Below are positions 1 through 64,000 of a stretch of DNA of 64,000 bases, in pieces. The position numbers were made by a program, and so were the translations under genes. How positions within the stretch are numbered: position 1 is the stretch's first letter; the number at the start of each line of letters is the position of its first letter. Source of the stretch: an uncultured Pelagibacteraceae bacterium (GTDB taxonomy: Bacteria; Pseudomonadota; Alphaproteobacteria; Pelagibacterales; Pelagibacteraceae). The notes below the pieces were generated by a model. That model did not search any database, was not told where the DNA came from, and worked only from the letters and a program-made list of their open reading frames with translations. The DNA is taken from positions 1 to 64,000 of the forward strand of contig CACJSJ010000004.1 in NCBI GenBank assembly GCA_902596045.1, read 5' to 3'.

Positions 1-1195
1 TAAATTTATCTGATTGTATAACTTCATATAAATTTAAGTTTTCAGCAAAACATTTTTTTGCATAGCTTTGAACCATTTTGTAAGATTTTTCTCTGCTCAA
101 ACCTGATTTTGTAAGTTCTAGCATAAGTTCTTGAGAAAAAATTAATCCTTTTGTGATATTTAAATTTTCAAGCATTTTTTTTGGGTAAACAATCATATTA
201 TCCAAAATATTTGTTAATCTAATCAAAGCAAAGTCTGTAGTGATATTAGCATCAGGTCCAATATTTCTTTCAACACTAGAATGAGAAATATCTCTCTCAT
301 GCCATAAAGCTATATTTTCAAGAGCAGGTACCACAGCACTTCGAACCATTCTTGCAAGACCTGTAAGATTTTCACTTAAAATTGGATTTTTTTTATGGGG
401 CATTGCAGAAGAGCCTTTTTGATTTTTAGAGAAATATTCTTGTAATTCATAAACCTCTGTTCTCTGTAAATGTCTTATTTCAATAGCAACTCTTTCAATT
501 GAGCCAGCAATAATTCCTAAGACAGAAAAATAGAAAGCATGACGGTCTCTTGGAATTATTTGTGTTGAGATAGGCTCAACTTTTAAACCAAGTTTTTTTG
601 CAACATGTTTTTCAACATTCGGATTAATATTTGCGAATGTGCCGACAGCCCCTGAAATAGCACAAGTAGAAACTTCATTAATTGCATCCACTAATCTTTT
701 TTTATTTCTTTTAAACTCCTCATAAAAAGAAGCTAATTTTAAACCAAAAGTGACAGGCTCAGCATGAATGCCATGGCTTCTACCCATACAAGGTGTAAAT
801 TTATATTTTCTTGCTTGTTTTTTTAGTACTTTTAAAATTTGATCTAAATCTTTAAGAATAATATTTCCTGATTGAACTAGCTGAATATTAAAACTTGTAT
901 CTACTACGTCTGATGAGGTCATACCTTGATGAAGGTATCTAGCTTTTATCCCTGCCTTTTCAGTAACTGAAGTCAAGAAAGCTATAACATCATGTTTAAC
1001 TTGGCTTTCAATTTGATTAATTCTTTTTACATTTATTCTTGCTTTTTTTCTAACTATTGATGAAACACCTCTTGGTATTTGACCAAGTTTTTCCATTGCT
1101 TGTGCAGCTGCTATTTCTACATCTAACCAAATTTTATATTTATTTTCTTCTGACCAAATATCAGTAAGTTCTTTTCGAGAATATCTTTTTATCAT
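1..1195 (-). CDS. purB: adenylosuccinate lyase (C-terminus truncated by window edge)
   Basis: Not in ORF track because it runs off the window; reverse complement reads MIKRYSRKELTDIWSEENKYKIW..., typical PurB N-terminus. Confidence 0.88.
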   Translation of the reverse strand, partial: MIKRYSRKELTDIWSEENKYKIWLDVEIAAAQAMEKLGQIPRGVSSIVRKKARINVKRINQIESQVKHDVIAFLTSVTEKAGIKARYLHQGMTSSDVVDTSFNIQLVQSGNIILKDLDQILKVLKKQARKYKFTPCMGRSHGIHAEPVTFGLKLASFYEEFKRNKKRLVDAINEVSTCAISGAVGTFANINPNVEKHVAKKLGLKVEPISTQIIPRDRHAFYFSVLGIIAGSIERVAIEIRHLQRTEVYELQEYFSKNQKGSSAMPHKKNPILSENLTGLARMVRSAVVPALENIALWHERDISHSSVERNIGPDANITTDFALIRLTNILDNMIVYPKKMLENLNITKGLIFSQELMLELTKSGLSREKSYKMVQSYAKKCFAENLNLYEVIQSDKF

Positions 1196-1198
1196 TAA

Positions 1199-1969
1199 TT
1201 ATAAATAAGGGGGCTTTGAATAACCTTTAGCAGATTCTGTAAAGATTTCATAACCATTTTCAGTTATTCCTAATGTATGTTCAAATTGTGCTGATAAAGA
1301 TTTATCTTTTGTAACAGCAGTCCAACCATCATTAAGCAGTTTTGTATGATAATCACCTGAATTAATCATAGGCTCAATGGTAAATGTCATTCCAGGCTTT
1401 AAATCTATTCCTGAATTTTTATTACCATAATGTAAAATATTTGGGGGTTCATGAAATATTGTACTTATTCCATGTCCACAAAAATCTCTTACAACTGAAA
1501 ACCCTTTATCCTCAACATAAGATTGAATTTCATATCCAATATCTCCAAGTTTTATTCCAGGTTTTAAAATTTTAATTGCTTTCATCATGGACTGATAGGT
1601 GACATCTATTAAATTATTTAATTTAACTGGAGTTTTTCCAATACAAAACATTCTGCTAGTATCTCCATAATGTTCATCTATTATTGCGGTAACATCAACA
1701 TTTACAGCATCTCCTTCACGTAAAATTCTATCGGAAGGAATACCATGACACACAACATGGTTTATAGATGTACATAAAGATTTTGAATATCCTCTATAAT
1801 AAAGTGGGGCAGAGTACCCACCATTATCCCTTATAAACTCATAACCTAATTTATCTATATGATCTGTAGAAATACCTTCTTTAATGTTATCTGTTAACAT
1901 ATCTAAAGTTTGTGCAGCCAACTTTCCAGCTACTCTCATTTTTTCAAATTTCTCTTTATAATCAATCAT
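1199..1969 (-). CDS. map: type I methionyl aminopeptidase
   Basis: HVVCHGIP, NVDVTAIIDEHYGDTSRMF, CGHGISTIFHEPPNI, TIEPM motifs. Confidence 0.95.
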   Translation of the reverse strand: MIDYKEKFEKMRVAGKLAAQTLDMLTDNIKEGISTDHIDKLGYEFIRDNGGYSAPLYYRGYSKSLCTSINHVVCHGIPSDRILREGDAVNVDVTAIIDEHYGDTSRMFCIGKTPVKLNNLIDVTYQSMMKAIKILKPGIKLGDIGYEIQSYVEDKGFSVVRDFCGHGISTIFHEPPNILHYGNKNSGIDLKPGMTFTIEPMINSGDYHTKLLNDGWTAVTKDKSLSAQFEHTLGITENGYEIFTESAKGYSKPPYL

Positions 1970-2666
1970 TTATAATTTTAAGTTTTTTATCTATAAAAAT
2001 TTTCTTTGCACTTATATTACATCTATAAGCTAAAAAATTAACACCTGCTTTTTTTGCTAGTATATAATTCTTATAATATTCAGTATCAATATCTTTAGCA
2101 ATTTTAAATTTTTCCATATTTTGAATTTGAACAAGGAATAATAAGTAAGACTTGTAACCTTTCTTTATGGCATCAATAAGGGTAAGTAAGTGTTTAGAAC
2201 CTCTCGAAGTTACAGCATCAGGAAATTCAGCAGTATTTTTGTCTCTAAAAAGAGTAACATTTTTAACTTCTACAAAACTTTTTTTATTATTCTTTTCAAT
2301 GAGAAAATCAAATCTAGTTTCTTTATTAAAAAAAACTTCTGGCTTAATCGTGTCATTATTTTTGAGTTCTTTAATAAGATTTCCCTTTAAAGCGTGTTGA
2401 ACTATTTTATTAGCCATATGAGTGTTAACTCCAACAAGATTTTTTCTAGTTTTTATAATCTCGAGTCCATATTTAAGTTTTCTTTTAGGGTCATTATTTG
2501 GAAGTAAATAAACTTCGTTTCCTTCATTTAGCAATCCTTTCATTGATCCAGTGTTAGGACAATGAGCCGTAACAATTTGTTTATCCAGCTTAATGTCTGC
2601 AAAAAATCTTTTATATCTTTTGATTAGTTTGCCTTTTATTAAAGACTTGGTAAATTCCATATTCAA
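1962..2666 (-). CDS. sfsA: DNA/RNA nuclease SfsA (sugar fermentation stimulation protein)
   Basis: HCPNTGSMKGLL, FVEVKNVTL, FPDAVTSRGSKHL motifs; likely true start is the ATG at 2660. Confidence 0.9.
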   Translation of the reverse strand: MNMEFTKSLIKGKLIKRYKRFFADIKLDKQIVTAHCPNTGSMKGLLNEGNEVYLLPNNDPKRKLKYGLEIIKTRKNLVGVNTHMANKIVQHALKGNLIKELKNNDTIKPEVFFNKETRFDFLIEKNNKKSFVEVKNVTLFRDKNTAEFPDAVTSRGSKHLLTLIDAIKKGYKSYLLFLVQIQNMEKFKIAKDIDTEYYKNYILAKKAGVNFLAYRCNISAKKIFIDKKLKIIND

Positions 2667-2680
2667 ATTATATATACAAA

Positions 2681-3430
2681 ATGGTCAAAAACACAAAAGT
2701 AAATGCTGCAATACTAATTATTGGAAATGAAATTCTTTCAGGAAGAACACAAGATACAAATACCAGTACTTTAGCTACTTGGTTAAATTCTATCGGGGTT
2801 ATAGTAAATGAAGTAAGGGTTATACCAGATATTGAAAAGACAATTGTTGAGACACTCAATGTTTTAAGAAAAGAAAATGATTATGTTTTCACTACTGGAG
2901 GTATTGGACCTACCCATGATGATATAACAGCACAATCAGTTTCAAAAGCATTTGGAATAAAATATGAAATTCATAAAGAAGCTTTCAAGATTTTAGAGGC
3001 ATATTATAAACCGGGTGAATTTAATGAAGGACGTCAAAAAATGGTGTGGATGCCAGAAAATGCAAAACTAATTTTAAATCCAACAAGTGGTGCTCCAGGA
3101 TTTAGTGTTGAAAATGTATTTTGTCTTCCAGGTGTTCCATCGATTTTAAAATCAATGTTGGGTGGTTTAAAAAATAGAATAGTGGGAGGGCAGCCAATTT
3201 TAAGTCACACTATCAGTTTAAGGACAGTTGAAAGTGAAATAGCAAACTCACTGACTAAAGTACAAGATCAAAATAAAGATGTAGAAATAGGAAGTTATCC
3301 ATTTTTCCACGCTGGTAAACTTGGAGTATCAATTGTTCTTAGGTCAGAAAATCAAAGTAAAATTGATAATTGCAATTCACAAATACTAAAGTTTATCAAA
3401 GAAAAAAAAATAGAAGTAGTAGATCGTTAA
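2681..3430 (+). CDS. molybdopterin-binding domain protein (CinA/MoaB-like)
   Basis: AAILIIGNEILSGRTQDTNTSTLA, TTGGIGPTHDDIT motifs. Confidence 0.88.
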   Translation: MVKNTKVNAAILIIGNEILSGRTQDTNTSTLATWLNSIGVIVNEVRVIPDIEKTIVETLNVLRKENDYVFTTGGIGPTHDDITAQSVSKAFGIKYEIHKEAFKILEAYYKPGEFNEGRQKMVWMPENAKLILNPTSGAPGFSVENVFCLPGVPSILKSMLGGLKNRIVGGQPILSHTISLRTVESEIANSLTKVQDQNKDVEIGSYPFFHAGKLGVSIVLRSENQSKIDNCNSQILKFIKEKKIEVVDR

Positions 3431-3859
3431 ATGCTATATTTTGCCTATGGTAGTAATCTTAATCATTTTCAAATGAAAAGAAGATGTAAAGATAGTTTTT
3501 TTTTAAAAAAAATGAATTTAAAAGGTTTTAGATTAACATTTAGGAGCAAATATAGAGCAGCAGATATAGAACCAAAAAGAAATTCAATAGTTCCTGGTGG
3601 GTTATTTGAAATTTCAAAAAGTGATGAAAAAAAACTTGATGTTTATGAAGATTATCCAGTTTTATATAAAAAATATTATTTTTTATATTATGGGAAAAAA
3701 GTTATGACTTATACCATGGTAAAAAAATCTACTTTTAAATATCCAACAGAAAAATATTTAAATGTGGTAAAACGTGGATATAAAGATTGCAATCTAGAAA
3801 AAAAATATCTAAAAAAAGCTTTAATCCCTCTCTATGATAAAAAATTTACAATGTCTTAG
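3431..3859 (+). CDS. gamma-glutamylcyclotransferase (AIG2-like) family protein
   Basis: MLYFAYGSNLNHFQMKRRC N-terminus, GGLFEI, YEDYPVLY. Confidence 0.8.
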   Translation: MLYFAYGSNLNHFQMKRRCKDSFFLKKMNLKGFRLTFRSKYRAADIEPKRNSIVPGGLFEISKSDEKKLDVYEDYPVLYKKYYFLYYGKKVMTYTMVKKSTFKYPTEKYLNVVKRGYKDCNLEKKYLKKALIPLYDKKFTMS

Positions 3860-4814
3860 AGCATTTGCTGCAATTAATGTTGTATATTTTCATACTTTAT
3901 TAGCAAGCGAAAGCTATGGTAAATCAGTAAGTATATTTTCAATAATTGGAACCTGGGGTCAAAACGGAGTAGATATTTTTTTTGTATTATCTGGATTTGT
4001 AATGATTCATACTCAAATACAAAACCCAAAAAAAATTCATGAATTTTATTTTTCTAGATTAAATAGAATAGTCCCTATATATTGGTTAATAACGTTATTT
4101 ATAGTATTAATTTATTTTTTATTACCCGATATATTTAGAAATTTAACTTTAGATATTAAAAAAATTATCTCATCATTATTTTTTACCTCACAAATAGTAA
4201 CAGGTGAATTTCCTATAATAATTGTTGGATGGACCCTCGAATGGGAAATGTTATTTTATTTTATATTTGGTTTAAGTCTTTTTTTAAAAGATATAAGGAA
4301 AATAATTGTCTTAATTTTTTTGTTTATGCTTTTAATTTTTACTTTTTCTAAAACACTTTTAATTTTTGAATTTTTTCTTGGAGTATTAATTGGATATACT
4401 TTTAATAAAGTAAAGTTTAGCGAGATAAATGGACTAATAATCCTAATTATCGGCATAATTTTATTGTTACTATCTATTAAATCAGGTTTTGATCCTCAAA
4501 AATACTTACTAGTTGCTGGTTTTAAGTTAGATCGTTTCTTTATTTGGGGTATTCCATCTGCATTTATAGTATTGGGTGCTGTTTATTATAGACAAATAAG
4601 TAATTCATTTTTAGTTTATCTAGGTAATGCATCATACAGTATTTATTTAGTACAGGTTCTGACTGTTCCTTTTTTTTATAAATTTATTACTTATTTTAAT
4701 ATAGATATGAATAGTAATTTATTAACAATACTTTGTTTATTTTTAAGTGTATCATTTGGATGTTTTTTTTATTCTTTAATTGAAAAAAACCTTAAAATCA
4801 AAAATAAAAGATAA
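3834..4814 (+). CDS. acyltransferase 3 family membrane protein
   Basis: LRAFAAINVVYFH, GVDIFFVLSGFVM, FYFSRLNRIVPIYWL motifs; multiple hydrophobic segments. Confidence 0.88.
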   Translation: MIKNLQCLRAFAAINVVYFHTLLASESYGKSVSIFSIIGTWGQNGVDIFFVLSGFVMIHTQIQNPKKIHEFYFSRLNRIVPIYWLITLFIVLIYFLLPDIFRNLTLDIKKIISSLFFTSQIVTGEFPIIIVGWTLEWEMLFYFIFGLSLFLKDIRKIIVLIFLFMLLIFTFSKTLLIFEFFLGVLIGYTFNKVKFSEINGLIILIIGIILLLLSIKSGFDPQKYLLVAGFKLDRFFIWGIPSAFIVLGAVYYRQISNSFLVYLGNASYSIYLVQVLTVPFFYKFITYFNIDMNSNLLTILCLFLSVSFGCFFYSLIEKNLKIKNKR

Positions 4815-4831
4815 AACAAAAAATTTATTAT

Positions 4832-5557
4832 ATGAAAAAAAAAAACATATTAATATTCATACCCGCCTACAACGTGGAAAAAAAAATTTATTCTGTTGTT
4901 TCAAGAATACCTAGTGATATTTTTGAAAAAAATACAATTCATTTATTAATAATTAATGATTTTTCATCAGATAAAACCAATTTAGAAATTGAACGTATAA
5001 AAAATGATTATAATTACAAAATAAATGTATTTAACTCTGACAAAAACTTAGGTTATGGAGGTGTTCAAAAATATGCATTTAATTATGCTATAAGTAACTC
5101 TTACGATTACATAATTATGCTTCATGGTGATGGACAATATTTGCCAGAAAAACTTCCAGATTTTATTAAAGAATTTAATGATGATAATTTAGATGGAGTT
5201 TTTGGTTCAAGAATGAAATCTTACTCTGGAGCACTGAAGGGTGGTATGCCCCTATATAAATTTCTAGGAAATATTGGATTAACTTTCATCCAAAATTTAA
5301 TTTTAGGGTCAAAAATGAGTGAATTTCATTCAGGATACAGATCATATAAAGTTGACAGTTTAAAGTTAATAGAATTCGACAAGATGGCTGATTATTATCA
5401 TTTTGATACGGAAATTATTATCGAATTCCTTAAAAAAAAACTTAATATTTTGGAGATACACATACCTACTTTTTATGGAGATGAAGTTTCTCATTTAAAG
5501 TCTGTTCCTTATGGATTAAAAGTATTATTGAGTACAATAAAGTCAAAATTCAAATAA
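4832..5557 (+). CDS. glycosyltransferase family 2 (dolichyl-phosphate mannosyltransferase-like)
   Basis: IFIPAYNVEKKI, DKNLGYGGVQKYAF, LHGDGQYLPEKLP. Confidence 0.88.
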   Translation: MKKKNILIFIPAYNVEKKIYSVVSRIPSDIFEKNTIHLLIINDFSSDKTNLEIERIKNDYNYKINVFNSDKNLGYGGVQKYAFNYAISNSYDYIIMLHGDGQYLPEKLPDFIKEFNDDNLDGVFGSRMKSYSGALKGGMPLYKFLGNIGLTFIQNLILGSKMSEFHSGYRSYKVDSLKLIEFDKMADYYHFDTEIIIEFLKKKLNILEIHIPTFYGDEVSHLKSVPYGLKVLLSTIKSKFK

Positions 5558-5563
5558 AATTTA

Positions 5564-6568
5564 ATGAAAATATTTATAACAGGTATAGCGGGATTTTTAG
5601 GGGCAAATTTAGCTGAATATTACATCAAAAAAAATTTTAAAGTTTCAGGATGTGATAATTTGATTGGCGGCACATTAGATAATATTGACAGAAATAAAGT
5701 TAACTTTTTTAAAGCTGATTGTGAAAATCTTAATGAAATGACAAAAATAATACGTGATGTAGATGTAGTTGTTCATACCGCCGCCTATCCACATGAAGGT
5801 CTTTCATCATTTTCTCCATACCTAATATGCAAAAGTAACTACATAGGATCTATATCTGTTTTTACAGCAGCGATTCAAAATAAAGTTAAAAGAATTGTTT
5901 ATTGTTCTTCAATGGCTAGATATGGTGATGTTAATCCTCCCTTCTTTGAAGAACAAAAAGTTAATCCGGTAGATCCTTATGGGGTTTCAAAATTAGCAGC
6001 AGAAAATACATTAAAAATTTTAGCAAACACTCATAATATAGAATATAATATTGCAGTTCCTCATAACATAATAGGTCCCAAGCAAAAGTATGATGATCCA
6101 TTTAGAAATGTAGTATCAATAATGACCAATCTAATATTACAAAAAAGAAAACCAATTATTTATGGTGATGGAGAGCAAACAAGAAATTTCTCTGATATTG
6201 ATGATTGTCTTTATTGCTTAGATAAATTGATTACTAGCAAAGAAATATTATCAGAAACATTTAACATAGGTCCTGATGAGGAAAGTATAAGCATTAATGA
6301 GTTGTACAAAATGCTTTGTAATAAATTACAATTTAACGAACCAGCACAATATGTTGAGGATAGACCAAATGAAGTTAAACATGCAGTATGTTCATCAGAT
6401 AAAGCTAGAAAATATTTGAACTATAAGACTTCTGTTAATTTAAGCGATGCTGTCGATAAGGTTATAAACTATATTAAGATTAAAGGTCCTAAAAAATTTG
6501 AATACAATTATAATTTGGAAATAGATAACAAATTAACACCTAAGACTTGGAAAAATAAAGAATTTTAA
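5564..6568 (+). CDS. NAD-dependent epimerase/dehydratase (SDR, UDP-glucose 4-epimerase-like)
   Basis: FITGIAGFLGANLAEYY, VVHTAAYPHEG, YGVSKLAAEN, GDGEQTRNFSDIDD. Confidence 0.9.
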   Translation: MKIFITGIAGFLGANLAEYYIKKNFKVSGCDNLIGGTLDNIDRNKVNFFKADCENLNEMTKIIRDVDVVVHTAAYPHEGLSSFSPYLICKSNYIGSISVFTAAIQNKVKRIVYCSSMARYGDVNPPFFEEQKVNPVDPYGVSKLAAENTLKILANTHNIEYNIAVPHNIIGPKQKYDDPFRNVVSIMTNLILQKRKPIIYGDGEQTRNFSDIDDCLYCLDKLITSKEILSETFNIGPDEESISINELYKMLCNKLQFNEPAQYVEDRPNEVKHAVCSSDKARKYLNYKTSVNLSDAVDKVINYIKIKGPKKFEYNYNLEIDNKLTPKTWKNKEF

Positions 6569-6569
6569 G

Positions 6570-6596
6570 AATTTTATTTATTACTCTTGTTCAATT
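6570..6596 (+). repeat. 27-bp repeat matching 11766-11792 (1 mismatch), left fragment of duplicated tRNA-Leu upstream region
   Basis: aattttatttattactcttgttcaatt vs aattttacttattactcttgttcaatt. Confidence 0.8.
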
Positions 6597-6644
6597 TCAA
6601 ATAAATGAATTATATTATATGAATTTAACATCTAGAGAATTACT

Positions 6645-7355
6645 CTATTTTTTTGCAAAGCATTTAGTTAGTCCGCAAATGGATATTAAATGATAGTTTT
6701 TTTTAGAAAAATAATCTTCCAATTCATTTAAAGGGAAATATCCGCTATTATCCTCAATAAGTATTATTTCAGGATCAATAATTTCTAAATTAGATGATTT
6801 AATAACCTCAAAGTCTTTACCTTCTATATCAATATTTAAAACATTAACTTTTCCAACTTTATTAAAAATATCATTAATATGAAAATTTTTTACATTAATT
6901 ATTTCATATTTACTTTTTCCTTTTGACTCAAAATATTCTGCGTGCTTTAAAGAAGTGGTGTCTATTAAGGAAAATGGAGATTTTCTTTTAAATTTATAAA
7001 CTTTTATAAATTCTTCATGTGAATTACTTACAGCCCCACAAATTGTTTTAACTCTATTTCCTCTAGAAAATCTAAACCATCTTAATCTTTTTTCATCTAG
7101 GTCGACACAATATCCACTAAAACCTTTCTGGTGTAATAAGTGTGTATTTGAAACCCATCTTGGATGAAAGGCACCTATATCTAAATATTTGCCTTTTTTT
7201 ATTTTTTTATAATCTAAATATTTTAGCAAAATTAAATCTTCACCAGATTGAGAGTACGAAATTTTGAAATGTCTAAATCCACCTAAATAAGAAATAAACT
7301 CAGATAATCTTTTTGGAAAAATAAAGTAAAATATATTTATTAAAAATTTAAACAT
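6645..7355 (-). CDS. FkbM family methyltransferase
   Basis: SQSGEDLILLKYL, KYLDIGAFHPRWVSNTHLLHQKGFSGYCVDLD, VNVLNIDIEGKDFEVI motifs. Confidence 0.88.
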   Translation of the reverse strand: MFKFLINIFYFIFPKRLSEFISYLGGFRHFKISYSQSGEDLILLKYLDYKKIKKGKYLDIGAFHPRWVSNTHLLHQKGFSGYCVDLDEKRLRWFRFSRGNRVKTICGAVSNSHEEFIKVYKFKRKSPFSLIDTTSLKHAEYFESKGKSKYEIINVKNFHINDIFNKVGKVNVLNIDIEGKDFEVIKSSNLEIIDPEIILIEDNSGYFPLNELEDYFSKKNYHLISICGLTKCFAKK

Positions 7356-7434
7356 TTTTATTAAGTTTGAGTTTGTAATTTATAGTTTAATATTAAGCTT
7401 ATAAATCTATATCAATTATACAAAGTAATGAAAA

Positions 7435-7517
7435 TCAATTATAAATATTAGCATAAAAACTCATGAAATTCATTAGTGCCCTTTTGGTGAAATTGATAGA
7501 CACAAAGGACTTAAAAT
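7435..7517 (+). repeat. 83-bp imperfect direct repeat of 11787-11869 (5 mismatches), left copy
   Basis: tcaattataaatattagcataaa[a/t]actcatgaaattcatt[a]... through gcccttttggtgaaattgatagacacaaaggacttaaaat. Confidence 0.92.
7478..7517 (+). pseudogene. truncated tRNA-Leu(UAA): 5' 40 nt only, ends in anticodon loop
   Basis: 37/40 identical to the 5' half of the intact tRNA-Leu at 11830; acceptor strand mutated; no 3' half present. Confidence 0.9.
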
Positions 7518-7519
7518 AT

Positions 7520-9241
7520 TTATCTGTTACTTAACCAAATTGCTTCGAAGGGTTTCAATACTAAAAGGTTATTTTTTATTTCAATTTTAGATCCAATTAA
7601 ATTATTCCAATTATGGTAAATTCTATTTAGGTTTACTGTTTGAAATTTTGATGACAAATTTGTAATACAAATTATGGTTTGTTTTTTATTAACACTTGTT
7701 CTTTTGAAAGAAAAAATTTTGGAGCCTAAGTTTACATTGTGTCTAGAAGCATTTGGATGAAATGCTTTTTGTTTTCCTTTGACACTTAGTAAAGTTGAAA
7801 TTTTCTGATAAAATATACTTTGTTTAGAATTTTTATCCTCAAGTTTTTTTATTATATTTTTATAATTCCATTTATATCTATTCACATCTCTATTATTTCC
7901 AGTTATTATATATTTAGCTTCATCATTAGATTTTCCAAACAAAGAATTAAAATATACAGCAGGGATTCCTTCAAAAGAAATCATAATTGAATGAGCAGAA
8001 ATATATCGTTCTAAAAAAAATTTTCCTTTTGGATCATAATCTGACTTTTTAAGTGCATCGAAAACAGTTATATTTGCCTCATAGACTTTTTTGGATTTAT
8101 TTTTAACTTTTCTATATGAAAATTTTGATCCATTTTTTTTTAATCTTTTAAGAAAATTGTTTAATATTTTTTTATTAAATATTCCTTCAGTAGGCCTAAT
8201 ACCAATTCCATCATGAGATGATATAAAATTTAAATAACAATTTCCTTTTTTTGTAATTGGAAGTTTTTTACTCCATTGATTCAAATAAGAACTATTTTCA
8301 AATAGAAAAGCATGAATTAACAACGGCGGGAGAGAGAAATTATAAATCCAATGAGCCTCATCACTTTTACCAAAATAACTTAAATTTTCTTTTTCGGGTA
8401 AATTTGTTTCTGTAACAATTGTAGTTTCTACATTTAAATAACTGCAAATTATTCTTAAAAGTTTTATTATTTCATGTGTTTGTTTTAAATTTATGCATTT
8501 TGTACCACTCTCTTTCCAAAGATATGCAATTGCATCCAACCTAAAAACAGTTATGCCATTATTAATAAGATTAATAATAATTTTTATAAATCTTAGTAAT
8601 ATAGATGGATTTTTGAAATTTAGATCTAATTGATCTGCACTAAACGTTCTCCAAAGATATTCTTTTTTATTAAAAATATTTATTCTTTTTAATAATCTAT
8701 GATCTCTTGGTCTTATTACTTTTGAAGTATCAAATTTAGAGTCTACGCTTAAAAAATAATCTTTGCCTGGTTTTTTATTTTTTAAATAGTTTTTAAACCA
8801 TAAACCTCTTGCCGATGAATGATTTATTACCACATCTGCCATAATATCATTTGATTTTGAGATTTTTTTTATATCAGACCAATTACCAAGTTTGTTTTCA
8901 ATTTTATAATGATCTTTTACAGCAAACCCACTATCACTACTTGAGGGATAAAAAGGTAAAAAATGAATTGTATTAAAATATTTTTTTAATTTTTTTTTAA
9001 AAAAAATCTGAAATACTTTAATTGAGCTTTTTTTATTTAAATATACACTGTCTCCATAACAGATTATTAGAGAAGTTTTTTCTGTAATATTTTTTTTTTT
9101 CTTTAAATTTTTTTTATTAAAATTCTTGATTATCTTAATTATTTCATTCTTAAAAATATTAATATTTTCGCTTGATAAAGATACTTTATAAATATTATCT
9201 AGTTTTGATCTTATCTTTTTCTGATCTTTTTGAGTTAACAT
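7520..9241 (-). CDS. GH13 sucrose-phosphorylase-like protein; candidate glucosylglycerate phosphorylase
   Basis: FLPFYPSSSDSGFAVKDH, DVVINHSS, GITVFRLDAIAYLWK, TETN, FISSHDGIGIRP motifs (GH13_18-like); context with GpgS and a HAD phosphatase. Confidence 0.82.
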   Translation of the reverse strand: MLTQKDQKKIRSKLDNIYKVSLSSENINIFKNEIIKIIKNFNKKNLKKKKNITEKTSLIICYGDSVYLNKKSSIKVFQIFFKKKLKKYFNTIHFLPFYPSSSDSGFAVKDHYKIENKLGNWSDIKKISKSNDIMADVVINHSSARGLWFKNYLKNKKPGKDYFLSVDSKFDTSKVIRPRDHRLLKRINIFNKKEYLWRTFSADQLDLNFKNPSILLRFIKIIINLINNGITVFRLDAIAYLWKESGTKCINLKQTHEIIKLLRIICSYLNVETTIVTETNLPEKENLSYFGKSDEAHWIYNFSLPPLLIHAFLFENSSYLNQWSKKLPITKKGNCYLNFISSHDGIGIRPTEGIFNKKILNNFLKRLKKNGSKFSYRKVKNKSKKVYEANITVFDALKKSDYDPKGKFFLERYISAHSIMISFEGIPAVYFNSLFGKSNDEAKYIITGNNRDVNRYKWNYKNIIKKLEDKNSKQSIFYQKISTLLSVKGKQKAFHPNASRHNVNLGSKIFSFKRTSVNKKQTIICITNLSSKFQTVNLNRIYHNWNNLIGSKIEIKNNLLVLKPFEAIWLSNR

Positions 9242-10461
9242 TAATAATATTTTTTATTATCATCATTAACTACTTTTTCAAGTCTTCCAAGAAAATCAGG
9301 TATAGCGCTTTTCACTCTACTCCATGTTGGTATAAATGGGGTATCCATAGGATTAAGAATAAAAGCCTCTCCAGCTTTCATTATGTTCATTGCAAATAAT
9401 TCAACTGCTTTTTCTTCGGTATGAGAGTCAAATTCCAAGCCATTCATATCGGCATCGCTCCTATATATATCAATTAAATCTAAAGCTGATCTATAATAAG
9501 TTGCTTTTAATGATCTAAACTTTTCTCTACTAAACGTATTACCTTGAGTTGCTAATTTTTTTATAAAAGTTTTGATGATATCGATAGACATCCTCGATAG
9601 TCCTTTGGTTTCATCATCAATTGACAATATCTGGTGTTTGTGATCATAAGTATCAGCTAAATCAACTTGGCAAATATTTTGAGGAGAAAAACTTCGTTGC
9701 ATTTCAGATAAAATTCCAACTTCAATTCCCCAGTCTGAAGATATTCTTAATTCAGGTAGAACATTTCGCCTAAACGAAAACTCACCAGCAAGAGGATATT
9801 TAAACGACTTCATAAATTCTAAATAATCACTATTGCCAATAGTTTTTTCTAATGCGGTTAGTAGTGGAAAAACCAACAACCTGGCCACTCTTCCATTCAT
9901 TTTTTCATCCGCTACTCTTGGATAATAACCTTTACAAAACTCAAAGTTAAATAGGGGATTTACAACTGGATAGAAGAGCTTGGCAAGCATTCTTCTATCA
10001 TATGTTTTAATATCACAGTCATGTAAAGCAACTGAACGAGCACTATCTCTTGCAATACACATTCCTATACAATACCAAACATTTCGACCCTTACCCAACT
10101 CACTTGGTGCAAGATTATTTTTTTTTAATTCTTGATCAAGTTTTTTTAATCCAGGTCCTTCATTCCACAAAAGAGAGAAGGGAGTTTTTAATTTTTTAAA
10201 AAATTTCCAAGCCTTTTTTGCTTGCGCTTCATTAGCTTTATCTAAACCAACAATAATATGATCTAAATATTTAGTTTTACTTATCTCATCTACAATTTTT
10301 GGCAAAGCTGATCCCTCTAGCTCAGAATAAAGACAAGGTAAAATCAACTCCATCTTTCTTTCTTTAGAGAATTTTAGTAAATCTTTTTCAATTTCACTCG
10401 TAGATTTAGTTCCGAAGTCATGTAAAGTTGATATTATTCCATTTTGAGAAAAATCACCCAT
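9241..10461 (-). CDS. glucosyl-3-phosphoglycerate synthase-like glycosyltransferase
   Basis: ELILPCLYSELEGSALPKIVDEI, KGRNVWYCIG, VALHDCDIKTYDRRMLAKL, FEFCKGYYPRV; GpgS-type GT. Confidence 0.85.
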   Translation of the reverse strand: MGDFSQNGIISTLHDFGTKSTSEIEKDLLKFSKERKMELILPCLYSELEGSALPKIVDEISKTKYLDHIIVGLDKANEAQAKKAWKFFKKLKTPFSLLWNEGPGLKKLDQELKKNNLAPSELGKGRNVWYCIGMCIARDSARSVALHDCDIKTYDRRMLAKLFYPVVNPLFNFEFCKGYYPRVADEKMNGRVARLLVFPLLTALEKTIGNSDYLEFMKSFKYPLAGEFSFRRNVLPELRISSDWGIEVGILSEMQRSFSPQNICQVDLADTYDHKHQILSIDDETKGLSRMSIDIIKTFIKKLATQGNTFSREKFRSLKATYYRSALDLIDIYRSDADMNGLEFDSHTEEKAVELFAMNIMKAGEAFILNPMDTPFIPTWSRVKSAIPDFLGRLEKVVNDDNKKYY

Positions 10462-10469
10462 TTTGAATT

Positions 10470-11267
10470 TTAGACATTATAATTTAATTTATCTAGAGCT
10501 TTTTTGATCACATCAGCCCAGCCTTCAGGGGATGGCTTATTTGAAAATATAAGATTATCAATATTTATTTGATCTAGTTTAAACTTGTCGTTAAAAACTA
10601 AGCAGGGGACATCACAACTTCTCAACATATCTAAGTCATTATAATTATCCCCAACGGCAATCGTTTTTATGTTTTTATTATTTTTTTTGAAAAATCTAAC
10701 AAAGACCTGAAGTGCTTTGGCCTTATTTACTTTATCAGTTAAATTAATTACCCTCCCACCTTCCTGTAATGCTAAACCTTTTTTTTTTACAATTGTAGAT
10801 AATTGTTTCATTTCACTTTTGGTTCCCTCAAATATAAAGGGAATAGAATATTTACGATCTAAAGCCATATTAAGTTTTTCATCTTCCAAACCAAAAATTA
10901 AGCTTTGTTTTTTCTTATCCATATTAGATAACCATTTACATTTATTTTGTAAATTTTCTGGAACTAACTTTTTAAAAATATTGATTAAATTATTTTTATC
11001 TTTACCTAAGATAAGTTCTTTTGGTAAATTAGGATTTAATAAATCTAAACCGTTTATAGTAGCTCCATTTTCTGTAATATATGGCAAATTTGAACCTAAT
11101 TCGTTGTTGAATTCTAAAATCTCTTTTTCAGTTTTGCTTGTATTAGGAATTATAAAAATACCCTTGGAAAGTAATTTTTTTATATAGTCTTTAATTCCAT
11201 CAAATTTAAAAGTATCTCTATGAAGAAGTGAACCATCAAGATCAGTAAATATTAAAATTTTTTGCAT
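10470..11267 (-). CDS. HAD family (mannosyl/glucosyl-3-phosphoglycerate phosphatase-like)
   Basis: IFTDLDGSLLHRDTF, IIPNTSKTEKEI, ITENGA, AVGDNYNDLDML. Confidence 0.85.
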   Translation of the reverse strand: MQKILIFTDLDGSLLHRDTFKFDGIKDYIKKLLSKGIFIIPNTSKTEKEILEFNNELGSNLPYITENGATINGLDLLNPNLPKELILGKDKNNLINIFKKLVPENLQNKCKWLSNMDKKKQSLIFGLEDEKLNMALDRKYSIPFIFEGTKSEMKQLSTIVKKKGLALQEGGRVINLTDKVNKAKALQVFVRFFKKNNKNIKTIAVGDNYNDLDMLRSCDVPCLVFNDKFKLDQINIDNLIFSNKPSPEGWADVIKKALDKLNYNV

Positions 11268-11321
11268 ATTTGATAACTATAAAATAATATTTTAAAATAA
11301 AAATGTACAAAAAAATTTTTA

Positions 11322-11465
11322 TCAGGTAAGAAGCGAAGTTTTTTTATCTTTTTTACTTTTTACTTCATTTTTTTGATCACAATATCTTTTAAAAGCATAA
11401 GCCGCTGATACACCACCAATTAGTACAAATGTTAATATCTTTAATTTAATGAGTGTTTTAATCAT
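11322..11465 (-). CDS. small hypothetical single-TM protein (47 aa)
   Basis: Manual translation MIKTLIKLKILTFVLIGGVSAAYAFKRYCDQKNEVKSKKDKKTSLLT; start overlaps stop of upstream ORF (ATGA). Confidence 0.55.
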   Translation of the reverse strand: MIKTLIKLKILTFVLIGGVSAAYAFKRYCDQKNEVKSKKDKKTSLLT

Positions 11466-11671
11466 GATTTAATATCAAACTTTTCTAGCAAGAAGTTGAT
11501 TACTAAATTGTAGAGAAATATAAAACAAAAAATATAGAATAGAAAAATTAATCCTTTAGAATTAAAGATGTATCCAGTTGAGGTTAAAAGCACAATAAAT
11601 ATGCTAATTGATAAAGCAAGCTTTGATTGTGCTTTTTTTTTTAAGTGAGATTTAACAATATCTTTTTTCAT
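11462..11671 (-). CDS. small hypothetical membrane protein (two TM segments)
   Basis: 69-aa ORF, two hydrophobic stretches, charged N-terminus. Confidence 0.6.
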   Translation of the reverse strand: MKKDIVKSHLKKKAQSKLALSISIFIVLLTSTGYIFNSKGLIFLFYIFCFIFLYNLVINFLLEKFDIKS

Positions 11672-11786
11672 TAGATATAATGATAATTATTAAAGATATT
11701 TATTCATCATTAATTTTGTCCTACTTAGACATTCAAACTGTTTATAAAATATTAAAATAAATAACAATTTTACTTATTACTCTTGT

Positions 11787-11869
11787 TCAATTATAAATAT
11801 TAGCATAAATACTCATGAAATTCATTAATGCCCTCGTGGTGAAATTGGTAGACACAAAGGACTTAAAAT
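11787..11869 (+). repeat. 83-bp imperfect direct repeat, right copy (tRNA-Leu upstream region + 5' half)
   Basis: Matches 7435-7517 with 5 mismatches. Confidence 0.92.
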
Positions 11870-11915
11870 CCTTGCCGCTTGCGGAGTGCCAGTTCGAGTC
11901 TGGCCGAGGGCACCA
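11830..11915 (+). tRNA. tRNA-Leu(TAA)
   Basis: GCCCTCG...CGAGGGCACCA acceptor pairing, variable arm, anticodon loop CTTAAAA. Confidence 0.95.
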
Positions 11916-11931
11916 ACATCATGGATAAAAA

Positions 11932-12690
11932 ATGAAGATCTACGAAAATTATATTGATCAACTTCGTGCAAATTCTAAAATAAAAACAGAATCACGATTT
12001 TCTGCAAATCAATTATTAGAAATGCACTTTGAGGCTTTTAAAAGAGACAAACCTATTATAGTTGAGCTTGGGGTAAATAGAGGTCAAAGCACTAGAGTTT
12101 TTTTAAATGCGATAGATAATAAAACAAATGCTAGGTTAATTTCTATTGATATCAATGACTGTAAAGATGCTGTAAAATCTACTAATTGGGAATTTGTTCA
12201 ACAAGACTCTATAGATATAGAATCATTATTATTAAAAAAACCAATCATAAAAGATGGAATTGATATTTTGTATGTCGACTCATTACATACCCAATCTCAT
12301 GTATTGAAAGAAGTTTATGGTTTTTTTCAATATGTAAAACCGGAGGGTGTTATATATTTTGATGATATAGACAGTGGACCTTATATGAGTGGACAAAGAA
12401 AAGACTCAGTAAGCAATGAAATAGCAAATAGAGATATATTTGATTTACTAGAGGCTATTTTTAGAGCAAATTATTCTTCATTAGATTTTTCTATAAATCG
12501 TGGATCAACTGGTTTAGCTAAATTTGTTAAGCGTTCTAAGTTGGGAGATAAGTTAAATTCTCCACTTTTTACTAAGAAGAGAAATTTTAAATTATTTTGG
12601 CGACTCTTAGAAATTCTTAAAATAAAAAAAACTCATCACCATAATAATTCTACAAATGAGAGTTTTTCGATTAATCCAAAAAATGATTAA
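11932..12690 (+). CDS. class I SAM-dependent methyltransferase / cephalosporin hydroxylase-like
   Basis: PIIVELGVNRGQSTRVFLNAID, DILYVDSLHTQSHVLKEV, IYFDDID. Confidence 0.72.
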   Translation: MKIYENYIDQLRANSKIKTESRFSANQLLEMHFEAFKRDKPIIVELGVNRGQSTRVFLNAIDNKTNARLISIDINDCKDAVKSTNWEFVQQDSIDIESLLLKKPIIKDGIDILYVDSLHTQSHVLKEVYGFFQYVKPEGVIYFDDIDSGPYMSGQRKDSVSNEIANRDIFDLLEAIFRANYSSLDFSINRGSTGLAKFVKRSKLGDKLNSPLFTKKRNFKLFWRLLEILKIKKTHHHNNSTNESFSINPKND

Positions 12691-12698
12691 TATTAGCA

Positions 12699-13469
12699 AT
12701 GAATAAATTTATTATTATTTCTGACAAAAATAAAAAATCTTTAAAGATTAAGTCATTTCTTTTAAAAAAAATTAGACTAAATTCTTTAATTCGATCAAAT
12801 TTAGTTGTTGTTATAGGGGGAGATGGTTTTATGCTTCAGACTTTGAAAAAGAATAGAAGATCAAATAAAGAATTTTACGGAATTAATTCTGGAAATTATG
12901 GTTTTCTAATGAATAAATTTTCACAAAAAAATATTATTAAAAATTTATTAAAGGCAAATGTTGTTTCAATTTCACCCTTAGAAATGATTGTAAAAAATAA
13001 AAATAATCAAATAAAAAAATCTATAGCTATTAATGAAGTATCAATATTAAGACAAAGTAGACAAGCAGCTTCATTATCCATTAAACAAGACTCTAAAATA
13101 ATTATAAAAAAATTGGTCTCAGACGGTGTATTAGTTTCAACACCAGCCGGAAGTACAGCATACAATTTATCAGTTCATGGACCTATTTTAAGCTTACATT
13201 CAAAAAAGTTATCCATATCCCCAATAAGCGCATTTAGACCAAGAAGATGGAAAGGTAAAATTATTAATGATGGATCTAAAATTACTATTACAAATTTAAA
13301 TTCAATTAAAAGACCTATAAGCGCCGTTGCTGATAATCAAGAAGTTAGAAATGCTAAAAGTATTGTTATTAGAAAACATAAAAATATAAAATTTAATTTA
13401 TTATATGATAGAAACAGAAGCCTTCAAAACAAAATTAAAATTGAACAATTAAAAAAAGAAATTAAGTAA
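12699..13469 (+). CDS. nadK: NAD kinase
   Basis: VVVIGGDGFMLQTLKK, GINSGNYGFLMN, STPAGSTAYNLSVHGPIL. Confidence 0.93.
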   Translation: MNKFIIISDKNKKSLKIKSFLLKKIRLNSLIRSNLVVVIGGDGFMLQTLKKNRRSNKEFYGINSGNYGFLMNKFSQKNIIKNLLKANVVSISPLEMIVKNKNNQIKKSIAINEVSILRQSRQAASLSIKQDSKIIIKKLVSDGVLVSTPAGSTAYNLSVHGPILSLHSKKLSISPISAFRPRRWKGKIINDGSKITITNLNSIKRPISAVADNQEVRNAKSIVIRKHKNIKFNLLYDRNRSLQNKIKIEQLKKEIK

Positions 13470-13489
13470 CTAAGGTTACATATATTTAT

Positions 13490-15268
13490 CTATTTCAATT
13501 TAAATAAAGAATAGTTGTTTCCATAAATCTTTTCTAAATTGTAATCAACTGTTTCAAATTCAATTAAATCATAAGGATTCAGGACCCCACCGTAATAATT
13601 GATAACTGACCTAATATTTCTTAAGAATATCTTATCATCAGAGAATTGCGTTTGTTCTAATTGAAAATTTTTTTTAACATAATCCTTGATTTTTACTTGT
13701 ATTGATAACAGTGATAAATATGGAACATCATCAGAATCTTCTATAACTATGTAATCATATTCTTTTTTTATATAATCAAAAAAAAGCTTTAAATCATCTA
13801 TCTCTGCAAAAGTATAATTATAGTAAACCAAATTTTTAAGAGGTTTGTTTTCAATTATTATATTTTTTGTATTATTAATCTTTTTAATTTTATATTTAAT
13901 TCTATTAATGAAAGCATCTGATTTCACTGAATTTTTTATAATATTGTTATTATATAATTCTAAATATAATAAATTTTGTTTTAGATTTTCTTGAAATTTC
14001 AGGTCAACTAAATAAAGTATTTTTGATTTATCAATTTTATCTATACTTTCATTAAACCTATAAAAAGAATGTTTTTCTGATATTATTTTATTTATTTCGT
14101 AATTATCTTTTATATTATTATAAATAATAAAATAATTAGAAATAAAAAAAACTAAAATAAGATATTTCAATTTTAACTTATTTAATTCATTTGCAACGAT
14201 AGAAATTAAGATTAACACTAAACTAAAACTACCTGCAAAATATCTTAATTGAGGGTGAACACCTTGAGCTAAAGCAAATATAATAATAGGCTCAAATAAA
14301 ATAAAAAATATGATTAAAAATTGTTTTTTATTTTTAGTATTTTTTTTTATTAAATATATAGGTGTAAATAATAATAATAACAAAAAATTATAGTCAGATT
14401 TAAACATGATTTTTAATCCAGATAAAATATCAACAATTAAATCTTTAAAAAAAATATTAGTCTCAAATGGTATTTCAGTTTCCTTACCCACCAAGTGTCT
14501 CAAGACAACATCTTGGGAATAAATAAAATTAACTAAAGGCCCAAATATTAGAAAGATGATAAAAAATAATAATAAATAATTAATTTTATTAAATTTAAAT
14601 TTTTCAAAATGTAAAATTAATACAGCATAAATAGATATAAATGCTGGCCAAATATTTATACCCCAAGCTATAGATGCAAGAGTTGCAAATAAAATGTAAG
14701 AACTGATTTTAAATTTTTCTGTTTTAAAAAGATATTTAATAAAAAAATATAACTGAATTAAATAAAATAATAGATAATAAGAATTTTTACCATTTACAAT
14801 TGAAATATCTAATAGAAATAAAGACGAAGAAAATACGAGTAATAGAGTACTAAAAAAGAAAAAATTAATTTTTAATTTTTTAAAAATTAAATATAAAAAA
14901 AAAATAGATAGGGAACTGATTGTTAAACTTGCAACTCTGCCATAAAAAACAAATAATTCTGGATTAAAATAAATTTTAGATTTTATTTCTGAAAAATTAA
15001 GATTTTGTATTAATAGTTCATTTATAAAAACTGATTTAAGAATTAAAACTAGATTTAAAAATGACCCATAAATTGGCTCATCAAACCCGCCTTCATAACC
15101 TGTTATAAAATTAAGATATGCTAATGTGCTATATGAAAATTCACTTTCATCTACATTTAAAAAATAGGGCAAGCCATAATCAATCCGTTTGAAATTAAAC
15201 AAAAAGAAAACTAATATTAATATTGATATAAATATTTTACTGAGATAATTGTACTTTTTATTATTCAC
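13490..15268 (-). CDS. multi-pass membrane glycosyltransferase-like protein (GT39/ArnT-like)
   Basis: Many TM segments; NVDESEFSY near N-terminus resembling the acidic motif of GT-C enzymes. Confidence 0.65.
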   Translation of the reverse strand: MNNKKYNYLSKIFISILILVFFLFNFKRIDYGLPYFLNVDESEFSYSTLAYLNFITGYEGGFDEPIYGSFLNLVLILKSVFINELLIQNLNFSEIKSKIYFNPELFVFYGRVASLTISSLSIFFLYLIFKKLKINFFFFSTLLLVFSSSLFLLDISIVNGKNSYYLLFYLIQLYFFIKYLFKTEKFKISSYILFATLASIAWGINIWPAFISIYAVLILHFEKFKFNKINYLLLFFIIFLIFGPLVNFIYSQDVVLRHLVGKETEIPFETNIFFKDLIVDILSGLKIMFKSDYNFLLLLLFTPIYLIKKNTKNKKQFLIIFFILFEPIIIFALAQGVHPQLRYFAGSFSLVLILISIVANELNKLKLKYLILVFFISNYFIIYNNIKDNYEINKIISEKHSFYRFNESIDKIDKSKILYLVDLKFQENLKQNLLYLELYNNNIIKNSVKSDAFINRIKYKIKKINNTKNIIIENKPLKNLVYYNYTFAEIDDLKLFFDYIKKEYDYIVIEDSDDVPYLSLLSIQVKIKDYVKKNFQLEQTQFSDDKIFLRNIRSVINYYGGVLNPYDLIEFETVDYNLEKIYGNNYSLFKLK

Positions 15269-17087
15269 ATTCTAAATTTTGTCTACTAAAGTTTAAAATT
15301 ATTTCATTCCACAAATATTGCTCATTATCATAATTTCCACTTAAATAATCATTATACTTTTTATTAAAAAAATCTAAATTTAAGATAAGATCTTTATTAA
15401 TCATTTTCTTTATAAATTTTTCCTTTTTAAGGAGTGTATATTTATTAAAAGCAAAACCATGTTTTCTAACATCATTATAATTACTAAGTTGATAATAAAA
15501 GATATTTTTCATTAATTTACGATTTTTAAACAAAGAGAAATTTTTTTTTGAAGGTAGGTCAACTGCAAGGTTGACTAGATCTTTAGATAAAAAAGGTGAT
15601 CTAGATTCAACAGAGTTTAGCATACTTGAGTAATCAATCTTTATTAGAATTAACGGAAGAAAATATTTCATATAATAAATTTGTGCAAATTTCATTTCAT
15701 CATTATTTGTATTATATATTTTTTGAATTTTTTTAAATTCTGGTGATAAACCTACATTCTTTTTATTAAAATAATCTTGGACATCTGTTTCATCAAAATT
15801 TGATATCCAATAATTATTAATTAGAAATAGTTTTTTATCTAAAAATTTAAAAAAATACTTTATTTTCTTTTTAAAACCTAAGTAATTAGTTGTAATTTTA
15901 ATTTTTGAAGAAAATATTTTTATAAATTTTATTACAAAAATAGGCACAAATAATCTTATAAGATGTGCAAGATAAAATCCCTTGAATGACAAATATCCGA
16001 AAAAAATTTCATCTCCTCCATCTCCACCCAAGGCAACATTGGTTTTCTTTTTTACTTGATTAAATAACTCGTATGTAGGAACAGAAGAGGAGTCACCAAA
16101 GGGAAAATAAGTATTTCTTTTAATTTTTTTGAAAGTATTAATAAAATTTTTTTCAGTTAAAATTTTTTTAAAATTGTTATTAAATCTTTCTTTTTTAATA
16201 TATTTAGACTCGTCATAAGATTTTTCCTTAAAGCCTATTGTGAATGAATTTATGTTATTTTTAATTTTAATCATATAAGATTTAATTAGATTAGAATCAA
16301 TACCACTGCTTAAACATAAACCAACTTTTTTGTCAGCAATTAAAAAGTTATTTATTATTTTTTCAAAATTATTTTCAATTTTTTTTTTATTATGATGTTC
16401 AAAAAATATATTGTAGTCACCACCATTTTCTATTTTCCAATAATTTTTTAAGGTAATTTTTTTGTTATTAAACTCTATATATTGACCAGGACAAAGTTGA
16501 TAAATATCTTTATATAAAGTTTTAGGTGCAGGAAAATGATTAAAGCGAAGATATTCTTCGTAATTTATTTTTGAAATTGAAAATTTTTTTTTATATTCAA
16601 ATATTCCATTAATTTGACTGGAAAAAATTAGTTTTTTTTTATCTTTATGATAAAAAAGAGGTTTTTGCCCCATATAATCCCTTGATAAATTTACGCTTTG
16701 TTTTTTAAAATCATAAATGCAAGATGCCCACATTCCATCAAAATAATTGAAACTTTTATTTCCCCAGTAACTATAAGCATTTATTAATACTTCTGTATCA
16801 GAATTAGTTTTAAAGGAAATTTTTTTCTTTTCTAAAAAATTTTTAATTTCTCTAAAATTATATATTGTTCCATTAAATACCCCAATAAATCTTTTATCAT
16901 GGGAAAACATAGGTTGCTTTCCACTTTTTCTATCTATTACGGACAGCCTATTCATACCAATTGAAAAATTACTTTTCTTATTTTCATAAAAACTTTGAGA
17001 GTCTGGACCTCTGTATATTTGACAAGAAGACATTCTCTTTAGTAGAGAGAGATTTGTTTCACCAATTATTCCAAATATTGCGCACAT
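15261..17087 (-). CDS. asnB: asparagine synthase (glutamine-hydrolysing)-like protein
   Basis: MCAIFGIIGE (Cys2 nucleophile), YRGPDSQ, NGTIYNFREI, LCLSSGIDSNLI, GGDGGDEIFFGY. Confidence 0.9.
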   Translation of the reverse strand: MCAIFGIIGETNLSLLKRMSSCQIYRGPDSQSFYENKKSNFSIGMNRLSVIDRKSGKQPMFSHDKRFIGVFNGTIYNFREIKNFLEKKKISFKTNSDTEVLINAYSYWGNKSFNYFDGMWASCIYDFKKQSVNLSRDYMGQKPLFYHKDKKKLIFSSQINGIFEYKKKFSISKINYEEYLRFNHFPAPKTLYKDIYQLCPGQYIEFNNKKITLKNYWKIENGGDYNIFFEHHNKKKIENNFEKIINNFLIADKKVGLCLSSGIDSNLIKSYMIKIKNNINSFTIGFKEKSYDESKYIKKERFNNNFKKILTEKNFINTFKKIKRNTYFPFGDSSSVPTYELFNQVKKKTNVALGGDGGDEIFFGYLSFKGFYLAHLIRLFVPIFVIKFIKIFSSKIKITTNYLGFKKKIKYFFKFLDKKLFLINNYWISNFDETDVQDYFNKKNVGLSPEFKKIQKIYNTNNDEMKFAQIYYMKYFLPLILIKIDYSSMLNSVESRSPFLSKDLVNLAVDLPSKKNFSLFKNRKLMKNIFYYQLSNYNDVRKHGFAFNKYTLLKKEKFIKKMINKDLILNLDFFNKKYNDYLSGNYDNEQYLWNEIILNFSRQNLECE

Positions 17088-17130
17088 AAATTTAATTTTT
17101 TAAAAATTTAATTCATAAAATTCATAATTA

Positions 17131-18090
17131 ATGTATAAAAGTGAAATGAATTTTTCGATTATTGTTCCTTTATACAATGAAGGTGAAAATATTACAAATT
17201 TAAATGATGAAATTCTAAAAGTTATTAAGATTTTAATTGCTGAAAATAAATTTAATTTCGAAATTCTTTATGTTGATGATGGTTCTTCTGATAATACTTT
17301 TGAAATATTAAAGAGTCTTAAAAATATTGTATCAACCACTATTATTAAAAATAATAAAAATTTATCACAATCAGCCTCAATACTTAATGGAATAGAGGTA
17401 TCAGCTTTTGAAAATATTATTTTATTAGATGGTGATTTGCAAAATGATCCTAATGATTTTATACCAATGATTAAAGAGTACTTAAAAAATGAAAATACAG
17501 TTGTTCATGGTCATAGGAAGTATCGAAAAGACCCTTATTGGTCAAAAATAATACCAAGTAAATTTGCAAATTTTATTGTTAGGAAATTAACTAATTCGAA
17601 AATTTCTGATCATGGATGTTCTCTAAAAATATTTAATAAAAAAATAATCGAAACCGAGAATTTTTTTGGTGATTTTCATAGACTTTTTGCAGCACAAATA
17701 AATCAAAATATTACTAGTATTAAAGAAGTTGAAGTTAATCATAGACCAAGAATTAAAGGCAAAAGTAATTATGGTTTTGAAAGAATTTTTCGAGTTTTAA
17801 TTGACTTAATATTTATGAATTTTACAAAAAATGAAAGATCATATTTTTACACAATAGGTTTTTTAGGTTTGTTTTCTTTTTTTCTGTCTCTTGTCAGTTT
17901 CATATATATGGTTTATTTAAAATTGTTTTTAGATATATCTTTCATCGATACCCCTCTACCAGTATTATTTATTTTTTTCTCACTCACGGGATTAATTTTT
18001 TTTTCAATAGTTCTTATGCTTGAAACAATAAAAAAAATATTTTCAAATCAAAATGTTTCTAAAAAAAAATATGAAATTTTTAAAAAATAA
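17131..18090 (+). CDS. glycosyltransferase family 2 with C-terminal TM segments (GtrB-like)
   Basis: SIIVPLYNEGENI, YVDDGSSDNTFEI, LLDGDLQNDPNDFIPMI; two TM helices at C-terminus. Confidence 0.88.
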   Translation: MYKSEMNFSIIVPLYNEGENITNLNDEILKVIKILIAENKFNFEILYVDDGSSDNTFEILKSLKNIVSTTIIKNNKNLSQSASILNGIEVSAFENIILLDGDLQNDPNDFIPMIKEYLKNENTVVHGHRKYRKDPYWSKIIPSKFANFIVRKLTNSKISDHGCSLKIFNKKIIETENFFGDFHRLFAAQINQNITSIKEVEVNHRPRIKGKSNYGFERIFRVLIDLIFMNFTKNERSYFYTIGFLGLFSFFLSLVSFIYMVYLKLFLDISFIDTPLPVLFIFFSLTGLIFFSIVLMLETIKKIFSNQNVSKKKYEIFKK

Positions 18091-18101
18091 GTTTTTTTAT
18101 T

Positions 18102-18641
18102 TTAAGTCTTTTTAAAGTTAAATCTGTATATATCTGCCAAGAACCATACTGACTTGTGATCAACAATATTTAAGTGTTTTTTTAATATATTCATTTCTTC
18201 TTTGGGATTTAAAATTGTAAATTTGTGAGAGTCAAATTCAAAAAAAATGATTTTTCCAATATAATTGAGCCAAGATTGTTTGCTAATTCCAGCTATAATT
18301 TCTAAATTTGGATTTTTTTTTTTAAAATCATTTAGAAGCTCTTCTAATTTATGTGATCTAAATGAATGAAATACTTCATTTGAGACAACAATATCAAACT
18401 CTTGATCGCGCCAATCTTTTACCTCAGTATATTCTTCTTTTACATCATAATTTATTACTTTTGTTTTTGGATTATTAGTATTTATTAATTTTTTTAATAC
18501 ACCTTTACCACAACCAAAATCTAATATCTTTAAATTATCATTATTGAGATTGCCAATTTTAATAATTTCTCTTAATAATTTTTTAAAATAGATACCGCTA
18601 ATTCCAGAATAGTCTGTAGTTTTATCTAATATTTTTTGCAT
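18102..18641 (-). CDS. SAM-dependent methyltransferase
   Basis: LKILDFGCGKGVLKKLI motif I, DIVVSNEVFHSF. Confidence 0.75.
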   Translation of the reverse strand: MQKILDKTTDYSGISGIYFKKLLREIIKIGNLNNDNLKILDFGCGKGVLKKLINTNNPKTKVINYDVKEEYTEVKDWRDQEFDIVVSNEVFHSFRSHKLEELLNDFKKKNPNLEIIAGISKQSWLNYIGKIIFFEFDSHKFTILNPKEEMNILKKHLNIVDHKSVWFLADIYRFNFKKT

Positions 18642-18797
18642 CAGAAATTTACAAAAATTTGTTAAAATTGGTAATATTTTAAGTTATCATAAACATCATA
18701 TAATTAAAGTTTATAATTTTTAAATATTTATGAATATTATTTTTATTTTAATTTTTTTAAATCAACTTTAACAGTACTTTAAGGAGACTAATTTTTT

Positions 18798-20057
18798 TTG
18801 AATAGAAGAATACCACCTAGACAAATATTATATCCAGGAAACTTATTAAAAATTTTTTTAGGTTCTATTTTTCCATCAAAAATAGATGAAAAATATTTTA
18901 ATGAATTTTTTAAAAAATTTTTTAAATCAAAAGAGGAAAATACTTTTATACCAGTCAACAAAGCAAGAGTTGGAATTTATTTAATAGTAGAATTTTTAAA
19001 AAAAAAGTTTTCAAAAAAAAAAATTTTGATGTCACCATTAACTGTATATGACATTGTAAATATGGTTTTATGTGCTGGCTGTTATCCTGATTTTATAGAT
19101 TTTAAAAAAGATTCATTTGATATAGATATAGATAAGCTTGATCAAAAGCTGGCATTAGATAAAGATATATGTGCTGTACTTATTTGTAATTACCAAATTA
19201 ATACAAATATCGAAGAAATACTAAAGGTTACTAAAAAATATAAAGTTGAGGTCATACTTGATTGTGCAATTTCTATTACATCTACATTGAAAAAAAAATC
19301 AATTGTTGATTATGTTAATTATTCAGTTTTTAGTTTCAATTTATTTAAAGTTATTCAAAGTATCCATGGCGGTGCGGTAATTACTTCTGATAATGAATTC
19401 AAAGATTTTTTAAGAAATCGTCAAGAAAACTGGAGCATTTATAATTATAGAGATTTATTAAATTATTTTATAAAAGGTGTTCAAATCAAAATACTAACCT
19501 TCCCTTTAATTTATGAATTATTTACATTTAACCTTTTTAAGTTTGGTGATTTAAAAAATATAAAATTTATACAAAATTTATCTAAAAATGATCCAAATCC
19601 AGAAAGAAAAAATAATCTTAACAATAGTTATAAAAAGAAAATGAATAATGGACAAGTATTAGAGATTTACAAGAATTTAGAAAAAACTTTTTTAAAAAGA
19701 GAAGAAAGAGAACATAATTTTTTACTCTATGAAGAAGGTATTAAAAATGATTATCTAAAATTAATTGATAGAAAAAAAAATTTAGAGGAAAAGAATTCAT
19801 ATATTAATTTTCCAATATTAATTAAAGACGATAAAAAAAAACTTTTTAGTGAACATCTTTATAAAAATAATATTGATCATACAAAATATTTCTATAGGTC
19901 TTGTGATGACATTGAATGTTTTAAAGATTTTGGTGAACAGTGTATTAACTCGCAATATATATCAAAAAATATAATTCTATTACCGATTCATAATAGTTTA
20001 AATGATAAAAAAATTTCACAAAATATTAAAATCATAAATTCATTTTTAAAATATTAA
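18798..20057 (+). CDS. DegT/DnrJ/EryC1-like PLP-dependent aminotransferase family protein
   Basis: VNKARVGIYL, LDCAISITST, YSVFSFNLFKVIQSIHGGAVIT resembling the PLP-Lys motif; divergent. Confidence 0.65.
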   Translation: MNRRIPPRQILYPGNLLKIFLGSIFPSKIDEKYFNEFFKKFFKSKEENTFIPVNKARVGIYLIVEFLKKKFSKKKILMSPLTVYDIVNMVLCAGCYPDFIDFKKDSFDIDIDKLDQKLALDKDICAVLICNYQINTNIEEILKVTKKYKVEVILDCAISITSTLKKKSIVDYVNYSVFSFNLFKVIQSIHGGAVITSDNEFKDFLRNRQENWSIYNYRDLLNYFIKGVQIKILTFPLIYELFTFNLFKFGDLKNIKFIQNLSKNDPNPERKNNLNNSYKKKMNNGQVLEIYKNLEKTFLKREEREHNFLLYEEGIKNDYLKLIDRKKNLEEKNSYINFPILIKDDKKKLFSEHLYKNNIDHTKYFYRSCDDIECFKDFGEQCINSQYISKNIILLPIHNSLNDKKISQNIKIINSFLKY

Positions 20058-20062
20058 AGAAT

Positions 20063-21385
20063 ATGAATAAAAATAAAAATTGTATTATTATTGGATCAAG
20101 TTTTACATCTTTAGTTTGCGTATTAAATTTAATAAAAAATGGTTATTCACCAATAGTAATAGATGTTGCAACTAATTATAAGGGCAAAGATAATTACACC
20201 TCGATTTTAAAGCCATTTTATTACAAAAAAAAAATCGAGGACTATTCTTTTTTTGGAGGTCTTTCTGAGGTTTGGAAAGGAGTAGTGGCGGGCTCAACAC
20301 AATCAGATTTTGATAATATTTTCATAAAAGAAAAGGAAAAGTTATTTGAAGAAATACTTAAATTAATTAAGAATTACACTTTTTATACAAATGAATTGGT
20401 TGATTATAAAAAAAATAAATTTGATTTTGTAAAACTTAATGAAATTGATATTAAAAAAGTTTTTTTTACAAATAAATCTTGGATTGGTAAACCTATTTTT
20501 TTTTGTAAAAAAGTTGAAAACAAGAATAAGATAATCCCATTCGAGACAAAAAGTTTTTTTAAAGATTTAATAAAAAAGAAAAAGATCAAATATATAAAAG
20601 GTCAAGTTCAAAAAGTAAGTAAAATCAAAAATATAAAATATTTGTTTTATAAATCTCTTAACAAAAAAATTATTAAGATCCAATATGATTATGTTTTTTG
20701 TGGAGCTGGTGCATTGTCTTCAAGCAGAATCATAAATAATAGTCTAGTCTCACGAAATAAAACTGTTTTTATGAATACCAACAAAAAAGGTTTATTTTTA
20801 TCTTTATTTAAAAGAAAAATTAATATTGATTTAGATAACTCTCATCCTATTTATCAGGGAATAATAATAAATAATGGAAAAGCGAAAATTTACATACAAT
20901 GCTATTTATTTTCACAGATATTTTACAATTTTTTACCAAATATATTTAAAAGATTATTTAGAATAGTTTTAAGTTTGAATATATTTAAATATTTATCCAT
21001 TTCATACATTAGTATTGATCATAATTCTGAAGTTGAAATTATGAATAACTCAAAAATATATACTCGAAAAAATTATGTTAAAAAATACTCATTAAAAAAA
21101 TTATTTAAAAAGATAAATAGTGTTCAAAATTACTTTACCATTTATTTTATAGGTAAATTTTTACCTGCTTTAGCAGGAAATCATTATGGAGCTATTTTTT
21201 TATCTGAAAAGGGTAATATTAAAAAAAAAATTATTTTTTCTAATAATTTTGGTAAAGTTGATAAATTATCAAATTTCTTTGTAATTGACTCTGCATCATT
21301 GAATAAAATTTTGTGTGTTCCACCTACCTTATTATCTATGATGCATTCACTTAGGATAACTAAAAAGGTTACAAATAAAAAATAA
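20063..21385 (+). CDS. FAD-dependent oxidoreductase, GMC-like
   Basis: CIIIGSSFTSLVCVLNLI dinucleotide-binding start, GGLSEVWKG, YVFCGAGALSSSRI, FFVIDSASL near C-terminus. Confidence 0.65.
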   Translation: MNKNKNCIIIGSSFTSLVCVLNLIKNGYSPIVIDVATNYKGKDNYTSILKPFYYKKKIEDYSFFGGLSEVWKGVVAGSTQSDFDNIFIKEKEKLFEEILKLIKNYTFYTNELVDYKKNKFDFVKLNEIDIKKVFFTNKSWIGKPIFFCKKVENKNKIIPFETKSFFKDLIKKKKIKYIKGQVQKVSKIKNIKYLFYKSLNKKIIKIQYDYVFCGAGALSSSRIINNSLVSRNKTVFMNTNKKGLFLSLFKRKINIDLDNSHPIYQGIIINNGKAKIYIQCYLFSQIFYNFLPNIFKRLFRIVLSLNIFKYLSISYISIDHNSEVEIMNNSKIYTRKNYVKKYSLKKLFKKINSVQNYFTIYFIGKFLPALAGNHYGAIFLSEKGNIKKKIIFSNNFGKVDKLSNFFVIDSASLNKILCVPPTLLSMMHSLRITKKVTNKK

Positions 21386-21420
21386 TAATATATGATATTT
21401 CTTATAGTATAAATTTAACT

Positions 21421-22203
21421 ATGAAATATAAAAATCTTATCATTTTTTTTACTATTAGCTTTCTCACATTATCATTATTAATAATAACGTTCTCAGCGAT
21501 TATAAATATTTATGAAAAAAGAGAAAAAATTGCTGAATTTATTAATATTAAAATTAAAAAAGAAGAACCAGCTGATTACGATAATATTGATGAAGACATT
21601 TTCTGGGCCAATGAAATTTTAAATGGTGGTTATATTCTTCATTTTAGACATGCCGAACGAGACAAATGGATTGATGTAACAATGTATGATGCTCTTGAAA
21701 GTGATGTACACGAAAATGGAATTAATGAGAGCAGATACGCTGAAAATGATTATTTTAAAAATGCAGTATGTTTAAATGAGAGAGGATTAATCCAAGCTAA
21801 AGCAATGGGTGAACATCTTAAAGTTATTGGTTTACCTATAGGTAAAGTTTATTCTTCCGTATCTTGTCGTTCAAGACAAACAGCCAAACTTGCATTTGGT
21901 GGATATGATTCCTTACATCGTATTCTTGTTCATAAAGGACCATATAACGAGAATAAAGAAAATAGATTAGAAAATCTTAAAAGGTTTTATTCAGAAATTC
22001 AAATCGATAAAAATACAAATGCTATTGTTTCAGCACACAACTCAGTAATTAATTGTAAAATGTTTGTTAATGATAAATGTCCACTTCATCTAACATTAGA
22101 GGAGGGTGGTTTTTATATAATAAGTCAATCAGAAGAGGGTTTAGTGTTTGAGCACGAATTTCATGATTACAATTTATTTAATAAAGTTTTTTATGAAAGA
22201 TAA
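21421..22203 (+). CDS. membrane-anchored histidine phosphatase family protein
   Basis: N-terminal TM, LHFRHAERDKW, LNERGLIQAKAMGEHL, VYSSVSCRSRQTA. Confidence 0.8.
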   Translation: MKYKNLIIFFTISFLTLSLLIITFSAIINIYEKREKIAEFINIKIKKEEPADYDNIDEDIFWANEILNGGYILHFRHAERDKWIDVTMYDALESDVHENGINESRYAENDYFKNAVCLNERGLIQAKAMGEHLKVIGLPIGKVYSSVSCRSRQTAKLAFGGYDSLHRILVHKGPYNENKENRLENLKRFYSEIQIDKNTNAIVSAHNSVINCKMFVNDKCPLHLTLEEGGFYIISQSEEGLVFEHEFHDYNLFNKVFYER

Positions 22204-22214
22204 TTTTTTATAAG

Positions 22215-22290
22215 TGGTGCCCCCGCACGGATTCGAACCGCGGACCTATTGATTACAAATCAATTGCTCTACCAACTGAGCTACAAGGGC
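22215..22290 (-). tRNA. tRNA-Thr(TGT)
   Basis: Reverse complement GCCCTTGTAGCTCAGTTGGTAGAGCAATTGATTTGTAATCAATAGGTCCGCGGTTCGAATCCGTGCGGGGGCACCA. Confidence 0.95.
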
Positions 22291-22383
22291 GTTGTAAAAC
22301 TTATAATTAAAAAAATTAATTAAGCAAGATTTATTAGATTTAGATTTCATTACTAGCAAAAAGTTTTATAAAATAACTATTTA

Positions 22384-23487
22384 ATGAAAAAAAATTTAAT
22401 GATATTTAACCCATCTTTAGAAGATGGTGGTGTAGAAAAAAATTTATATTTAATCAGCAATTATTTTAAAAATTGTGGAATATCAGTAGAAATCCTGACA
22501 GCTAATTATGACAAATATAAAAATTTTAAAAAAGGTATCAAATTCATTGGAACAAAAAATGTTTTTTGGCAAAAAAAAAATAGGATAGTAAAATACCTAG
22601 TTTGTTTGTTCATCTTATTTTTCAATCTAATAAAGAGAAAAGATAAACCATTGATATTTGCATTTCAGGCAAATATTTATGCTGTTCTGGTAGCTAAAAT
22701 TCTGAAAGCCAACATTGTTACAAGATCTAATTCAGCTCCACAAGGATGGTCTCAAAATTATATTAAAAATAAGATTTATAAGATCATAATAAAATTAGCT
22801 GATGATGTAATGGTAAACTCTCTTGATTTTAAAAAGATATTTAAAAAAAAATTTAACATAAATCCAAAATGTATTTTTAATCCATTTGATAAGAATTTTA
22901 TAAAAAAGAAATTATCAAGTAAAAATAAAAAGATAAATTTTTTTAAAAAAGGCTATATTAATATAATCTCTATTGGTAGATTAACAGATCAAAAGGATCA
23001 TTTAACATCTCTTAAAGCTATAAAGATTTTGAAACCAGATTTAAAAGTTAAAATGATTATAATTGGCAAAGGTAAAAATAAATTTTTATTGGAAAAATAT
23101 ATAAATGATAATAAACTTAATCATAAAATTAAGTTAATCGGTTATAAAAAAAATCCTTATCCTTACTTAAAAAAATCAAATATTGTTTTACTAAGTTCTA
23201 AATATGAGGGATTACCAAACATTCTATTGGAGGCCCAATTTTTAAAAAAATATATTATCTCTACAAATTGTCCAACTGGACCTAGAGAAATTCTTTTAAA
23301 TGGTAGGGCTGGTGATTTAGTAGAAATTGGTGATTATAAAAAAATAGCACAATTGATAAATATTTATAATAAACAAAAGAAAATAATAAATAAGAAAATT
23401 AAAATTGGATATAATAATTTTGGTAGGTTTGATTATCAATTAAATTGTAAAAAATACTTAAATTTTGTAGAAAAAAATTACATCTAA
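22384..23487 (+). CDS. glycosyltransferase family 4
   Basis: GGVEKNLYLIS, ISIGRLTDQKDHLTSLKAI, LLSSKYEGLPNILLEA, CPTGPREIL. Confidence 0.93.
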   Translation: MKKNLMIFNPSLEDGGVEKNLYLISNYFKNCGISVEILTANYDKYKNFKKGIKFIGTKNVFWQKKNRIVKYLVCLFILFFNLIKRKDKPLIFAFQANIYAVLVAKILKANIVTRSNSAPQGWSQNYIKNKIYKIIIKLADDVMVNSLDFKKIFKKKFNINPKCIFNPFDKNFIKKKLSSKNKKINFFKKGYINIISIGRLTDQKDHLTSLKAIKILKPDLKVKMIIIGKGKNKFLLEKYINDNKLNHKIKLIGYKKNPYPYLKKSNIVLLSSKYEGLPNILLEAQFLKKYIISTNCPTGPREILLNGRAGDLVEIGDYKKIAQLINIYNKQKKIINKKIKIGYNNFGRFDYQLNCKKYLNFVEKNYI

Positions 23488-23521
23488 AACTTTTTCAAAA
23501 TGTATTGTTAACATTTAATAA

Positions 23522-24277
23522 TTAATTAACTTTTTTTAAATAACTCAAGTGATGAAAAACAATTGCAGCACTATTAGATATATTAAGACTTTCAATGTTT
23601 TTATTCATATTTATTTTAACAAAAAAATCAGCATATTTTTCTGTATGCTTTTTCATACCAAAGCCTTCAGATCCAAAGAGAAGAACATTTTTTCCTTCCC
23701 ACTTAACATCTGTAAAATCTTTTTCCCCTCTTGCATCAAACCCATAAACCCAAAAATTTCTTTCTCTTAGATTTTTTAATGTACTATTAATATTTGATAC
23801 TTCAAAAATGTTCATATATTCTAAACAACCACTCGCTGCTTTATACATTAGTTTACTGTCTGTTGGAAAATGCCTATCTTTTACAATTATTCCATCTATA
23901 TTAAAAGAGACTGCACTTCTGATAAGCGAACCAATATTTCTTGGATCTGTAACATTATCCAAACAAACTAAAATTAAATTATCTTTATTTTTAATAAATT
24001 CCTTTAAAATCGGTTTTTCCAAGTGTTCAATTTCAGCAACATATCCTTGATGAAGTAAATTTTCTTTTGTTGTATACTTATCCAGTTCTTTTTTTGTTTT
24101 AAAATAAACCTTAACATCTTCAAGTAGATTTTTTTTTGGGCTTTTTCTGTGAATGTTTTTTTTACTTTCTTCAGTTAAAAATAATCTTAAAACTTTTCTT
24201 TTAGGATTTTTAAGAGCCTCAATGACCGCGTGTTGACCTATAATAAAAAATGATGTTTTATTCATAAAATTTATCAA
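23522..24277 (-). CDS. rlmB: 23S rRNA 2'-O-ribose methyltransferase RlmB/TrmH family
   Basis: GQHAVIEALKNPKR, LDNVTDPRNIGSLIRSA, LLFGSEGFGM, SLNISNSAAIVFHHLSY. Confidence 0.92.
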   Translation of the reverse strand: MINFMNKTSFFIIGQHAVIEALKNPKRKVLRLFLTEESKKNIHRKSPKKNLLEDVKVYFKTKKELDKYTTKENLLHQGYVAEIEHLEKPILKEFIKNKDNLILVCLDNVTDPRNIGSLIRSAVSFNIDGIIVKDRHFPTDSKLMYKAASGCLEYMNIFEVSNINSTLKNLRERNFWVYGFDARGEKDFTDVKWEGKNVLLFGSEGFGMKKHTEKYADFFVKINMNKNIESLNISNSAAIVFHHLSYLKKVN

Positions 24278-24393
24278 CTTTTACACGGTTTTTACTATAT
24301 TTTCTTAATAATTCTCATATTGCAATTACATGAATAAAATATATAAAACGCGTGTTGTTTGAAGCTTTATTGAACAGGGGACACTTCCCCAAA

Positions 24394-24479
24394 GGAGGGG
24401 TTCCAGAGCGGTCAAATGGGGCGGGCTGTAAACCCGTTGACTTCGGTCTTCGAAAGTTCGAATCTTTCCCCCTCCACCA
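24394..24479 (+). tRNA. tRNA-Tyr(GTA)
   Basis: GGAGGGG...CCCCTCCACCA, anticodon loop CTGTAAA, long variable arm. Confidence 0.95.
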
Positions 24480-24523
24480 TTCAATAAATATTTGAATAAT
24501 CTGGAGTGTTATTCTTGGGTTGC

Positions 24524-24597
24524 GCGGGTGTAGTTCAATGGTAGAACGCTAGCCTTCCAAGCTGGATGTAAGGGTTCGATTCCCTTTACCCGCTCCA
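24524..24597 (+). tRNA. tRNA-Gly(TCC)
   Basis: GCGGGTGTAGTTCAATGG...CCCGCTCCA, anticodon loop CTTCCAA. Confidence 0.94.
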
Positions 24598-24641
24598 AGA
24601 ATTAAAAATTATTAAAAGAAAGAATGTGAGGAAAAAAAGTA

Positions 24642-25832
24642 ATGTCAAAAGAAAAATTTGTTAGAAATAAACCGCATTGTAACATTGGTACAATCGGTCA
24701 TGTCGACCATGGTAAAACTACCTTAACTGCAGCAATAACTATCACGCTAGCAGCAACAGGTGGAGCTCAAGCAGTTGCATATGATCAAATTGATAAAGCA
24801 CCTGAGGAAAAAGAAAGAGGAATTACAATTTCGACTGCCCATGTTGAATATGAAACAGAAAAGAGACATTATGCACATGTAGACTGTCCAGGTCACGCTG
24901 ATTATGTAAAAAATATGATTACTGGTGCTGCTCAAATGGATGGAGCAATTTTAGTAGTTAATGCAGCTGATGGTCCAATGCCTCAAACTAGGGAACATAT
25001 TCTTTTAGCAAGGCAAGTTGGTGTACCAGCTATTGTTGTCTATTTAAATAAAGTAGATCAAGTTGACGATAAAGAAATGATTGATCTTGTAGAAGAAGAA
25101 ATCAGAGAGTTATTAACTTCATATAAATTTCCAGGTGATAAAACTCCAATAACTAAGGGTTCTGCACTTGCTGCTGTAGAAGGAAGAGATGAAGAAATTG
25201 GAAAAAATTCTATATTAGCATTAATGAAAAGTGTTGATGATTTTATTCCTCAACCAGATAGACCTAAAGATAAAGATTTCTTAATGCCAGTTGAAGACGT
25301 GTTTTCAATTTCAGGAAGAGGAACAGTTGCAACTGGAAGAGTAGAGTCAGGAGTTCTTAAAACTGGTGATGAGATTGAAATCATTGGTATTAGAGAAACT
25401 AAAAAATCGGTTTGTACTGGTGTTGAGATGTTTAGAAAGCTTTTAGATTCTGGTGAAGCTGGTGATAACGTAGGTGTTTTATTGAGAGGGGTAGAAAGAA
25501 CTGACATAGAAAGAGGTCAGGTTCTTTGTAAACCTGGATCAGTTACACCACATACTAAATTTGAAGCTCAAGCTTATGTTCTAAAAAAAGAGGAGGGTGG
25601 AAGACATACACCTTTCTTTACTAAGTATAGACCTCAGTTTTATTTTAGAACAACTGATGTTACTGGTGAAGTTGAATTGCCATCTGGAACAGAAATGGTA
25701 ATGCCCGGTGATGATGCTAAATTTACAGTTAAGCTAATAACACCAATTGCGATGTCGGAAAAATTAAACTTTGCAATTAGAGAAGGCGGTAGAACTGTAG
25801 GAGCTGGAGTAGTAACTAAGATTATAGAGTAA
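24642..25832 (+). CDS. tuf: elongation factor Tu
   Basis: [36 protein letters not shown]. Confidence 0.99.
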
Positions 25833-25841
25833 ACTCTATAT

Positions 25842-25917
25842 AGGAGTGTAGCTCAATTGGTAGAGCGCCGGTCTCCAAAACCGGAGGCTGAGGGTTCGAG
25901 TCCCTCCGCTCCTGCCA
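25842..25917 (+). tRNA. tRNA-Trp(CCA)
   Basis: AGGAGTGTAGCTCAATTGGTAGAGC...CTCCTGCCA, anticodon loop CTCCAAA. Confidence 0.95.
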
Positions 25918-25935
25918 ATCAGAGCTAAAATTAAT

Positions 25936-26127
25936 ATGAAAAACCCAATTAAATTTATTCAGGAAGTTAAACAAGAAGCTTTTAAAGTTTCATGGCCTAC
26001 ATGGAAGGAAACACTGCAAGGTGCTTTAATGGTTTTTGTAATGGCTGTTGTAATGTCTTTATTTTTTTTACTTCTTGATCAAGCTTTAAAATTCTTTTTA
26101 GAACTACTGCTAAAAGTGAGTATATAA
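25936..26127 (+). CDS. secE: preprotein translocase subunit SecE
   Basis: FIQEVKQEAFKVSWPTWKET; single TM; tuf-trnW-secE-nusG synteny. Confidence 0.95.
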   Translation: MKNPIKFIQEVKQEAFKVSWPTWKETLQGALMVFVMAVVMSLFFLLLDQALKFFLELLLKVSI

Positions 26128-26657
26128 TGAAAAATTGGTACATTGTTCAATCTCACTCAAGTTTTGAAAATAAAGTTGCTGGTTTAATCAAAGAAGAAGC
26201 TGAAAAAGCTAAAATTTCTGAAAAATTTGAGGAGATTGTTGTCCCAACTCATGATGTAACTGAAGTAAAAAGGGGAAAAAGAGTACAAAGAAAAAAAAAA
26301 TACTTTCCAGGTTATGTATTGATAAAGAGTGAGATGGATAGCAGCATTTATCATATGATAAAAAATATAAAGAGAGTAAGTGGTTTTTTAGGTACTAAAG
26401 GAATACCAGTTCCTGTTTCAGATAAAGAAATTGAGAAAATTTTAGGTCAAATAAAAGATGGTGTGGCTCAGCCAAAATCTGGTATAGAGTACAGCGTTGG
26501 AGAAAAAGTTCAAGTAGTAGATGGACCTTTTGCATCATTCAGTGGAATGGTTGAAGGAATTGATGAAGAAAAGTCTAGACTTAAGGTTTCAGTTTCTATA
26601 TTTGGTCGTCCTACACCGGTTGAATTAGAATATAATCAAGTGGAGAAAACAAGTTAA
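26127..26657 (+). CDS. nusG: transcription termination/antitermination protein NusG
   Basis: [41 protein letters not shown]. Confidence 0.97.
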
Positions 26658-27088
26658 TGGCTGCAAAAAAAGAAATTAGTGGATTTATAAAATTACAGAT
26701 CAAAGGTGGTCAAGCTAATCCCGCACCACCAGTCGGACCTGCATTGGGTCAACGTGGTGTTAACATCATGGAATTCTGTAAAGCATTTAATGACAAAACT
26801 AAATCAATGGCAGGTAAACCTGTTCCAGTTGAAATTACAGTTTATAAGGATAAAAAATTTGATTTTAAAATTAAGTCACCCCCAGCATCATTCTTTATTA
26901 GGGAAGCAGCAAAATTAAAAAGTGGATCTAAAGAACCAGGCAGAAGTATTGTTGCTTCTATTACAAAAAAACAAGCAGAAGAGATTGCTAAACAAAAAAT
27001 GAATGACTTGAATGCTCTAGATTTAGATCAAGCAGTTAAGATAATTTCAGGATCAGCAAGATCAATGGGTATAGAGGTTAAAGAATAA
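26657..27088 (+). CDS. rplK: 50S ribosomal protein L11
   Basis: [35 protein letters not shown]. Confidence 0.99.
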
Positions 27089-27777
27089 TGAAATCTAAAA
27101 GATTTAAAAAACTACCTGAAAAAACAAGAGATCAAAATGCTCAGCCCATAGAAAAGTTATTACCAGAACTTAAAAAAAATTGTACAACTAAGTTTGATGA
27201 GTCCTTAGACTTAAGTTTTCAAATAAATAATAAACAAAAAAAAGGTGAAGTAAATATTAGAACTGTTGTTAACTTACCAGGTGGAACTGGAAAAAAAGTA
27301 AAAGTCGCTGTTGTTTGTGAAGACAATAAAGCTCAAGAAGCAAAAAATGCTGGAGCAGATTTGGTAGGAAGTGACGAATTTATAGAAAAAATTAAATCTG
27401 GTGAATTAAATTTTGAAAAATTAATTTGTACGCCAGGTATGATGGTCAAGCTTTCAAAACTTGGAAAGGTTTTGGGACCAAAAGGATTAATGCCGAACCC
27501 AAAACTTGGTTCTGTTTCAGAAAATATAAAAGAAGCTGTAACTAATGCAAAGTCTGGTCAAGTTGAAATTAGAAATGATAAAGATGGAAATATCGGAGTA
27601 AGTATCGGCAAAAAATCTTTTAATGATGATCAATTATTAAAAAATTATAATGCAATTTTAGACTCTCTAGAGAAAGAAAAATCTAACAATACTCTAAAAG
27701 GTGATTTAATTAAAAATACTTTTGCTACATCAACAATGGGTGTTTCTTATAAAGTTAAATTAGGTAAGGCATTATAA
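27088..27777 (+). CDS. rplA: 50S ribosomal protein L1
   Basis: VNLPGGTGK, GKVLGPKGLMPNPKLGSV. Confidence 0.98.
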   Translation: MKSKRFKKLPEKTRDQNAQPIEKLLPELKKNCTTKFDESLDLSFQINNKQKKGEVNIRTVVNLPGGTGKKVKVAVVCEDNKAQEAKNAGADLVGSDEFIEKIKSGELNFEKLICTPGMMVKLSKLGKVLGPKGLMPNPKLGSVSENIKEAVTNAKSGQVEIRNDKDGNIGVSIGKKSFNDDQLLKNYNAILDSLEKEKSNNTLKGDLIKNTFATSTMGVSYKVKLGKAL

Positions 27778-27779
27778 TT

Positions 27780-28301
27780 ATGATGAACAAGGAACAGAAA
27801 AAAAATTATATTTCTGAGATGGCTAATCAGTTTGAAAATAGCAAAGCAGTAATGGTTACACACTACCAAGGTTTAACTATGCCTCAGCTTGATGAGTTAA
27901 GAGCTAAAATGAGAGAAAAGGGTATTATTTTTAAAATCACAAAAAATAGAATAACAAAATTAGCCTTAGAAAAAACTAAGTGCAAAGATTTATCAAATCT
28001 ATTCTCAGGACCTACAGCAGTCGCTTTTGGAGAAGATGCAATAATGTCAGCAAGGATTCTCTCTAAATTTGCAAAAGATAATGAAAATTTAAAGCTTATT
28101 GGTGGAATAATGGACAATGAAGTTTTAGATCAAGCTGGGGTAGAAAAAGTTGCTAATTTACCTACATTAGATGAAGCTCGAGCTAATATTATAGGAATAT
28201 TAAATGCTTCAGCGTCAAAAATAGTAAGTATTTTACTTGCACACTCAGAAAAAATGAGTAGTTTGACCCCAGAAATTTCTGAAACAAAACCCAAAGAGTA
28301 G
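27780..28301 (+). CDS. rplJ: 50S ribosomal protein L10
   Basis: [21 protein letters not shown]; synteny. Confidence 0.97.
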
Positions 28302-28306
28302 ACAAT

Positions 28307-28672
28307 ATGCCTGACCTAAATAAAATTATAGAAGACTTATCAAGTTTGACTGTTGCTGAAGCAGCAGATCTTTCAAAACAATTAGAAGAAAAATGGGGTG
28401 TATCTCCAATGGCCGCAGCAGCTCCAGCAGCAGCAGCGGGCGGCGAAGCAGCAGCAGATAAAGATGATTTTTCAATCATGCTCGTATCAGTTGGTGATAA
28501 AAAAATTAATGTTATTAAAGAAGTAAGAGCAGCCACTTCACTAGGATTAAAAGAAGCTAAAGATTTAGTTGAGGGGGCACCTAAAGAGGTTAAATCTGGT
28601 GTTCCTAAAAAAGAAGCTGAAGAAATTAAAGCTAAGCTAGAAGCTGCTGGCGCAAAAGTAGAACTTAAATAA
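28307..28672 (+). CDS. rplL: 50S ribosomal protein L7/L12
   Basis: Ala-rich hinge; [29 protein letters not shown]. Confidence 0.99.
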
Positions 28673-28693
28673 ATTAATTAAGAAAGATTTCAA

Positions 28694-28717
28694 AACTGAT
28701 TAACGTGTTAATCAGTT
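28694..28717 (+). promoter_or_regulatory. perfect 11-bp inverted repeat between rplL and rpoB (attenuator/processing hairpin candidate)
   Basis: AACTGATTAAC-GT-GTTAATCAGTT. Confidence 0.7.
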
Positions 28718-28727
28718 GTATACATAG

Positions 28728-31700
28728 ATGCAAATATCTTTTACTGAAAAAAAGAATATTAGAAAAAGTTTTGGTAAACTAAAAGAAAGTTTATCTATTC
28801 CTAATCTTATCGAAGTTCAAAAAAATTCATATGATGAATTAACAGTTTTTAGTTCAGAAGCAGTATTAACTAAAGGTTTTGACAGAGTTTTCAAAGGAAT
28901 ATTTCCTATAGAAGATTTAAATGATAAAGCCACTTTAGAATACGTATCTTATAAATTAGAAAAGCCAAAATTTGATGTTGAAGAATGTATTGCTAGAGGT
29001 CTTACTTATTCATCAGCATTAAAGTGTACTCTTAGGTTAGTTGTTTATGAAATTGATCAAGAAAATAACACAAAAGATATTTTATCTGCAAAAGAACAAG
29101 AAGTTTACATGGGTGAAGTACCTATGATGACAAACAGTGGAACTTTTATTACAAATGGTGTGCAAAGAGTAGTTGTTAACCAAATGCATAGAAGTCCAGG
29201 TGTATTTTTTGATCATGATAAAGGAAAAACTCATGCTAGTGGTAAACTTTTATTTAATTGCAGAGTAATTCCAAATAGAGGTTCTTGGCTAGATTTTGAA
29301 TATGATGTTAAAGATTTTTTATATTTTAAAATTGACAGAAAGAAAAAAATTTTTGCATCAACATTATTATTAGCATTAGGTTACACAAAATCAGAAATTG
29401 CAAATGAGTTTTATGAAAAAGAACTATTTACATTCGATCCTAAGACAGAAAAGTGGAAAACAAAGTTTAATCCAGAGAATTATAAAGCTAAAAATTTTTC
29501 TGAGGAAGTAATTGATGCAAAAACCGGTAATGTAGTAATTAAGCTAGGGGAAAAAATTAATTATTTAAATGCTAAAAAGTTATCAAATGATGGACTTAAA
29601 GATATTCTTGTATCGAAAGAAACCTTGTATGGTAAATTTTTGCACAAAGATGTTAAAGTTAGTGAAGAAGAAGAAGGTACTTTTAAAATTGGTACAGAAT
29701 TAAATGAAACTATCATTCAAAAAATTTTAGATGCAAAAATTTATTCTTTAGAAATTTCAATTATAAATTTAATAAATAAAGGTCCTTATTTGTTAAATAC
29801 AATTTTAAATGACAAAAATAATTCAAAAGATGAGGCAATTACAGAAATTTATAAAATGTTGAGGCCAGGGGAACCACCAACCATAGAAATTGCTACTCAA
29901 ATTTTTAATAATTTATTCTTTAGTTCTGACAGGTATGATCTTTCTGATGTTGGAAGAGTTAAGATGAATTCAAGATTGAATTTAGAGTGTTCAGATAAAA
30001 TCACTATTTTAAGAGATGATGATATTATTGCTATTATCCATAAGATGTTAGATTTAAGAGACGGCAAAGATGAAGTTGATGATATTGATCATTTAGGAAA
30101 TAGAAGAGTAAGATCAGTTGGAGAATTAGTTGAAAATCAAGCAAGAATTGGTGTTTACAGAATGGAAAGAGCCATTAAAGAAAAAATGACTACGCTTGAT
30201 GTTGAGTCAGCTATGCCACAAGATCTAATTAATGCAAAACCATTAACAGTTTCTTTAAAAGATTTTTTTGCAAGTTCTCAATTATCTCAATTTATGGATC
30301 AAACTAATCCATTATCTGAGATTACTCACAAAAGAAGAGTTTCAGCATTAGGTCCAGGTGGATTAACCAGAGAAAGAGCAGGCTTTGAGGTGCGTGATGT
30401 TCATCCAACTCACTACGGAAGAATCTGTCCGATCGAAACGCCTGAAGGACCAAACATTGGTTTGATTAATAGTTTATCAACTTATGCAAAGATTAATAAA
30501 TATGGTTTTATTGAAAGTCCATATAAAAGAGTAAAAGAAGGCGTTGTACAGGATAAGGTCGAATACTTATCTGCGATGGAGGAAACTAAATTTACAATTG
30601 CACAAGCAAATACCAAAATTGATAAAAATGGTAAAATTATAGAAGAACTAGTTTCTTGCAGACAAAATTTAAACTTCTTATTATCAAAACCAGAAACAAT
30701 TGATTATATAGATGTATCACCTAAACAACTTGTTTCAGTTGCAGCTTCACTGATACCATTTTTAGAAAATGATGATGCAAATAGAGCATTAATGGGTTCT
30801 AATATGATGAGACAAGCAGTGCCTCTTTTAAAACCTGAGTCCCCATTAGTTGGAACTGGAATTGAAAGTGATGTTGCTTTAGATTCAGGTGTAACGATTG
30901 TTGCAAAAAGAGATGGTTTAGTTGACAAAATTGATGGTAAAAGAATTGTAGTTAAAGTTACAGATGAAACAGATTTTACTAAATCAAGTGTAGATATTTA
31001 TAATCTACAAAAATTTAAAAGATCAAATCAAAATACGTGTATAAATCAAAGACCTCTAGTAAGAGTTGGTGATAAAGTTAAATCTGGAGACATAATTGCT
31101 GACGGTCCATCAACTAGATTGGGTGAGTTAGCGTTAGGTAAAAATGTAACCGTAGCCTTTATGCCATGGCAAGGATATAATTTTGAGGACTCAATATTAA
31201 TTTCTGAAAGGTGTGTAACAGACGATGTTTTCACTTCTGTTCATATCGTTGAATATGAAATTATGGCCAGAGATACTAAATTAGGAGAAGAAGATATCAC
31301 AAGAGATATACCAAATGTAAATGAGGAAGCTTTAAAAAATTTAGATGAATCTGGAATTGTTTATATTGGAGCTGAAGTTAACGCTGGTGATATTTTAGTT
31401 GGTAAAGTTACTCCAAAAGGAGATTCAGCCTCCGGACCAGAAGAAAAATTATTAAGATCAATTTTTGGTGAAAAAGCCATTGATGTTACTGATACTTCTC
31501 TGAGAATGTCTAGAGGTAGCAGTGGAACTGTTGTTGATGTTAAAGTTTTCAATAGGCATGGGATTGAAAAAGATGAGAGGTCAATAACAATTGAACGAGC
31601 TGAAATTGAACAAGTACAACAAGATAAAATTGTTGAAGAAGAAATTTTAGAGAGAAGTATTAAACAAAGAGTTGCTGAGTTTTTAACAGGTAAATCTCTA

Positions 31701-32813
31701 ACTAAGAAAATTAAAGATCTAGAAATTGGCACAAAACTTGATTTTGAAAATATTAATAAATTATCAATTACTGATATTTTTAAAATTACAGTTGGCAATG
31801 AAAATAATGAGACGACTTTATCCCAATTAAAAGACCAATATAATAAAGCTAAATTCGATATAACTGAAAGATTTGAGGACAAAGTTTTAAAAATTAGAAG
31901 TGGAGATGATTTATTACCAAGTGTTATGAAAATGGTTAAAGTTTTTGTAGCAATTAAAAGAAGATTAAGACCAGGAGATAAAATGTCTGGAAGACATGGC
32001 AATAAGGGTGTTGTTAGTAAAATTGTACCCGTTGAAGACATGCCATATAGAGAAGATGGAAGGCCAGTAGATATTGTTTTAAATCCATTAGGTGTGCCAA
32101 GTAGAATGAATGTAGGTCAAATTTTGGAAACTCATTTAGGCTGGGCTTGTAAAGAATTTGGTGAACAAGTTAAAAAATTAGTTAACGAAAATAATAAAAA
32201 GATTGAGAAAACGGAAAAAATTTCTAAATTTTTAAAATCTGTTTATGGTGAAGTGATATTTGATGAGAAAGTTGAAAAATTAAGCAAAACAGAATTTAGA
32301 GATTTATGTGAAAACTTACAAAATGGAATTGCTATTTCAACGCCTGTATTTGATGGTGCTAAAGAAAAAGATGTAACTGAAATGCTTGAACTTGCTAATC
32401 TCCCAGGATCAGGACAAACATACTTATGGGATGGAAGAACAGGTGAAAAATTTGATAGACCTGTAACTGTTGGTATTATTTACATGTTAAAATTACACCA
32501 TTTAGTAGAAGATAAAATTCATGCTAGATCTACAGGTCCATATAGTTTGGTTACTCAACAACCATTAGGTGGAAAAGCTCAATTGGGAGGTCAAAGATTT
32601 GGTGAAATGGAAGTATGGGCTCTGGAAGCTTATGGAGCTTCTTATACTCTACAAGAGATTTTAACTGTAAAGTCTGATGATGTTGCTGGACGTGTAAAAG
32701 TTTACGAGACAATTGTTAAAGGTGAAGAGAATTTTGAGTCTGGTATTCCAGAGTCATTTAACGTTTTAGTAAAAGAAATTAAATCATTAGCATTAAATGT
32801 GGAGCTTAATTAA
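28728..32813 (+). CDS. rpoB: DNA-directed RNA polymerase subunit beta
   Basis: [49 protein letters not shown]. Confidence 0.99.
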
Positions 32814-32815
32814 TT

Positions 32816-35800
32816 ATGAAAAAAGAATTAACAGACCTATTTAAAAATACAGAAATTTCAGAAGCTCAAAATTTTAATAGCATTAAAATTTCATTAGCTA
32901 GTCCTGAAAAAATTAAATCATGGACTTATGGAGAAATCAAAAAACCTGAAACAATTAATTACAGAACGTTTAGACCTGAAAAAGATGGTTTATTTTGTGC
33001 AAGAATTTTTGGTCCAATAAAGGATTATGAATGTTTGTGTGGAAAATACAAACGTATGAAATTTAGAGGAATTATTTGTGAGAAATGTGGTGTTGAAATA
33101 ACTAAATCTAACGTTCGAAGAGAAAGAATGGGTCACATTAATCTAGCAACACCCGTTGCTCATATCTGGTTTTTAAAATCTTTACCTAGCAGAATTGCTT
33201 TAGCTGTAGATATGAAGTTAAAAGAAATTGAAAGAGTATTATATTTTGAAAACTTTATAGTTGTAGAACCGGGATTAACAGGATTACAAAAAAATCAACT
33301 TTTAAATGAAGAGGAATTAGCAAAATATCAAAGTGAATTTGGTGAAGAATCTTTCACAGCAGGTATTGGAGCTGAAGCAGTCCTTGAAATGCTTAAAAAC
33401 TTAGATTTAGAACAAGAAAGAAAAAATTTAGTTAATTTTATTAAAGAAACAAAATCTAAAGTTAATGAGGAAAGAGCAATAAAAAGATTGAAACTTGTAG
33501 AGTCTTTTATTGAAACTGGTCAGAAACCTGAGTGGATGATTATGACAGTTGTACCAGTAATACCACCTGAATTAAGACCATTAGTACCTTTGGATGGTGG
33601 AAGATTTGCTACATCAGATTTGAACGATTTATACAGAAGAGTAATTAACAGAAATAATCGTTTGAAAAGATTAATGGATCTTAAAGCTCCAGATATTATA
33701 GTTAGAAATGAAAAAAGAATGCTCCAGGAGTCAGTTGATGCATTATTTGATAATGGTAGACGAGGCAGAGTTATTACTGGAACTGGAAAAAGACCTCTAA
33801 AATCTTTAGCAGAAATGCTAAAAGGTAAACAAGGTAGATTTAGACAAAACTTACTTGGAAAACGTGTTGATTATTCGGGAAGATCAGTGATTGTTGTTGG
33901 ACCGGATTTAAAACTTCATGAATGTGGTCTGCCAAAAAAAATGGCTTTGGAATTATTTAAGCCATTTTTGTACGCAAGATTAAATAAGTTAGGGTTAGTT
34001 TCTACAATCAAACAGGCTAAAAAATTAGTTGAAAAAGAAACAAATGCAGTTTGGGATGCACTTGAGCTTATTGTTAGAGAGCACCCAGTTTTACTTAATA
34101 GAGCTCCAACACTACACAGATTAGGTGTTCAAGCATTTGAACCTAAATTAATTGAAGGTGATGCTATAGAACTACACCCATTAACTTGTGCTGCATTTAA
34201 TGCTGACTTTGACGGTGATCAGATGGCAGTTCATGTTCCACTAAGTTTGGAAGCACAGTTAGAGGCTAGAATTTTAATGCTTTCAACAAATAATATTTTA
34301 TCTCCTTCGAATGGAAAACCAATAATTGTTCCTAGTCAGGATATGATTTTAGGAATTTATTATTTATCTCAAGAGCCGTTAACAGATAAATCAGCAGGTT
34401 ATTTTACTGACGCTGACCAAATTGAATTCGCTTTATCATCTGGACAAATAAAGGTTCATACAACGATAATCTCTAGATTTGAGACAATAGATGATAAAGG
34501 TAACAAAAAATTTGAAAAATATACTTCAACAGCTGGAAGATTTTTATTGGCTAATCTATTGCCAAAAAACAAAGATATTAAATTTTCTTTAATTGATAGA
34601 TTATTGCCAAAAAAAGTTGTCTCGGAAGTGATTGATATTGTATTTAGATTTTGTGGACAAAAAACTACAGTTATTTTTTGTGATAAATTAAAAGATTTAG
34701 GATTTAAACATGCTTTTAAAGCAGGTATTTCATTTGGTAAAGATGATTTAGTTATTCCAGAGAGCAAAACTCAGCTTATTGATGATACAAAAAAATTAAT
34801 TGCTGATTATGAAACTCAATATTCAGAGGGTCTAATTACTAGAGGTGAAAAATATAATAAAGTTGTTGATGCATGGTCAAAATGTACTGACAAAGTAGCT
34901 GGCGAAATGATGAAGGGTATCTCAGCAACAGAAAAAACATCTGATGGATTAAAAATTAATTCAGTGTTTATGATGGCTGATAGCGGAGCCAGAGGTTCAG
35001 CGGCACAGATGAAGCAATTAGCTGGTATGAGAGGATTAATTGCAAAACCATCAGGAGAAATTATTGAAAGTCCAATTATATCTAATTTCAAGGAGGGTTT
35101 AACAGCTTTAGAATATTTTAATTCTACGCACGGAGCTAGAAAAGGATTGGCTGATACAGCTTTAAAAACTGCAAGTTCAGGTTACTTAACTAGAAGACTT
35201 TGTGATGTAGCTCAAGACTTAACAGTAACTAAAGTTAATTGTGAAAACCCAGGATTTATTGAATTATCAGAAATTTTAGAAGGCGGTAATGTAGTAGTTA
35301 GTCTATCAGAAAGAGCACTTGGTAGAGTAACAGCTGCTGATGTGAAAAATCCTATTACTGGTGATATTATAATTAAAAAATCTTCTATGATTGATGAAGC
35401 AGGATGCGATCAAATTGATGCAGGTGGTGTTAAATCTCTAAAAGTTTATTCAGTAATGACATGCAGTTCTAAAGAGGGTGTATGTGCTACGTGTTATGGA
35501 AGAGATCTTTCAAGAGGTAAAATGGTTCATGTTGGAGAAGCAATTGGAATGATTTCTGCACAATCAATAGGTGAACCAGGAACTCAGTTAACAATGAGAA
35601 CATTCCACGTTGGTGGAACTGCGTCAGTTAAACAAGACTCTCAAATAGTTACTAAAAATGAGGGAACTTTAAAGATTATTAATTCAAATATTCTAGAAGA
35701 CTCCAAGAAAAACTTAATTGTAATGGGAAGAAATACCCAATTATCAATTGAGGATGACAATGGGGTTCAAGTTGCAATATACAAAGTAGCTTACGGATCA

Positions 35801-36979
35801 AAATTATTTTTTAAGAATGATGATAAAGTAAAAGCAAACACTAAAATCTGTGAATGGGATCCTTACACTACACCAGTAATTGCCGAAAAAAGTGGTGTTG
35901 CGAGTTATGTTGATTTAATCGACAATGTTTCAATTCAAGAAACAACAGATGATGCAACAGGTATTTCATCAAAGTCTGTTATTGATTGGAGATCTCAATC
36001 AAAAAGCACTGATTTAAAACCAAGAATTACTTTAAGAGATGAAAAAGGGAATGTTATTAAAAAAGCAGATGACAATGAAGCTAGATACTATTTGGTTCCT
36101 GATTCAATTTTATCTGTAAAAGATGGACAAAAAGTTTCAGCTGGTGATGTGATTGCGAGACTTCCAAAAGAAACTACAAAAACTAAAGATATCACTGGAG
36201 GACTCCCAAGAGTTGCTGAACTATTTGAGGCGAGAAAAGCAAAAGACAGCGCTATAATTGCTGAAAATGATGGACAAGTTGTTTTTGGTAAAGAAGTAAG
36301 AGGAAAACAAAAAGTTTCAATTGTCCCTGAAGATGGAGCTGAACCATCAAATTATTTAATTCCCAAAGGAAAACATATTAACTTTAATCAGGGTGAAAGA
36401 ATTAAAAAAGGTGAATATCTACTAGATGGCCAACCTTTGCCTCATGATATTTTAAGAATTATGGGCATTAAAGATTTAACTGAATATTTTGTTAATCAAG
36501 TCCAAGAAGTATACAGATTACAAGGAGTAATTATTAACGATAAGCATATTGAAACAATTTTGAGACAAATGTTGAAAAAAGTTGAAGTTAAGAATTCAGG
36601 AGACTCATCATATTTACCAGGTGAAATTATTGATAGAATTAAATTTGATAATAATAATGAGAAGCTTAAGTCAGAGGGGAAATTGCCTGCAGTTGGTGAA
36701 AGAGTATTAATGGGTATCACTAAAGCCTCACTTCAAACAGAGTCATTTATATCAGCAGCTTCATTTCAAGAAACAACAAGAGTGCTTACAGATGCTGCAA
36801 TAAAAGGTAAAGTTGATCCACTAAATGGTCTTAAAGAAAACGTCATCGTTGGAAGATTAGTACCTGCAGGAACAGGTAATATTAAGAACAAATGGAACAA
36901 AAAAGCTCTAGAAGATGACAATAAATTTTTGTCAGAACAAGAGAAAATTGAACCTTCAGAAAGCCCAGTAAATCAATAA
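32816..36979 (+). CDS. rpoC: DNA-directed RNA polymerase subunit beta'
   Basis: [34 protein letters not shown]. Confidence 0.99.
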
Positions 36980-36984
36980 AAATT

Positions 36985-37110
36985 TGGTTATCTAAACCTA
37001 GTTTTAGTTTGACAAAGTCAAATTAATAAGTATTTTGGCGGTGTTTTTGGTTGGAATGTAGTGTTAATCTTAGACACTAAACGCTGCCACAAATAACCTG
37101 TCAGTTATTT
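36985..37110 (+). ncRNA. candidate structured RNA / str-operon leader between rpoC and rpsL
   Basis: Several stems visible by eye: TTTGAC(37008-37013)/GTCAAA(37017-37022); GGCGGTGTT(37037-37045)/AACGCTGCC(37080-37088) enclosing TAGTGT(37059-37064)/ACACTA(37074-37079); AAATAAC(37091-37097)/GTTATTT(37104-37110). Confidence 0.5.
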
Positions 37111-37145
37111 CCCTCAAAAACAATTAATATTAAAATTTAAAAAAT

Positions 37146-37517
37146 ATGCCAACTATTAATCAGTTGTTAAAAAAAAGAAGAGTAAAACAAATTAAAAGGA
37201 ACAAAGTTCCTGCTTTGGAAAAACAACCTTTAAAAAGAGGGGTTTGTGTTAAAGTTTATACAACTACTCCTAAGAAACCTAACTCTGCTTTAAGGAAAGT
37301 TGCAAGAGTTAGATTATCTAATGGCTTTGAAGTTACAGCATATATTCCTGGTGAGGGTCACAACCTTCAAGAACACTCAGTAGTTTTAATTAGAGGTGGA
37401 AGGGTTAAAGATTTGCCTGGAGTTCGTTACCATATCTTAAGAGGCAATCTTGATACTCAAGGTGTAGCGAATAGAAAAAAAAGAAGATCTCTTTATGGAA
37501 CAAAAAAAGGTAAATAA
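37146..37517 (+). CDS. rpsL: 30S ribosomal protein S12
   Basis: [33 protein letters not shown]. Confidence 0.99.
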
Positions 37518-37987
37518 TGTCTAGAAAAAAAACACAACCTAAAAAAAATGTTGTTCCAGATCCAAAATTTAATTCAACGATAATCCCAAAACTAATCAAT
37601 AATATAATGTATGATGGTAAAAGAGGGGTTGCAGCAAAAATTGTCTATGATGCTATCGATAAAATTAAAACAAAATCGAAAGATGAACCGATTAATATTT
37701 TCAATGAAGCTATAAATAACATCAAACCTACTGTTGAAGTAAGATCTAGAAGAGTAGGAGGTGCAACTTATCAAGTTCCCGTAGAAGTTAAAAGCAAAAG
37801 AGCTCAAGCTTTAGCAATTAGATGGCTAGTAGACTCTGCAAGAAAAAGAAAAGATAAACTTATGTCTGACAAAATTTTTAATGAACTTTTTGATGCATAT
37901 GAAAAAAAAGGTGCTGCAGTAAAAAAAAGAGAGGATGTGCACAAGATGGCTGAGTCAAACAAAGCTTTCGCACATTTTAGGTGGTAA
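37517..37987 (+). CDS. rpsG: 30S ribosomal protein S7
   Basis: EVRSRRVGGATYQVPVEV, ALAIRWLVDSARKR. Confidence 0.99.
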   Translation: MSRKKTQPKKNVVPDPKFNSTIIPKLINNIMYDGKRGVAAKIVYDAIDKIKTKSKDEPINIFNEAINNIKPTVEVRSRRVGGATYQVPVEVKSKRAQALAIRWLVDSARKRKDKLMSDKIFNELFDAYEKKGAAVKKREDVHKMAESNKAFAHFRW

Positions 37988-37993
37988 AAGATT

Positions 37994-40072
37994 ATGGCTA
38001 GAACTCATACACTAGATAAATATAGAAACATTGGGATCATGGCCCACATTGATGCTGGTAAAACCACTACTACTGAAAGAGTTTTATACTATACGGGTAA
38101 AAGTCATAAGATTGGAGAAGTACACGATGGTGCGGCAACAATGGATTGGATGGAACAAGAACAAGAAAGAGGTATTACAATCACTTCAGCAGCAACAACT
38201 TGTTTTTGGCAAGATCATAGAATTAATATTATTGATACACCAGGACACGTAGATTTTACAATTGAAGTTGAAAGATCATTAAAAGTTTTAGATGGTGCGG
38301 TAGCAGTTTTTGACGGTGTGGCAGGTGTAGAACCTCAATCAGAAACTGTATGGAGACAAGCTGATAAGTATAAGGTCCCAAGAATTTGTTTTGTAAATAA
38401 ATTAGATAGAACTGGTGCTGACTTTTTTAGATGTGTAGACATGATTAAAGACAGATTGGGAGCGAAACCACTTGTAGTTCAAGTTCCAATTGGGATTGAG
38501 GCCTCACTAACAGGTGTTGTTGATTTAGTCAAAATGAAAGCTCAAGTTTGGAAGAATGAAGCTTTAGGAGCTGAGTGGGAATACAAAGAAATTCCAGATG
38601 ATTTAAAAGAGATATCTCAAAAATATAGAACTGAGTTAGTTGAAATGGCTGTGGAACAAGATGAGAAACTAATGGAAGCTTATCTTAATGGAGATGAAAT
38701 TAAAGAAGAAGATTTAATAAAATGTATAAGAAAAGGTACTTTGAATTTTAGTTTTGTACCAGTTTTAACGGGTTCGGCTTTTAAAAACAAAGGTGTTCAA
38801 CCTTTACTTGATGCAGTTATAAATTATTTACCCAGTCCGATTGATATCGGCTCAATAAAAGGAACAAAACCAGGGTCTGAAGAAGAATTAGAAATGAAAT
38901 TTGAGGATGGTGCTGGTTTCTCAGCTCTTGCTTTCAAAGTCGCAAATGACCCATTTGTTGGCTCCCTTACATTTATTCGAGTTTATTCTGGTACAATAAA
39001 AACAGGTACTGGTATTTATAATTCTTCTAAAGAAAAAGAAGAAAGAGTTGGCAGAATGCTTTTGATGCACGCTAACTCTAGAGAAGACATTAAAGAGGCT
39101 AATGCAGGTGATATTGTAGCCTTAGCAGGATTGAAATACACAATAACGGGTCATACACTTTGTGATGAGGAGAAACCAGTTCTATTAGAACCAATGGAAT
39201 TCCCAGATCCAGTAATTGAGATTGCTGTTGAACCAAAAACAAAAGCTGACCAAGAAAAAATGGGTGAAGCTTTAGGCAGATTAGCTAAAGAAGATCCTTC
39301 ATTTAGAGTTACATCTGATGAGGAGTCAGGTCAAACAATTATAAAAGGTATGGGCGAACTACACCTAGATATAATTGTTGATCGAATGAAAAGAGAGTTT
39401 AAAGTTGAAGCGAATGTGGGAGCTCCACAGGTAGCTTATAGAGAAACATTGCAAAACGCTTCTGAGGTTGAATATATACATAAAAAACAAAGTGGAGGTG
39501 CCGGTCAATTTGCAAAAGTTAAATTACTTGTTGAACCTCAAGAACCAGGTTCTGGTAGGTCTGTAGAAAGTAAAATCAAAGGTGGCGCTATACCAAAAGA
39601 ATTTATACCAGGTGTAGAAAAAGGAATAGAAACAGTTTCTGATACTGGAATATTAGCAGGATTTCCAATGATAGATTATAAAGTTACTATTTTAGATGGA
39701 TTACATCACGATGTAGACTCTAGCGTCCTTGCTTTCGAACTAGCTAGTAGGGCTTGTTTTAAAGAAGCATGTACAAAAGGTACTTTAAAGTTACTCGAAC
39801 CAGTTATGAGAGTTGAGGTAGTAACCCCAGAAGATTATATGGGAGATGTGATAGGTGATTTAAATAGTAGGAGAGGACAAATAAATACTCAAGAGCAACG
39901 AGGAAATGCAACTGTTATCACAGCGATGGTTCCTTTAGCAAATATGTTTGGATATATAAATAATTTAAGATCTATGTCTCAAGGTAGAGCACAATATTCA
40001 ATGTTTTTTGATCATTATTCAAAAGTGCCTCAAAATGTTCAAGATGAAGTAACTAAAAAGATAGCGGGTTAA
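37994..40072 (+). CDS. fusA: elongation factor G
   Basis: [41 protein letters not shown]. Confidence 0.99.
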
Positions 40073-40074
40073 TA

Positions 40075-40383
40075 ATGGAAAAACAAAATATTAGAATTAA
40101 ACTTAGAGCTTACGATAACAAAATTTTAGATGCTTCAACCGAAGAAATTGTCAATACAGTTAAGAGAACTGGTGCAACTATAAAAGGACCCATTCCTTTA
40201 CCAACAAAAACAGAAAGATATACAGTCCTACGTTCTCCACATATTGATAAAAAAAGTAGAGAACAGTTTGAATCTAGAACACATAAAAGATTGATTGATA
40301 TAATAGAACCAACGCCTCAAACAGTTGAAGCTTTGATGAAATTAGATTTAGCATCAGGTGTAGACGTGGAGATAAAGATTTAG
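40075..40383 (+). CDS. rpsJ: 30S ribosomal protein S10
   Basis: [28 protein letters not shown]. Confidence 0.99.
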
Positions 40384-40385
40384 TT

Positions 40386-41096
40386 ATGAACGAAATAGCT
40401 CTTATTGGAAAAAAAATTGGAATGACTAGAGAGTTTTATAAGACTGGTCAACTAGTTCCTGTGACTATTTTAAAAATGGAAAAAGCAAGAGTTATTCAAG
40501 TTATTGAAGAAGATAAAAGAGGTTATAAAGCTGTACAACTAGGGTATGGCAAAATCAAAAACTCAAAATTAACAAAAGCAATGAAAGGCTTCTTTGCTAA
40601 GAAAAATACAGAAGCTAAGAAAAAACTAAAAGAATTTAGAATTGAAAATACAGAAAACTTTAAAGAGGGAAATGAATTTGGATTAGAAATATTTAAAGAT
40701 ATTAAATTTGTAGACACTCGATCAAAAACTATCGGTAAAGGTTTTGCTGGGGCTATGAAAAGGCACAATTTTGGGGGATTACGAGCCACACATGGAGTAT
40801 CTGTTTCTCATAGATCGCACGGTTCAACTGGTCAAAGACAAGATCCAGGAAAAGTTTTTAAAGGAAAAAAAATGGCTGGTCACATGGGTGATAAACTTAG
40901 AACAATGCTAAATATTGAAATAGTTAAAACCGATATTGAAAATGAATTACTTTATTTAAAAGGGTCAATACCTGGATCAAAAAATTCTGAAATATTAGTT
41001 AAAAAGTCAGTAAAAAATATTAAAAAACTAACAATTGATGAAAAAATTAAATTAGCCGAAGAAGCTAAAAAAACACCGGATAAAAAGAAAAAATAA
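40386..41096 (+). CDS. rplC: 50S ribosomal protein L3
   Basis: IGKKIGMTREF, GKGFAGAMKRHNFGGLRATHGVSVSHRSHGSTG. Confidence 0.99.
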   Translation: MNEIALIGKKIGMTREFYKTGQLVPVTILKMEKARVIQVIEEDKRGYKAVQLGYGKIKNSKLTKAMKGFFAKKNTEAKKKLKEFRIENTENFKEGNEFGLEIFKDIKFVDTRSKTIGKGFAGAMKRHNFGGLRATHGVSVSHRSHGSTGQRQDPGKVFKGKKMAGHMGDKLRTMLNIEIVKTDIENELLYLKGSIPGSKNSEILVKKSVKNIKKLTIDEKIKLAEEAKKTPDKKKK

Positions 41097-41719
41097 TGAA
41101 ATTAGATAAATTAAATTTAGATGGTAAAAAAGACTCTATAGAAGTTTTGGATAAAATTTTTTCTGCAAAAGTTAATCCAAAATTGATCAATAGTGTTTTG
41201 TACAAAACCAATGCAAATTATAAAGGCAGACATGCTAAAACAAAACAACAAAACGAAGTTTCAGGACCAACATCTAAAATTTATGCTCAAAAAGGAACTG
41301 GTGGTGCTAGACATGCTAGTAGGAAAGCACCAATTTTTGTTGGTGGTGGTATAGCTCATGGACCAAAAGGTGAGTTAGCTTATAAAAAAAGAAAATTAAA
41401 CAAAAGTGAAAAAAAATTAAGTATTGCATCAATTATAACAGAAAAAAATATTAATAAAGATTTATTAATTTTTAGTGATTTTAATAAGGAAATTAAAAAA
41501 ACCAAAGAAATGAATTTAATAATTCAAAAATTTAAAATGACAAATGCAATTATAATTTTAGATAAAAGTTCAAAAGAAAAAATAGAAAAATCAGTAAGAA
41601 ATATTCCAAATGTAAAAGTTACAGATGTTAATCATTTTAGTGCCTTTGATATTGTTAAGTACAAAAGAGTAGTATTCACAGAAAGCTCAATTAAAGAATT
41701 AGAAAAGAGATATTCATAA
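41096..41719 (+). CDS. rplD: 50S ribosomal protein L4
   Basis: YAQKGTGGARHASRKAPIFVGGGIAHGPK. Confidence 0.98.
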   Translation: MKLDKLNLDGKKDSIEVLDKIFSAKVNPKLINSVLYKTNANYKGRHAKTKQQNEVSGPTSKIYAQKGTGGARHASRKAPIFVGGGIAHGPKGELAYKKRKLNKSEKKLSIASIITEKNINKDLLIFSDFNKEIKKTKEMNLIIQKFKMTNAIIILDKSSKEKIEKSVRNIPNVKVTDVNHFSAFDIVKYKRVVFTESSIKELEKRYS

Positions 41720-42012
41720 TGGAAAAATTAAATTTATACGATAAAATTTTATCTCCACTACTCACAGAAAAAACTACTAATCTTTCTGAGCAAAATAAAA
41801 TAGTTTTCAAAGTCCCTGCAAGTGCTAATAAAAAGAATTTAAAAACTAATATTGAAAAAATTTTTAAAGTGAATGTTACAAAAATAAATATTATTAATAA
41901 ACAAAACAGAACAAAATTGACAAGAGGTAAAAAGGTTAAAGTTTCTGGATTTAAAAAAGCAATTATAACTTTAAAAAAAGGTCAAAGTATTGATCTAACA
42001 ACTGGAGTTTAA
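41719..42012 (+). CDS. rplW: 50S ribosomal protein L23
   Basis: SPLLTEKTTNLSEQNKIVFKV; synteny. Confidence 0.97.
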   Translation: MEKLNLYDKILSPLLTEKTTNLSEQNKIVFKVPASANKKNLKTNIEKIFKVNVTKINIINKQNRTKLTRGKKVKVSGFKKAIITLKKGQSIDLTTGV

Positions 42013-42015
42013 TAA

Positions 42016-42855
42016 ATGGCATTAAAAACTTTTAAACCATATACAAAATCAACAAGAGGAACAATCTTGGTTGATAGAGCTGGGCTATGGAAAGGTAAAC
42101 CTTTCAAATCATTAGTTTCACCTAAAAATTCAATGAAAGGAAGAAACAATAATGGTCATATTACTTCTGTAAACAGAGCAGGTGGTCATAAAAAAATGTA
42201 CCGCCATGTTGACTTTTATAGAAAAAAATTTGATATGCCGGCGAATGTTGAAAGAATTGAATATGATCCAAATCGATCATGTTATATAATGCTTGTTAAA
42301 TTTCAGGATAACTCCCACGCATATTATTTGGCACCACAAAAGATTAAAGTTGGTGATGTAATTGAAAATGGAACAAAAAAGGAAATCAAAGTCGGCAATT
42401 GTATGCCTCTTCAAGATATTCCTGTTGGAATAAATATTCACAATGTTGAAATTCAACCAGGTGGTGGTGGTAAAATAGCAAGATCTGCTGGTGCATCAGT
42501 AATAATAAGTGGTTTAGACGGAAATTATAGCTTAATCAAGCTTGCTTCAGGCGAAGTAAGAAAAATAGACTCTAGATCATTGGCAACTATCGGTGTTTTA
42601 AGTAATCCTGATCAAAAAAATATTAAAATAGGAAAAGCTGGAAGATCTAGATGGTTAGGTAGAAAACCACATACAAGAGGTGTAGTAAAAAACCCAGTGG
42701 ACCACCCACATGGTGGTGGTGAGGGTAAATCAGCTGGAGGTAGACATCCAGTTTCACCTACTGGTCAGTCAGCAAAAGGTTTAAAAACAAGAGATAATAA
42801 GAGAACGGATAAATTTATTGTTAAGAGAAGAAACAAAAGGAAGGATACAAAATAA
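42016..42855 (+). CDS. rplB: 50S ribosomal protein L2
   Basis: [43 protein letters not shown]. Confidence 0.99.
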
Positions 42856-43154
42856 TGGCTAGAGCAGTATGGAAAGGTCCTTTTGTTGAAGAAAGTTTGA
42901 TGAAAAAAGTAGATAAATATAAATCAGACCCAAAAAAAATTCCAATAAAGACTTGGTCACGTAAATCAACGATACTTCCAGATTTTGTTGGAGTAAGTTT
43001 TTTAATTTATAACGGAAAAAAATTTATCCCAATAACTATCTCAGAAGATATGGTTGGTCACAAATTAGGAGAATTTTCTCCAACAAGGACATTTTTTGGT
43101 CACACGCCAGCAGACAAAAAGGCTAAACCTGCAGAAGCAGTAAATAAAAAGTAA
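42855..43154 (+). CDS. rpsS: 30S ribosomal protein S19
   Basis: [32 protein letters not shown]. Confidence 0.99.
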
Positions 43155-43157
43155 TTT

Positions 43158-43556
43158 ATGAGTAAAAAAAAGAAAATAGACAATAGTAAAGAGAAATTGG
43201 TTAGGTCTATAAATAACAATATAAGATCAAGTGTAAGAAAACTTAACCCGATTTTAAAAGGTATTGTTGGAAAAAAGGTGGATATTGCAATTAGAGATTT
43301 ACAATTTTCAGAAAAAAGAATTACAAAAGATATTAGAAAAACAATAAACTCAGCTGTTGCTAATGCAGAAAATAACTTTCAATATGATATCGATAATTTG
43401 ATTGTAAAAGAGGCTTATTGCGGAAAAAAAATTACCATGAAAAGATTTAGACCAAGAGCAAAAGGTAGAGCTGCTTCAATTCTCAAACCTTATTCAAGTG
43501 TAACTATAATATTATCAGAAGCTAAAAAAATGGAGAGTCATGGGACAAAAAGTTAA
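43158..43556 (+). CDS. rplV: 50S ribosomal protein L22
   Basis: [22 protein letters not shown]; synteny. Confidence 0.96.
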
Positions 43557-44220
43557 TCCAGTAGGTTTTAGATTAGGAGTGAATAGAGGTTGGGACTCTG
43601 TTTGGTTTGCTAAGAAAAAAGATTTTGGAAATTATTTAATCGAAGATTTCAAAATTCGAGAATATATTAAAAAAAATGTTATTAATTCTGGTGTCTCCAA
43701 AGTAATGATCGAGAGAACTTCTAATAAATGTTATGTAACAATTTATACTTCTAGACCTGGTTTTGTTATTGGTAAAAAAGGTAGTGATATCGATAAGATT
43801 AAAAATAATCTTTCAAAATTTACAAAAAATGAAGTTACACTAAATATTAAAGAAGTAAAAAAACCTGAAACTAATGCTTATCTTGTAGCAGAAAATATTG
43901 CACAACAACTAGTAAAAAGGATTTCTTACAGAAGAGCTATGAAAAGAGCTATGCAATCATGTATCAGATTAGGTGCAAAAGGAATTAAAGTCTCATGTAG
44001 CGGAAGATTAGGAGGAAACGAGATTGCAAGAACAGAATGGTTAAGAGATGGAAGTATCCCATCTCATACATTAAGAGCTGATATTGATTATGCTGAAGCA
44101 GAAGCATTAACTACTTATGGTATTATTGGTATTAAAGTATGGATTTATAAAGGGGAAGTATTTGCAAAAGAATTTAGTCAAGAAACAAATAAAGTTACAC
44201 CAAAAGAGGTAAAAGAATAG
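43540..44220 (+). CDS. rpsC: 30S ribosomal protein S3
   Basis: [33 protein letters not shown]. Confidence 0.99.
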
Positions 44221-44221
44221 C

Positions 44222-44632
44222 ATGTTACAGCCAGTAAGAACTAAATGGAGAAAGGCACACAAAGGAAGAATTCACGGAACAGCTTCTAGAGCGAACTTTA
44301 TTAATTATGGGGCATATGCTTTAAAAGCAATGTCACCTGAAAGAGTGACAGGAAAACAAATAGAAGCGGCTAGAGTTGCTCTAACAAGACATATGAAAAG
44401 ACAGGGTAGGGTGTGGACTAGAGTTTTTCCAAATATACCAGTATCAAAAAAACCAATCGAAGTTAGAATGGGAAAAGGTAAAGGAAATCCAGAATTTTAC
44501 GCATGTCGTGTTAAACCAGGAAGAATATTATTCGAAGTAGATGGAGTTTCTGAACAGATTGCTAAAGAAGCCCTATATAAAGCTTCGGCAAAATTACCAA
44601 TTAAAACAAAAACTATTAAAAGATTTGCATAA
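44222..44632 (+). CDS. rplP: 50S ribosomal protein L16
   Basis: [43 protein letters not shown]. Confidence 0.99.
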
Positions 44633-44823
44633 TGAAAAAACAAGAAATTAAAAAATTATCTAAAGACGAAACTTTAAAAAATATCGAAAAACTTAAAAAA
44701 GATTTATTTAATTTCAGATTTCAAAAAATAAACTCACAAATAACTAATCCTGCAAAAATTGGTGAAACTAAGAAAATAATTGCAAGATTAAAAACTTCAT
44801 TAAAGGAAAAAATTAATGCCTAA
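44632..44823 (+). CDS. rpmC: 50S ribosomal protein L29
   Basis: Small basic protein, [16 protein letters not shown]; synteny. Confidence 0.93.
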
Positions 44824-45052
44824 AAAAATTTTAACAGGAATTGTAGTAAGTGATAAACCAAATAAAACAATAACAGTAATGGTTGAAAGAAAATTTTCAC
44901 ATCCAGTACTTAAGAAAGTTATTAAAGTAAGAAAAAAATATAATGCTCATGATGAGAATAATAAATTTAAAGCTGGTGACAAAGTTTCAATTATAGAGAG
45001 TAAGCCATTCTCTAAAAATAAAAAATTTCAAGTAATGGAGAATAATAAGTAA
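44816..45052 (+). CDS. rpsQ: 30S ribosomal protein S17
   Basis: [31 protein letters not shown]. Confidence 0.98.
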
Positions 45053-45420
45053 TGATTCAAGTACAAACAGAATTAATGGTTGCTGATAATACTGGAGCAA
45101 AAAAAATTGAATGTATTAAGGTATTAGGTGGATCTAAAAGAAGATACGCTAGTATCGGAGATACAATTGTTATAGCTATCAAAGAAGCTATTCCAAAAGG
45201 TAAAGTCAAAAAAGGAACTGTGCATAAAGCGGTAGTAGTTAGAGTTAAAAAAGGAATTCATAGAGATGATGGATCCAAAGTAAAATTTGACAATAACGCA
45301 GCCGTTCTAGTTGACGATAAAGGTGAACCAGTTGGAACTAGAATTTTTGGACCAGTTACTAGAGAATTAAGAAATAAAGGTCAAATGAAAATTATTTCGT
45401 TAGCACCTGAGGTTATATAA
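45052..45420 (+). CDS. rplN: 50S ribosomal protein L14
   Basis: [27 protein letters not shown]. Confidence 0.99.
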
Positions 45421-45421
45421 A

Positions 45422-45667
45422 ATGATAAAAAAAGGATTAAAAGTAAAAATTTTAACTGGTAAAGACAAAAAAAAAGAAGGTGAAGTTATTGAGATTGATA
45501 GAGCTAACAATAGAGCAAAAGTTAAAGAAATGAATATGGTTAAAAAACATGTTAAAACTACAAAAGAAAAAAAAGGCGGAATAGTCTCAAAAGAAAGCTT
45601 TATCCATATATCAAATTTAAGTTTAATTATTGATAAAAAAACTAAAAAAGAAACAGCTAAAAAATAA
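45422..45667 (+). CDS. rplX: 50S ribosomal protein L24 (short form)
   Basis: [21 protein letters not shown]; synteny. Confidence 0.95.
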
Positions 45668-46221
45668 TGAACCCTAGATTAAAAGAAATATATAAAAAAG
45701 ATATTCAACCTGCTTTAAAAGATAGCCTTGGTTTAAAAAATCTTTATATGACACCGGAAATTGAAAAAGTAGTATTAAACATGGGTCTTGGATTAGATGG
45801 CGCTGACAGTAAAATATTAAAAGCAAGCGAAGAAGATTTAGCAAAAATTACCGGTCAAAAACCAGTAGTTACAAAGTTTAAAAAATCAGTAGCAAATTTT
45901 AAAACTAGAAAAGGTTCTAATGCTGGTCTGAAAGTAACATTAAGAAAAAATAAAATGTATGAATTTATAGATAGACTTGTAAATATAGCGTTACCAAGAA
46001 TTAAAGATTTTAGAGGCCTATCTACTAAAGGGTTTGATAAATTTGGAAATTATACTTTTGGAATCAAAGAGCATATCATATTTCCTGAAGTAAGTTTTGA
46101 AAGAGCAGATAAAGTAAGAGGGATTGACGTAATAATTGTTATTAAAGCTATTAATAAAGATCATAGTTTAGCTTTATTAGAAAAAATGAATTTTCCATTT
46201 ATCAAAAAAGGAGATAATTAA
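45667..46221 (+). CDS. rplE: 50S ribosomal protein L5
   Basis: KVVLNMGLG, FRGLSTKGFDKFGNYTFGIKEHIIFPE. Confidence 0.99.
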   Translation: MNPRLKEIYKKDIQPALKDSLGLKNLYMTPEIEKVVLNMGLGLDGADSKILKASEEDLAKITGQKPVVTKFKKSVANFKTRKGSNAGLKVTLRKNKMYEFIDRLVNIALPRIKDFRGLSTKGFDKFGNYTFGIKEHIIFPEVSFERADKVRGIDVIIVIKAINKDHSLALLEKMNFPFIKKGDN

Positions 46222-46223
46222 AG

Positions 46224-46529
46224 ATGGCTAAGTTGAGTGCAATAAATAAAAATAATAGTAGAATTAAACTTTCAGATAAACTTTATAAAAAGAGACAATC
46301 TTTAAAGAAGATAATAATGAATAAAAAATTACCTTTAGAAGAAAGATTTAAAGCACAACAAAAACTTTCTAAAATGCCAAGAAACTCAGCTAAAAGCAGA
46401 GTTATGAATAGATGTAAAATTACAGGAAGACCACATGGTGTTTACAGAAAATTAAAAATATCAAGAATAGCTTTGAGAGACTTAGGTTTAGCTGGATTAA
46501 TTCCAGGCATGACTAAGTCAAGCTGGTAG
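46224..46529 (+). CDS. rpsN: 30S ribosomal protein S14
   Basis: KLSKMPRNSAKSRVMNRCKITGRPHGVYRKLKISRIALRDL. Confidence 0.99.
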   Translation: MAKLSAINKNNSRIKLSDKLYKKRQSLKKIIMNKKLPLEERFKAQQKLSKMPRNSAKSRVMNRCKITGRPHGVYRKLKISRIALRDLGLAGLIPGMTKSSW

Positions 46530-46539
46530 AAAGGAAAAT

Positions 46540-46935
46540 ATGAGTTTAAGTGATCCAATTGGAGATATGATAGCAAGAGTGAAAAATGCACAAGCTAGAA
46601 ATCATAAAAAAGTTGAACTACCATCATCAAATTTTAAAGCTAAGATAGCAGATATTTTAAAAAATGAGGGTTTTATAAAAGATTTTAAAATAGCAAGTGA
46701 AGAAAAAAAAACTGTTCTATCACTTGAACTTAAGTACCACTCAGGAAATCCAGTTATAAGTAATTTTGAAAGAGTATCTAAACCTGGAAGAAGAATTTTT
46801 TCAAGTGCTAACGGTTTACCTAAAATTAACAATGGTTTAGGCATAGCAATTATATCTACGCCAAAAGGTGTAATGACAGATATGGATGCAAGAAAACAAA
46901 AAGTTGGTGGCGAAGTAATTTGTAAGGTATTTTAA
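46540..46935 (+). CDS. rpsH: 30S ribosomal protein S8
   Basis: SLSDPIGDMIARVKNAQ. Confidence 0.98.
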   Translation: MSLSDPIGDMIARVKNAQARNHKKVELPSSNFKAKIADILKNEGFIKDFKIASEEKKTVLSLELKYHSGNPVISNFERVSKPGRRIFSSANGLPKINNGLGIAIISTPKGVMTDMDARKQKVGGEVICKVF

Positions 46936-46937
46936 TT

Positions 46938-47477
46938 ATGTCTAAAATTGGAAAAACAAATATTGCTATACCTGAAAAAGTTAAAGTTGTACTAGCAGGA
47001 AATATATTAAATATTGAAGGACCACTTGGTAAAAAATCTTTAGATATAGATTTAGATATATTTAATTTAGAAATTAAAGAGGGTAAAGAAATATCAATTA
47101 AACCAAAAAAAATTGATCAAAATACAAAGCGTATTTGGGGTATGAAAAGAAGTCTAATAAATAACGCAGTTATTGGCTCAAGTGCTGGTTATGAAAAAAC
47201 TTTAGAATTAGTTGGTGTTGGTTACAGAGCGGCTTTAAAAGGAAATCAATTAAATTTGCAATTAGGTTATAGTCACGACATTAATTTTGATATTCCAGAG
47301 GGTATTAAAGTTTTAGTTGAAAAACAAACTACTCTCAAAATTTCTGGCTCTGATAAACAACAAGTTGGTGTAGTTGTGTCAAAAATTAAAACTTTTAGAA
47401 AAATTGAACCTTATAAAGGTAAAGGAATTAGAGAAAAAGGACAACATGTTCCAAAAAAAGAAGGAAAGAAAAAATAA
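46938..47477 (+). CDS. rplF: 50S ribosomal protein L6
   Basis: [47 protein letters not shown]. Confidence 0.98.
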
Positions 47478-47833
47478 TGAAGTTAACCACAAGTATAAGA
47501 AAAAAATTTAGAGTAACTAATAAAGTTAAAAAAGTTGCTTCAAAAGAAAGATTTAGATTATGTATTTCTAGATCTGCCAAAAACATATCTGCTCAAATTA
47601 TTGATGATAGTAAAAATATGACATTATTATCTGCTTCATCTGTAGAAAAAGATATTAAATCAAGATCTAAAGTAAATAAAACTGAACTTTCTAAAATTGT
47701 AGCTGAAAAATTAGCAAAAAAAGCACAAGAAAAAAAGATAACTAAAATATTTTTTGACCGAGGTATTTATAAATATCATGGTCGTGTAAAGATATTTGCT
47801 GAAACTTTACGTAAAAATGGAATGGATTTTTAA
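47477..47833 (+). CDS. rplR: 50S ribosomal protein L18
   Basis: [33 protein letters not shown]. Confidence 0.97.
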
Positions 47834-47835
47834 TT

Positions 47836-48351
47836 ATGGATAATAACAAAGATAAAAAAACTGATGATATATTAGAAAAACTTGTTCACATTAACAGAAT
47901 TACTAAAGTTGTTAAAGGTGGAAGAAGATTTGGTTTTTCTGCTTTAGTGGTAGTTGGTAATCAAGCTGGAAAAATTGGAATTGCGCACGCAAAAGCAAAA
48001 CAAGTTCCTGATGCAATTAAAAAAGCTAATGAAATGGCAAGAAGAAAACTTACACACATTCCTTTAAGAGAAGGAAGAACAATTCATCATGATGTAAAAG
48101 CTAAAGATGGATCAGGAAAAATTGTTTTAAGAGCCGCTTCAAAAGGAACAGGCATAATTGCTGGAGGTCCAGTTAGAGCTGTTTGTGAAGTTTTAGGAGT
48201 AAAAGATATAGTCGCTAAATCTATGGGAACTTCAAACGCTCATAATGTCATAAGAGCTACCTTAAAAGCATTATTAAAACAAAATTCACCAAAACAAATT
48301 TCAGCAATTAGAAACAAAAAGATTTCTGAAATAATTGAAAAAAGAGGCTAA
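47836..48351 (+). CDS. rpsE: 30S ribosomal protein S5
   Basis: VKGGRRFGFSALVVVGNQAGKIGIAHAKAK. Confidence 0.99.
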   Translation: MDNNKDKKTDDILEKLVHINRITKVVKGGRRFGFSALVVVGNQAGKIGIAHAKAKQVPDAIKKANEMARRKLTHIPLREGRTIHHDVKAKDGSGKIVLRAASKGTGIIAGGPVRAVCEVLGVKDIVAKSMGTSNAHNVIRATLKALLKQNSPKQISAIRNKKISEIIEKRG

Positions 48352-48806
48352 TGACTACATTCCTAAATAATAGAGAAAAAATTAATAAATCCAAAATTAG
48401 AGTTGGCAGAGGTATTGGATCTGGTAAAGGTAAAACTTGTGGAAGAGGAGTAAAAGGACAAAAATCAAGATCAGGTGTAGCAATTAAAAGCTTTGAAGGT
48501 GGTCAAATGCCTTTGTATAGACGTTTACCAAAAAGAGGTTTTAATCCAATTTCAAAAGACCAAATTGCAATTTTAAATTTAGAAAAAATTCAAACATTCA
48601 TAGATAAGAAAACAATTGATACAAAAGATGTTTTAAATTCTGATTTATTAAAAAAACTTAAAATTATAAATAAAAATTCATCTAAATTAAAAATTTTAGG
48701 GACTGGTGAAATAAAAGATAAAATTAACATTGAGGCAAATTTAGCTTCAAAATCTGCAGTTGCTAAACTTGAAAAAATTGGTGGATCAATCCAATTGAAA
48801 AAATAG
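48351..48806 (+). CDS. rplO: 50S ribosomal protein L15
   Basis: RVGRGIGSGKGKTCGRGVKGQKSRSG, FEGGQMPLYRRLPKRGF. Confidence 0.98.
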   Translation: MTTFLNNREKINKSKIRVGRGIGSGKGKTCGRGVKGQKSRSGVAIKSFEGGQMPLYRRLPKRGFNPISKDQIAILNLEKIQTFIDKKTIDTKDVLNSDLLKKLKIINKNSSKLKILGTGEIKDKINIEANLASKSAVAKLEKIGGSIQLKK

Positions 48807-48817
48807 ATCATTTTAAT

Positions 48818-50098
48818 ATGAGTGCTTCTTCTACTTCAAATGATTTAAGAAATAGAATATTATTCACTATAGGTATACTTGCTGTTTATAGATTTGGAAC
48901 ATTTGTTCCTTTACCTGGTATTGATCCTGAACAGTTAAAAATTTTAATGGATGGTAATCAAAAAGGATTACTAGGAATGTTTAATGTTTTTGCTGGTGGA
49001 GCAGTAAGTAGAATGGCTATTTTTGCTTTAGGTATAATGCCTTACATTTCATCATCAATCATTGTTCAATTATTAACTGGTGTATCGGATTATTTCAAAA
49101 ATCTTAAATCACAAGGAGAAACAGGGAGAGCGAAAATCACTCAAATAACAAGATATGGAACTGTATTACTAGCAACAGTTCAAGGTTATGGTCTAGCAGT
49201 AGGTTTAGAATCTTCTGCCAATTTAGTCATTAATCCTGGTTTATTTTTTAAGATTTCTACAGTTACAACAATTGTAGCTGGTACTTTATTTCTAATGTGG
49301 CTTGGTGAACAAATTACTCAAAGAGGTATCGGAAATGGAATATCTTTAATTATTTTTGCTGGAATTGTAGCTGAAATACCTAGAGCCTTAGTGACAACTT
49401 TTGAACTTGGTAGAACTGGAGCTGTTTCTACAATTATGATTTTATCTTTATTTATATTATTAATAGTTACAATACTTTTCATAGTTTTTATGGAAAGAGC
49501 ACTTAGAAAAATATTAATTAATTATCCTAAAAGACAAATGGGTAACAAGATGTACGGCGGTGAGTCATCTCATTTGCCTTTAAAGATAAATCAAGCAGGT
49601 GTAATTCCAGCAATTTTTGCATCAGCATTATTGTTATTGCCAGTTACATTTTCTAATTTCAATTTTTCTGATAATGAAACTTTTTTAAATTTAAGTTCTT
49701 TTTTTACACAAGGTCAGCCACTGTATATGTTGCTTTATGGTTCAGGAATCATTTTTTTCACTTTTTTTTATACCTCCATTACTTTTAACCCAACCGAGAC
49801 AGCAGAGAATTTAAGAAAATATGGTGGTTTTGTTCCTGGAATTAGACCTGGCGAAAGTACAGCTATATATATAGAAAATATTCTTACAAGATTAACAACC
49901 ATAGGAGCTCTATATTTAACTTTAGTTTGTTTAATGCCTGAATTTTTGATTGCAAATTACCCAATTCCATTTTATTTAGGCGGTGCTTCTATTTTGATAG
50001 TTGTTGTTGTCGCAATAGATACTGTAACACAAATTCAAACTAGACTTATGAGTTCGCAGTATGAACAATTGATTAAAAAGACAAAATTTGGAAGATAA
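48818..50098 (+). CDS. secY: preprotein translocase subunit SecY
   Basis: RILFTIGILAVYRFGTFVPLPGID, QRGIGNGISLIIFAGI, GGASILIVVVVAIDT. Confidence 0.99.
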   Translation: MSASSTSNDLRNRILFTIGILAVYRFGTFVPLPGIDPEQLKILMDGNQKGLLGMFNVFAGGAVSRMAIFALGIMPYISSSIIVQLLTGVSDYFKNLKSQGETGRAKITQITRYGTVLLATVQGYGLAVGLESSANLVINPGLFFKISTVTTIVAGTLFLMWLGEQITQRGIGNGISLIIFAGIVAEIPRALVTTFELGRTGAVSTIMILSLFILLIVTILFIVFMERALRKILINYPKRQMGNKMYGGESSHLPLKINQAGVIPAIFASALLLLPVTFSNFNFSDNETFLNLSSFFTQGQPLYMLLYGSGIIFFTFFYTSITFNPTETAENLRKYGGFVPGIRPGESTAIYIENILTRLTTIGALYLTLVCLMPEFLIANYPIPFYLGGASILIVVVVAIDTVTQIQTRLMSSQYEQLIKKTKFGR

Positions 50099-50103
50099 TT
50101 TAA

Positions 50104-50667
50104 GTGAATATTATTTTATTTGGTCCCCCTGGTGCAGGAAAAGGTACTCAAGCTAAATATTTAGTTAAAAAAATTAATGGTTTTCAAATTTCTACTGGTG
50201 AAATGTTGAGAGATGAAATCAAAAAAGATACTGAGATTGGAAAAATTATAATTAACGATATGAATGATGGAAAGTTTGTAAGTGACGAAATTGTTAATAA
50301 TCTTATCAAAAAAATATTATCTGATCCTCAAAAAAAAGATAGATTAATATTTGATGGATACCCAAGATCTATTAACCAAGCTAAAAATTTAAGTTTGTTA
50401 TTAGATGAATCAAATCAAAAAATAGATTTTATTTTTTTTCTTAATGTGGACAAAAAAACAATAATAGAGAGAATTGAAAAAAGAAAAATTATAGAGAAAA
50501 GATCTGATGATGAGCTAAATACAATTCTTAGAAGGTATGATACCTATATGGAAACTACCAAACCAGTCTTAGATTTCTACTCTAAAAAACCAAATTTTCA
50601 TGAGATTGATGGTGCTCTTGAAATAGATGAAATAACTAGGAAAATTGACACTTTTATCAATGTTTAA
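50104..50667 (+). CDS. adk: adenylate kinase (GTG start)
   Basis: IILFGPPGAGKGTQAKYLV, ISTGEMLRDEI, DGYPRSINQA. Confidence 0.96.
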   Translation: MNIILFGPPGAGKGTQAKYLVKKINGFQISTGEMLRDEIKKDTEIGKIIINDMNDGKFVSDEIVNNLIKKILSDPQKKDRLIFDGYPRSINQAKNLSLLLDESNQKIDFIFFLNVDKKTIIERIEKRKIIEKRSDDELNTILRRYDTYMETTKPVLDFYSKKPNFHEIDGALEIDEITRKIDTFINV

Positions 50668-50723
50668 GACATTGACTTTAAAAGATCTTCTTATATAAAA
50701 GGCTCAAATTTATCACATTATAT

Positions 50724-51107
50724 ATGGCTCGGATCGCAGGTATTAACATTCCACAAAATAAGCTTGTTCATATAGGCTTAACTTATATTTATGGTATTGG
50801 TGATAAATTTTCTCATCAAATTTGTAAATCTCTTGAAATACCTAAAGAAAAAAGAGTTAACGATTTAACTGATGAGGAGATTTTAAAAATTAGAGAATAT
50901 ATAGATCAAAATTTTAAAGTGGAAGGTGATTTAAGAAGAGACTATTCATTAAGCATCAAAAGATTAATAGATCTTGCTTGCTATAGAGGCTCAAGACACA
51001 GAAAGAAATTACCTGTAAGAGGACAAAGGACCAGATGTAATGCTAGAACAAGAAAAGGTAAAGCTATAGCTATCGCAGGTAAAAAATTAACCCCACTTAA
51101 AAAATAA
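50724..51107 (+). CDS. rpsM: 30S ribosomal protein S13
   Basis: [37 protein letters not shown]. Confidence 0.99.
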
Positions 51108-51109
51108 AA

Positions 51110-51559
51110 ATGGTTAAAGCAGACAAAGTTGAAGATAAAAATCAAAAGGGTGAAAAATCATCTAAGAAAATAAATAAAAGTACTTATTCAAAAAAAAAGA
51201 AAATTAAAAAAAACATTTTGAATGGAATTGCCTATGTTCAATCTACATTTAATAATACAATTATTTCAATTGCGGACACAAATGGTAATGTAATATCTTG
51301 GGCTTCTGCAGGACAAAAAGGTTTTAAAGGATCAAGAAAATCTACTCCATATGCAGCTCAAATTGCTGCAGATGCTGCTGCTTCTAAAGCTTTAGACTAT
51401 GGAATGAAAACTTTATCTGTAGAAGTTAAGGGACCTGGATCAGGTAGAGAAACAGCTTTAAGAGCTTTACAAGCTAGAGGATTTAAAATTTTATCAATTA
51501 AAGATACAACGCCAATGCCTCATAATGGTACGCGTCCACCAAAAAAAAGGAGAGTTTAA
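51110..51559 (+). CDS. rpsK: 30S ribosomal protein S11
   Basis: [47 protein letters not shown]. Confidence 0.99.
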
Positions 51560-52587
51560 TGGAAACTTTAGATGTTAATGTAAAAAATTGGAAATCGTTA
51601 ATCAAACCAGCAAAACTCGATGTTAAAATAAGCGAGGACCTTTCTTATGCCAAAATTATAGCAGAACCTTTAGAAAAGGGCTATGGTTTAACATTAGGTA
51701 ATTCTTTAAGAAGAATATTATTATCTTCAATTAGAGGTGCAGCAGTTACTTCAATACAAATAGATGGAGTGTTACATGAATTCACTTCAATTAAGGGTGT
51801 AAGAGAAGATGTTACAGACATTGTTCTTAATGTAAAATCATTAGCATTAAAATCCTCTGCAGAGGGTACAAAAAAATTAATCTTAGATGCAAAAGGACCA
51901 GGTGAAATAAAAGCATCAGATATAACTTCTGTTGCTGACGTTGAAATATTAAATCCTGATTTAGTAATATGTAATCTAGATGAAAACACAAACTTTCACA
52001 TGGAGATGAATGTTAATACAGGAAAAGGTTACGTTCCAGCAGATTTAAATAAACCGGAGGAGCCACCTTTAGGATTAATAGCAATAGACTCATTATATAG
52101 TCCTGTTAAAAAAGTTTCATTTTCAATAAGCACAGCAAGAGAAGGTAAAGCTCTTGATTATGATAAACTTACAATGGAAGTTGAAACTAATGGCTCTATT
52201 TCGGCAGAGGATGCCGTTGCATATTCTGCACGTATATTTCAAGATCAACTCAAAATGTTCATTAACTTTGATGAACCTGTAGAGGCACCAATAAAAGAAG
52301 TCTCGACTGAGCCCGAATTTAATAAAAATCTTTTAAGAAAAGTGGACGAGTTAGAATTATCAGTAAGATCAATGAATTGTCTTAAAAATGATAACATCAT
52401 CTATATAGGTGATCTTGTACAAAAATCTGAGGGAGAAATGTTGAGAACACCTAATTTTGGTAGAAAATCACTTAATGAGATTAAAGAGGTGTTAACTGGT
52501 ATGTCTTTATATTTAGGCATGGAAATACCTAACTGGCCACCAGATAATATCGCAGAAATGTCTAAAAAATTAGAGGAAACTATCTAA
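51559..52587 (+). CDS. rpoA: DNA-directed RNA polymerase subunit alpha
   Basis: [29 protein letters not shown]-terminal helicase-hairpin domain [14 protein letters not shown]. Confidence 0.99.
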
Positions 52588-53030
52588 TGAGACACGGAAT
52601 GGCAAATAAGAAGTTAAATAGAACTTCTGAACATCGAAAAGCGCTTTTAAAAAATATGCTTAATTCATTAATTAAGTATGAGCAGATTAAAACGACTTTG
52701 CCAAAAGCTAAATTTTTAAAACCTCAAGCAGATAAAATTATCACTCTTGGCAAAAAAGAAACTTTGCAAACAACTAAAATGTTAGTTTCAAAATTACAAG
52801 ACATAAAATCAGCTAATAAAGTAAAAAAAACTTTGTCAAAAAGATATGAAAAAAGAAATGGTGGATACACTCGTATTATAAAAGCTGGTTTTAGATATGG
52901 TGATAATGCTCCGATGGCAATTATTGAATTTGTGGATAGAGATTTAGAAGCTAAAAGAGTTGATAAAAAAAAGAAAGATTCATCTAAAGAAACCCCGAAA
53001 GCTGAAGAAAAAAAGACAACAACAGCATAA
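52587..53030 (+). CDS. rplQ: 50S ribosomal protein L17
   Basis: [51 protein letters not shown]. Confidence 0.99.
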   Translation: MRHGMANKKLNRTSEHRKALLKNMLNSLIKYEQIKTTLPKAKFLKPQADKIITLGKKETLQTTKMLVSKLQDIKSANKVKKTLSKRYEKRNGGYTRIIKAGFRYGDNAPMAIIEFVDRDLEAKRVDKKKKDSSKETPKAEEKKTTTA

Positions 53031-53040
53031 TTCTTAAATT

Positions 53041-53958
53041 ATGAAAAAGTCATACATCGTTGATTCAACGTGTAAGAATATGCGTGTTGATCGATTTATT
53101 AGACTAATTTTAGGAAAAATTCCTCAAAGCTTAATTGAAAAAAATCTTAGAGCTGGAAAAATTAAATTAAACAAAAAAAAAATTAAAAGTTCTCATAAAG
53201 TCAATATTAATGATCAAATCGATTTATTTAATTTAGAATTTAAAGACTCATTAATTCAAAAAAAGGTCAAATTTGAACCTTCAAAACAAATTATTAAATC
53301 GAATGAAAATCAGATTATCGATAATAACGATAACTTTATTGTTTTAAATAAAAGTTCTGGTATTTCTGTGCAAGGTGGGACTAAATCTAAAAAAAATCTT
53401 GTAGATATATTTGCTAAAAGTGAAATCTTCAAAGATACCAAACCTTACTCTGTTCATAGACTTGACAAAGATACTTCTGGAGTTTTTATAATGGCAAAAA
53501 CAAGAGAAAGCGCTCAATTACTTACTTCATTGTTCAGATTACGTAAAGTTCACAAAACCTACTTAGCCGTATGTCATGGTGAGCTTGATAAAAATTCAGG
53601 TGAATGGAATGATGATTTAGTAAGATATGATGGTAAAAAAAAAATAATAGAAAAAGCAAAAACATTATATAGGGTAATTGATAAAAATTCTGAAGCAAGT
53701 TTAATTGAGTTAAAACCTATCACAGGAAGAAAACATCAGTTACGAAAACAGTTGTACGCAATAGGACAACCAATATTTGGTGATCTAAAGTACAAACTTT
53801 CTAATTCAAGTAAAGGTCTTAATAAAAACTTAATGTTACATTCATATCAAATTAGATTTATGATCAATGAAGTAAAATATACTTATACAGCGCTATTACC
53901 AGAATATTTTAAGAAATTATTAAAAGCTAAACGTTTAAATTTTTCAGACTTGAAATAA
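53041..53958 (+). CDS. RluA-family pseudouridine synthase (RluC/RluD-like)
   Basis: S4-like N-terminus, [40 protein letters not shown]. Confidence 0.93.
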
Positions 53959-54556
53959 AATTATTAATTAAAATTTCATCAATTTTATGAAATTTTAATT
54001 TAGAAATTTTTGATAAATTAGTAACTTTTTTGTCTGAAATTCCACAAGGTATTATTTTTTTATATGGCTCTAAATCATTTTTTATATTTAAACAAAAACC
54101 ATGATAGGCAATCCATTTGCTAACTCTAACACCTATTGCAGCAACTTTTTCTATTTTGCCTTTATTATTAAACCAAATACCAATATTTTCTCGATCAGCA
54201 TGACATTCTATATTAAATTCCCTTAAAGTTGCGATAATTGAATTTTCAATTACTGAAATAAATTTTCTTACATCTTTTTTTCTATTTCTTAGATCAATAA
54301 CAAAATAAAACATTAATTGACCTGGTCCATGATAGGTAATTTTGCCCCCACGATTTGTTTCATAAATATTTATTGATTTATCAATAATATCATTTTTAGA
54401 ATAGCTTGTACCTGCTGTAAAAATAGGTTCATGTTCCAATATCCATATAAGTTCTTTCTCTTCATTTTTACTAACTAATTTTGATCTAGCTTCAAGTTGA
54501 GTTAAAGCATCATTATATTTTATTGGTTTTGTTGATTTTTTGATCTCTATATCCAT
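53927..54556 (-). CDS. lipB: lipoyl(octanoyl) transferase
   Basis: [63 protein letters not shown]. Confidence 0.95.
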
Positions 54557-54616
54557 AAAAAAATTGTATTCTCTATATTATGTATTAAAAGTTCCGACTG
54601 AATAATAGGTATTTTT

Positions 54617-55990
54617 ATGACTTTAATTAAAAAAATCAAAGATAAAAAAGTCAACTTTGAATTTAACAAAGAGTACATCAAAGTAGTTACTGACAAGATA
54701 AGCAGTAATGATGCTCTGTTTATTTCAAATTCATTTAAAGAAATGCACCCAGCAGATGCTGCTGATATAATCGAGCATTTAGGTGAAAATGATAGAGAAA
54801 AACTAATAAAGTTAAATAATTTTAGAATTGACCCCGAAGTTTTTATTGAATTAAATGAATCAGTTCAATCAGAAATTATTAAATTTCTTTCATCAGATGC
54901 TATTGTAAGAATATTAAAAAATTTAGAATCAGATGATGCTATTTCCATCTTAGAAAATGTTGAAGAAAAAGACAAAAATTCGATACTAAGTTCGTTACCT
55001 CCAAAAGACCGTTTTGCCTTGTTAGAAGGACTAAGTTATCCAGAAGATAGTGCTGCTAGAATAATGCAAAGAGAATTTACTGCAATTCCTAGCAATTGGT
55101 CTGTAGGTCAAACTATAGATTACTTAAGAGAAAATAAAGATTTGCCAGAGCAATTTCTAGAAATTTATATTGTAGATGAAAATTTTAAACCAATTGGTAC
55201 CGTTCCATCATCTAAAGTTTTAAGAACTGCTAGAGAAACAAAAATGTCATCAATTATGGATGATATGACTTTTTTAATTCCTGTTGATATGGATAGAGAA
55301 GAAGTCGGTAATTTATTTGAGAATTACAATCTTAATTCAGCGTGTGTAGTAGATAAAACAAATAAGTTAGTTGGAATGATTACTTCAGATGATGTATTGA
55401 CTGTTTTAAAAGAAGAAGCTGAAGAAGATGCATTGAGGTTAGCTGGAGTAGGTGATGAAGAAATTACTGATGGAGTAATAACAAAAACAAAAAGAAGATT
55501 TAATTGGTTACTTTTGAATTTATTTACAGCCTTTTTAGCAACATATTGTATAAGTTTATTTGGTGCTACTATTGAACAAATGGTAGTTTTAGCATTCTTA
55601 ATGCCTATTGTTGCCTCAATGGGGGGTAATGCAGGGATGCAGACTCTTGCTGTTACAGTTAGGACCTTGGCTACTAACGATTTAACAAAAAATAATTTTA
55701 ATCAAAATATTTTGAAAGAATTTAATATAGGTATTTTGAATGGTATTATTTTTGCAATTATCAGTTCTATAATTGTACAATTATGGTTTCAAGATATCCA
55801 ACTTTCATTAATAATATCAATTTCAATGATATTAACAATGGTTGTCGCTGGGTTATTTGGAATTTTAGTGCCTGTAACTTTAAAAAAAATGAATATTGAT
55901 CCTGCGATAGCCTCAAGTGTTTTTGTTACTACAATTACTGATGTAATTGGATTTGTATCTTTTTTAGGTGTCGGTGCTTATTTTTTATAA
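54617..55990 (+). CDS. mgtE: magnesium transporter MgtE
   Basis: MHPADAADIIEHL, CBS domains, MPIVASMGGNAGMQTLAVTVR. Confidence 0.97.
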   Translation: MTLIKKIKDKKVNFEFNKEYIKVVTDKISSNDALFISNSFKEMHPADAADIIEHLGENDREKLIKLNNFRIDPEVFIELNESVQSEIIKFLSSDAIVRILKNLESDDAISILENVEEKDKNSILSSLPPKDRFALLEGLSYPEDSAARIMQREFTAIPSNWSVGQTIDYLRENKDLPEQFLEIYIVDENFKPIGTVPSSKVLRTARETKMSSIMDDMTFLIPVDMDREEVGNLFENYNLNSACVVDKTNKLVGMITSDDVLTVLKEEAEEDALRLAGVGDEEITDGVITKTKRRFNWLLLNLFTAFLATYCISLFGATIEQMVVLAFLMPIVASMGGNAGMQTLAVTVRTLATNDLTKNNFNQNILKEFNIGILNGIIFAIISSIIVQLWFQDIQLSLIISISMILTMVVAGLFGILVPVTLKKMNIDPAIASSVFVTTITDVIGFVSFLGVGAYFL

Positions 55991-55991
55991 A

Positions 55992-56804
55992 CTAAAAATT
56001 ATCAATTAATCTAACCCTATTAATATAATAAGCTATAAATAATTTTGAATTTTTAACTTTATTTGAAACTTTAAGGTTAAATTTGTTTCTCAATTCTAAA
56101 TAATCTAACTTTATATTAAATGAATTTATAAGTTCTTTTTTTTTATCAGATATAAGTTTTTTAATATTTCTACTTTTAGATAGTTTTTTTTTTAATAAAA
56201 AAATTTCTTTAGATATCAATTTGGCTTGTATAAGTTCATTTTTACTTAAAAGTTTATTTCTTGATGAAAATGCAAGTTTATTATTATCTCTTATAGTCTT
56301 ACATGAAATAATCTTCATATTGAGTTGTTTTGGTATATATTTATTAACTAAAAATAGTTGTTGAAAATCTTTTTCACCTAAATAAATTTTTTGAGGCTTA
56401 ATCAACTTAGTTAGTCGCTCCATAACGTCAATGACTCCCTCAAAATGACCTATTCTAAATTTTGCGCATAGTATCTTATCTTTTTTTTTGAGTTGTATTG
56501 ACGATTTTCTTTTAAGATAATAGACATCTTTTACTTTGGGCATATATAAGAAATTAATTTTTAATTTTTTTAATATTGAAAGATCTTTTTTTTTATTTCT
56601 AGGATAATTTTTAAAATCGTTTTTGTTATTAAATTGAGTAGGATTTATAAAAATACTAACAATGGTTTTTTTGCATTCGTTTAAAGATTTTTTTATTAAC
56701 GAAATATGCCCTTTGTGAAGACCACCCATTGTCGGCACAAAGCCTAAGTTTGAAACATCAGATAATGCCTCATTTAAATCATTATTACTTATTAAAATTT
56801 TCAT
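55992..56804 (-). CDS. panC: pantoate--beta-alanine ligase (ORF track start 56834; MKILIS start at 56804 preferred)
   Basis: LGFVPTMGGLHKGHISLI, SIFINPTQFNNKNDF, KIYLGEKDFQQL. Confidence 0.93.
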   Translation of the reverse strand: MKILISNNDLNEALSDVSNLGFVPTMGGLHKGHISLIKKSLNECKKTIVSIFINPTQFNNKNDFKNYPRNKKKDLSILKKLKINFLYMPKVKDVYYLKRKSSIQLKKKDKILCAKFRIGHFEGVIDVMERLTKLIKPQKIYLGEKDFQQLFLVNKYIPKQLNMKIISCKTIRDNNKLAFSSRNKLLSKNELIQAKLISKEIFLLKKKLSKSRNIKKLISDKKKELINSFNIKLDYLELRNKFNLKVSNKVKNSKLFIAYYINRVRLIDNF

Positions 56805-56838
56805 TTGTATAAAATAATTTAATAAGTAAAACATTTAA

Positions 56839-57654
56839 ATGATTAAACAAGCAATTATTCCATTAGCGGGATTAGGTACACGACTATTACCTTTGACAAG
56901 TGTTTTTGCAAAGGAACTGTTACCCATAAATGGAAAACCTGGAATTGAATATATTTTAGACGAGTGTATTGAAGCAGGAATTAAAGATGTAATTTTTATA
57001 ATTTCGAAAAAAAAGATAATGATTAAGAATTATTTTTTTAATGATAATTTCTATAAAAAGATAATAAAAAAAAAAAAAGATCCAAGAATAATTAAAGAAT
57101 ATAAAAAAATTTTAAAATACAAAAAGATGATTAAATTTGTATATCAAAATAAGCCTCTCGGTACAGGTGATGCGGTATTAAAAGCAAAAAAATTTATTAA
57201 AAACAAATTTTTTTTAATGCTTTTACCAGATGATCTTATAATTAAACAAAATTGTTCAAAATCTATGATTAAAATTCACAAAAGATTTAATTCTAGCGTT
57301 ATGGCTAGTATGAATGTTAATAAAAAAACAGTTTCTAGATGGGGTATTTATAAACTTAATAAAAAAATAGATAAAAAAAATTATTTTATAAAAGATGTTG
57401 TAGAAAAACCATCTATTAAAGAAGCTCCTTCTAATAAAGCGGTAATTGGAAGATATATTTTACCCAAAACTATTTTTTCTAAATTAATTACACAAAAGCC
57501 AGGTAAGGGTGGTGAGTTTCATATCACTGATGCAATTCAATCATTGATTAAAGAAAAAAATAAATTTGTTGCGCATAATTTTTCTGGAAAGTATTTAGAT
57601 TGTGGGAGCATGCATGGCTATATTAAATCAACTTTAGAAATTGCAAAATTATGA
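56839..57654 (+). CDS. galU: UTP--glucose-1-phosphate uridylyltransferase
   Basis: AIIPLAGLGTRLLPLTSVFAKELLPINGKPGIEYI, GTGDAVLKAKKFI, KGGEFHITDAIQ. Confidence 0.95.
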   Translation: MIKQAIIPLAGLGTRLLPLTSVFAKELLPINGKPGIEYILDECIEAGIKDVIFIISKKKIMIKNYFFNDNFYKKIIKKKKDPRIIKEYKKILKYKKMIKFVYQNKPLGTGDAVLKAKKFIKNKFFLMLLPDDLIIKQNCSKSMIKIHKRFNSSVMASMNVNKKTVSRWGIYKLNKKIDKKNYFIKDVVEKPSIKEAPSNKAVIGRYILPKTIFSKLITQKPGKGGEFHITDAIQSLIKEKNKFVAHNFSGKYLDCGSMHGYIKSTLEIAKL

Positions 57655-58958
57655 AATTATGCATGATAGGAACAGGTTATGTTGGCCTAGTTAGTGGAGT
57701 TTGTTTTTCTGATTTAGGAAATCAAGTTATCTGTGTTGATAAAGATTTAACAAAAATTAAAAAACTTCAAAGAGGTATAATTCCAATATTTGAACCTGGT
57801 CTAGACGAATTGGTTAAAAGAAATGTTAAAAATAAAAGATTAATTTTTTCTAACGATCTTAAAAATTCTGTTAAAAAATCAGATATTATTTTTATATGTG
57901 TAGGTACTCCCACCAAGAAAGGTGGTAGCAGTGCAGATTTAAGTCAAATATATGGAGTAGCTAAGGAATTATCTAAATCTTTAAATAAATTTAAAATTAT
58001 AATAACTAAATCTACTGTACCAGTTACAACAGGTGATGAAATTGAAAAAATTTTATCGAAAAAAAATGCAAAAAATAAATTTTCTGTTGTTTCAAATCCA
58101 GAATTTTTAAGAGAAGGTGAAGCAATTAGAGATTTTATTTATCCTGATAGAGTTGTTGTTGGCTCTAATGAAAAAAAATCAAGCAAGATTCTTAAAAATT
58201 TATATTCTCCACTTATTGCAAAAGGTGCAAAATATGTTCCTACGTCAAGAAGAGCTGCTGAGTTAATTAAATATGCATCAAATGCATTCCTTGCAACAAA
58301 GATTACTTTTATCAATGAAATCGCTAATTTATGTGAAAAAACAAACATAAATATTGATGATATTTCCATTGGTATGGGATTAGATCAAAGAATTGGCAGT
58401 CGTTTTTTAAGAGCAGGCCCTGCTTATGGTGGCTCATGTTTTCCAAAGGATACAAAAGCAATAACCTCAACAGCTGATAAATTTAAAATTAATCTCTCTG
58501 TTATTAAATCAGTTATAAAATCGAATGAAAATAGATCAAAACTCTTATTAAAAAGAGTTTATGAGATTCTAAAAAACAAAATAAAGAATAAAAGAATTAG
58601 TTTTTTAGGTGTTACTTTTAAAGCAAATACAGATGATATGAGAGACTCTTCAAGTTTAAAAATGATACCTGAATTATCTAAAAAAGGAGCTATCATTAAA
58701 TATTACGATCCTACTGGTCATAAAATAGAATTTAAAAAATATAAGAATGTTCAATACGCAAAATCATTATCTACTTGCTTAGATAAAACAGATTTAATAA
58801 TAATTCATACTGAATGGAATGATTTTAAGTCAATAGATTTTAAAAAAGTTATCAAAAATAAAAAAACACTTATTTTTGATATGAGAAATTTATATTCACC
58901 ACAAGTAATGACGAAGAATAAACTTAGTTATTTTAGCGTAGGTAGAGGATTAAAGTAA
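57651..58958 (+). CDS. ugd: UDP-glucose 6-dehydrogenase
   Basis: MIGTGYVGLVSGVCFSDLG, FICVGTPTKKGGSADL-type motif, GPAYGGSCFPKDTKA. Confidence 0.96.
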   Translation: MKLCMIGTGYVGLVSGVCFSDLGNQVICVDKDLTKIKKLQRGIIPIFEPGLDELVKRNVKNKRLIFSNDLKNSVKKSDIIFICVGTPTKKGGSSADLSQIYGVAKELSKSLNKFKIIITKSTVPVTTGDEIEKILSKKNAKNKFSVVSNPEFLREGEAIRDFIYPDRVVVGSNEKKSSKILKNLYSPLIAKGAKYVPTSRRAAELIKYASNAFLATKITFINEIANLCEKTNINIDDISIGMGLDQRIGSRFLRAGPAYGGSCFPKDTKAITSTADKFKINLSVIKSVIKSNENRSKLLLKRVYEILKNKIKNKRISFLGVTFKANTDDMRDSSSLKMIPELSKKGAIIKYYDPTGHKIEFKKYKNVQYAKSLSTCLDKTDLIIIHTEWNDFKSIDFKKVIKNKKTLIFDMRNLYSPQVMTKNKLSYFSVGRGLK

Positions 58959-58959
58959 A

Positions 58960-59421
58960 CTAATCCAATTCAAAAATTGCATCTACTTCAACAGCAACAC
59001 CTAGTGGTAAACTATTAGTACTTACAGCGGCCCTCGTATGCATTCCAGCTTCACCAAAAATTGAGGCCATTAGATCAGAAGCTCCATTAATTACTTTTGG
59101 TTGATCGGTAAAACTATCTATTGAATTAACAAATCCCGTTAATTTAATACATGATTTTATTTTTGATAAATCACCTTCACAAGCATTTTTTGCTTGTGAA
59201 ACAATACTAAGACCACACCTTTTAGCTGCTTGATATGCCTGGTCAGTATTTAATTCTTTTCCAACTTTGCCTTTAATCAATTGACCTTTTTCATCAATTG
59301 AAATTTGTCCCGATATATAAAGTAATTTACCTACTATTTTGGTAGCAACATAATTACCTACCGGCGCCTTTGCTTCTGGTAGATTAATATTTAGATCTTT
59401 AATTTTTTTTTCAAAACTCAT
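58960..59421 (-). CDS. RidA family protein
   Basis: LYISGQISIDEKGQLIKGKVG, TRAAVSTNSLPLGVAVEVDAIFEL. Confidence 0.9.
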   Translation of the reverse strand: MSFEKKIKDLNINLPEAKAPVGNYVATKIVGKLLYISGQISIDEKGQLIKGKVGKELNTDQAYQAAKRCGLSIVSQAKNACEGDLSKIKSCIKLTGFVNSIDSFTDQPKVINGASDLMASIFGEAGMHTRAAVSTNSLPLGVAVEVDAIFELD

Positions 59422-59433
59422 TTTCAGATTTGT

Positions 59434-59568
59434 TTATTTTTTACAAAATACATCTGCTAGAGTATCTTTTTCACCAGTGCATGCTTTTCTTGTTGGCATC
59501 TTATCTTTTAGTCCTGCACAACCAGATAATACTAAAATCAATAATATAGTCGAAATTTTTTTTATCAT
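59434..59568 (-). CDS. small putative lipoprotein (44 aa)
   Basis: Manual translation MIKKISTILLILVLSGCAGLKDKMPTRKACTGEKDTLADVFCKK; lipobox LSGC; ATG overlaps topA stop (ATGA). Confidence 0.7.
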   Translation of the reverse strand: MIKKISTILLILVLSGCAGLKDKMPTRKACTGEKDTLADVFCKK

Positions 59569-62147
59569 TTTTTCCTTTTTTTATTTTTTTTGTTTTTATC
59601 GTATTCTCTTCTTTTCTCAATCAAAATCAATGCTTCTTCCATTGTAAGTTCTGTTGGATCTTTTTCTTCTGGAATTGTTGCATTTAAGGATTTGTATTTA
59701 ATGTATGGCCCATATTGACCTTTCATGACTCTTACTGGTTTTTTATCCTCCGGATGTTCTCCTAAATCTTTTATAATTGATGAGGACATTCTACCAGGTT
59801 TTGCTTCTGCAATTAAAGTTATAGCCCTGTTAAGTCCTATCGAAAACAATTCTTCTATATTTTCTATTCTTGCAGATTTATTTTCACATTTTAAGTAGGG
59901 ACCAAATCTTCCAGTGTTTAATATAATTTCTTTTTGATTTTCAGGATTAGTTCCTAGAGATTTTGGTAATGAGCATAAAAATTTAGCTTTTTCTAAATCA
60001 ATACTTTCTAATTCTAAGCCTTTAGGAATTGAAACATTTTTTAAAAGCTCATTAACACTTGTTTTATTTTTCTTAGTTTTCTTAGTTTTCTTTAAAATTT
60101 TTTCATCTGTTATTGTCTCCAATAATCTTTCATATTGAAGATATGGTCCAAATCTTCCATTTTTTAAAAAAATATCGTTTCCATTTTCATGTTTGCCAAT
60201 AAATTTTGGTTCTGCTAATTGAGATTGAGCTGCTGCTTTTGCTTTAGATAATGGTCTTGTAAATTTGCATTCAGGATAATTTGAGCAACCAATAAAAGCT
60301 CCTCCTCTAAAACTATTTTTTAAACTAAGAGATCCTGTTTCACATAATTGGCATTTTCTAACAATCTTACCATCTGCATCTTTATCAAAAATTAAAGTAC
60401 CCAAACTATCATTTAACAAATCTAAAACTTCTCTCGTTCTTTTTTCCTTAACTTCAGAAACATTAATATTAAAATCTTTCCAAAACATTTCCAAAACTTT
60501 TATCCAGCTTTCTTTACCCGATGTAATTTCATCTAGTTGATCTTCCAATCCAGCTGTAAAATTATAATCAACATATTTAGAAAACAATTTCTCCAAAAAC
60601 GCTGAAATAAGCTTACCTCTATCCGTAGGAAAAAATCTTTTATTAACTATTTCAGCATATCCTCGATTAGCTATTGTTGAAATTATACTCGCATATGTTG
60701 ATGGTCTTCCTATGCCAAGCTCTTCTAATTTTTTTACTAGACTAGCTTCTGAGTATCTTGGAGGTGGTTGTGTAAAATGCTGTTCATCAAGAAGTGCCTC
60801 AATGTTAATTGGCCCTTTTGACATTTCTGGAAGTATTTCCTCATCATCATCTTTATTTGGACTTGGAAATACTTTCAAATATCCATCAAATTTTAAAACA
60901 GAACCACTTGTTTTGCAGATTGTTTGATTATCTTCTGAAGAAATTGTAATTGTGTTTCTATCAAATTTTGCAGTTTCCATTTGAGAAGATAAGGCTCGAC
61001 TCCAAATTAAATTATATAGTTTTTGTTGGTCTGGACTTAAATATTTTTTAACTGAATCAGGTGATCTAATAATATCTGTAGGGCGAATAGCTTCATGAGC
61101 CTCTTGAGCATTTTTAGCTTTTTTGCCAGAATAATTTAAAGGATTTTCAGGTAAGTACTCTTTACCATATTTATTCTTTATGAAATTTCTAAAATCTGAA
61201 ATTGCATCAGCAGATAAGTTTGTACCGTCTGTTCTCATGTAGGTAATTAAACCTATTGTTTCACCATCAATTTCAATACCTTGATATAATTTTTGTGCAA
61301 TTTGCATTGTTCTTGAAGCACCAAAACCTAGTCTACTTGAAGCAACTTGTTGAAGTGTAGAAGTTGTGAAAGGACCAGATGGATTCCTACTTACTACTTT
61401 AGATGAAATATCAGTAATTTGAAATTTTTTATTTTTAATTTCTGAAATTGCAGCGTCTATATCATTTTTATTTTTAAAAGAAAATTTTTCTATTTTTATT
61501 CCATTAAGTTGAGAGATGCTAGCTGATATCTTATCATTTTTATCATTTTGAAAATTAACAGTTAATGTCCAAAACTCATCAGGTTGAAAAGACTCAATTG
61601 CATGTTCACGTTCAGTAATTAATTTTAAAGCAACAGATTGAACTCTTCCGGCAGATTTAGAACCAGGTAGTTTTGTCCATAATATTGGTGAGATATTAAA
61701 TCCAACTAGATAATCTAGTGCTCTTCTAGCCATATAAGCATCAACCAATAAAGGTTCAATTTGTCTTGGATTTTCAATTCCATGAGTTACCGCTTTTTTT
61801 GTTATTTCGTTAAAAACAACTCTTTCAATTTCCTTGTCTTTTAAAAGTTTTTTTTCATTTAAATATTCTTTTACATGCCAAGCAATCGCTTCTCCTTCAC
61901 GATCTGGGTCAGTAGCTAAAATAATCTTAGAGGATTCTTTTGCAGCATCTGTAATTTCTTTTAGATATTTTTTTGAAAAACTATCAACTTCCCATTCCAT
62001 CTTAAAATTTTGATCTGGATCTACTGAACCATTTTTAGATGGTAAATCTCTTATATGACCATAGCTAGCTAAAACAGTATAGTTATCACCTAAATATTTA
62101 TTTATTGTTTTAGCTTTAGCAGGACTTTCAACTATGACCAGATTCAT
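59565..62147 (-). CDS. topA: DNA topoisomerase I
   Basis: LVIVESPAKAKTINKYLGDNYTVLASYGHIRDLP, ATDPDREGEAIAWH, GLITYMRTDGTNLS, zinc-ribbon and TOPRIM_C repeats. Confidence 0.98.
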   Translation of the reverse strand: MNLVIVESPAKAKTINKYLGDNYTVLASYGHIRDLPSKNGSVDPDQNFKMEWEVDSFSKKYLKEITDAAKESSKIILATDPDREGEAIAWHVKEYLNEKKLLKDKEIERVVFNEITKKAVTHGIENPRQIEPLLVDAYMARRALDYLVGFNISPILWTKLPGSKSAGRVQSVALKLITEREHAIESFQPDEFWTLTVNFQNDKNDKISASISQLNGIKIEKFSFKNKNDIDAAISEIKNKKFQITDISSKVVSRNPSGPFTTSTLQQVASSRLGFGASRTMQIAQKLYQGIEIDGETIGLITYMRTDGTNLSADAISDFRNFIKNKYGKEYLPENPLNYSGKKAKNAQEAHEAIRPTDIIRSPDSVKKYLSPDQQKLYNLIWSRALSSQMETAKFDRNTITISSEDNQTICKTSGSVLKFDGYLKVFPSPNKDDDEEILPEMSKGPINIEALLDEQHFTQPPPRYSEASLVKKLEELGIGRPSTYASIISTIANRGYAEIVNKRFFPTDRGKLISAFLEKLFSKYVDYNFTAGLEDQLDEITSGKESWIKVLEMFWKDFNINVSEVKEKRTREVLDLLNDSLGTLIFDKDADGKIVRKCQLCETGSLSLKNSFRGGAFIGCSNYPECKFTRPLSKAKAAAQSQLAEPKFIGKHENGNDIFLKNGRFGPYLQYERLLETITDEKILKKTKKTKKNKTSVNELLKNVSIPKGLELESIDLEKAKFLCSLPKSLGTNPENQKEIILNTGRFGPYLKCENKSARIENIEELFSIGLNRAITLIAEAKPGRMSSSIIKDLGEHPEDKKPVRVMKGQYGPYIKYKSLNATIPEEKDPTELTMEEALILIEKRREYDKNKKNKKRKK

Positions 62148-62184
62148 AATTTAACAAACTACTTAAAAGGGTCTGATAGTCAAA

Positions 62185-62763
62185 TTAATAAATTTTGGAC
62201 TTACTTTCTTCTTTATTTTTCAGTCTTTTGATATTTTCTCTATGTGTGAAAAAAATCAAAACAAACATAATTATAAAAAAAATAACAGTATCTATGTTAC
62301 CTTTTATTAAAAGGTAGATAGGCACTGATAATGAAGCAACTATCGACGAAAGTGAAGAGTACTTAGAGATTAAAAATGTAATTATCCAGCATGATATGAA
62401 AACAACGCCTAATAAAATGTTTATTGAAAATAATATACCAACATAAGTAGCAACTCCTTTTCCACCCTTAAACTTAAGCCAAATTGGAAATACATGTCCT
62501 AAAAAAGCACATAATGAAGAAATGTATATTAGTTCAGGAAAATTAATCTTAACATAAATCACAGGTATTATAGCTTTAGTTATATCTAGTGCTAAGGTTA
62601 AATATCCAATAAGTTTATTTCCAGTTCTCAAGACATTTGTAGCACCAATATTACCCGAACCTATATCTCTAATATCTTTTTTTAAAAAAATTTTTGTTAA
62701 GATTAAACCAAATGGAATAGATCCCATTAGGTATGATGCTATACCTACAATTAAGTATTCCAT
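62185..62763 (-). CDS. plsY: acyl-phosphate glycerol-3-phosphate acyltransferase
   Basis: YLMGSIPFGLILTKIF, DIGSGNIGATNVLRTG, LKFKGGKGVAT. Confidence 0.97.
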   Translation of the reverse strand: MEYLIVGIASYLMGSIPFGLILTKIFLKKDIRDIGSGNIGATNVLRTGNKLIGYLTLALDITKAIIPVIYVKINFPELIYISSLCAFLGHVFPIWLKFKGGKGVATYVGILFSINILLGVVFISCWIITFLISKYSSLSSIVASLSVPIYLLIKGNIDTVIFFIIMFVLIFFTHRENIKRLKNKEESKSKIY

Positions 62764-64000
62764 TACTTTATTTTAAATAATTCTTTACCTTTTACAAAGG
62801 TATTAGTTACTTTGCCTTGAAGTTTTTTGTCCTCTATAGAGGTGTTTTTAGATTTTGAAACTAATTTTTCTTTTTTTACAATCCACGGTTTATCTAAATC
62901 AACAATACACAAGTCAGCATCATTTCCAATTGAAAGATTGCCCTTATTGATTTTAAGTATTTTCGCTGGATTAGATGTCAGTGCTTTTATTATAGTTTCC
63001 AATTTAAGAGATCCATTATGATAAAGTTCTAAACTTAAAGAAAGAAGAGTTTCTATTCCCGAAGCTCCAGTAGCAGCTTGAGAGAAGGTTAATCTTTTGG
63101 ATTCTTCATCTTCTGGTTTATGATCTGAAACGATAATATCGATTAATTCATCTTTTAATCCTTGAACTAAAGCTTCACGGTCTTCCTCTCTTCTTAAAGG
63201 AGGAGATAATTTTAAAAAAGTTCTAAAGTCACCTATATCATTTTCATTTAATGAAAGATTATTTATAGAAACTCCAGAGGTAAATTTAACTACTTCTTTT
63301 CTTTGTTTAATGACATCAATAGATTTTTGAGAGGATAATTGAGATATATGATATCTACACTTAACTTTTTCTAATAAAGTTAAATCTCTTTCAATTAAAA
63401 TTCTTTCAGCTATTTCTGGTATTCCAGATAAACCCAATTTTGAGGCTATAATTCCTGAATTTATCATACCATTTTTTGCTAGTTCATAATCTTCAGCGTG
63501 TTGCATTATTAAACATCCCAGGTCTTTCGCAGAATTCATTATTCTGGACATTAATCTCGGGTTTTGTATTGTTTTAACACCATCCGTAAATGCAATTATT
63601 CCTTTTTTTTGCAATAAACCAAATTCTGTCATGTTAGTGCCCTCAATATTTTTTGTAAGAGAAGCACAAGGGAAAATATTAATTTTAGATTTATCTCTTC
63701 CTCGTCTTTTTAAAAAATCTACAATTGAAACATTATCTATAATTGGGTCTGTATTAGGCATTGTAACCACAGAGGTGACACCACCTGATAATGCAGCATT
63801 ACTAAGTGTTCTGAAATTTTCTTTGTATTCGTAACCTGGTTCACCAACAAAAACTCGCATATCAACAAGTCCTGGAAATATATATTTACCTTTTAAATCA
63901 ATAGGTTTTTCTCTTGTAGGAAGATTATTTGTATTAACTTTTTTTCCAACAGCTTCAATTTTACCATCCTCCCCAATTATCAAACCGCCAACTTCACTAA
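62763..64000 (-). CDS. pyrC: dihydroorotase (5' end beyond window)
   Basis: GKYIFPGLVDMRVFVGEPGYEYKEN, VTSVVTMPNTDP, SDHKPEDEESK; reading frame stays open to the window edge (SEVGGLIIGEDGK). Confidence 0.9.
   Translation of the reverse strand, partial: SEVGGLIIGEDGKIEAVGKKVNTNNLPTREKPIDLKGKYIFPGLVDMRVFVGEPGYEYKENFRTLSNAALSGGVTSVVTMPNTDPIIDNVSIVDFLKRRGRDKSKINIFPCASLTKNIEGTNMTEFGLLQKKGIIAFTDGVKTIQNPRLMSRIMNSAKDLGCLIMQHAEDYELAKNGMINSGIIASKLGLSGIPEIAERILIERDLTLLEKVKCRYHISQLSSQKSIDVIKQRKEVVKFTSGVSINNLSLNENDIGDFRTFLKLSPPLRREEDREALVQGLKDELIDIIVSDHKPEDEESKRLTFSQAATGASGIETLLSLSLELYHNGSLKLETIIKALTSNPAKILKINKGNLSIGNDADLCIVDLDKPWIVKKEKLVSKSKNTSIEDKKLQGKVTNTFVKGKELFKIK

Follow-up and report, generated by a model that had tools for sequence, protein, structure and literature searches.

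A cassette very probably inserted in the anticodon loop of tRNA-Leu(UAA) as one case of a recurrent SAR11 cassette system

Introduction

SAR11 genomes are small and hold few integrases or mobile elements, yet they are highly variable in gene content. We analysed a 64,000-nucleotide stretch of DNA from an uncultured Pelagibacteraceae bacterium (the window), in which a tRNA-Leu(UAA) gene and a partial copy of it bracket a short run of metabolic genes. How did these genes come to lie between the two copies, and is the locus an isolated case or one of many?

Results

The two copies (7435-7517 and 11787-11869; offset 4352) are identical at 78 of 83 positions, with mismatches at 7458, 7476, 7483, 7484 and 7496, in agreement with the 83-bp direct repeat and five mismatches described in a sequence-only reading of the locus. 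That reading had also taken the left copy for a dead fragment, and this holds: neither ARAGORN nor Rfam called it as a tRNA, and it stops at the edge of the tRNA-Leu(UAA) anticodon loop, 2 bp short of the stop codon of the minus-strand gene at 7520-9241. The 5' tRNA fragment thus lies upstream of the intact tRNA gene on the same strand, in the configuration and orientation of Islander-type islands. A block of approximately 67 bp upstream of tRNA-Leu is conserved in half copies and full copies alike.

A third fragment (6566-6603), right after the epimerase stop, matches the tRNA upstream part absent from the left copy. In the genome G361, the counterparts of 6566-6592 and 7435-7517 are contiguous in alignment; the two are therefore one att copy, split by a later insertion that carries an FkbM-type gene (Table 1). 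We rejected a second half-tRNA cassette as the identity of this insertion, because no half tRNA comes with it and its position is within the att copy.

Table 1 Features of the tRNA-Leu(UAA) locus (positions in the window).
Feature	Position	Strand	Basis
NAD-dependent epimerase, left flank	5564..6568	+	Pfam PF01370
Left part of displaced att copy (tRNA-Leu upstream/promoter region)	6566..6592	+	Repeat search, own-genome search, G361 alignment
Later insertion within displaced att copy	6593..7434	.	Halves contiguous in G361; TCAATT on either side
FkbM-type methyltransferase, cargo of later insertion	6645..7355	-	Pfam PF05050
Right part of displaced att copy (attL side)	7435..7517	+	Upstream region and tRNA-Leu 5' half, end in anticodon loop CTTAAAA
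GH13 sucrose-phosphorylase-like gene	7520..9241	-	Pfam PF00128; TIGR03852 below its cut-off
Glucosyl-3-phosphoglycerate synthase (GpgS)-like gene	9241..10461	-	NF040724, E = 5e-106, below its cut-off
MPGP-family HAD phosphatase	10470..11267	-	TIGR01486 above its cut-off
Small conserved stretches (about two short ORFs, approximate limits), cassette right end	11330..11690	-	tblastx matches in L008 and L109; 69-aa ORF
Putative replacement tRNA-Leu promoter region from element	11760..11829	+	TTGTTC about 17 bp before TAAATA
Intact tRNA-Leu(UAA), called as tRNA-Leu(TAA)	11830..11915	+	ARAGORN; Rfam E = 6e-11; boundary profile; crossover within anticodon loop CTTAAAA
Methyltransferase gene, an insertion that separates tRNA-Leu from NAD kinase in this genome	11932..12690	+	Pfam PF13578
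NAD kinase, conserved right neighbour, host yardstick	12699..13469	+	NF003406 above its cut-off

The cassette consists of three genes, for a GH13 sucrose-phosphorylase-like protein, GpgS and an MPGP-type phosphatase. Gene context makes glucosylglycerate the likely substrate of the first product, as a glucosylglycerate phosphorylase, and the cargo as a whole is predicted to serve glucosylglycerate synthesis and phosphorolysis. To the right, the NAD kinase starts 1-9 nt past the tRNA in most relatives. Profile searches found no integrase in the window, as first read, nor in its own genome (87% complete, no Pfam integrase).

We then compared the locus among relatives. The sequence-only reading had named, as support for insertion, relatives with the epimerase directly before a single tRNA-Leu and no cassette, and had advised a search for other cargo at the same tRNA-Leu; this decisive test succeeded, and both exist. 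The genome G132 is free of the cassette: its cinA-AIG2-GT2-epimerase run is followed after about 100 bp by an intact tRNA-Leu and the NAD kinase. In G361 the same epimerase is followed by the promoter, the tRNA 5' half and a different cassette.

Of 121 genomes in the genus, the tRNA query found 85, and about 40 of these contain one to three extra half-tRNA copies upstream of tRNA-Leu, all cut at the same base. For 51 half copies, identity to their own tRNA was 92-100% up to and including tRNA position 39 and approximately 29-35% from position 40, single positions excepted; this sharp drop puts the fragment boundary at the edge of the anticodon loop, which is a recognised crossover subsite. Similar arrays occur in other genera, in the single-contig genomes G298 and G385 and in the near-complete G155. 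Altogether we collected 139 distinct junctions (median cassette 1.9 kb), and 18 of 79 cassettes have relatives with a contiguous empty site. The proposed integration at tRNA-Leu is upheld by the empty site in G132, the different cassette in G361 and the cut base common across the genus. Furthermore, the shared end base of the half copies and the 18 other cassettes with empty sites indicate that the element brings a replacement promoter and 5' half, as had been suggested.

Some cassettes are 97-99% identical between genomes whose NAD kinase is 68-81% identical, and have thus passed between species. The cargo of the cassettes in general is very diverse (162 clusters, 128 singletons) and consists of host-type genes, not phage or satellite gene remnants, with ORFs favouring the tRNA strand by 188 to 10. 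We dropped the mutation load of dead tRNA halves as evidence of insertion order; their decay did not increase significantly with distance to the tRNA (Spearman 0.07, p = 0.56), and the stacking order was therefore taken from empty-site comparisons only.

Most cassettes have no integrase, but their ends have several sequences in common, namely a B' arm, 10-bp repeats and an 11-bp-spaced tag. The 10-bp repeats are present in 114 of 139 junctions, the left tag matches the right tag within a cassette (0 of 10,000 permutations), and the right-end motif occurs in 37 of 121 genomes, its reversed control in 0. Each cassette has four concerted tag copies with fixed 11-bp spacing and a common motif, so we rejected target-site duplications; on these sequence features the tags fit better as putative protein-binding sites (arm-type sites or replication iterons). 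The window cassette has neither arms nor tags, and its genes resemble those of relatives no more closely than the host gene does. It is an older, arm-less member of the system, and recent mobility of this glucosylglycerate cassette is unproven because the arms are missing.

Three integrase-bearing satellites, L041, L081 and L083, lie between a half copy and the full tRNA-Leu. They combine an integrase with a primase-helicase and small ORFs, and no capsid genes were seen in them, which is the gene content of a phage satellite. The L041 and L081 satellites have the arms and tags common to the cassettes, the L041 tag recurring in 11 cassettes and the L081 tag in 6. Satellites of this integrase family were found in just 6 of 399 genomes, at tRNA-Leu in 3 of them. 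An integrase inside an array interval was seen only in G120 among the sampled arrays, and in addition in G168 and G202. No relatives of the L041 integrase were found in IMG/VR or in phage records, and a scan of IMG/VR viral contigs did not find the junction pattern. Neither an excised circle nor cross-mobilisation was seen.

Discussion

We consider it very likely that the locus arose by site-specific cassette insertion in the anticodon loop of tRNA-Leu(UAA), and that it exemplifies a cassette system which recurs in SAR11 (Pelagibacteraceae). The element would be a circle-competent unit whose att site joins a tRNA-Leu promoter and 5' half to the 7-bp anticodon loop CTTAAAA, with an element-specific arm behind it. 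A tyrosine integrase would cross over within the loop. The previous promoter and 5' half would thereby end up upstream as a dead remnant with the cargo next to it, and tRNA-Leu would be restored by the promoter and 5' half that the element brings. The rebuilt gene could be hit again, so that cassettes stack with the youngest adjoining the tRNA, and the promoter left behind may drive expression of the cargo. Most cassettes have host-type cargo and no integrase but retain att arms (10-bp repeats, an inverted motif and an 11-bp-spaced tag pair at both ends); because these arms are kept, the cassettes should be movable in trans by another element's integrase, most likely one from a satellite that occupies the same tRNA and whose arms and tag match.

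Chance similarity or an assembly artefact has a negligible probability: the genome is AT-rich and many records are single-cell or metagenome assemblies, but a query of 11700-11930 against the own genome returned the left copy with E = 7e-31, which is not chance, and the arrays in single-contig and near-complete genomes already refute this reading. It is very unlikely that, in the window's case alone, the repeat arose when recombination duplicated the tRNA region with no integrase involved, since the left copy shares its end base with other half copies, the same GH13 junction is found in L172 and in another genus (L096), and the site is empty in G132; in its favour are the arm-less state of the window cassette and the many relatives whose GpgS/MPGP genes adjoin tRNA-Leu with no left half copy. 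Site-specific insertions could also have decayed, leaving integrase-less cassettes that no longer move as units and are shared between species by homologous recombination across tRNA halves and flanks. Most cassettes do lack an integrase, the half copies naturally provide homology for RecA exchange, the window cassette has lost its arms, and in G118 the right end of one cassette is fused to another's cargo. Decay would, however, scramble arms and tags, both of which persist despite the diverse cargo, and the host-type cargo carries no phage or satellite gene remnants; we judge this explanation unlikely.

The helper might instead be a pelagiphage integrase (HTVC019P-like podoviruses), which we consider rather doubtful. 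A related tRNA-Leu fragment has been described in pelagiphage (PMC3861242), and in HTVC105P, HTVC109P and S35C6 the integrase is followed by the same tRNA-Leu 5' half, hence the same insertion geometry; two-gene GG cassettes and the phage attP both keep TCCT after the loop. Nevertheless, the phage att region has none of the AGTC repeats and tags that cassettes and satellites share, the phage and satellite integrases show only a short weak match, and pelagiphages differ from this system in their arms, their integrase and their full phage genome. Rare satellites with matching ends probably supply the integrase to the cassettes; we held back from calling the satellite integrase a demonstrated helper, the observation being shared arms and tags only. 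The sequence-only reading had left a decayed element, a satellite mobilised in trans and a duplication side by side; mobilisation in trans is the best supported for the arm-bearing majority, and for the window cassette, which has no arms, an old or decayed element is just as likely as mobilisation in trans.

Several known systems resemble this one. Islander tRNA-gene islands, formed by tyrosine integrases, likewise have a tRNA gene and a displaced fragment bracketing DNA, a crossover in the anticodon loop and a tRNA rebuilt by the element (PMC4383910). The locus shows the tRNA gene with its fragment and the crossover subsite, and G132 shows the empty site, but there is no integrase in the interval. 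SAR11 cassettes differ in their 5' fragment, found in 159 of 3919 Islander islands, and in being mostly integrase-less and often under 2 kb; Islander requires an integrase and rejects units under 2 kb, so its filters would reject them, and it recorded four tandems of three or more in 2168 genomes (PMC4383910). Additive flexible genomic islands of Ca. Actinomarinales (PMC7771536) and fGI-2 of Methylophilaceae (PMC10872708) are also built from small cassettes, added at tRNA genes in streamlined pelagic bacteria and each leaving a tRNA-fragment repeat; the Methylophilaceae repeats are the last 20 bp of tRNA-Lys. Within what we could consult of these reports, no shared arms, tags or helper are mentioned (PMC7771536, PMC10872708), whereas SAR11 cassettes exchange promoter and 5' half and have identifiable arms, tags and candidate helpers. 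Tycheposons are tRNA-bordered cargo elements of marine bacteria with a tyrosine recombinase and satellite-like members. A secondary account gives them as 4-200 kb with a recombinase (PMC10872708). SAR11 cassettes are mostly 1-3 kb without recombinase; the window cassette has the tRNA border and no tyrosine recombinase, which among our loci is found in the three satellites.

L041, L081 and L083 resemble the phage satellites PICMI and VEIME in gene content and may be packaged by a helper phage; the cassettes contain no satellite genes. CIMEs, in the accretion-mobilisation model, are stacked units between att sites that have no recombinase of their own and are moved by that of another element. 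Arm-bearing SAR11 cassettes would work alike, with complete att arms at both ends and no recombinase, which is not so for the window cassette; unlike in CIMEs, the att site is a tRNA half with promoter and no conjugation genes were seen. We know of no matched tag pairs in CIMEs or in the CALINs of integrons. CALINs are comparable as stacked recombinase-less units between att sites moved by another element's recombinase (PMC11389934), with attC hairpins where SAR11 cassettes have tRNA halves with promoter.

We tentatively propose an integron-like economy in which SAR11 share host-type genes in a dispersed fashion, a proposal with somewhat less than an even chance. Minimal attP modules with tRNA-Leu promoter and 5' half would carry the cargo, many integrase-less cassettes would obtain their integrase from a few rare satellites, and the 11-bp-spaced tags would set which helper moves which cassette; each insertion would renew the tRNA promoter and the old one would transcribe the cargo, and the same design would recur at tRNA-Ser(UGA) and at the 5' end of a 75-aa protein gene.

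Standard island finders would miss such cassettes by design, and the promoter of a tRNA gene is replaced again and again by mobile DNA. The tag grammar leads to sequence-level prediction of helper/cassette pairs. The origin of the one- to few-gene differences in SAR11 has so far been unclear, and the cassette system makes this question testable, since its entry points are fixed, its ends can be recognised and candidate helpers are at hand.

Displaced tRNA-Leu halves in the window and its relatives

The sequence-only reading had described an 83-bp direct repeat, comprising the upstream region and 5' half of tRNA-Leu(UAA), on both sides of a metabolic cassette. Both positions were borne out (78/83 bases identical, offset 4352; table), a search of the genome itself recovered the left copy at E = 7e-31, and this copy does end 2 bases short of the GH13 gene's stop codon. 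A further fragment corresponds to the stretch of the tRNA upstream region which the left copy does not include. In the related genome G361, the counterparts of window 6566-6592 and of the left repeat form one unbroken piece, indicating that the window's displaced copy was split later by an FkbM-bearing insertion, on either side of which TCAATT is present. On the 3' side, the NAD kinase gene starts 1-9 nt past tRNA-Leu in most relatives, whereas a methyltransferase gene lies between them in the window, pointing to a second insertion. Elsewhere in the window's genome, two tRNA-Leu upstream motifs occur about 1.1 kb apart without a tRNA.

Features of the window and of compared loci
Feature	Source	Position	Strand
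Epimerase gene (left flank)	window	5564-6568	+
tRNA upstream-region fragment	window	6566-6603	
Left repeat	window	7435-7517	
GH13 gene	window	7520-9241	-
GpgS gene	window	9241-10461	-
MPGP-family phosphatase gene	window	10470-11267	-
Right repeat	window	11787-11869	
tRNA-Leu(UAA)	window	11830-11915	+
Methyltransferase gene	window	11932-12690	
Paired upstream motifs	G000:C2 (L006)	107467-107517; 108555-108601	
Pilin-like cassette	L019	3870-9448	
OpuAC-caspase protein	L024	3846-6002	-
161-bp element	L042 (flipped)	4206-4560	
15-kb element	L086/L087 (G385)	808503-823629	
Displaced tRNA-Leu 3' half	L100	6100-6155	
Displaced tRNA-Leu 3' half	L101	5395-5450	
Displaced tRNA-Leu 3' half	L071	6150-6205	
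Cassette at 75-aa protein gene	L239 (G044:C1:3000-13000)	3036-7093	

Counterparts of the locus were found by a search with the epimerase end, and both an empty site and other cargo at this tRNA, proposed earlier as checks, were present. G132 (L225, L235) provides the empty site: cinA-AIG2-GT2-epimerase is followed after about 100 bp by an intact tRNA-Leu and then by NAD kinase. In G361 (L223, L234) the epimerase is followed immediately by the promoter and tRNA 5' half, a different cassette whose first gene appears, judged by its sequence, to resemble a MORN-repeat protein, and the intact tRNA further along.

Half copies across the genus and beyond

The tRNA region (query, window 11760-11915) was matched in 85 of 121 genus genomes, about 40 of which also hold 1-3 same-strand partial copies further upstream, most covering query 4 to 109-115. 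Compared with their own intact tRNA, 51 partial copies showed 92-100% identity over tRNA positions 1-39, falling to 29% at position 40, 35% at 41, and then to the background of unrelated sequence; on the left they extend to about 67 bp ahead of the tRNA. The pattern also occurs in other genera and in single-contig genomes. At least 120 stretches in a named genome collection match the junction pattern and, with one exception, the matches listed come from records of Pelagibacteraceae or Pelagibacterales. The opposite and usual geometry, displaced 3' halves of tRNA-Leu, was also observed at three loci, in one of which (L071) the half adjoins an integrase gene.

Element ends and movement of cassettes

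In most cassettes the anticodon loop CTTAAAA is followed by one of a few element-specific arms (GCCGAGGGAT.., AACATAGGGT.., TAGTTTGAAT..), the left arm continuing with three 10-bp repeats starting AGTC, plus CCTATAAAATCC. The right end carries TATAGGATTTTATAGGA, the inverse of the CCTATAAAATCC motif, about 50 bp ahead of the promoter block. AGTC arm repeats were present in 114/139 distinct junctions, and the right-end motif in 37/121 genomes (reversed control, 0/121). Furthermore, both ends of such cassettes bear a tag, a repeat pair 11 bp apart; tags vary among cassettes (ACCAGCAC, CTAGAAAC, ACTTGTAC, CTCGTACA and others) yet agree within one cassette, with 16.6 of 18 bases matching between own ends versus 14.0 for other pairs, a match sum reached by 0 of 10,000 permutations.

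The median size of complete arm-bearing cassettes was 1.9 kb. A 161-bp element (L042) has a left arm and one tag pair with no cargo, which looks like cargo loss via recombination between its two tags. In the closed genome G385, half copies flank a 15-kb element with AGTC arms; five of its proteins tried against Pfam and three against PHROGs gave no clear assignment.

For 18 of the 79 youngest cassettes, another genome showed an empty site, aligning without a break over several hundred bases to each side of the restored tRNA. Some cassettes are 97-99% identical between genomes with adjacent NAD kinase genes 68-81% identical, a yardstick that may itself be exchanged through recombination.

The window's own cassette and cargo diversity

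Neither AGTC arms nor tags were present at the ends of the window's cassette. Its GH13 junction recurs in L172 and, from another genus, L096; two-gene GpgS-MPGP cassettes (L009, L022, L027, L036, L090) have TCCT or similar after the loop, and in other relatives the glucosylglycerate genes lie next to the tRNA region while a left half copy is absent. The cassette is 78% identical to those of L009, L022 and L090, no higher than NAD kinase, and it is therefore either a long-standing resident that arrived by the same insertion route or one that has lost its left end; recent mobility is without support. Family assignments of its genes imply a putative role in making glucosylglycerate (by GpgS and the phosphatase) and in using it phosphorolytically (by GH13). 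GpgS shares 91-95% identity with its counterparts in several relatives, whereas their GH13 and MPGP proteins are only 60-79% identical, which suggests either a mosaic or strong constraint.

Across cassettes, 188 of 198 ORFs of at least 100 aa lie on the tRNA strand, and the proteins form 162 clusters, including 128 singletons. Cargo includes type I restriction-modification, a HalD-like protein, class II aldolase, FrhB, M16 peptidase, Mrr-type nuclease, EamA and MFS transporters, DHQ synthase and an autotransporter. One cassette (L019) holds eleven consecutive pilin-like genes, comparable genes reappearing in several others; a cargo protein of L024 fuses OpuAC, a glycine-betaine-type binding domain, to a caspase domain.

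Candidate source of the recombinase

Most cassettes have no integrase: a PF00589 search of 121 genomes matched within an array of stacked cassettes only in G120, and the earlier remark that none is visible held for the window's own genome (87% complete). Three integrase-bearing satellites of 7.7-10 kb (L041, L081, L083) occupy the same tRNA-Leu. Each encodes an integrase (about 520-550 aa) immediately past its left junction and a primase-type protein (about 760 aa), which has AEP and DUF5906 domains in L041 and L081 and is a PHROG primase in L083. Small ORFs accompany these genes; capsid genes were not seen in any of the three. The L041 and L081 integrases share 49% identity. L041 has the AGTC arm of the cassettes, and its tag, ACCAGCAC, recurs in 11 of them; the L081 tag, CTAGAAAC, recurs in 6; L083 differs in both arm and tag. 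From this shared target and these shared ends, we infer that satellite integrases may move the integrase-less cassettes in trans. Pelagiphages HTVC105P, HTVC109P and S35C6 resemble the cassettes in carrying a tRNA-Leu 5' half, here adjoining their own integrase, but differ in their arms; the HTVC105P integrase is only weakly similar to the satellite integrase.

Islands at tRNA genes, additive small-cassette islands at tRNAs of pelagic bacteria, satellites and trans-mobilised elements are already known. In an incomplete literature search we found no earlier description of this SAR11 cassette system, of promoter and 5'-half exchange at such scale, or of matched, cassette-specific tags that integrase-bearing elements also carry; as coverage was incomplete, including for tycheposons, we do not claim priority.

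A design common to three target kinds

Several right-end motif matches away from tRNA-Leu proved to lie at the 5' end of a gene encoding a 75-aa protein, where the promoter and first codons are replaced and the displaced fragments remain. L239 contains a 3.9-kb cassette with a 5' fragment on one side and the complete gene on the other. Fragments of this kind occur in about 15 of 121 genomes, and nearly all of them stop at query 138-140. At tRNA-Ser(UGA), L082 (G326:C2), a related integrase satellite, shows a repeated 5' half with the crossover at the anticodon loop and has ACTTGAGAC as the tag of each end; the right end of a cassette is found there in L243 (G008:C2). Therefore, replacement of the promoter and 5' end is a design common to three target kinds: tRNA-Leu, tRNA-Ser(UGA) and the 75-aa protein gene.
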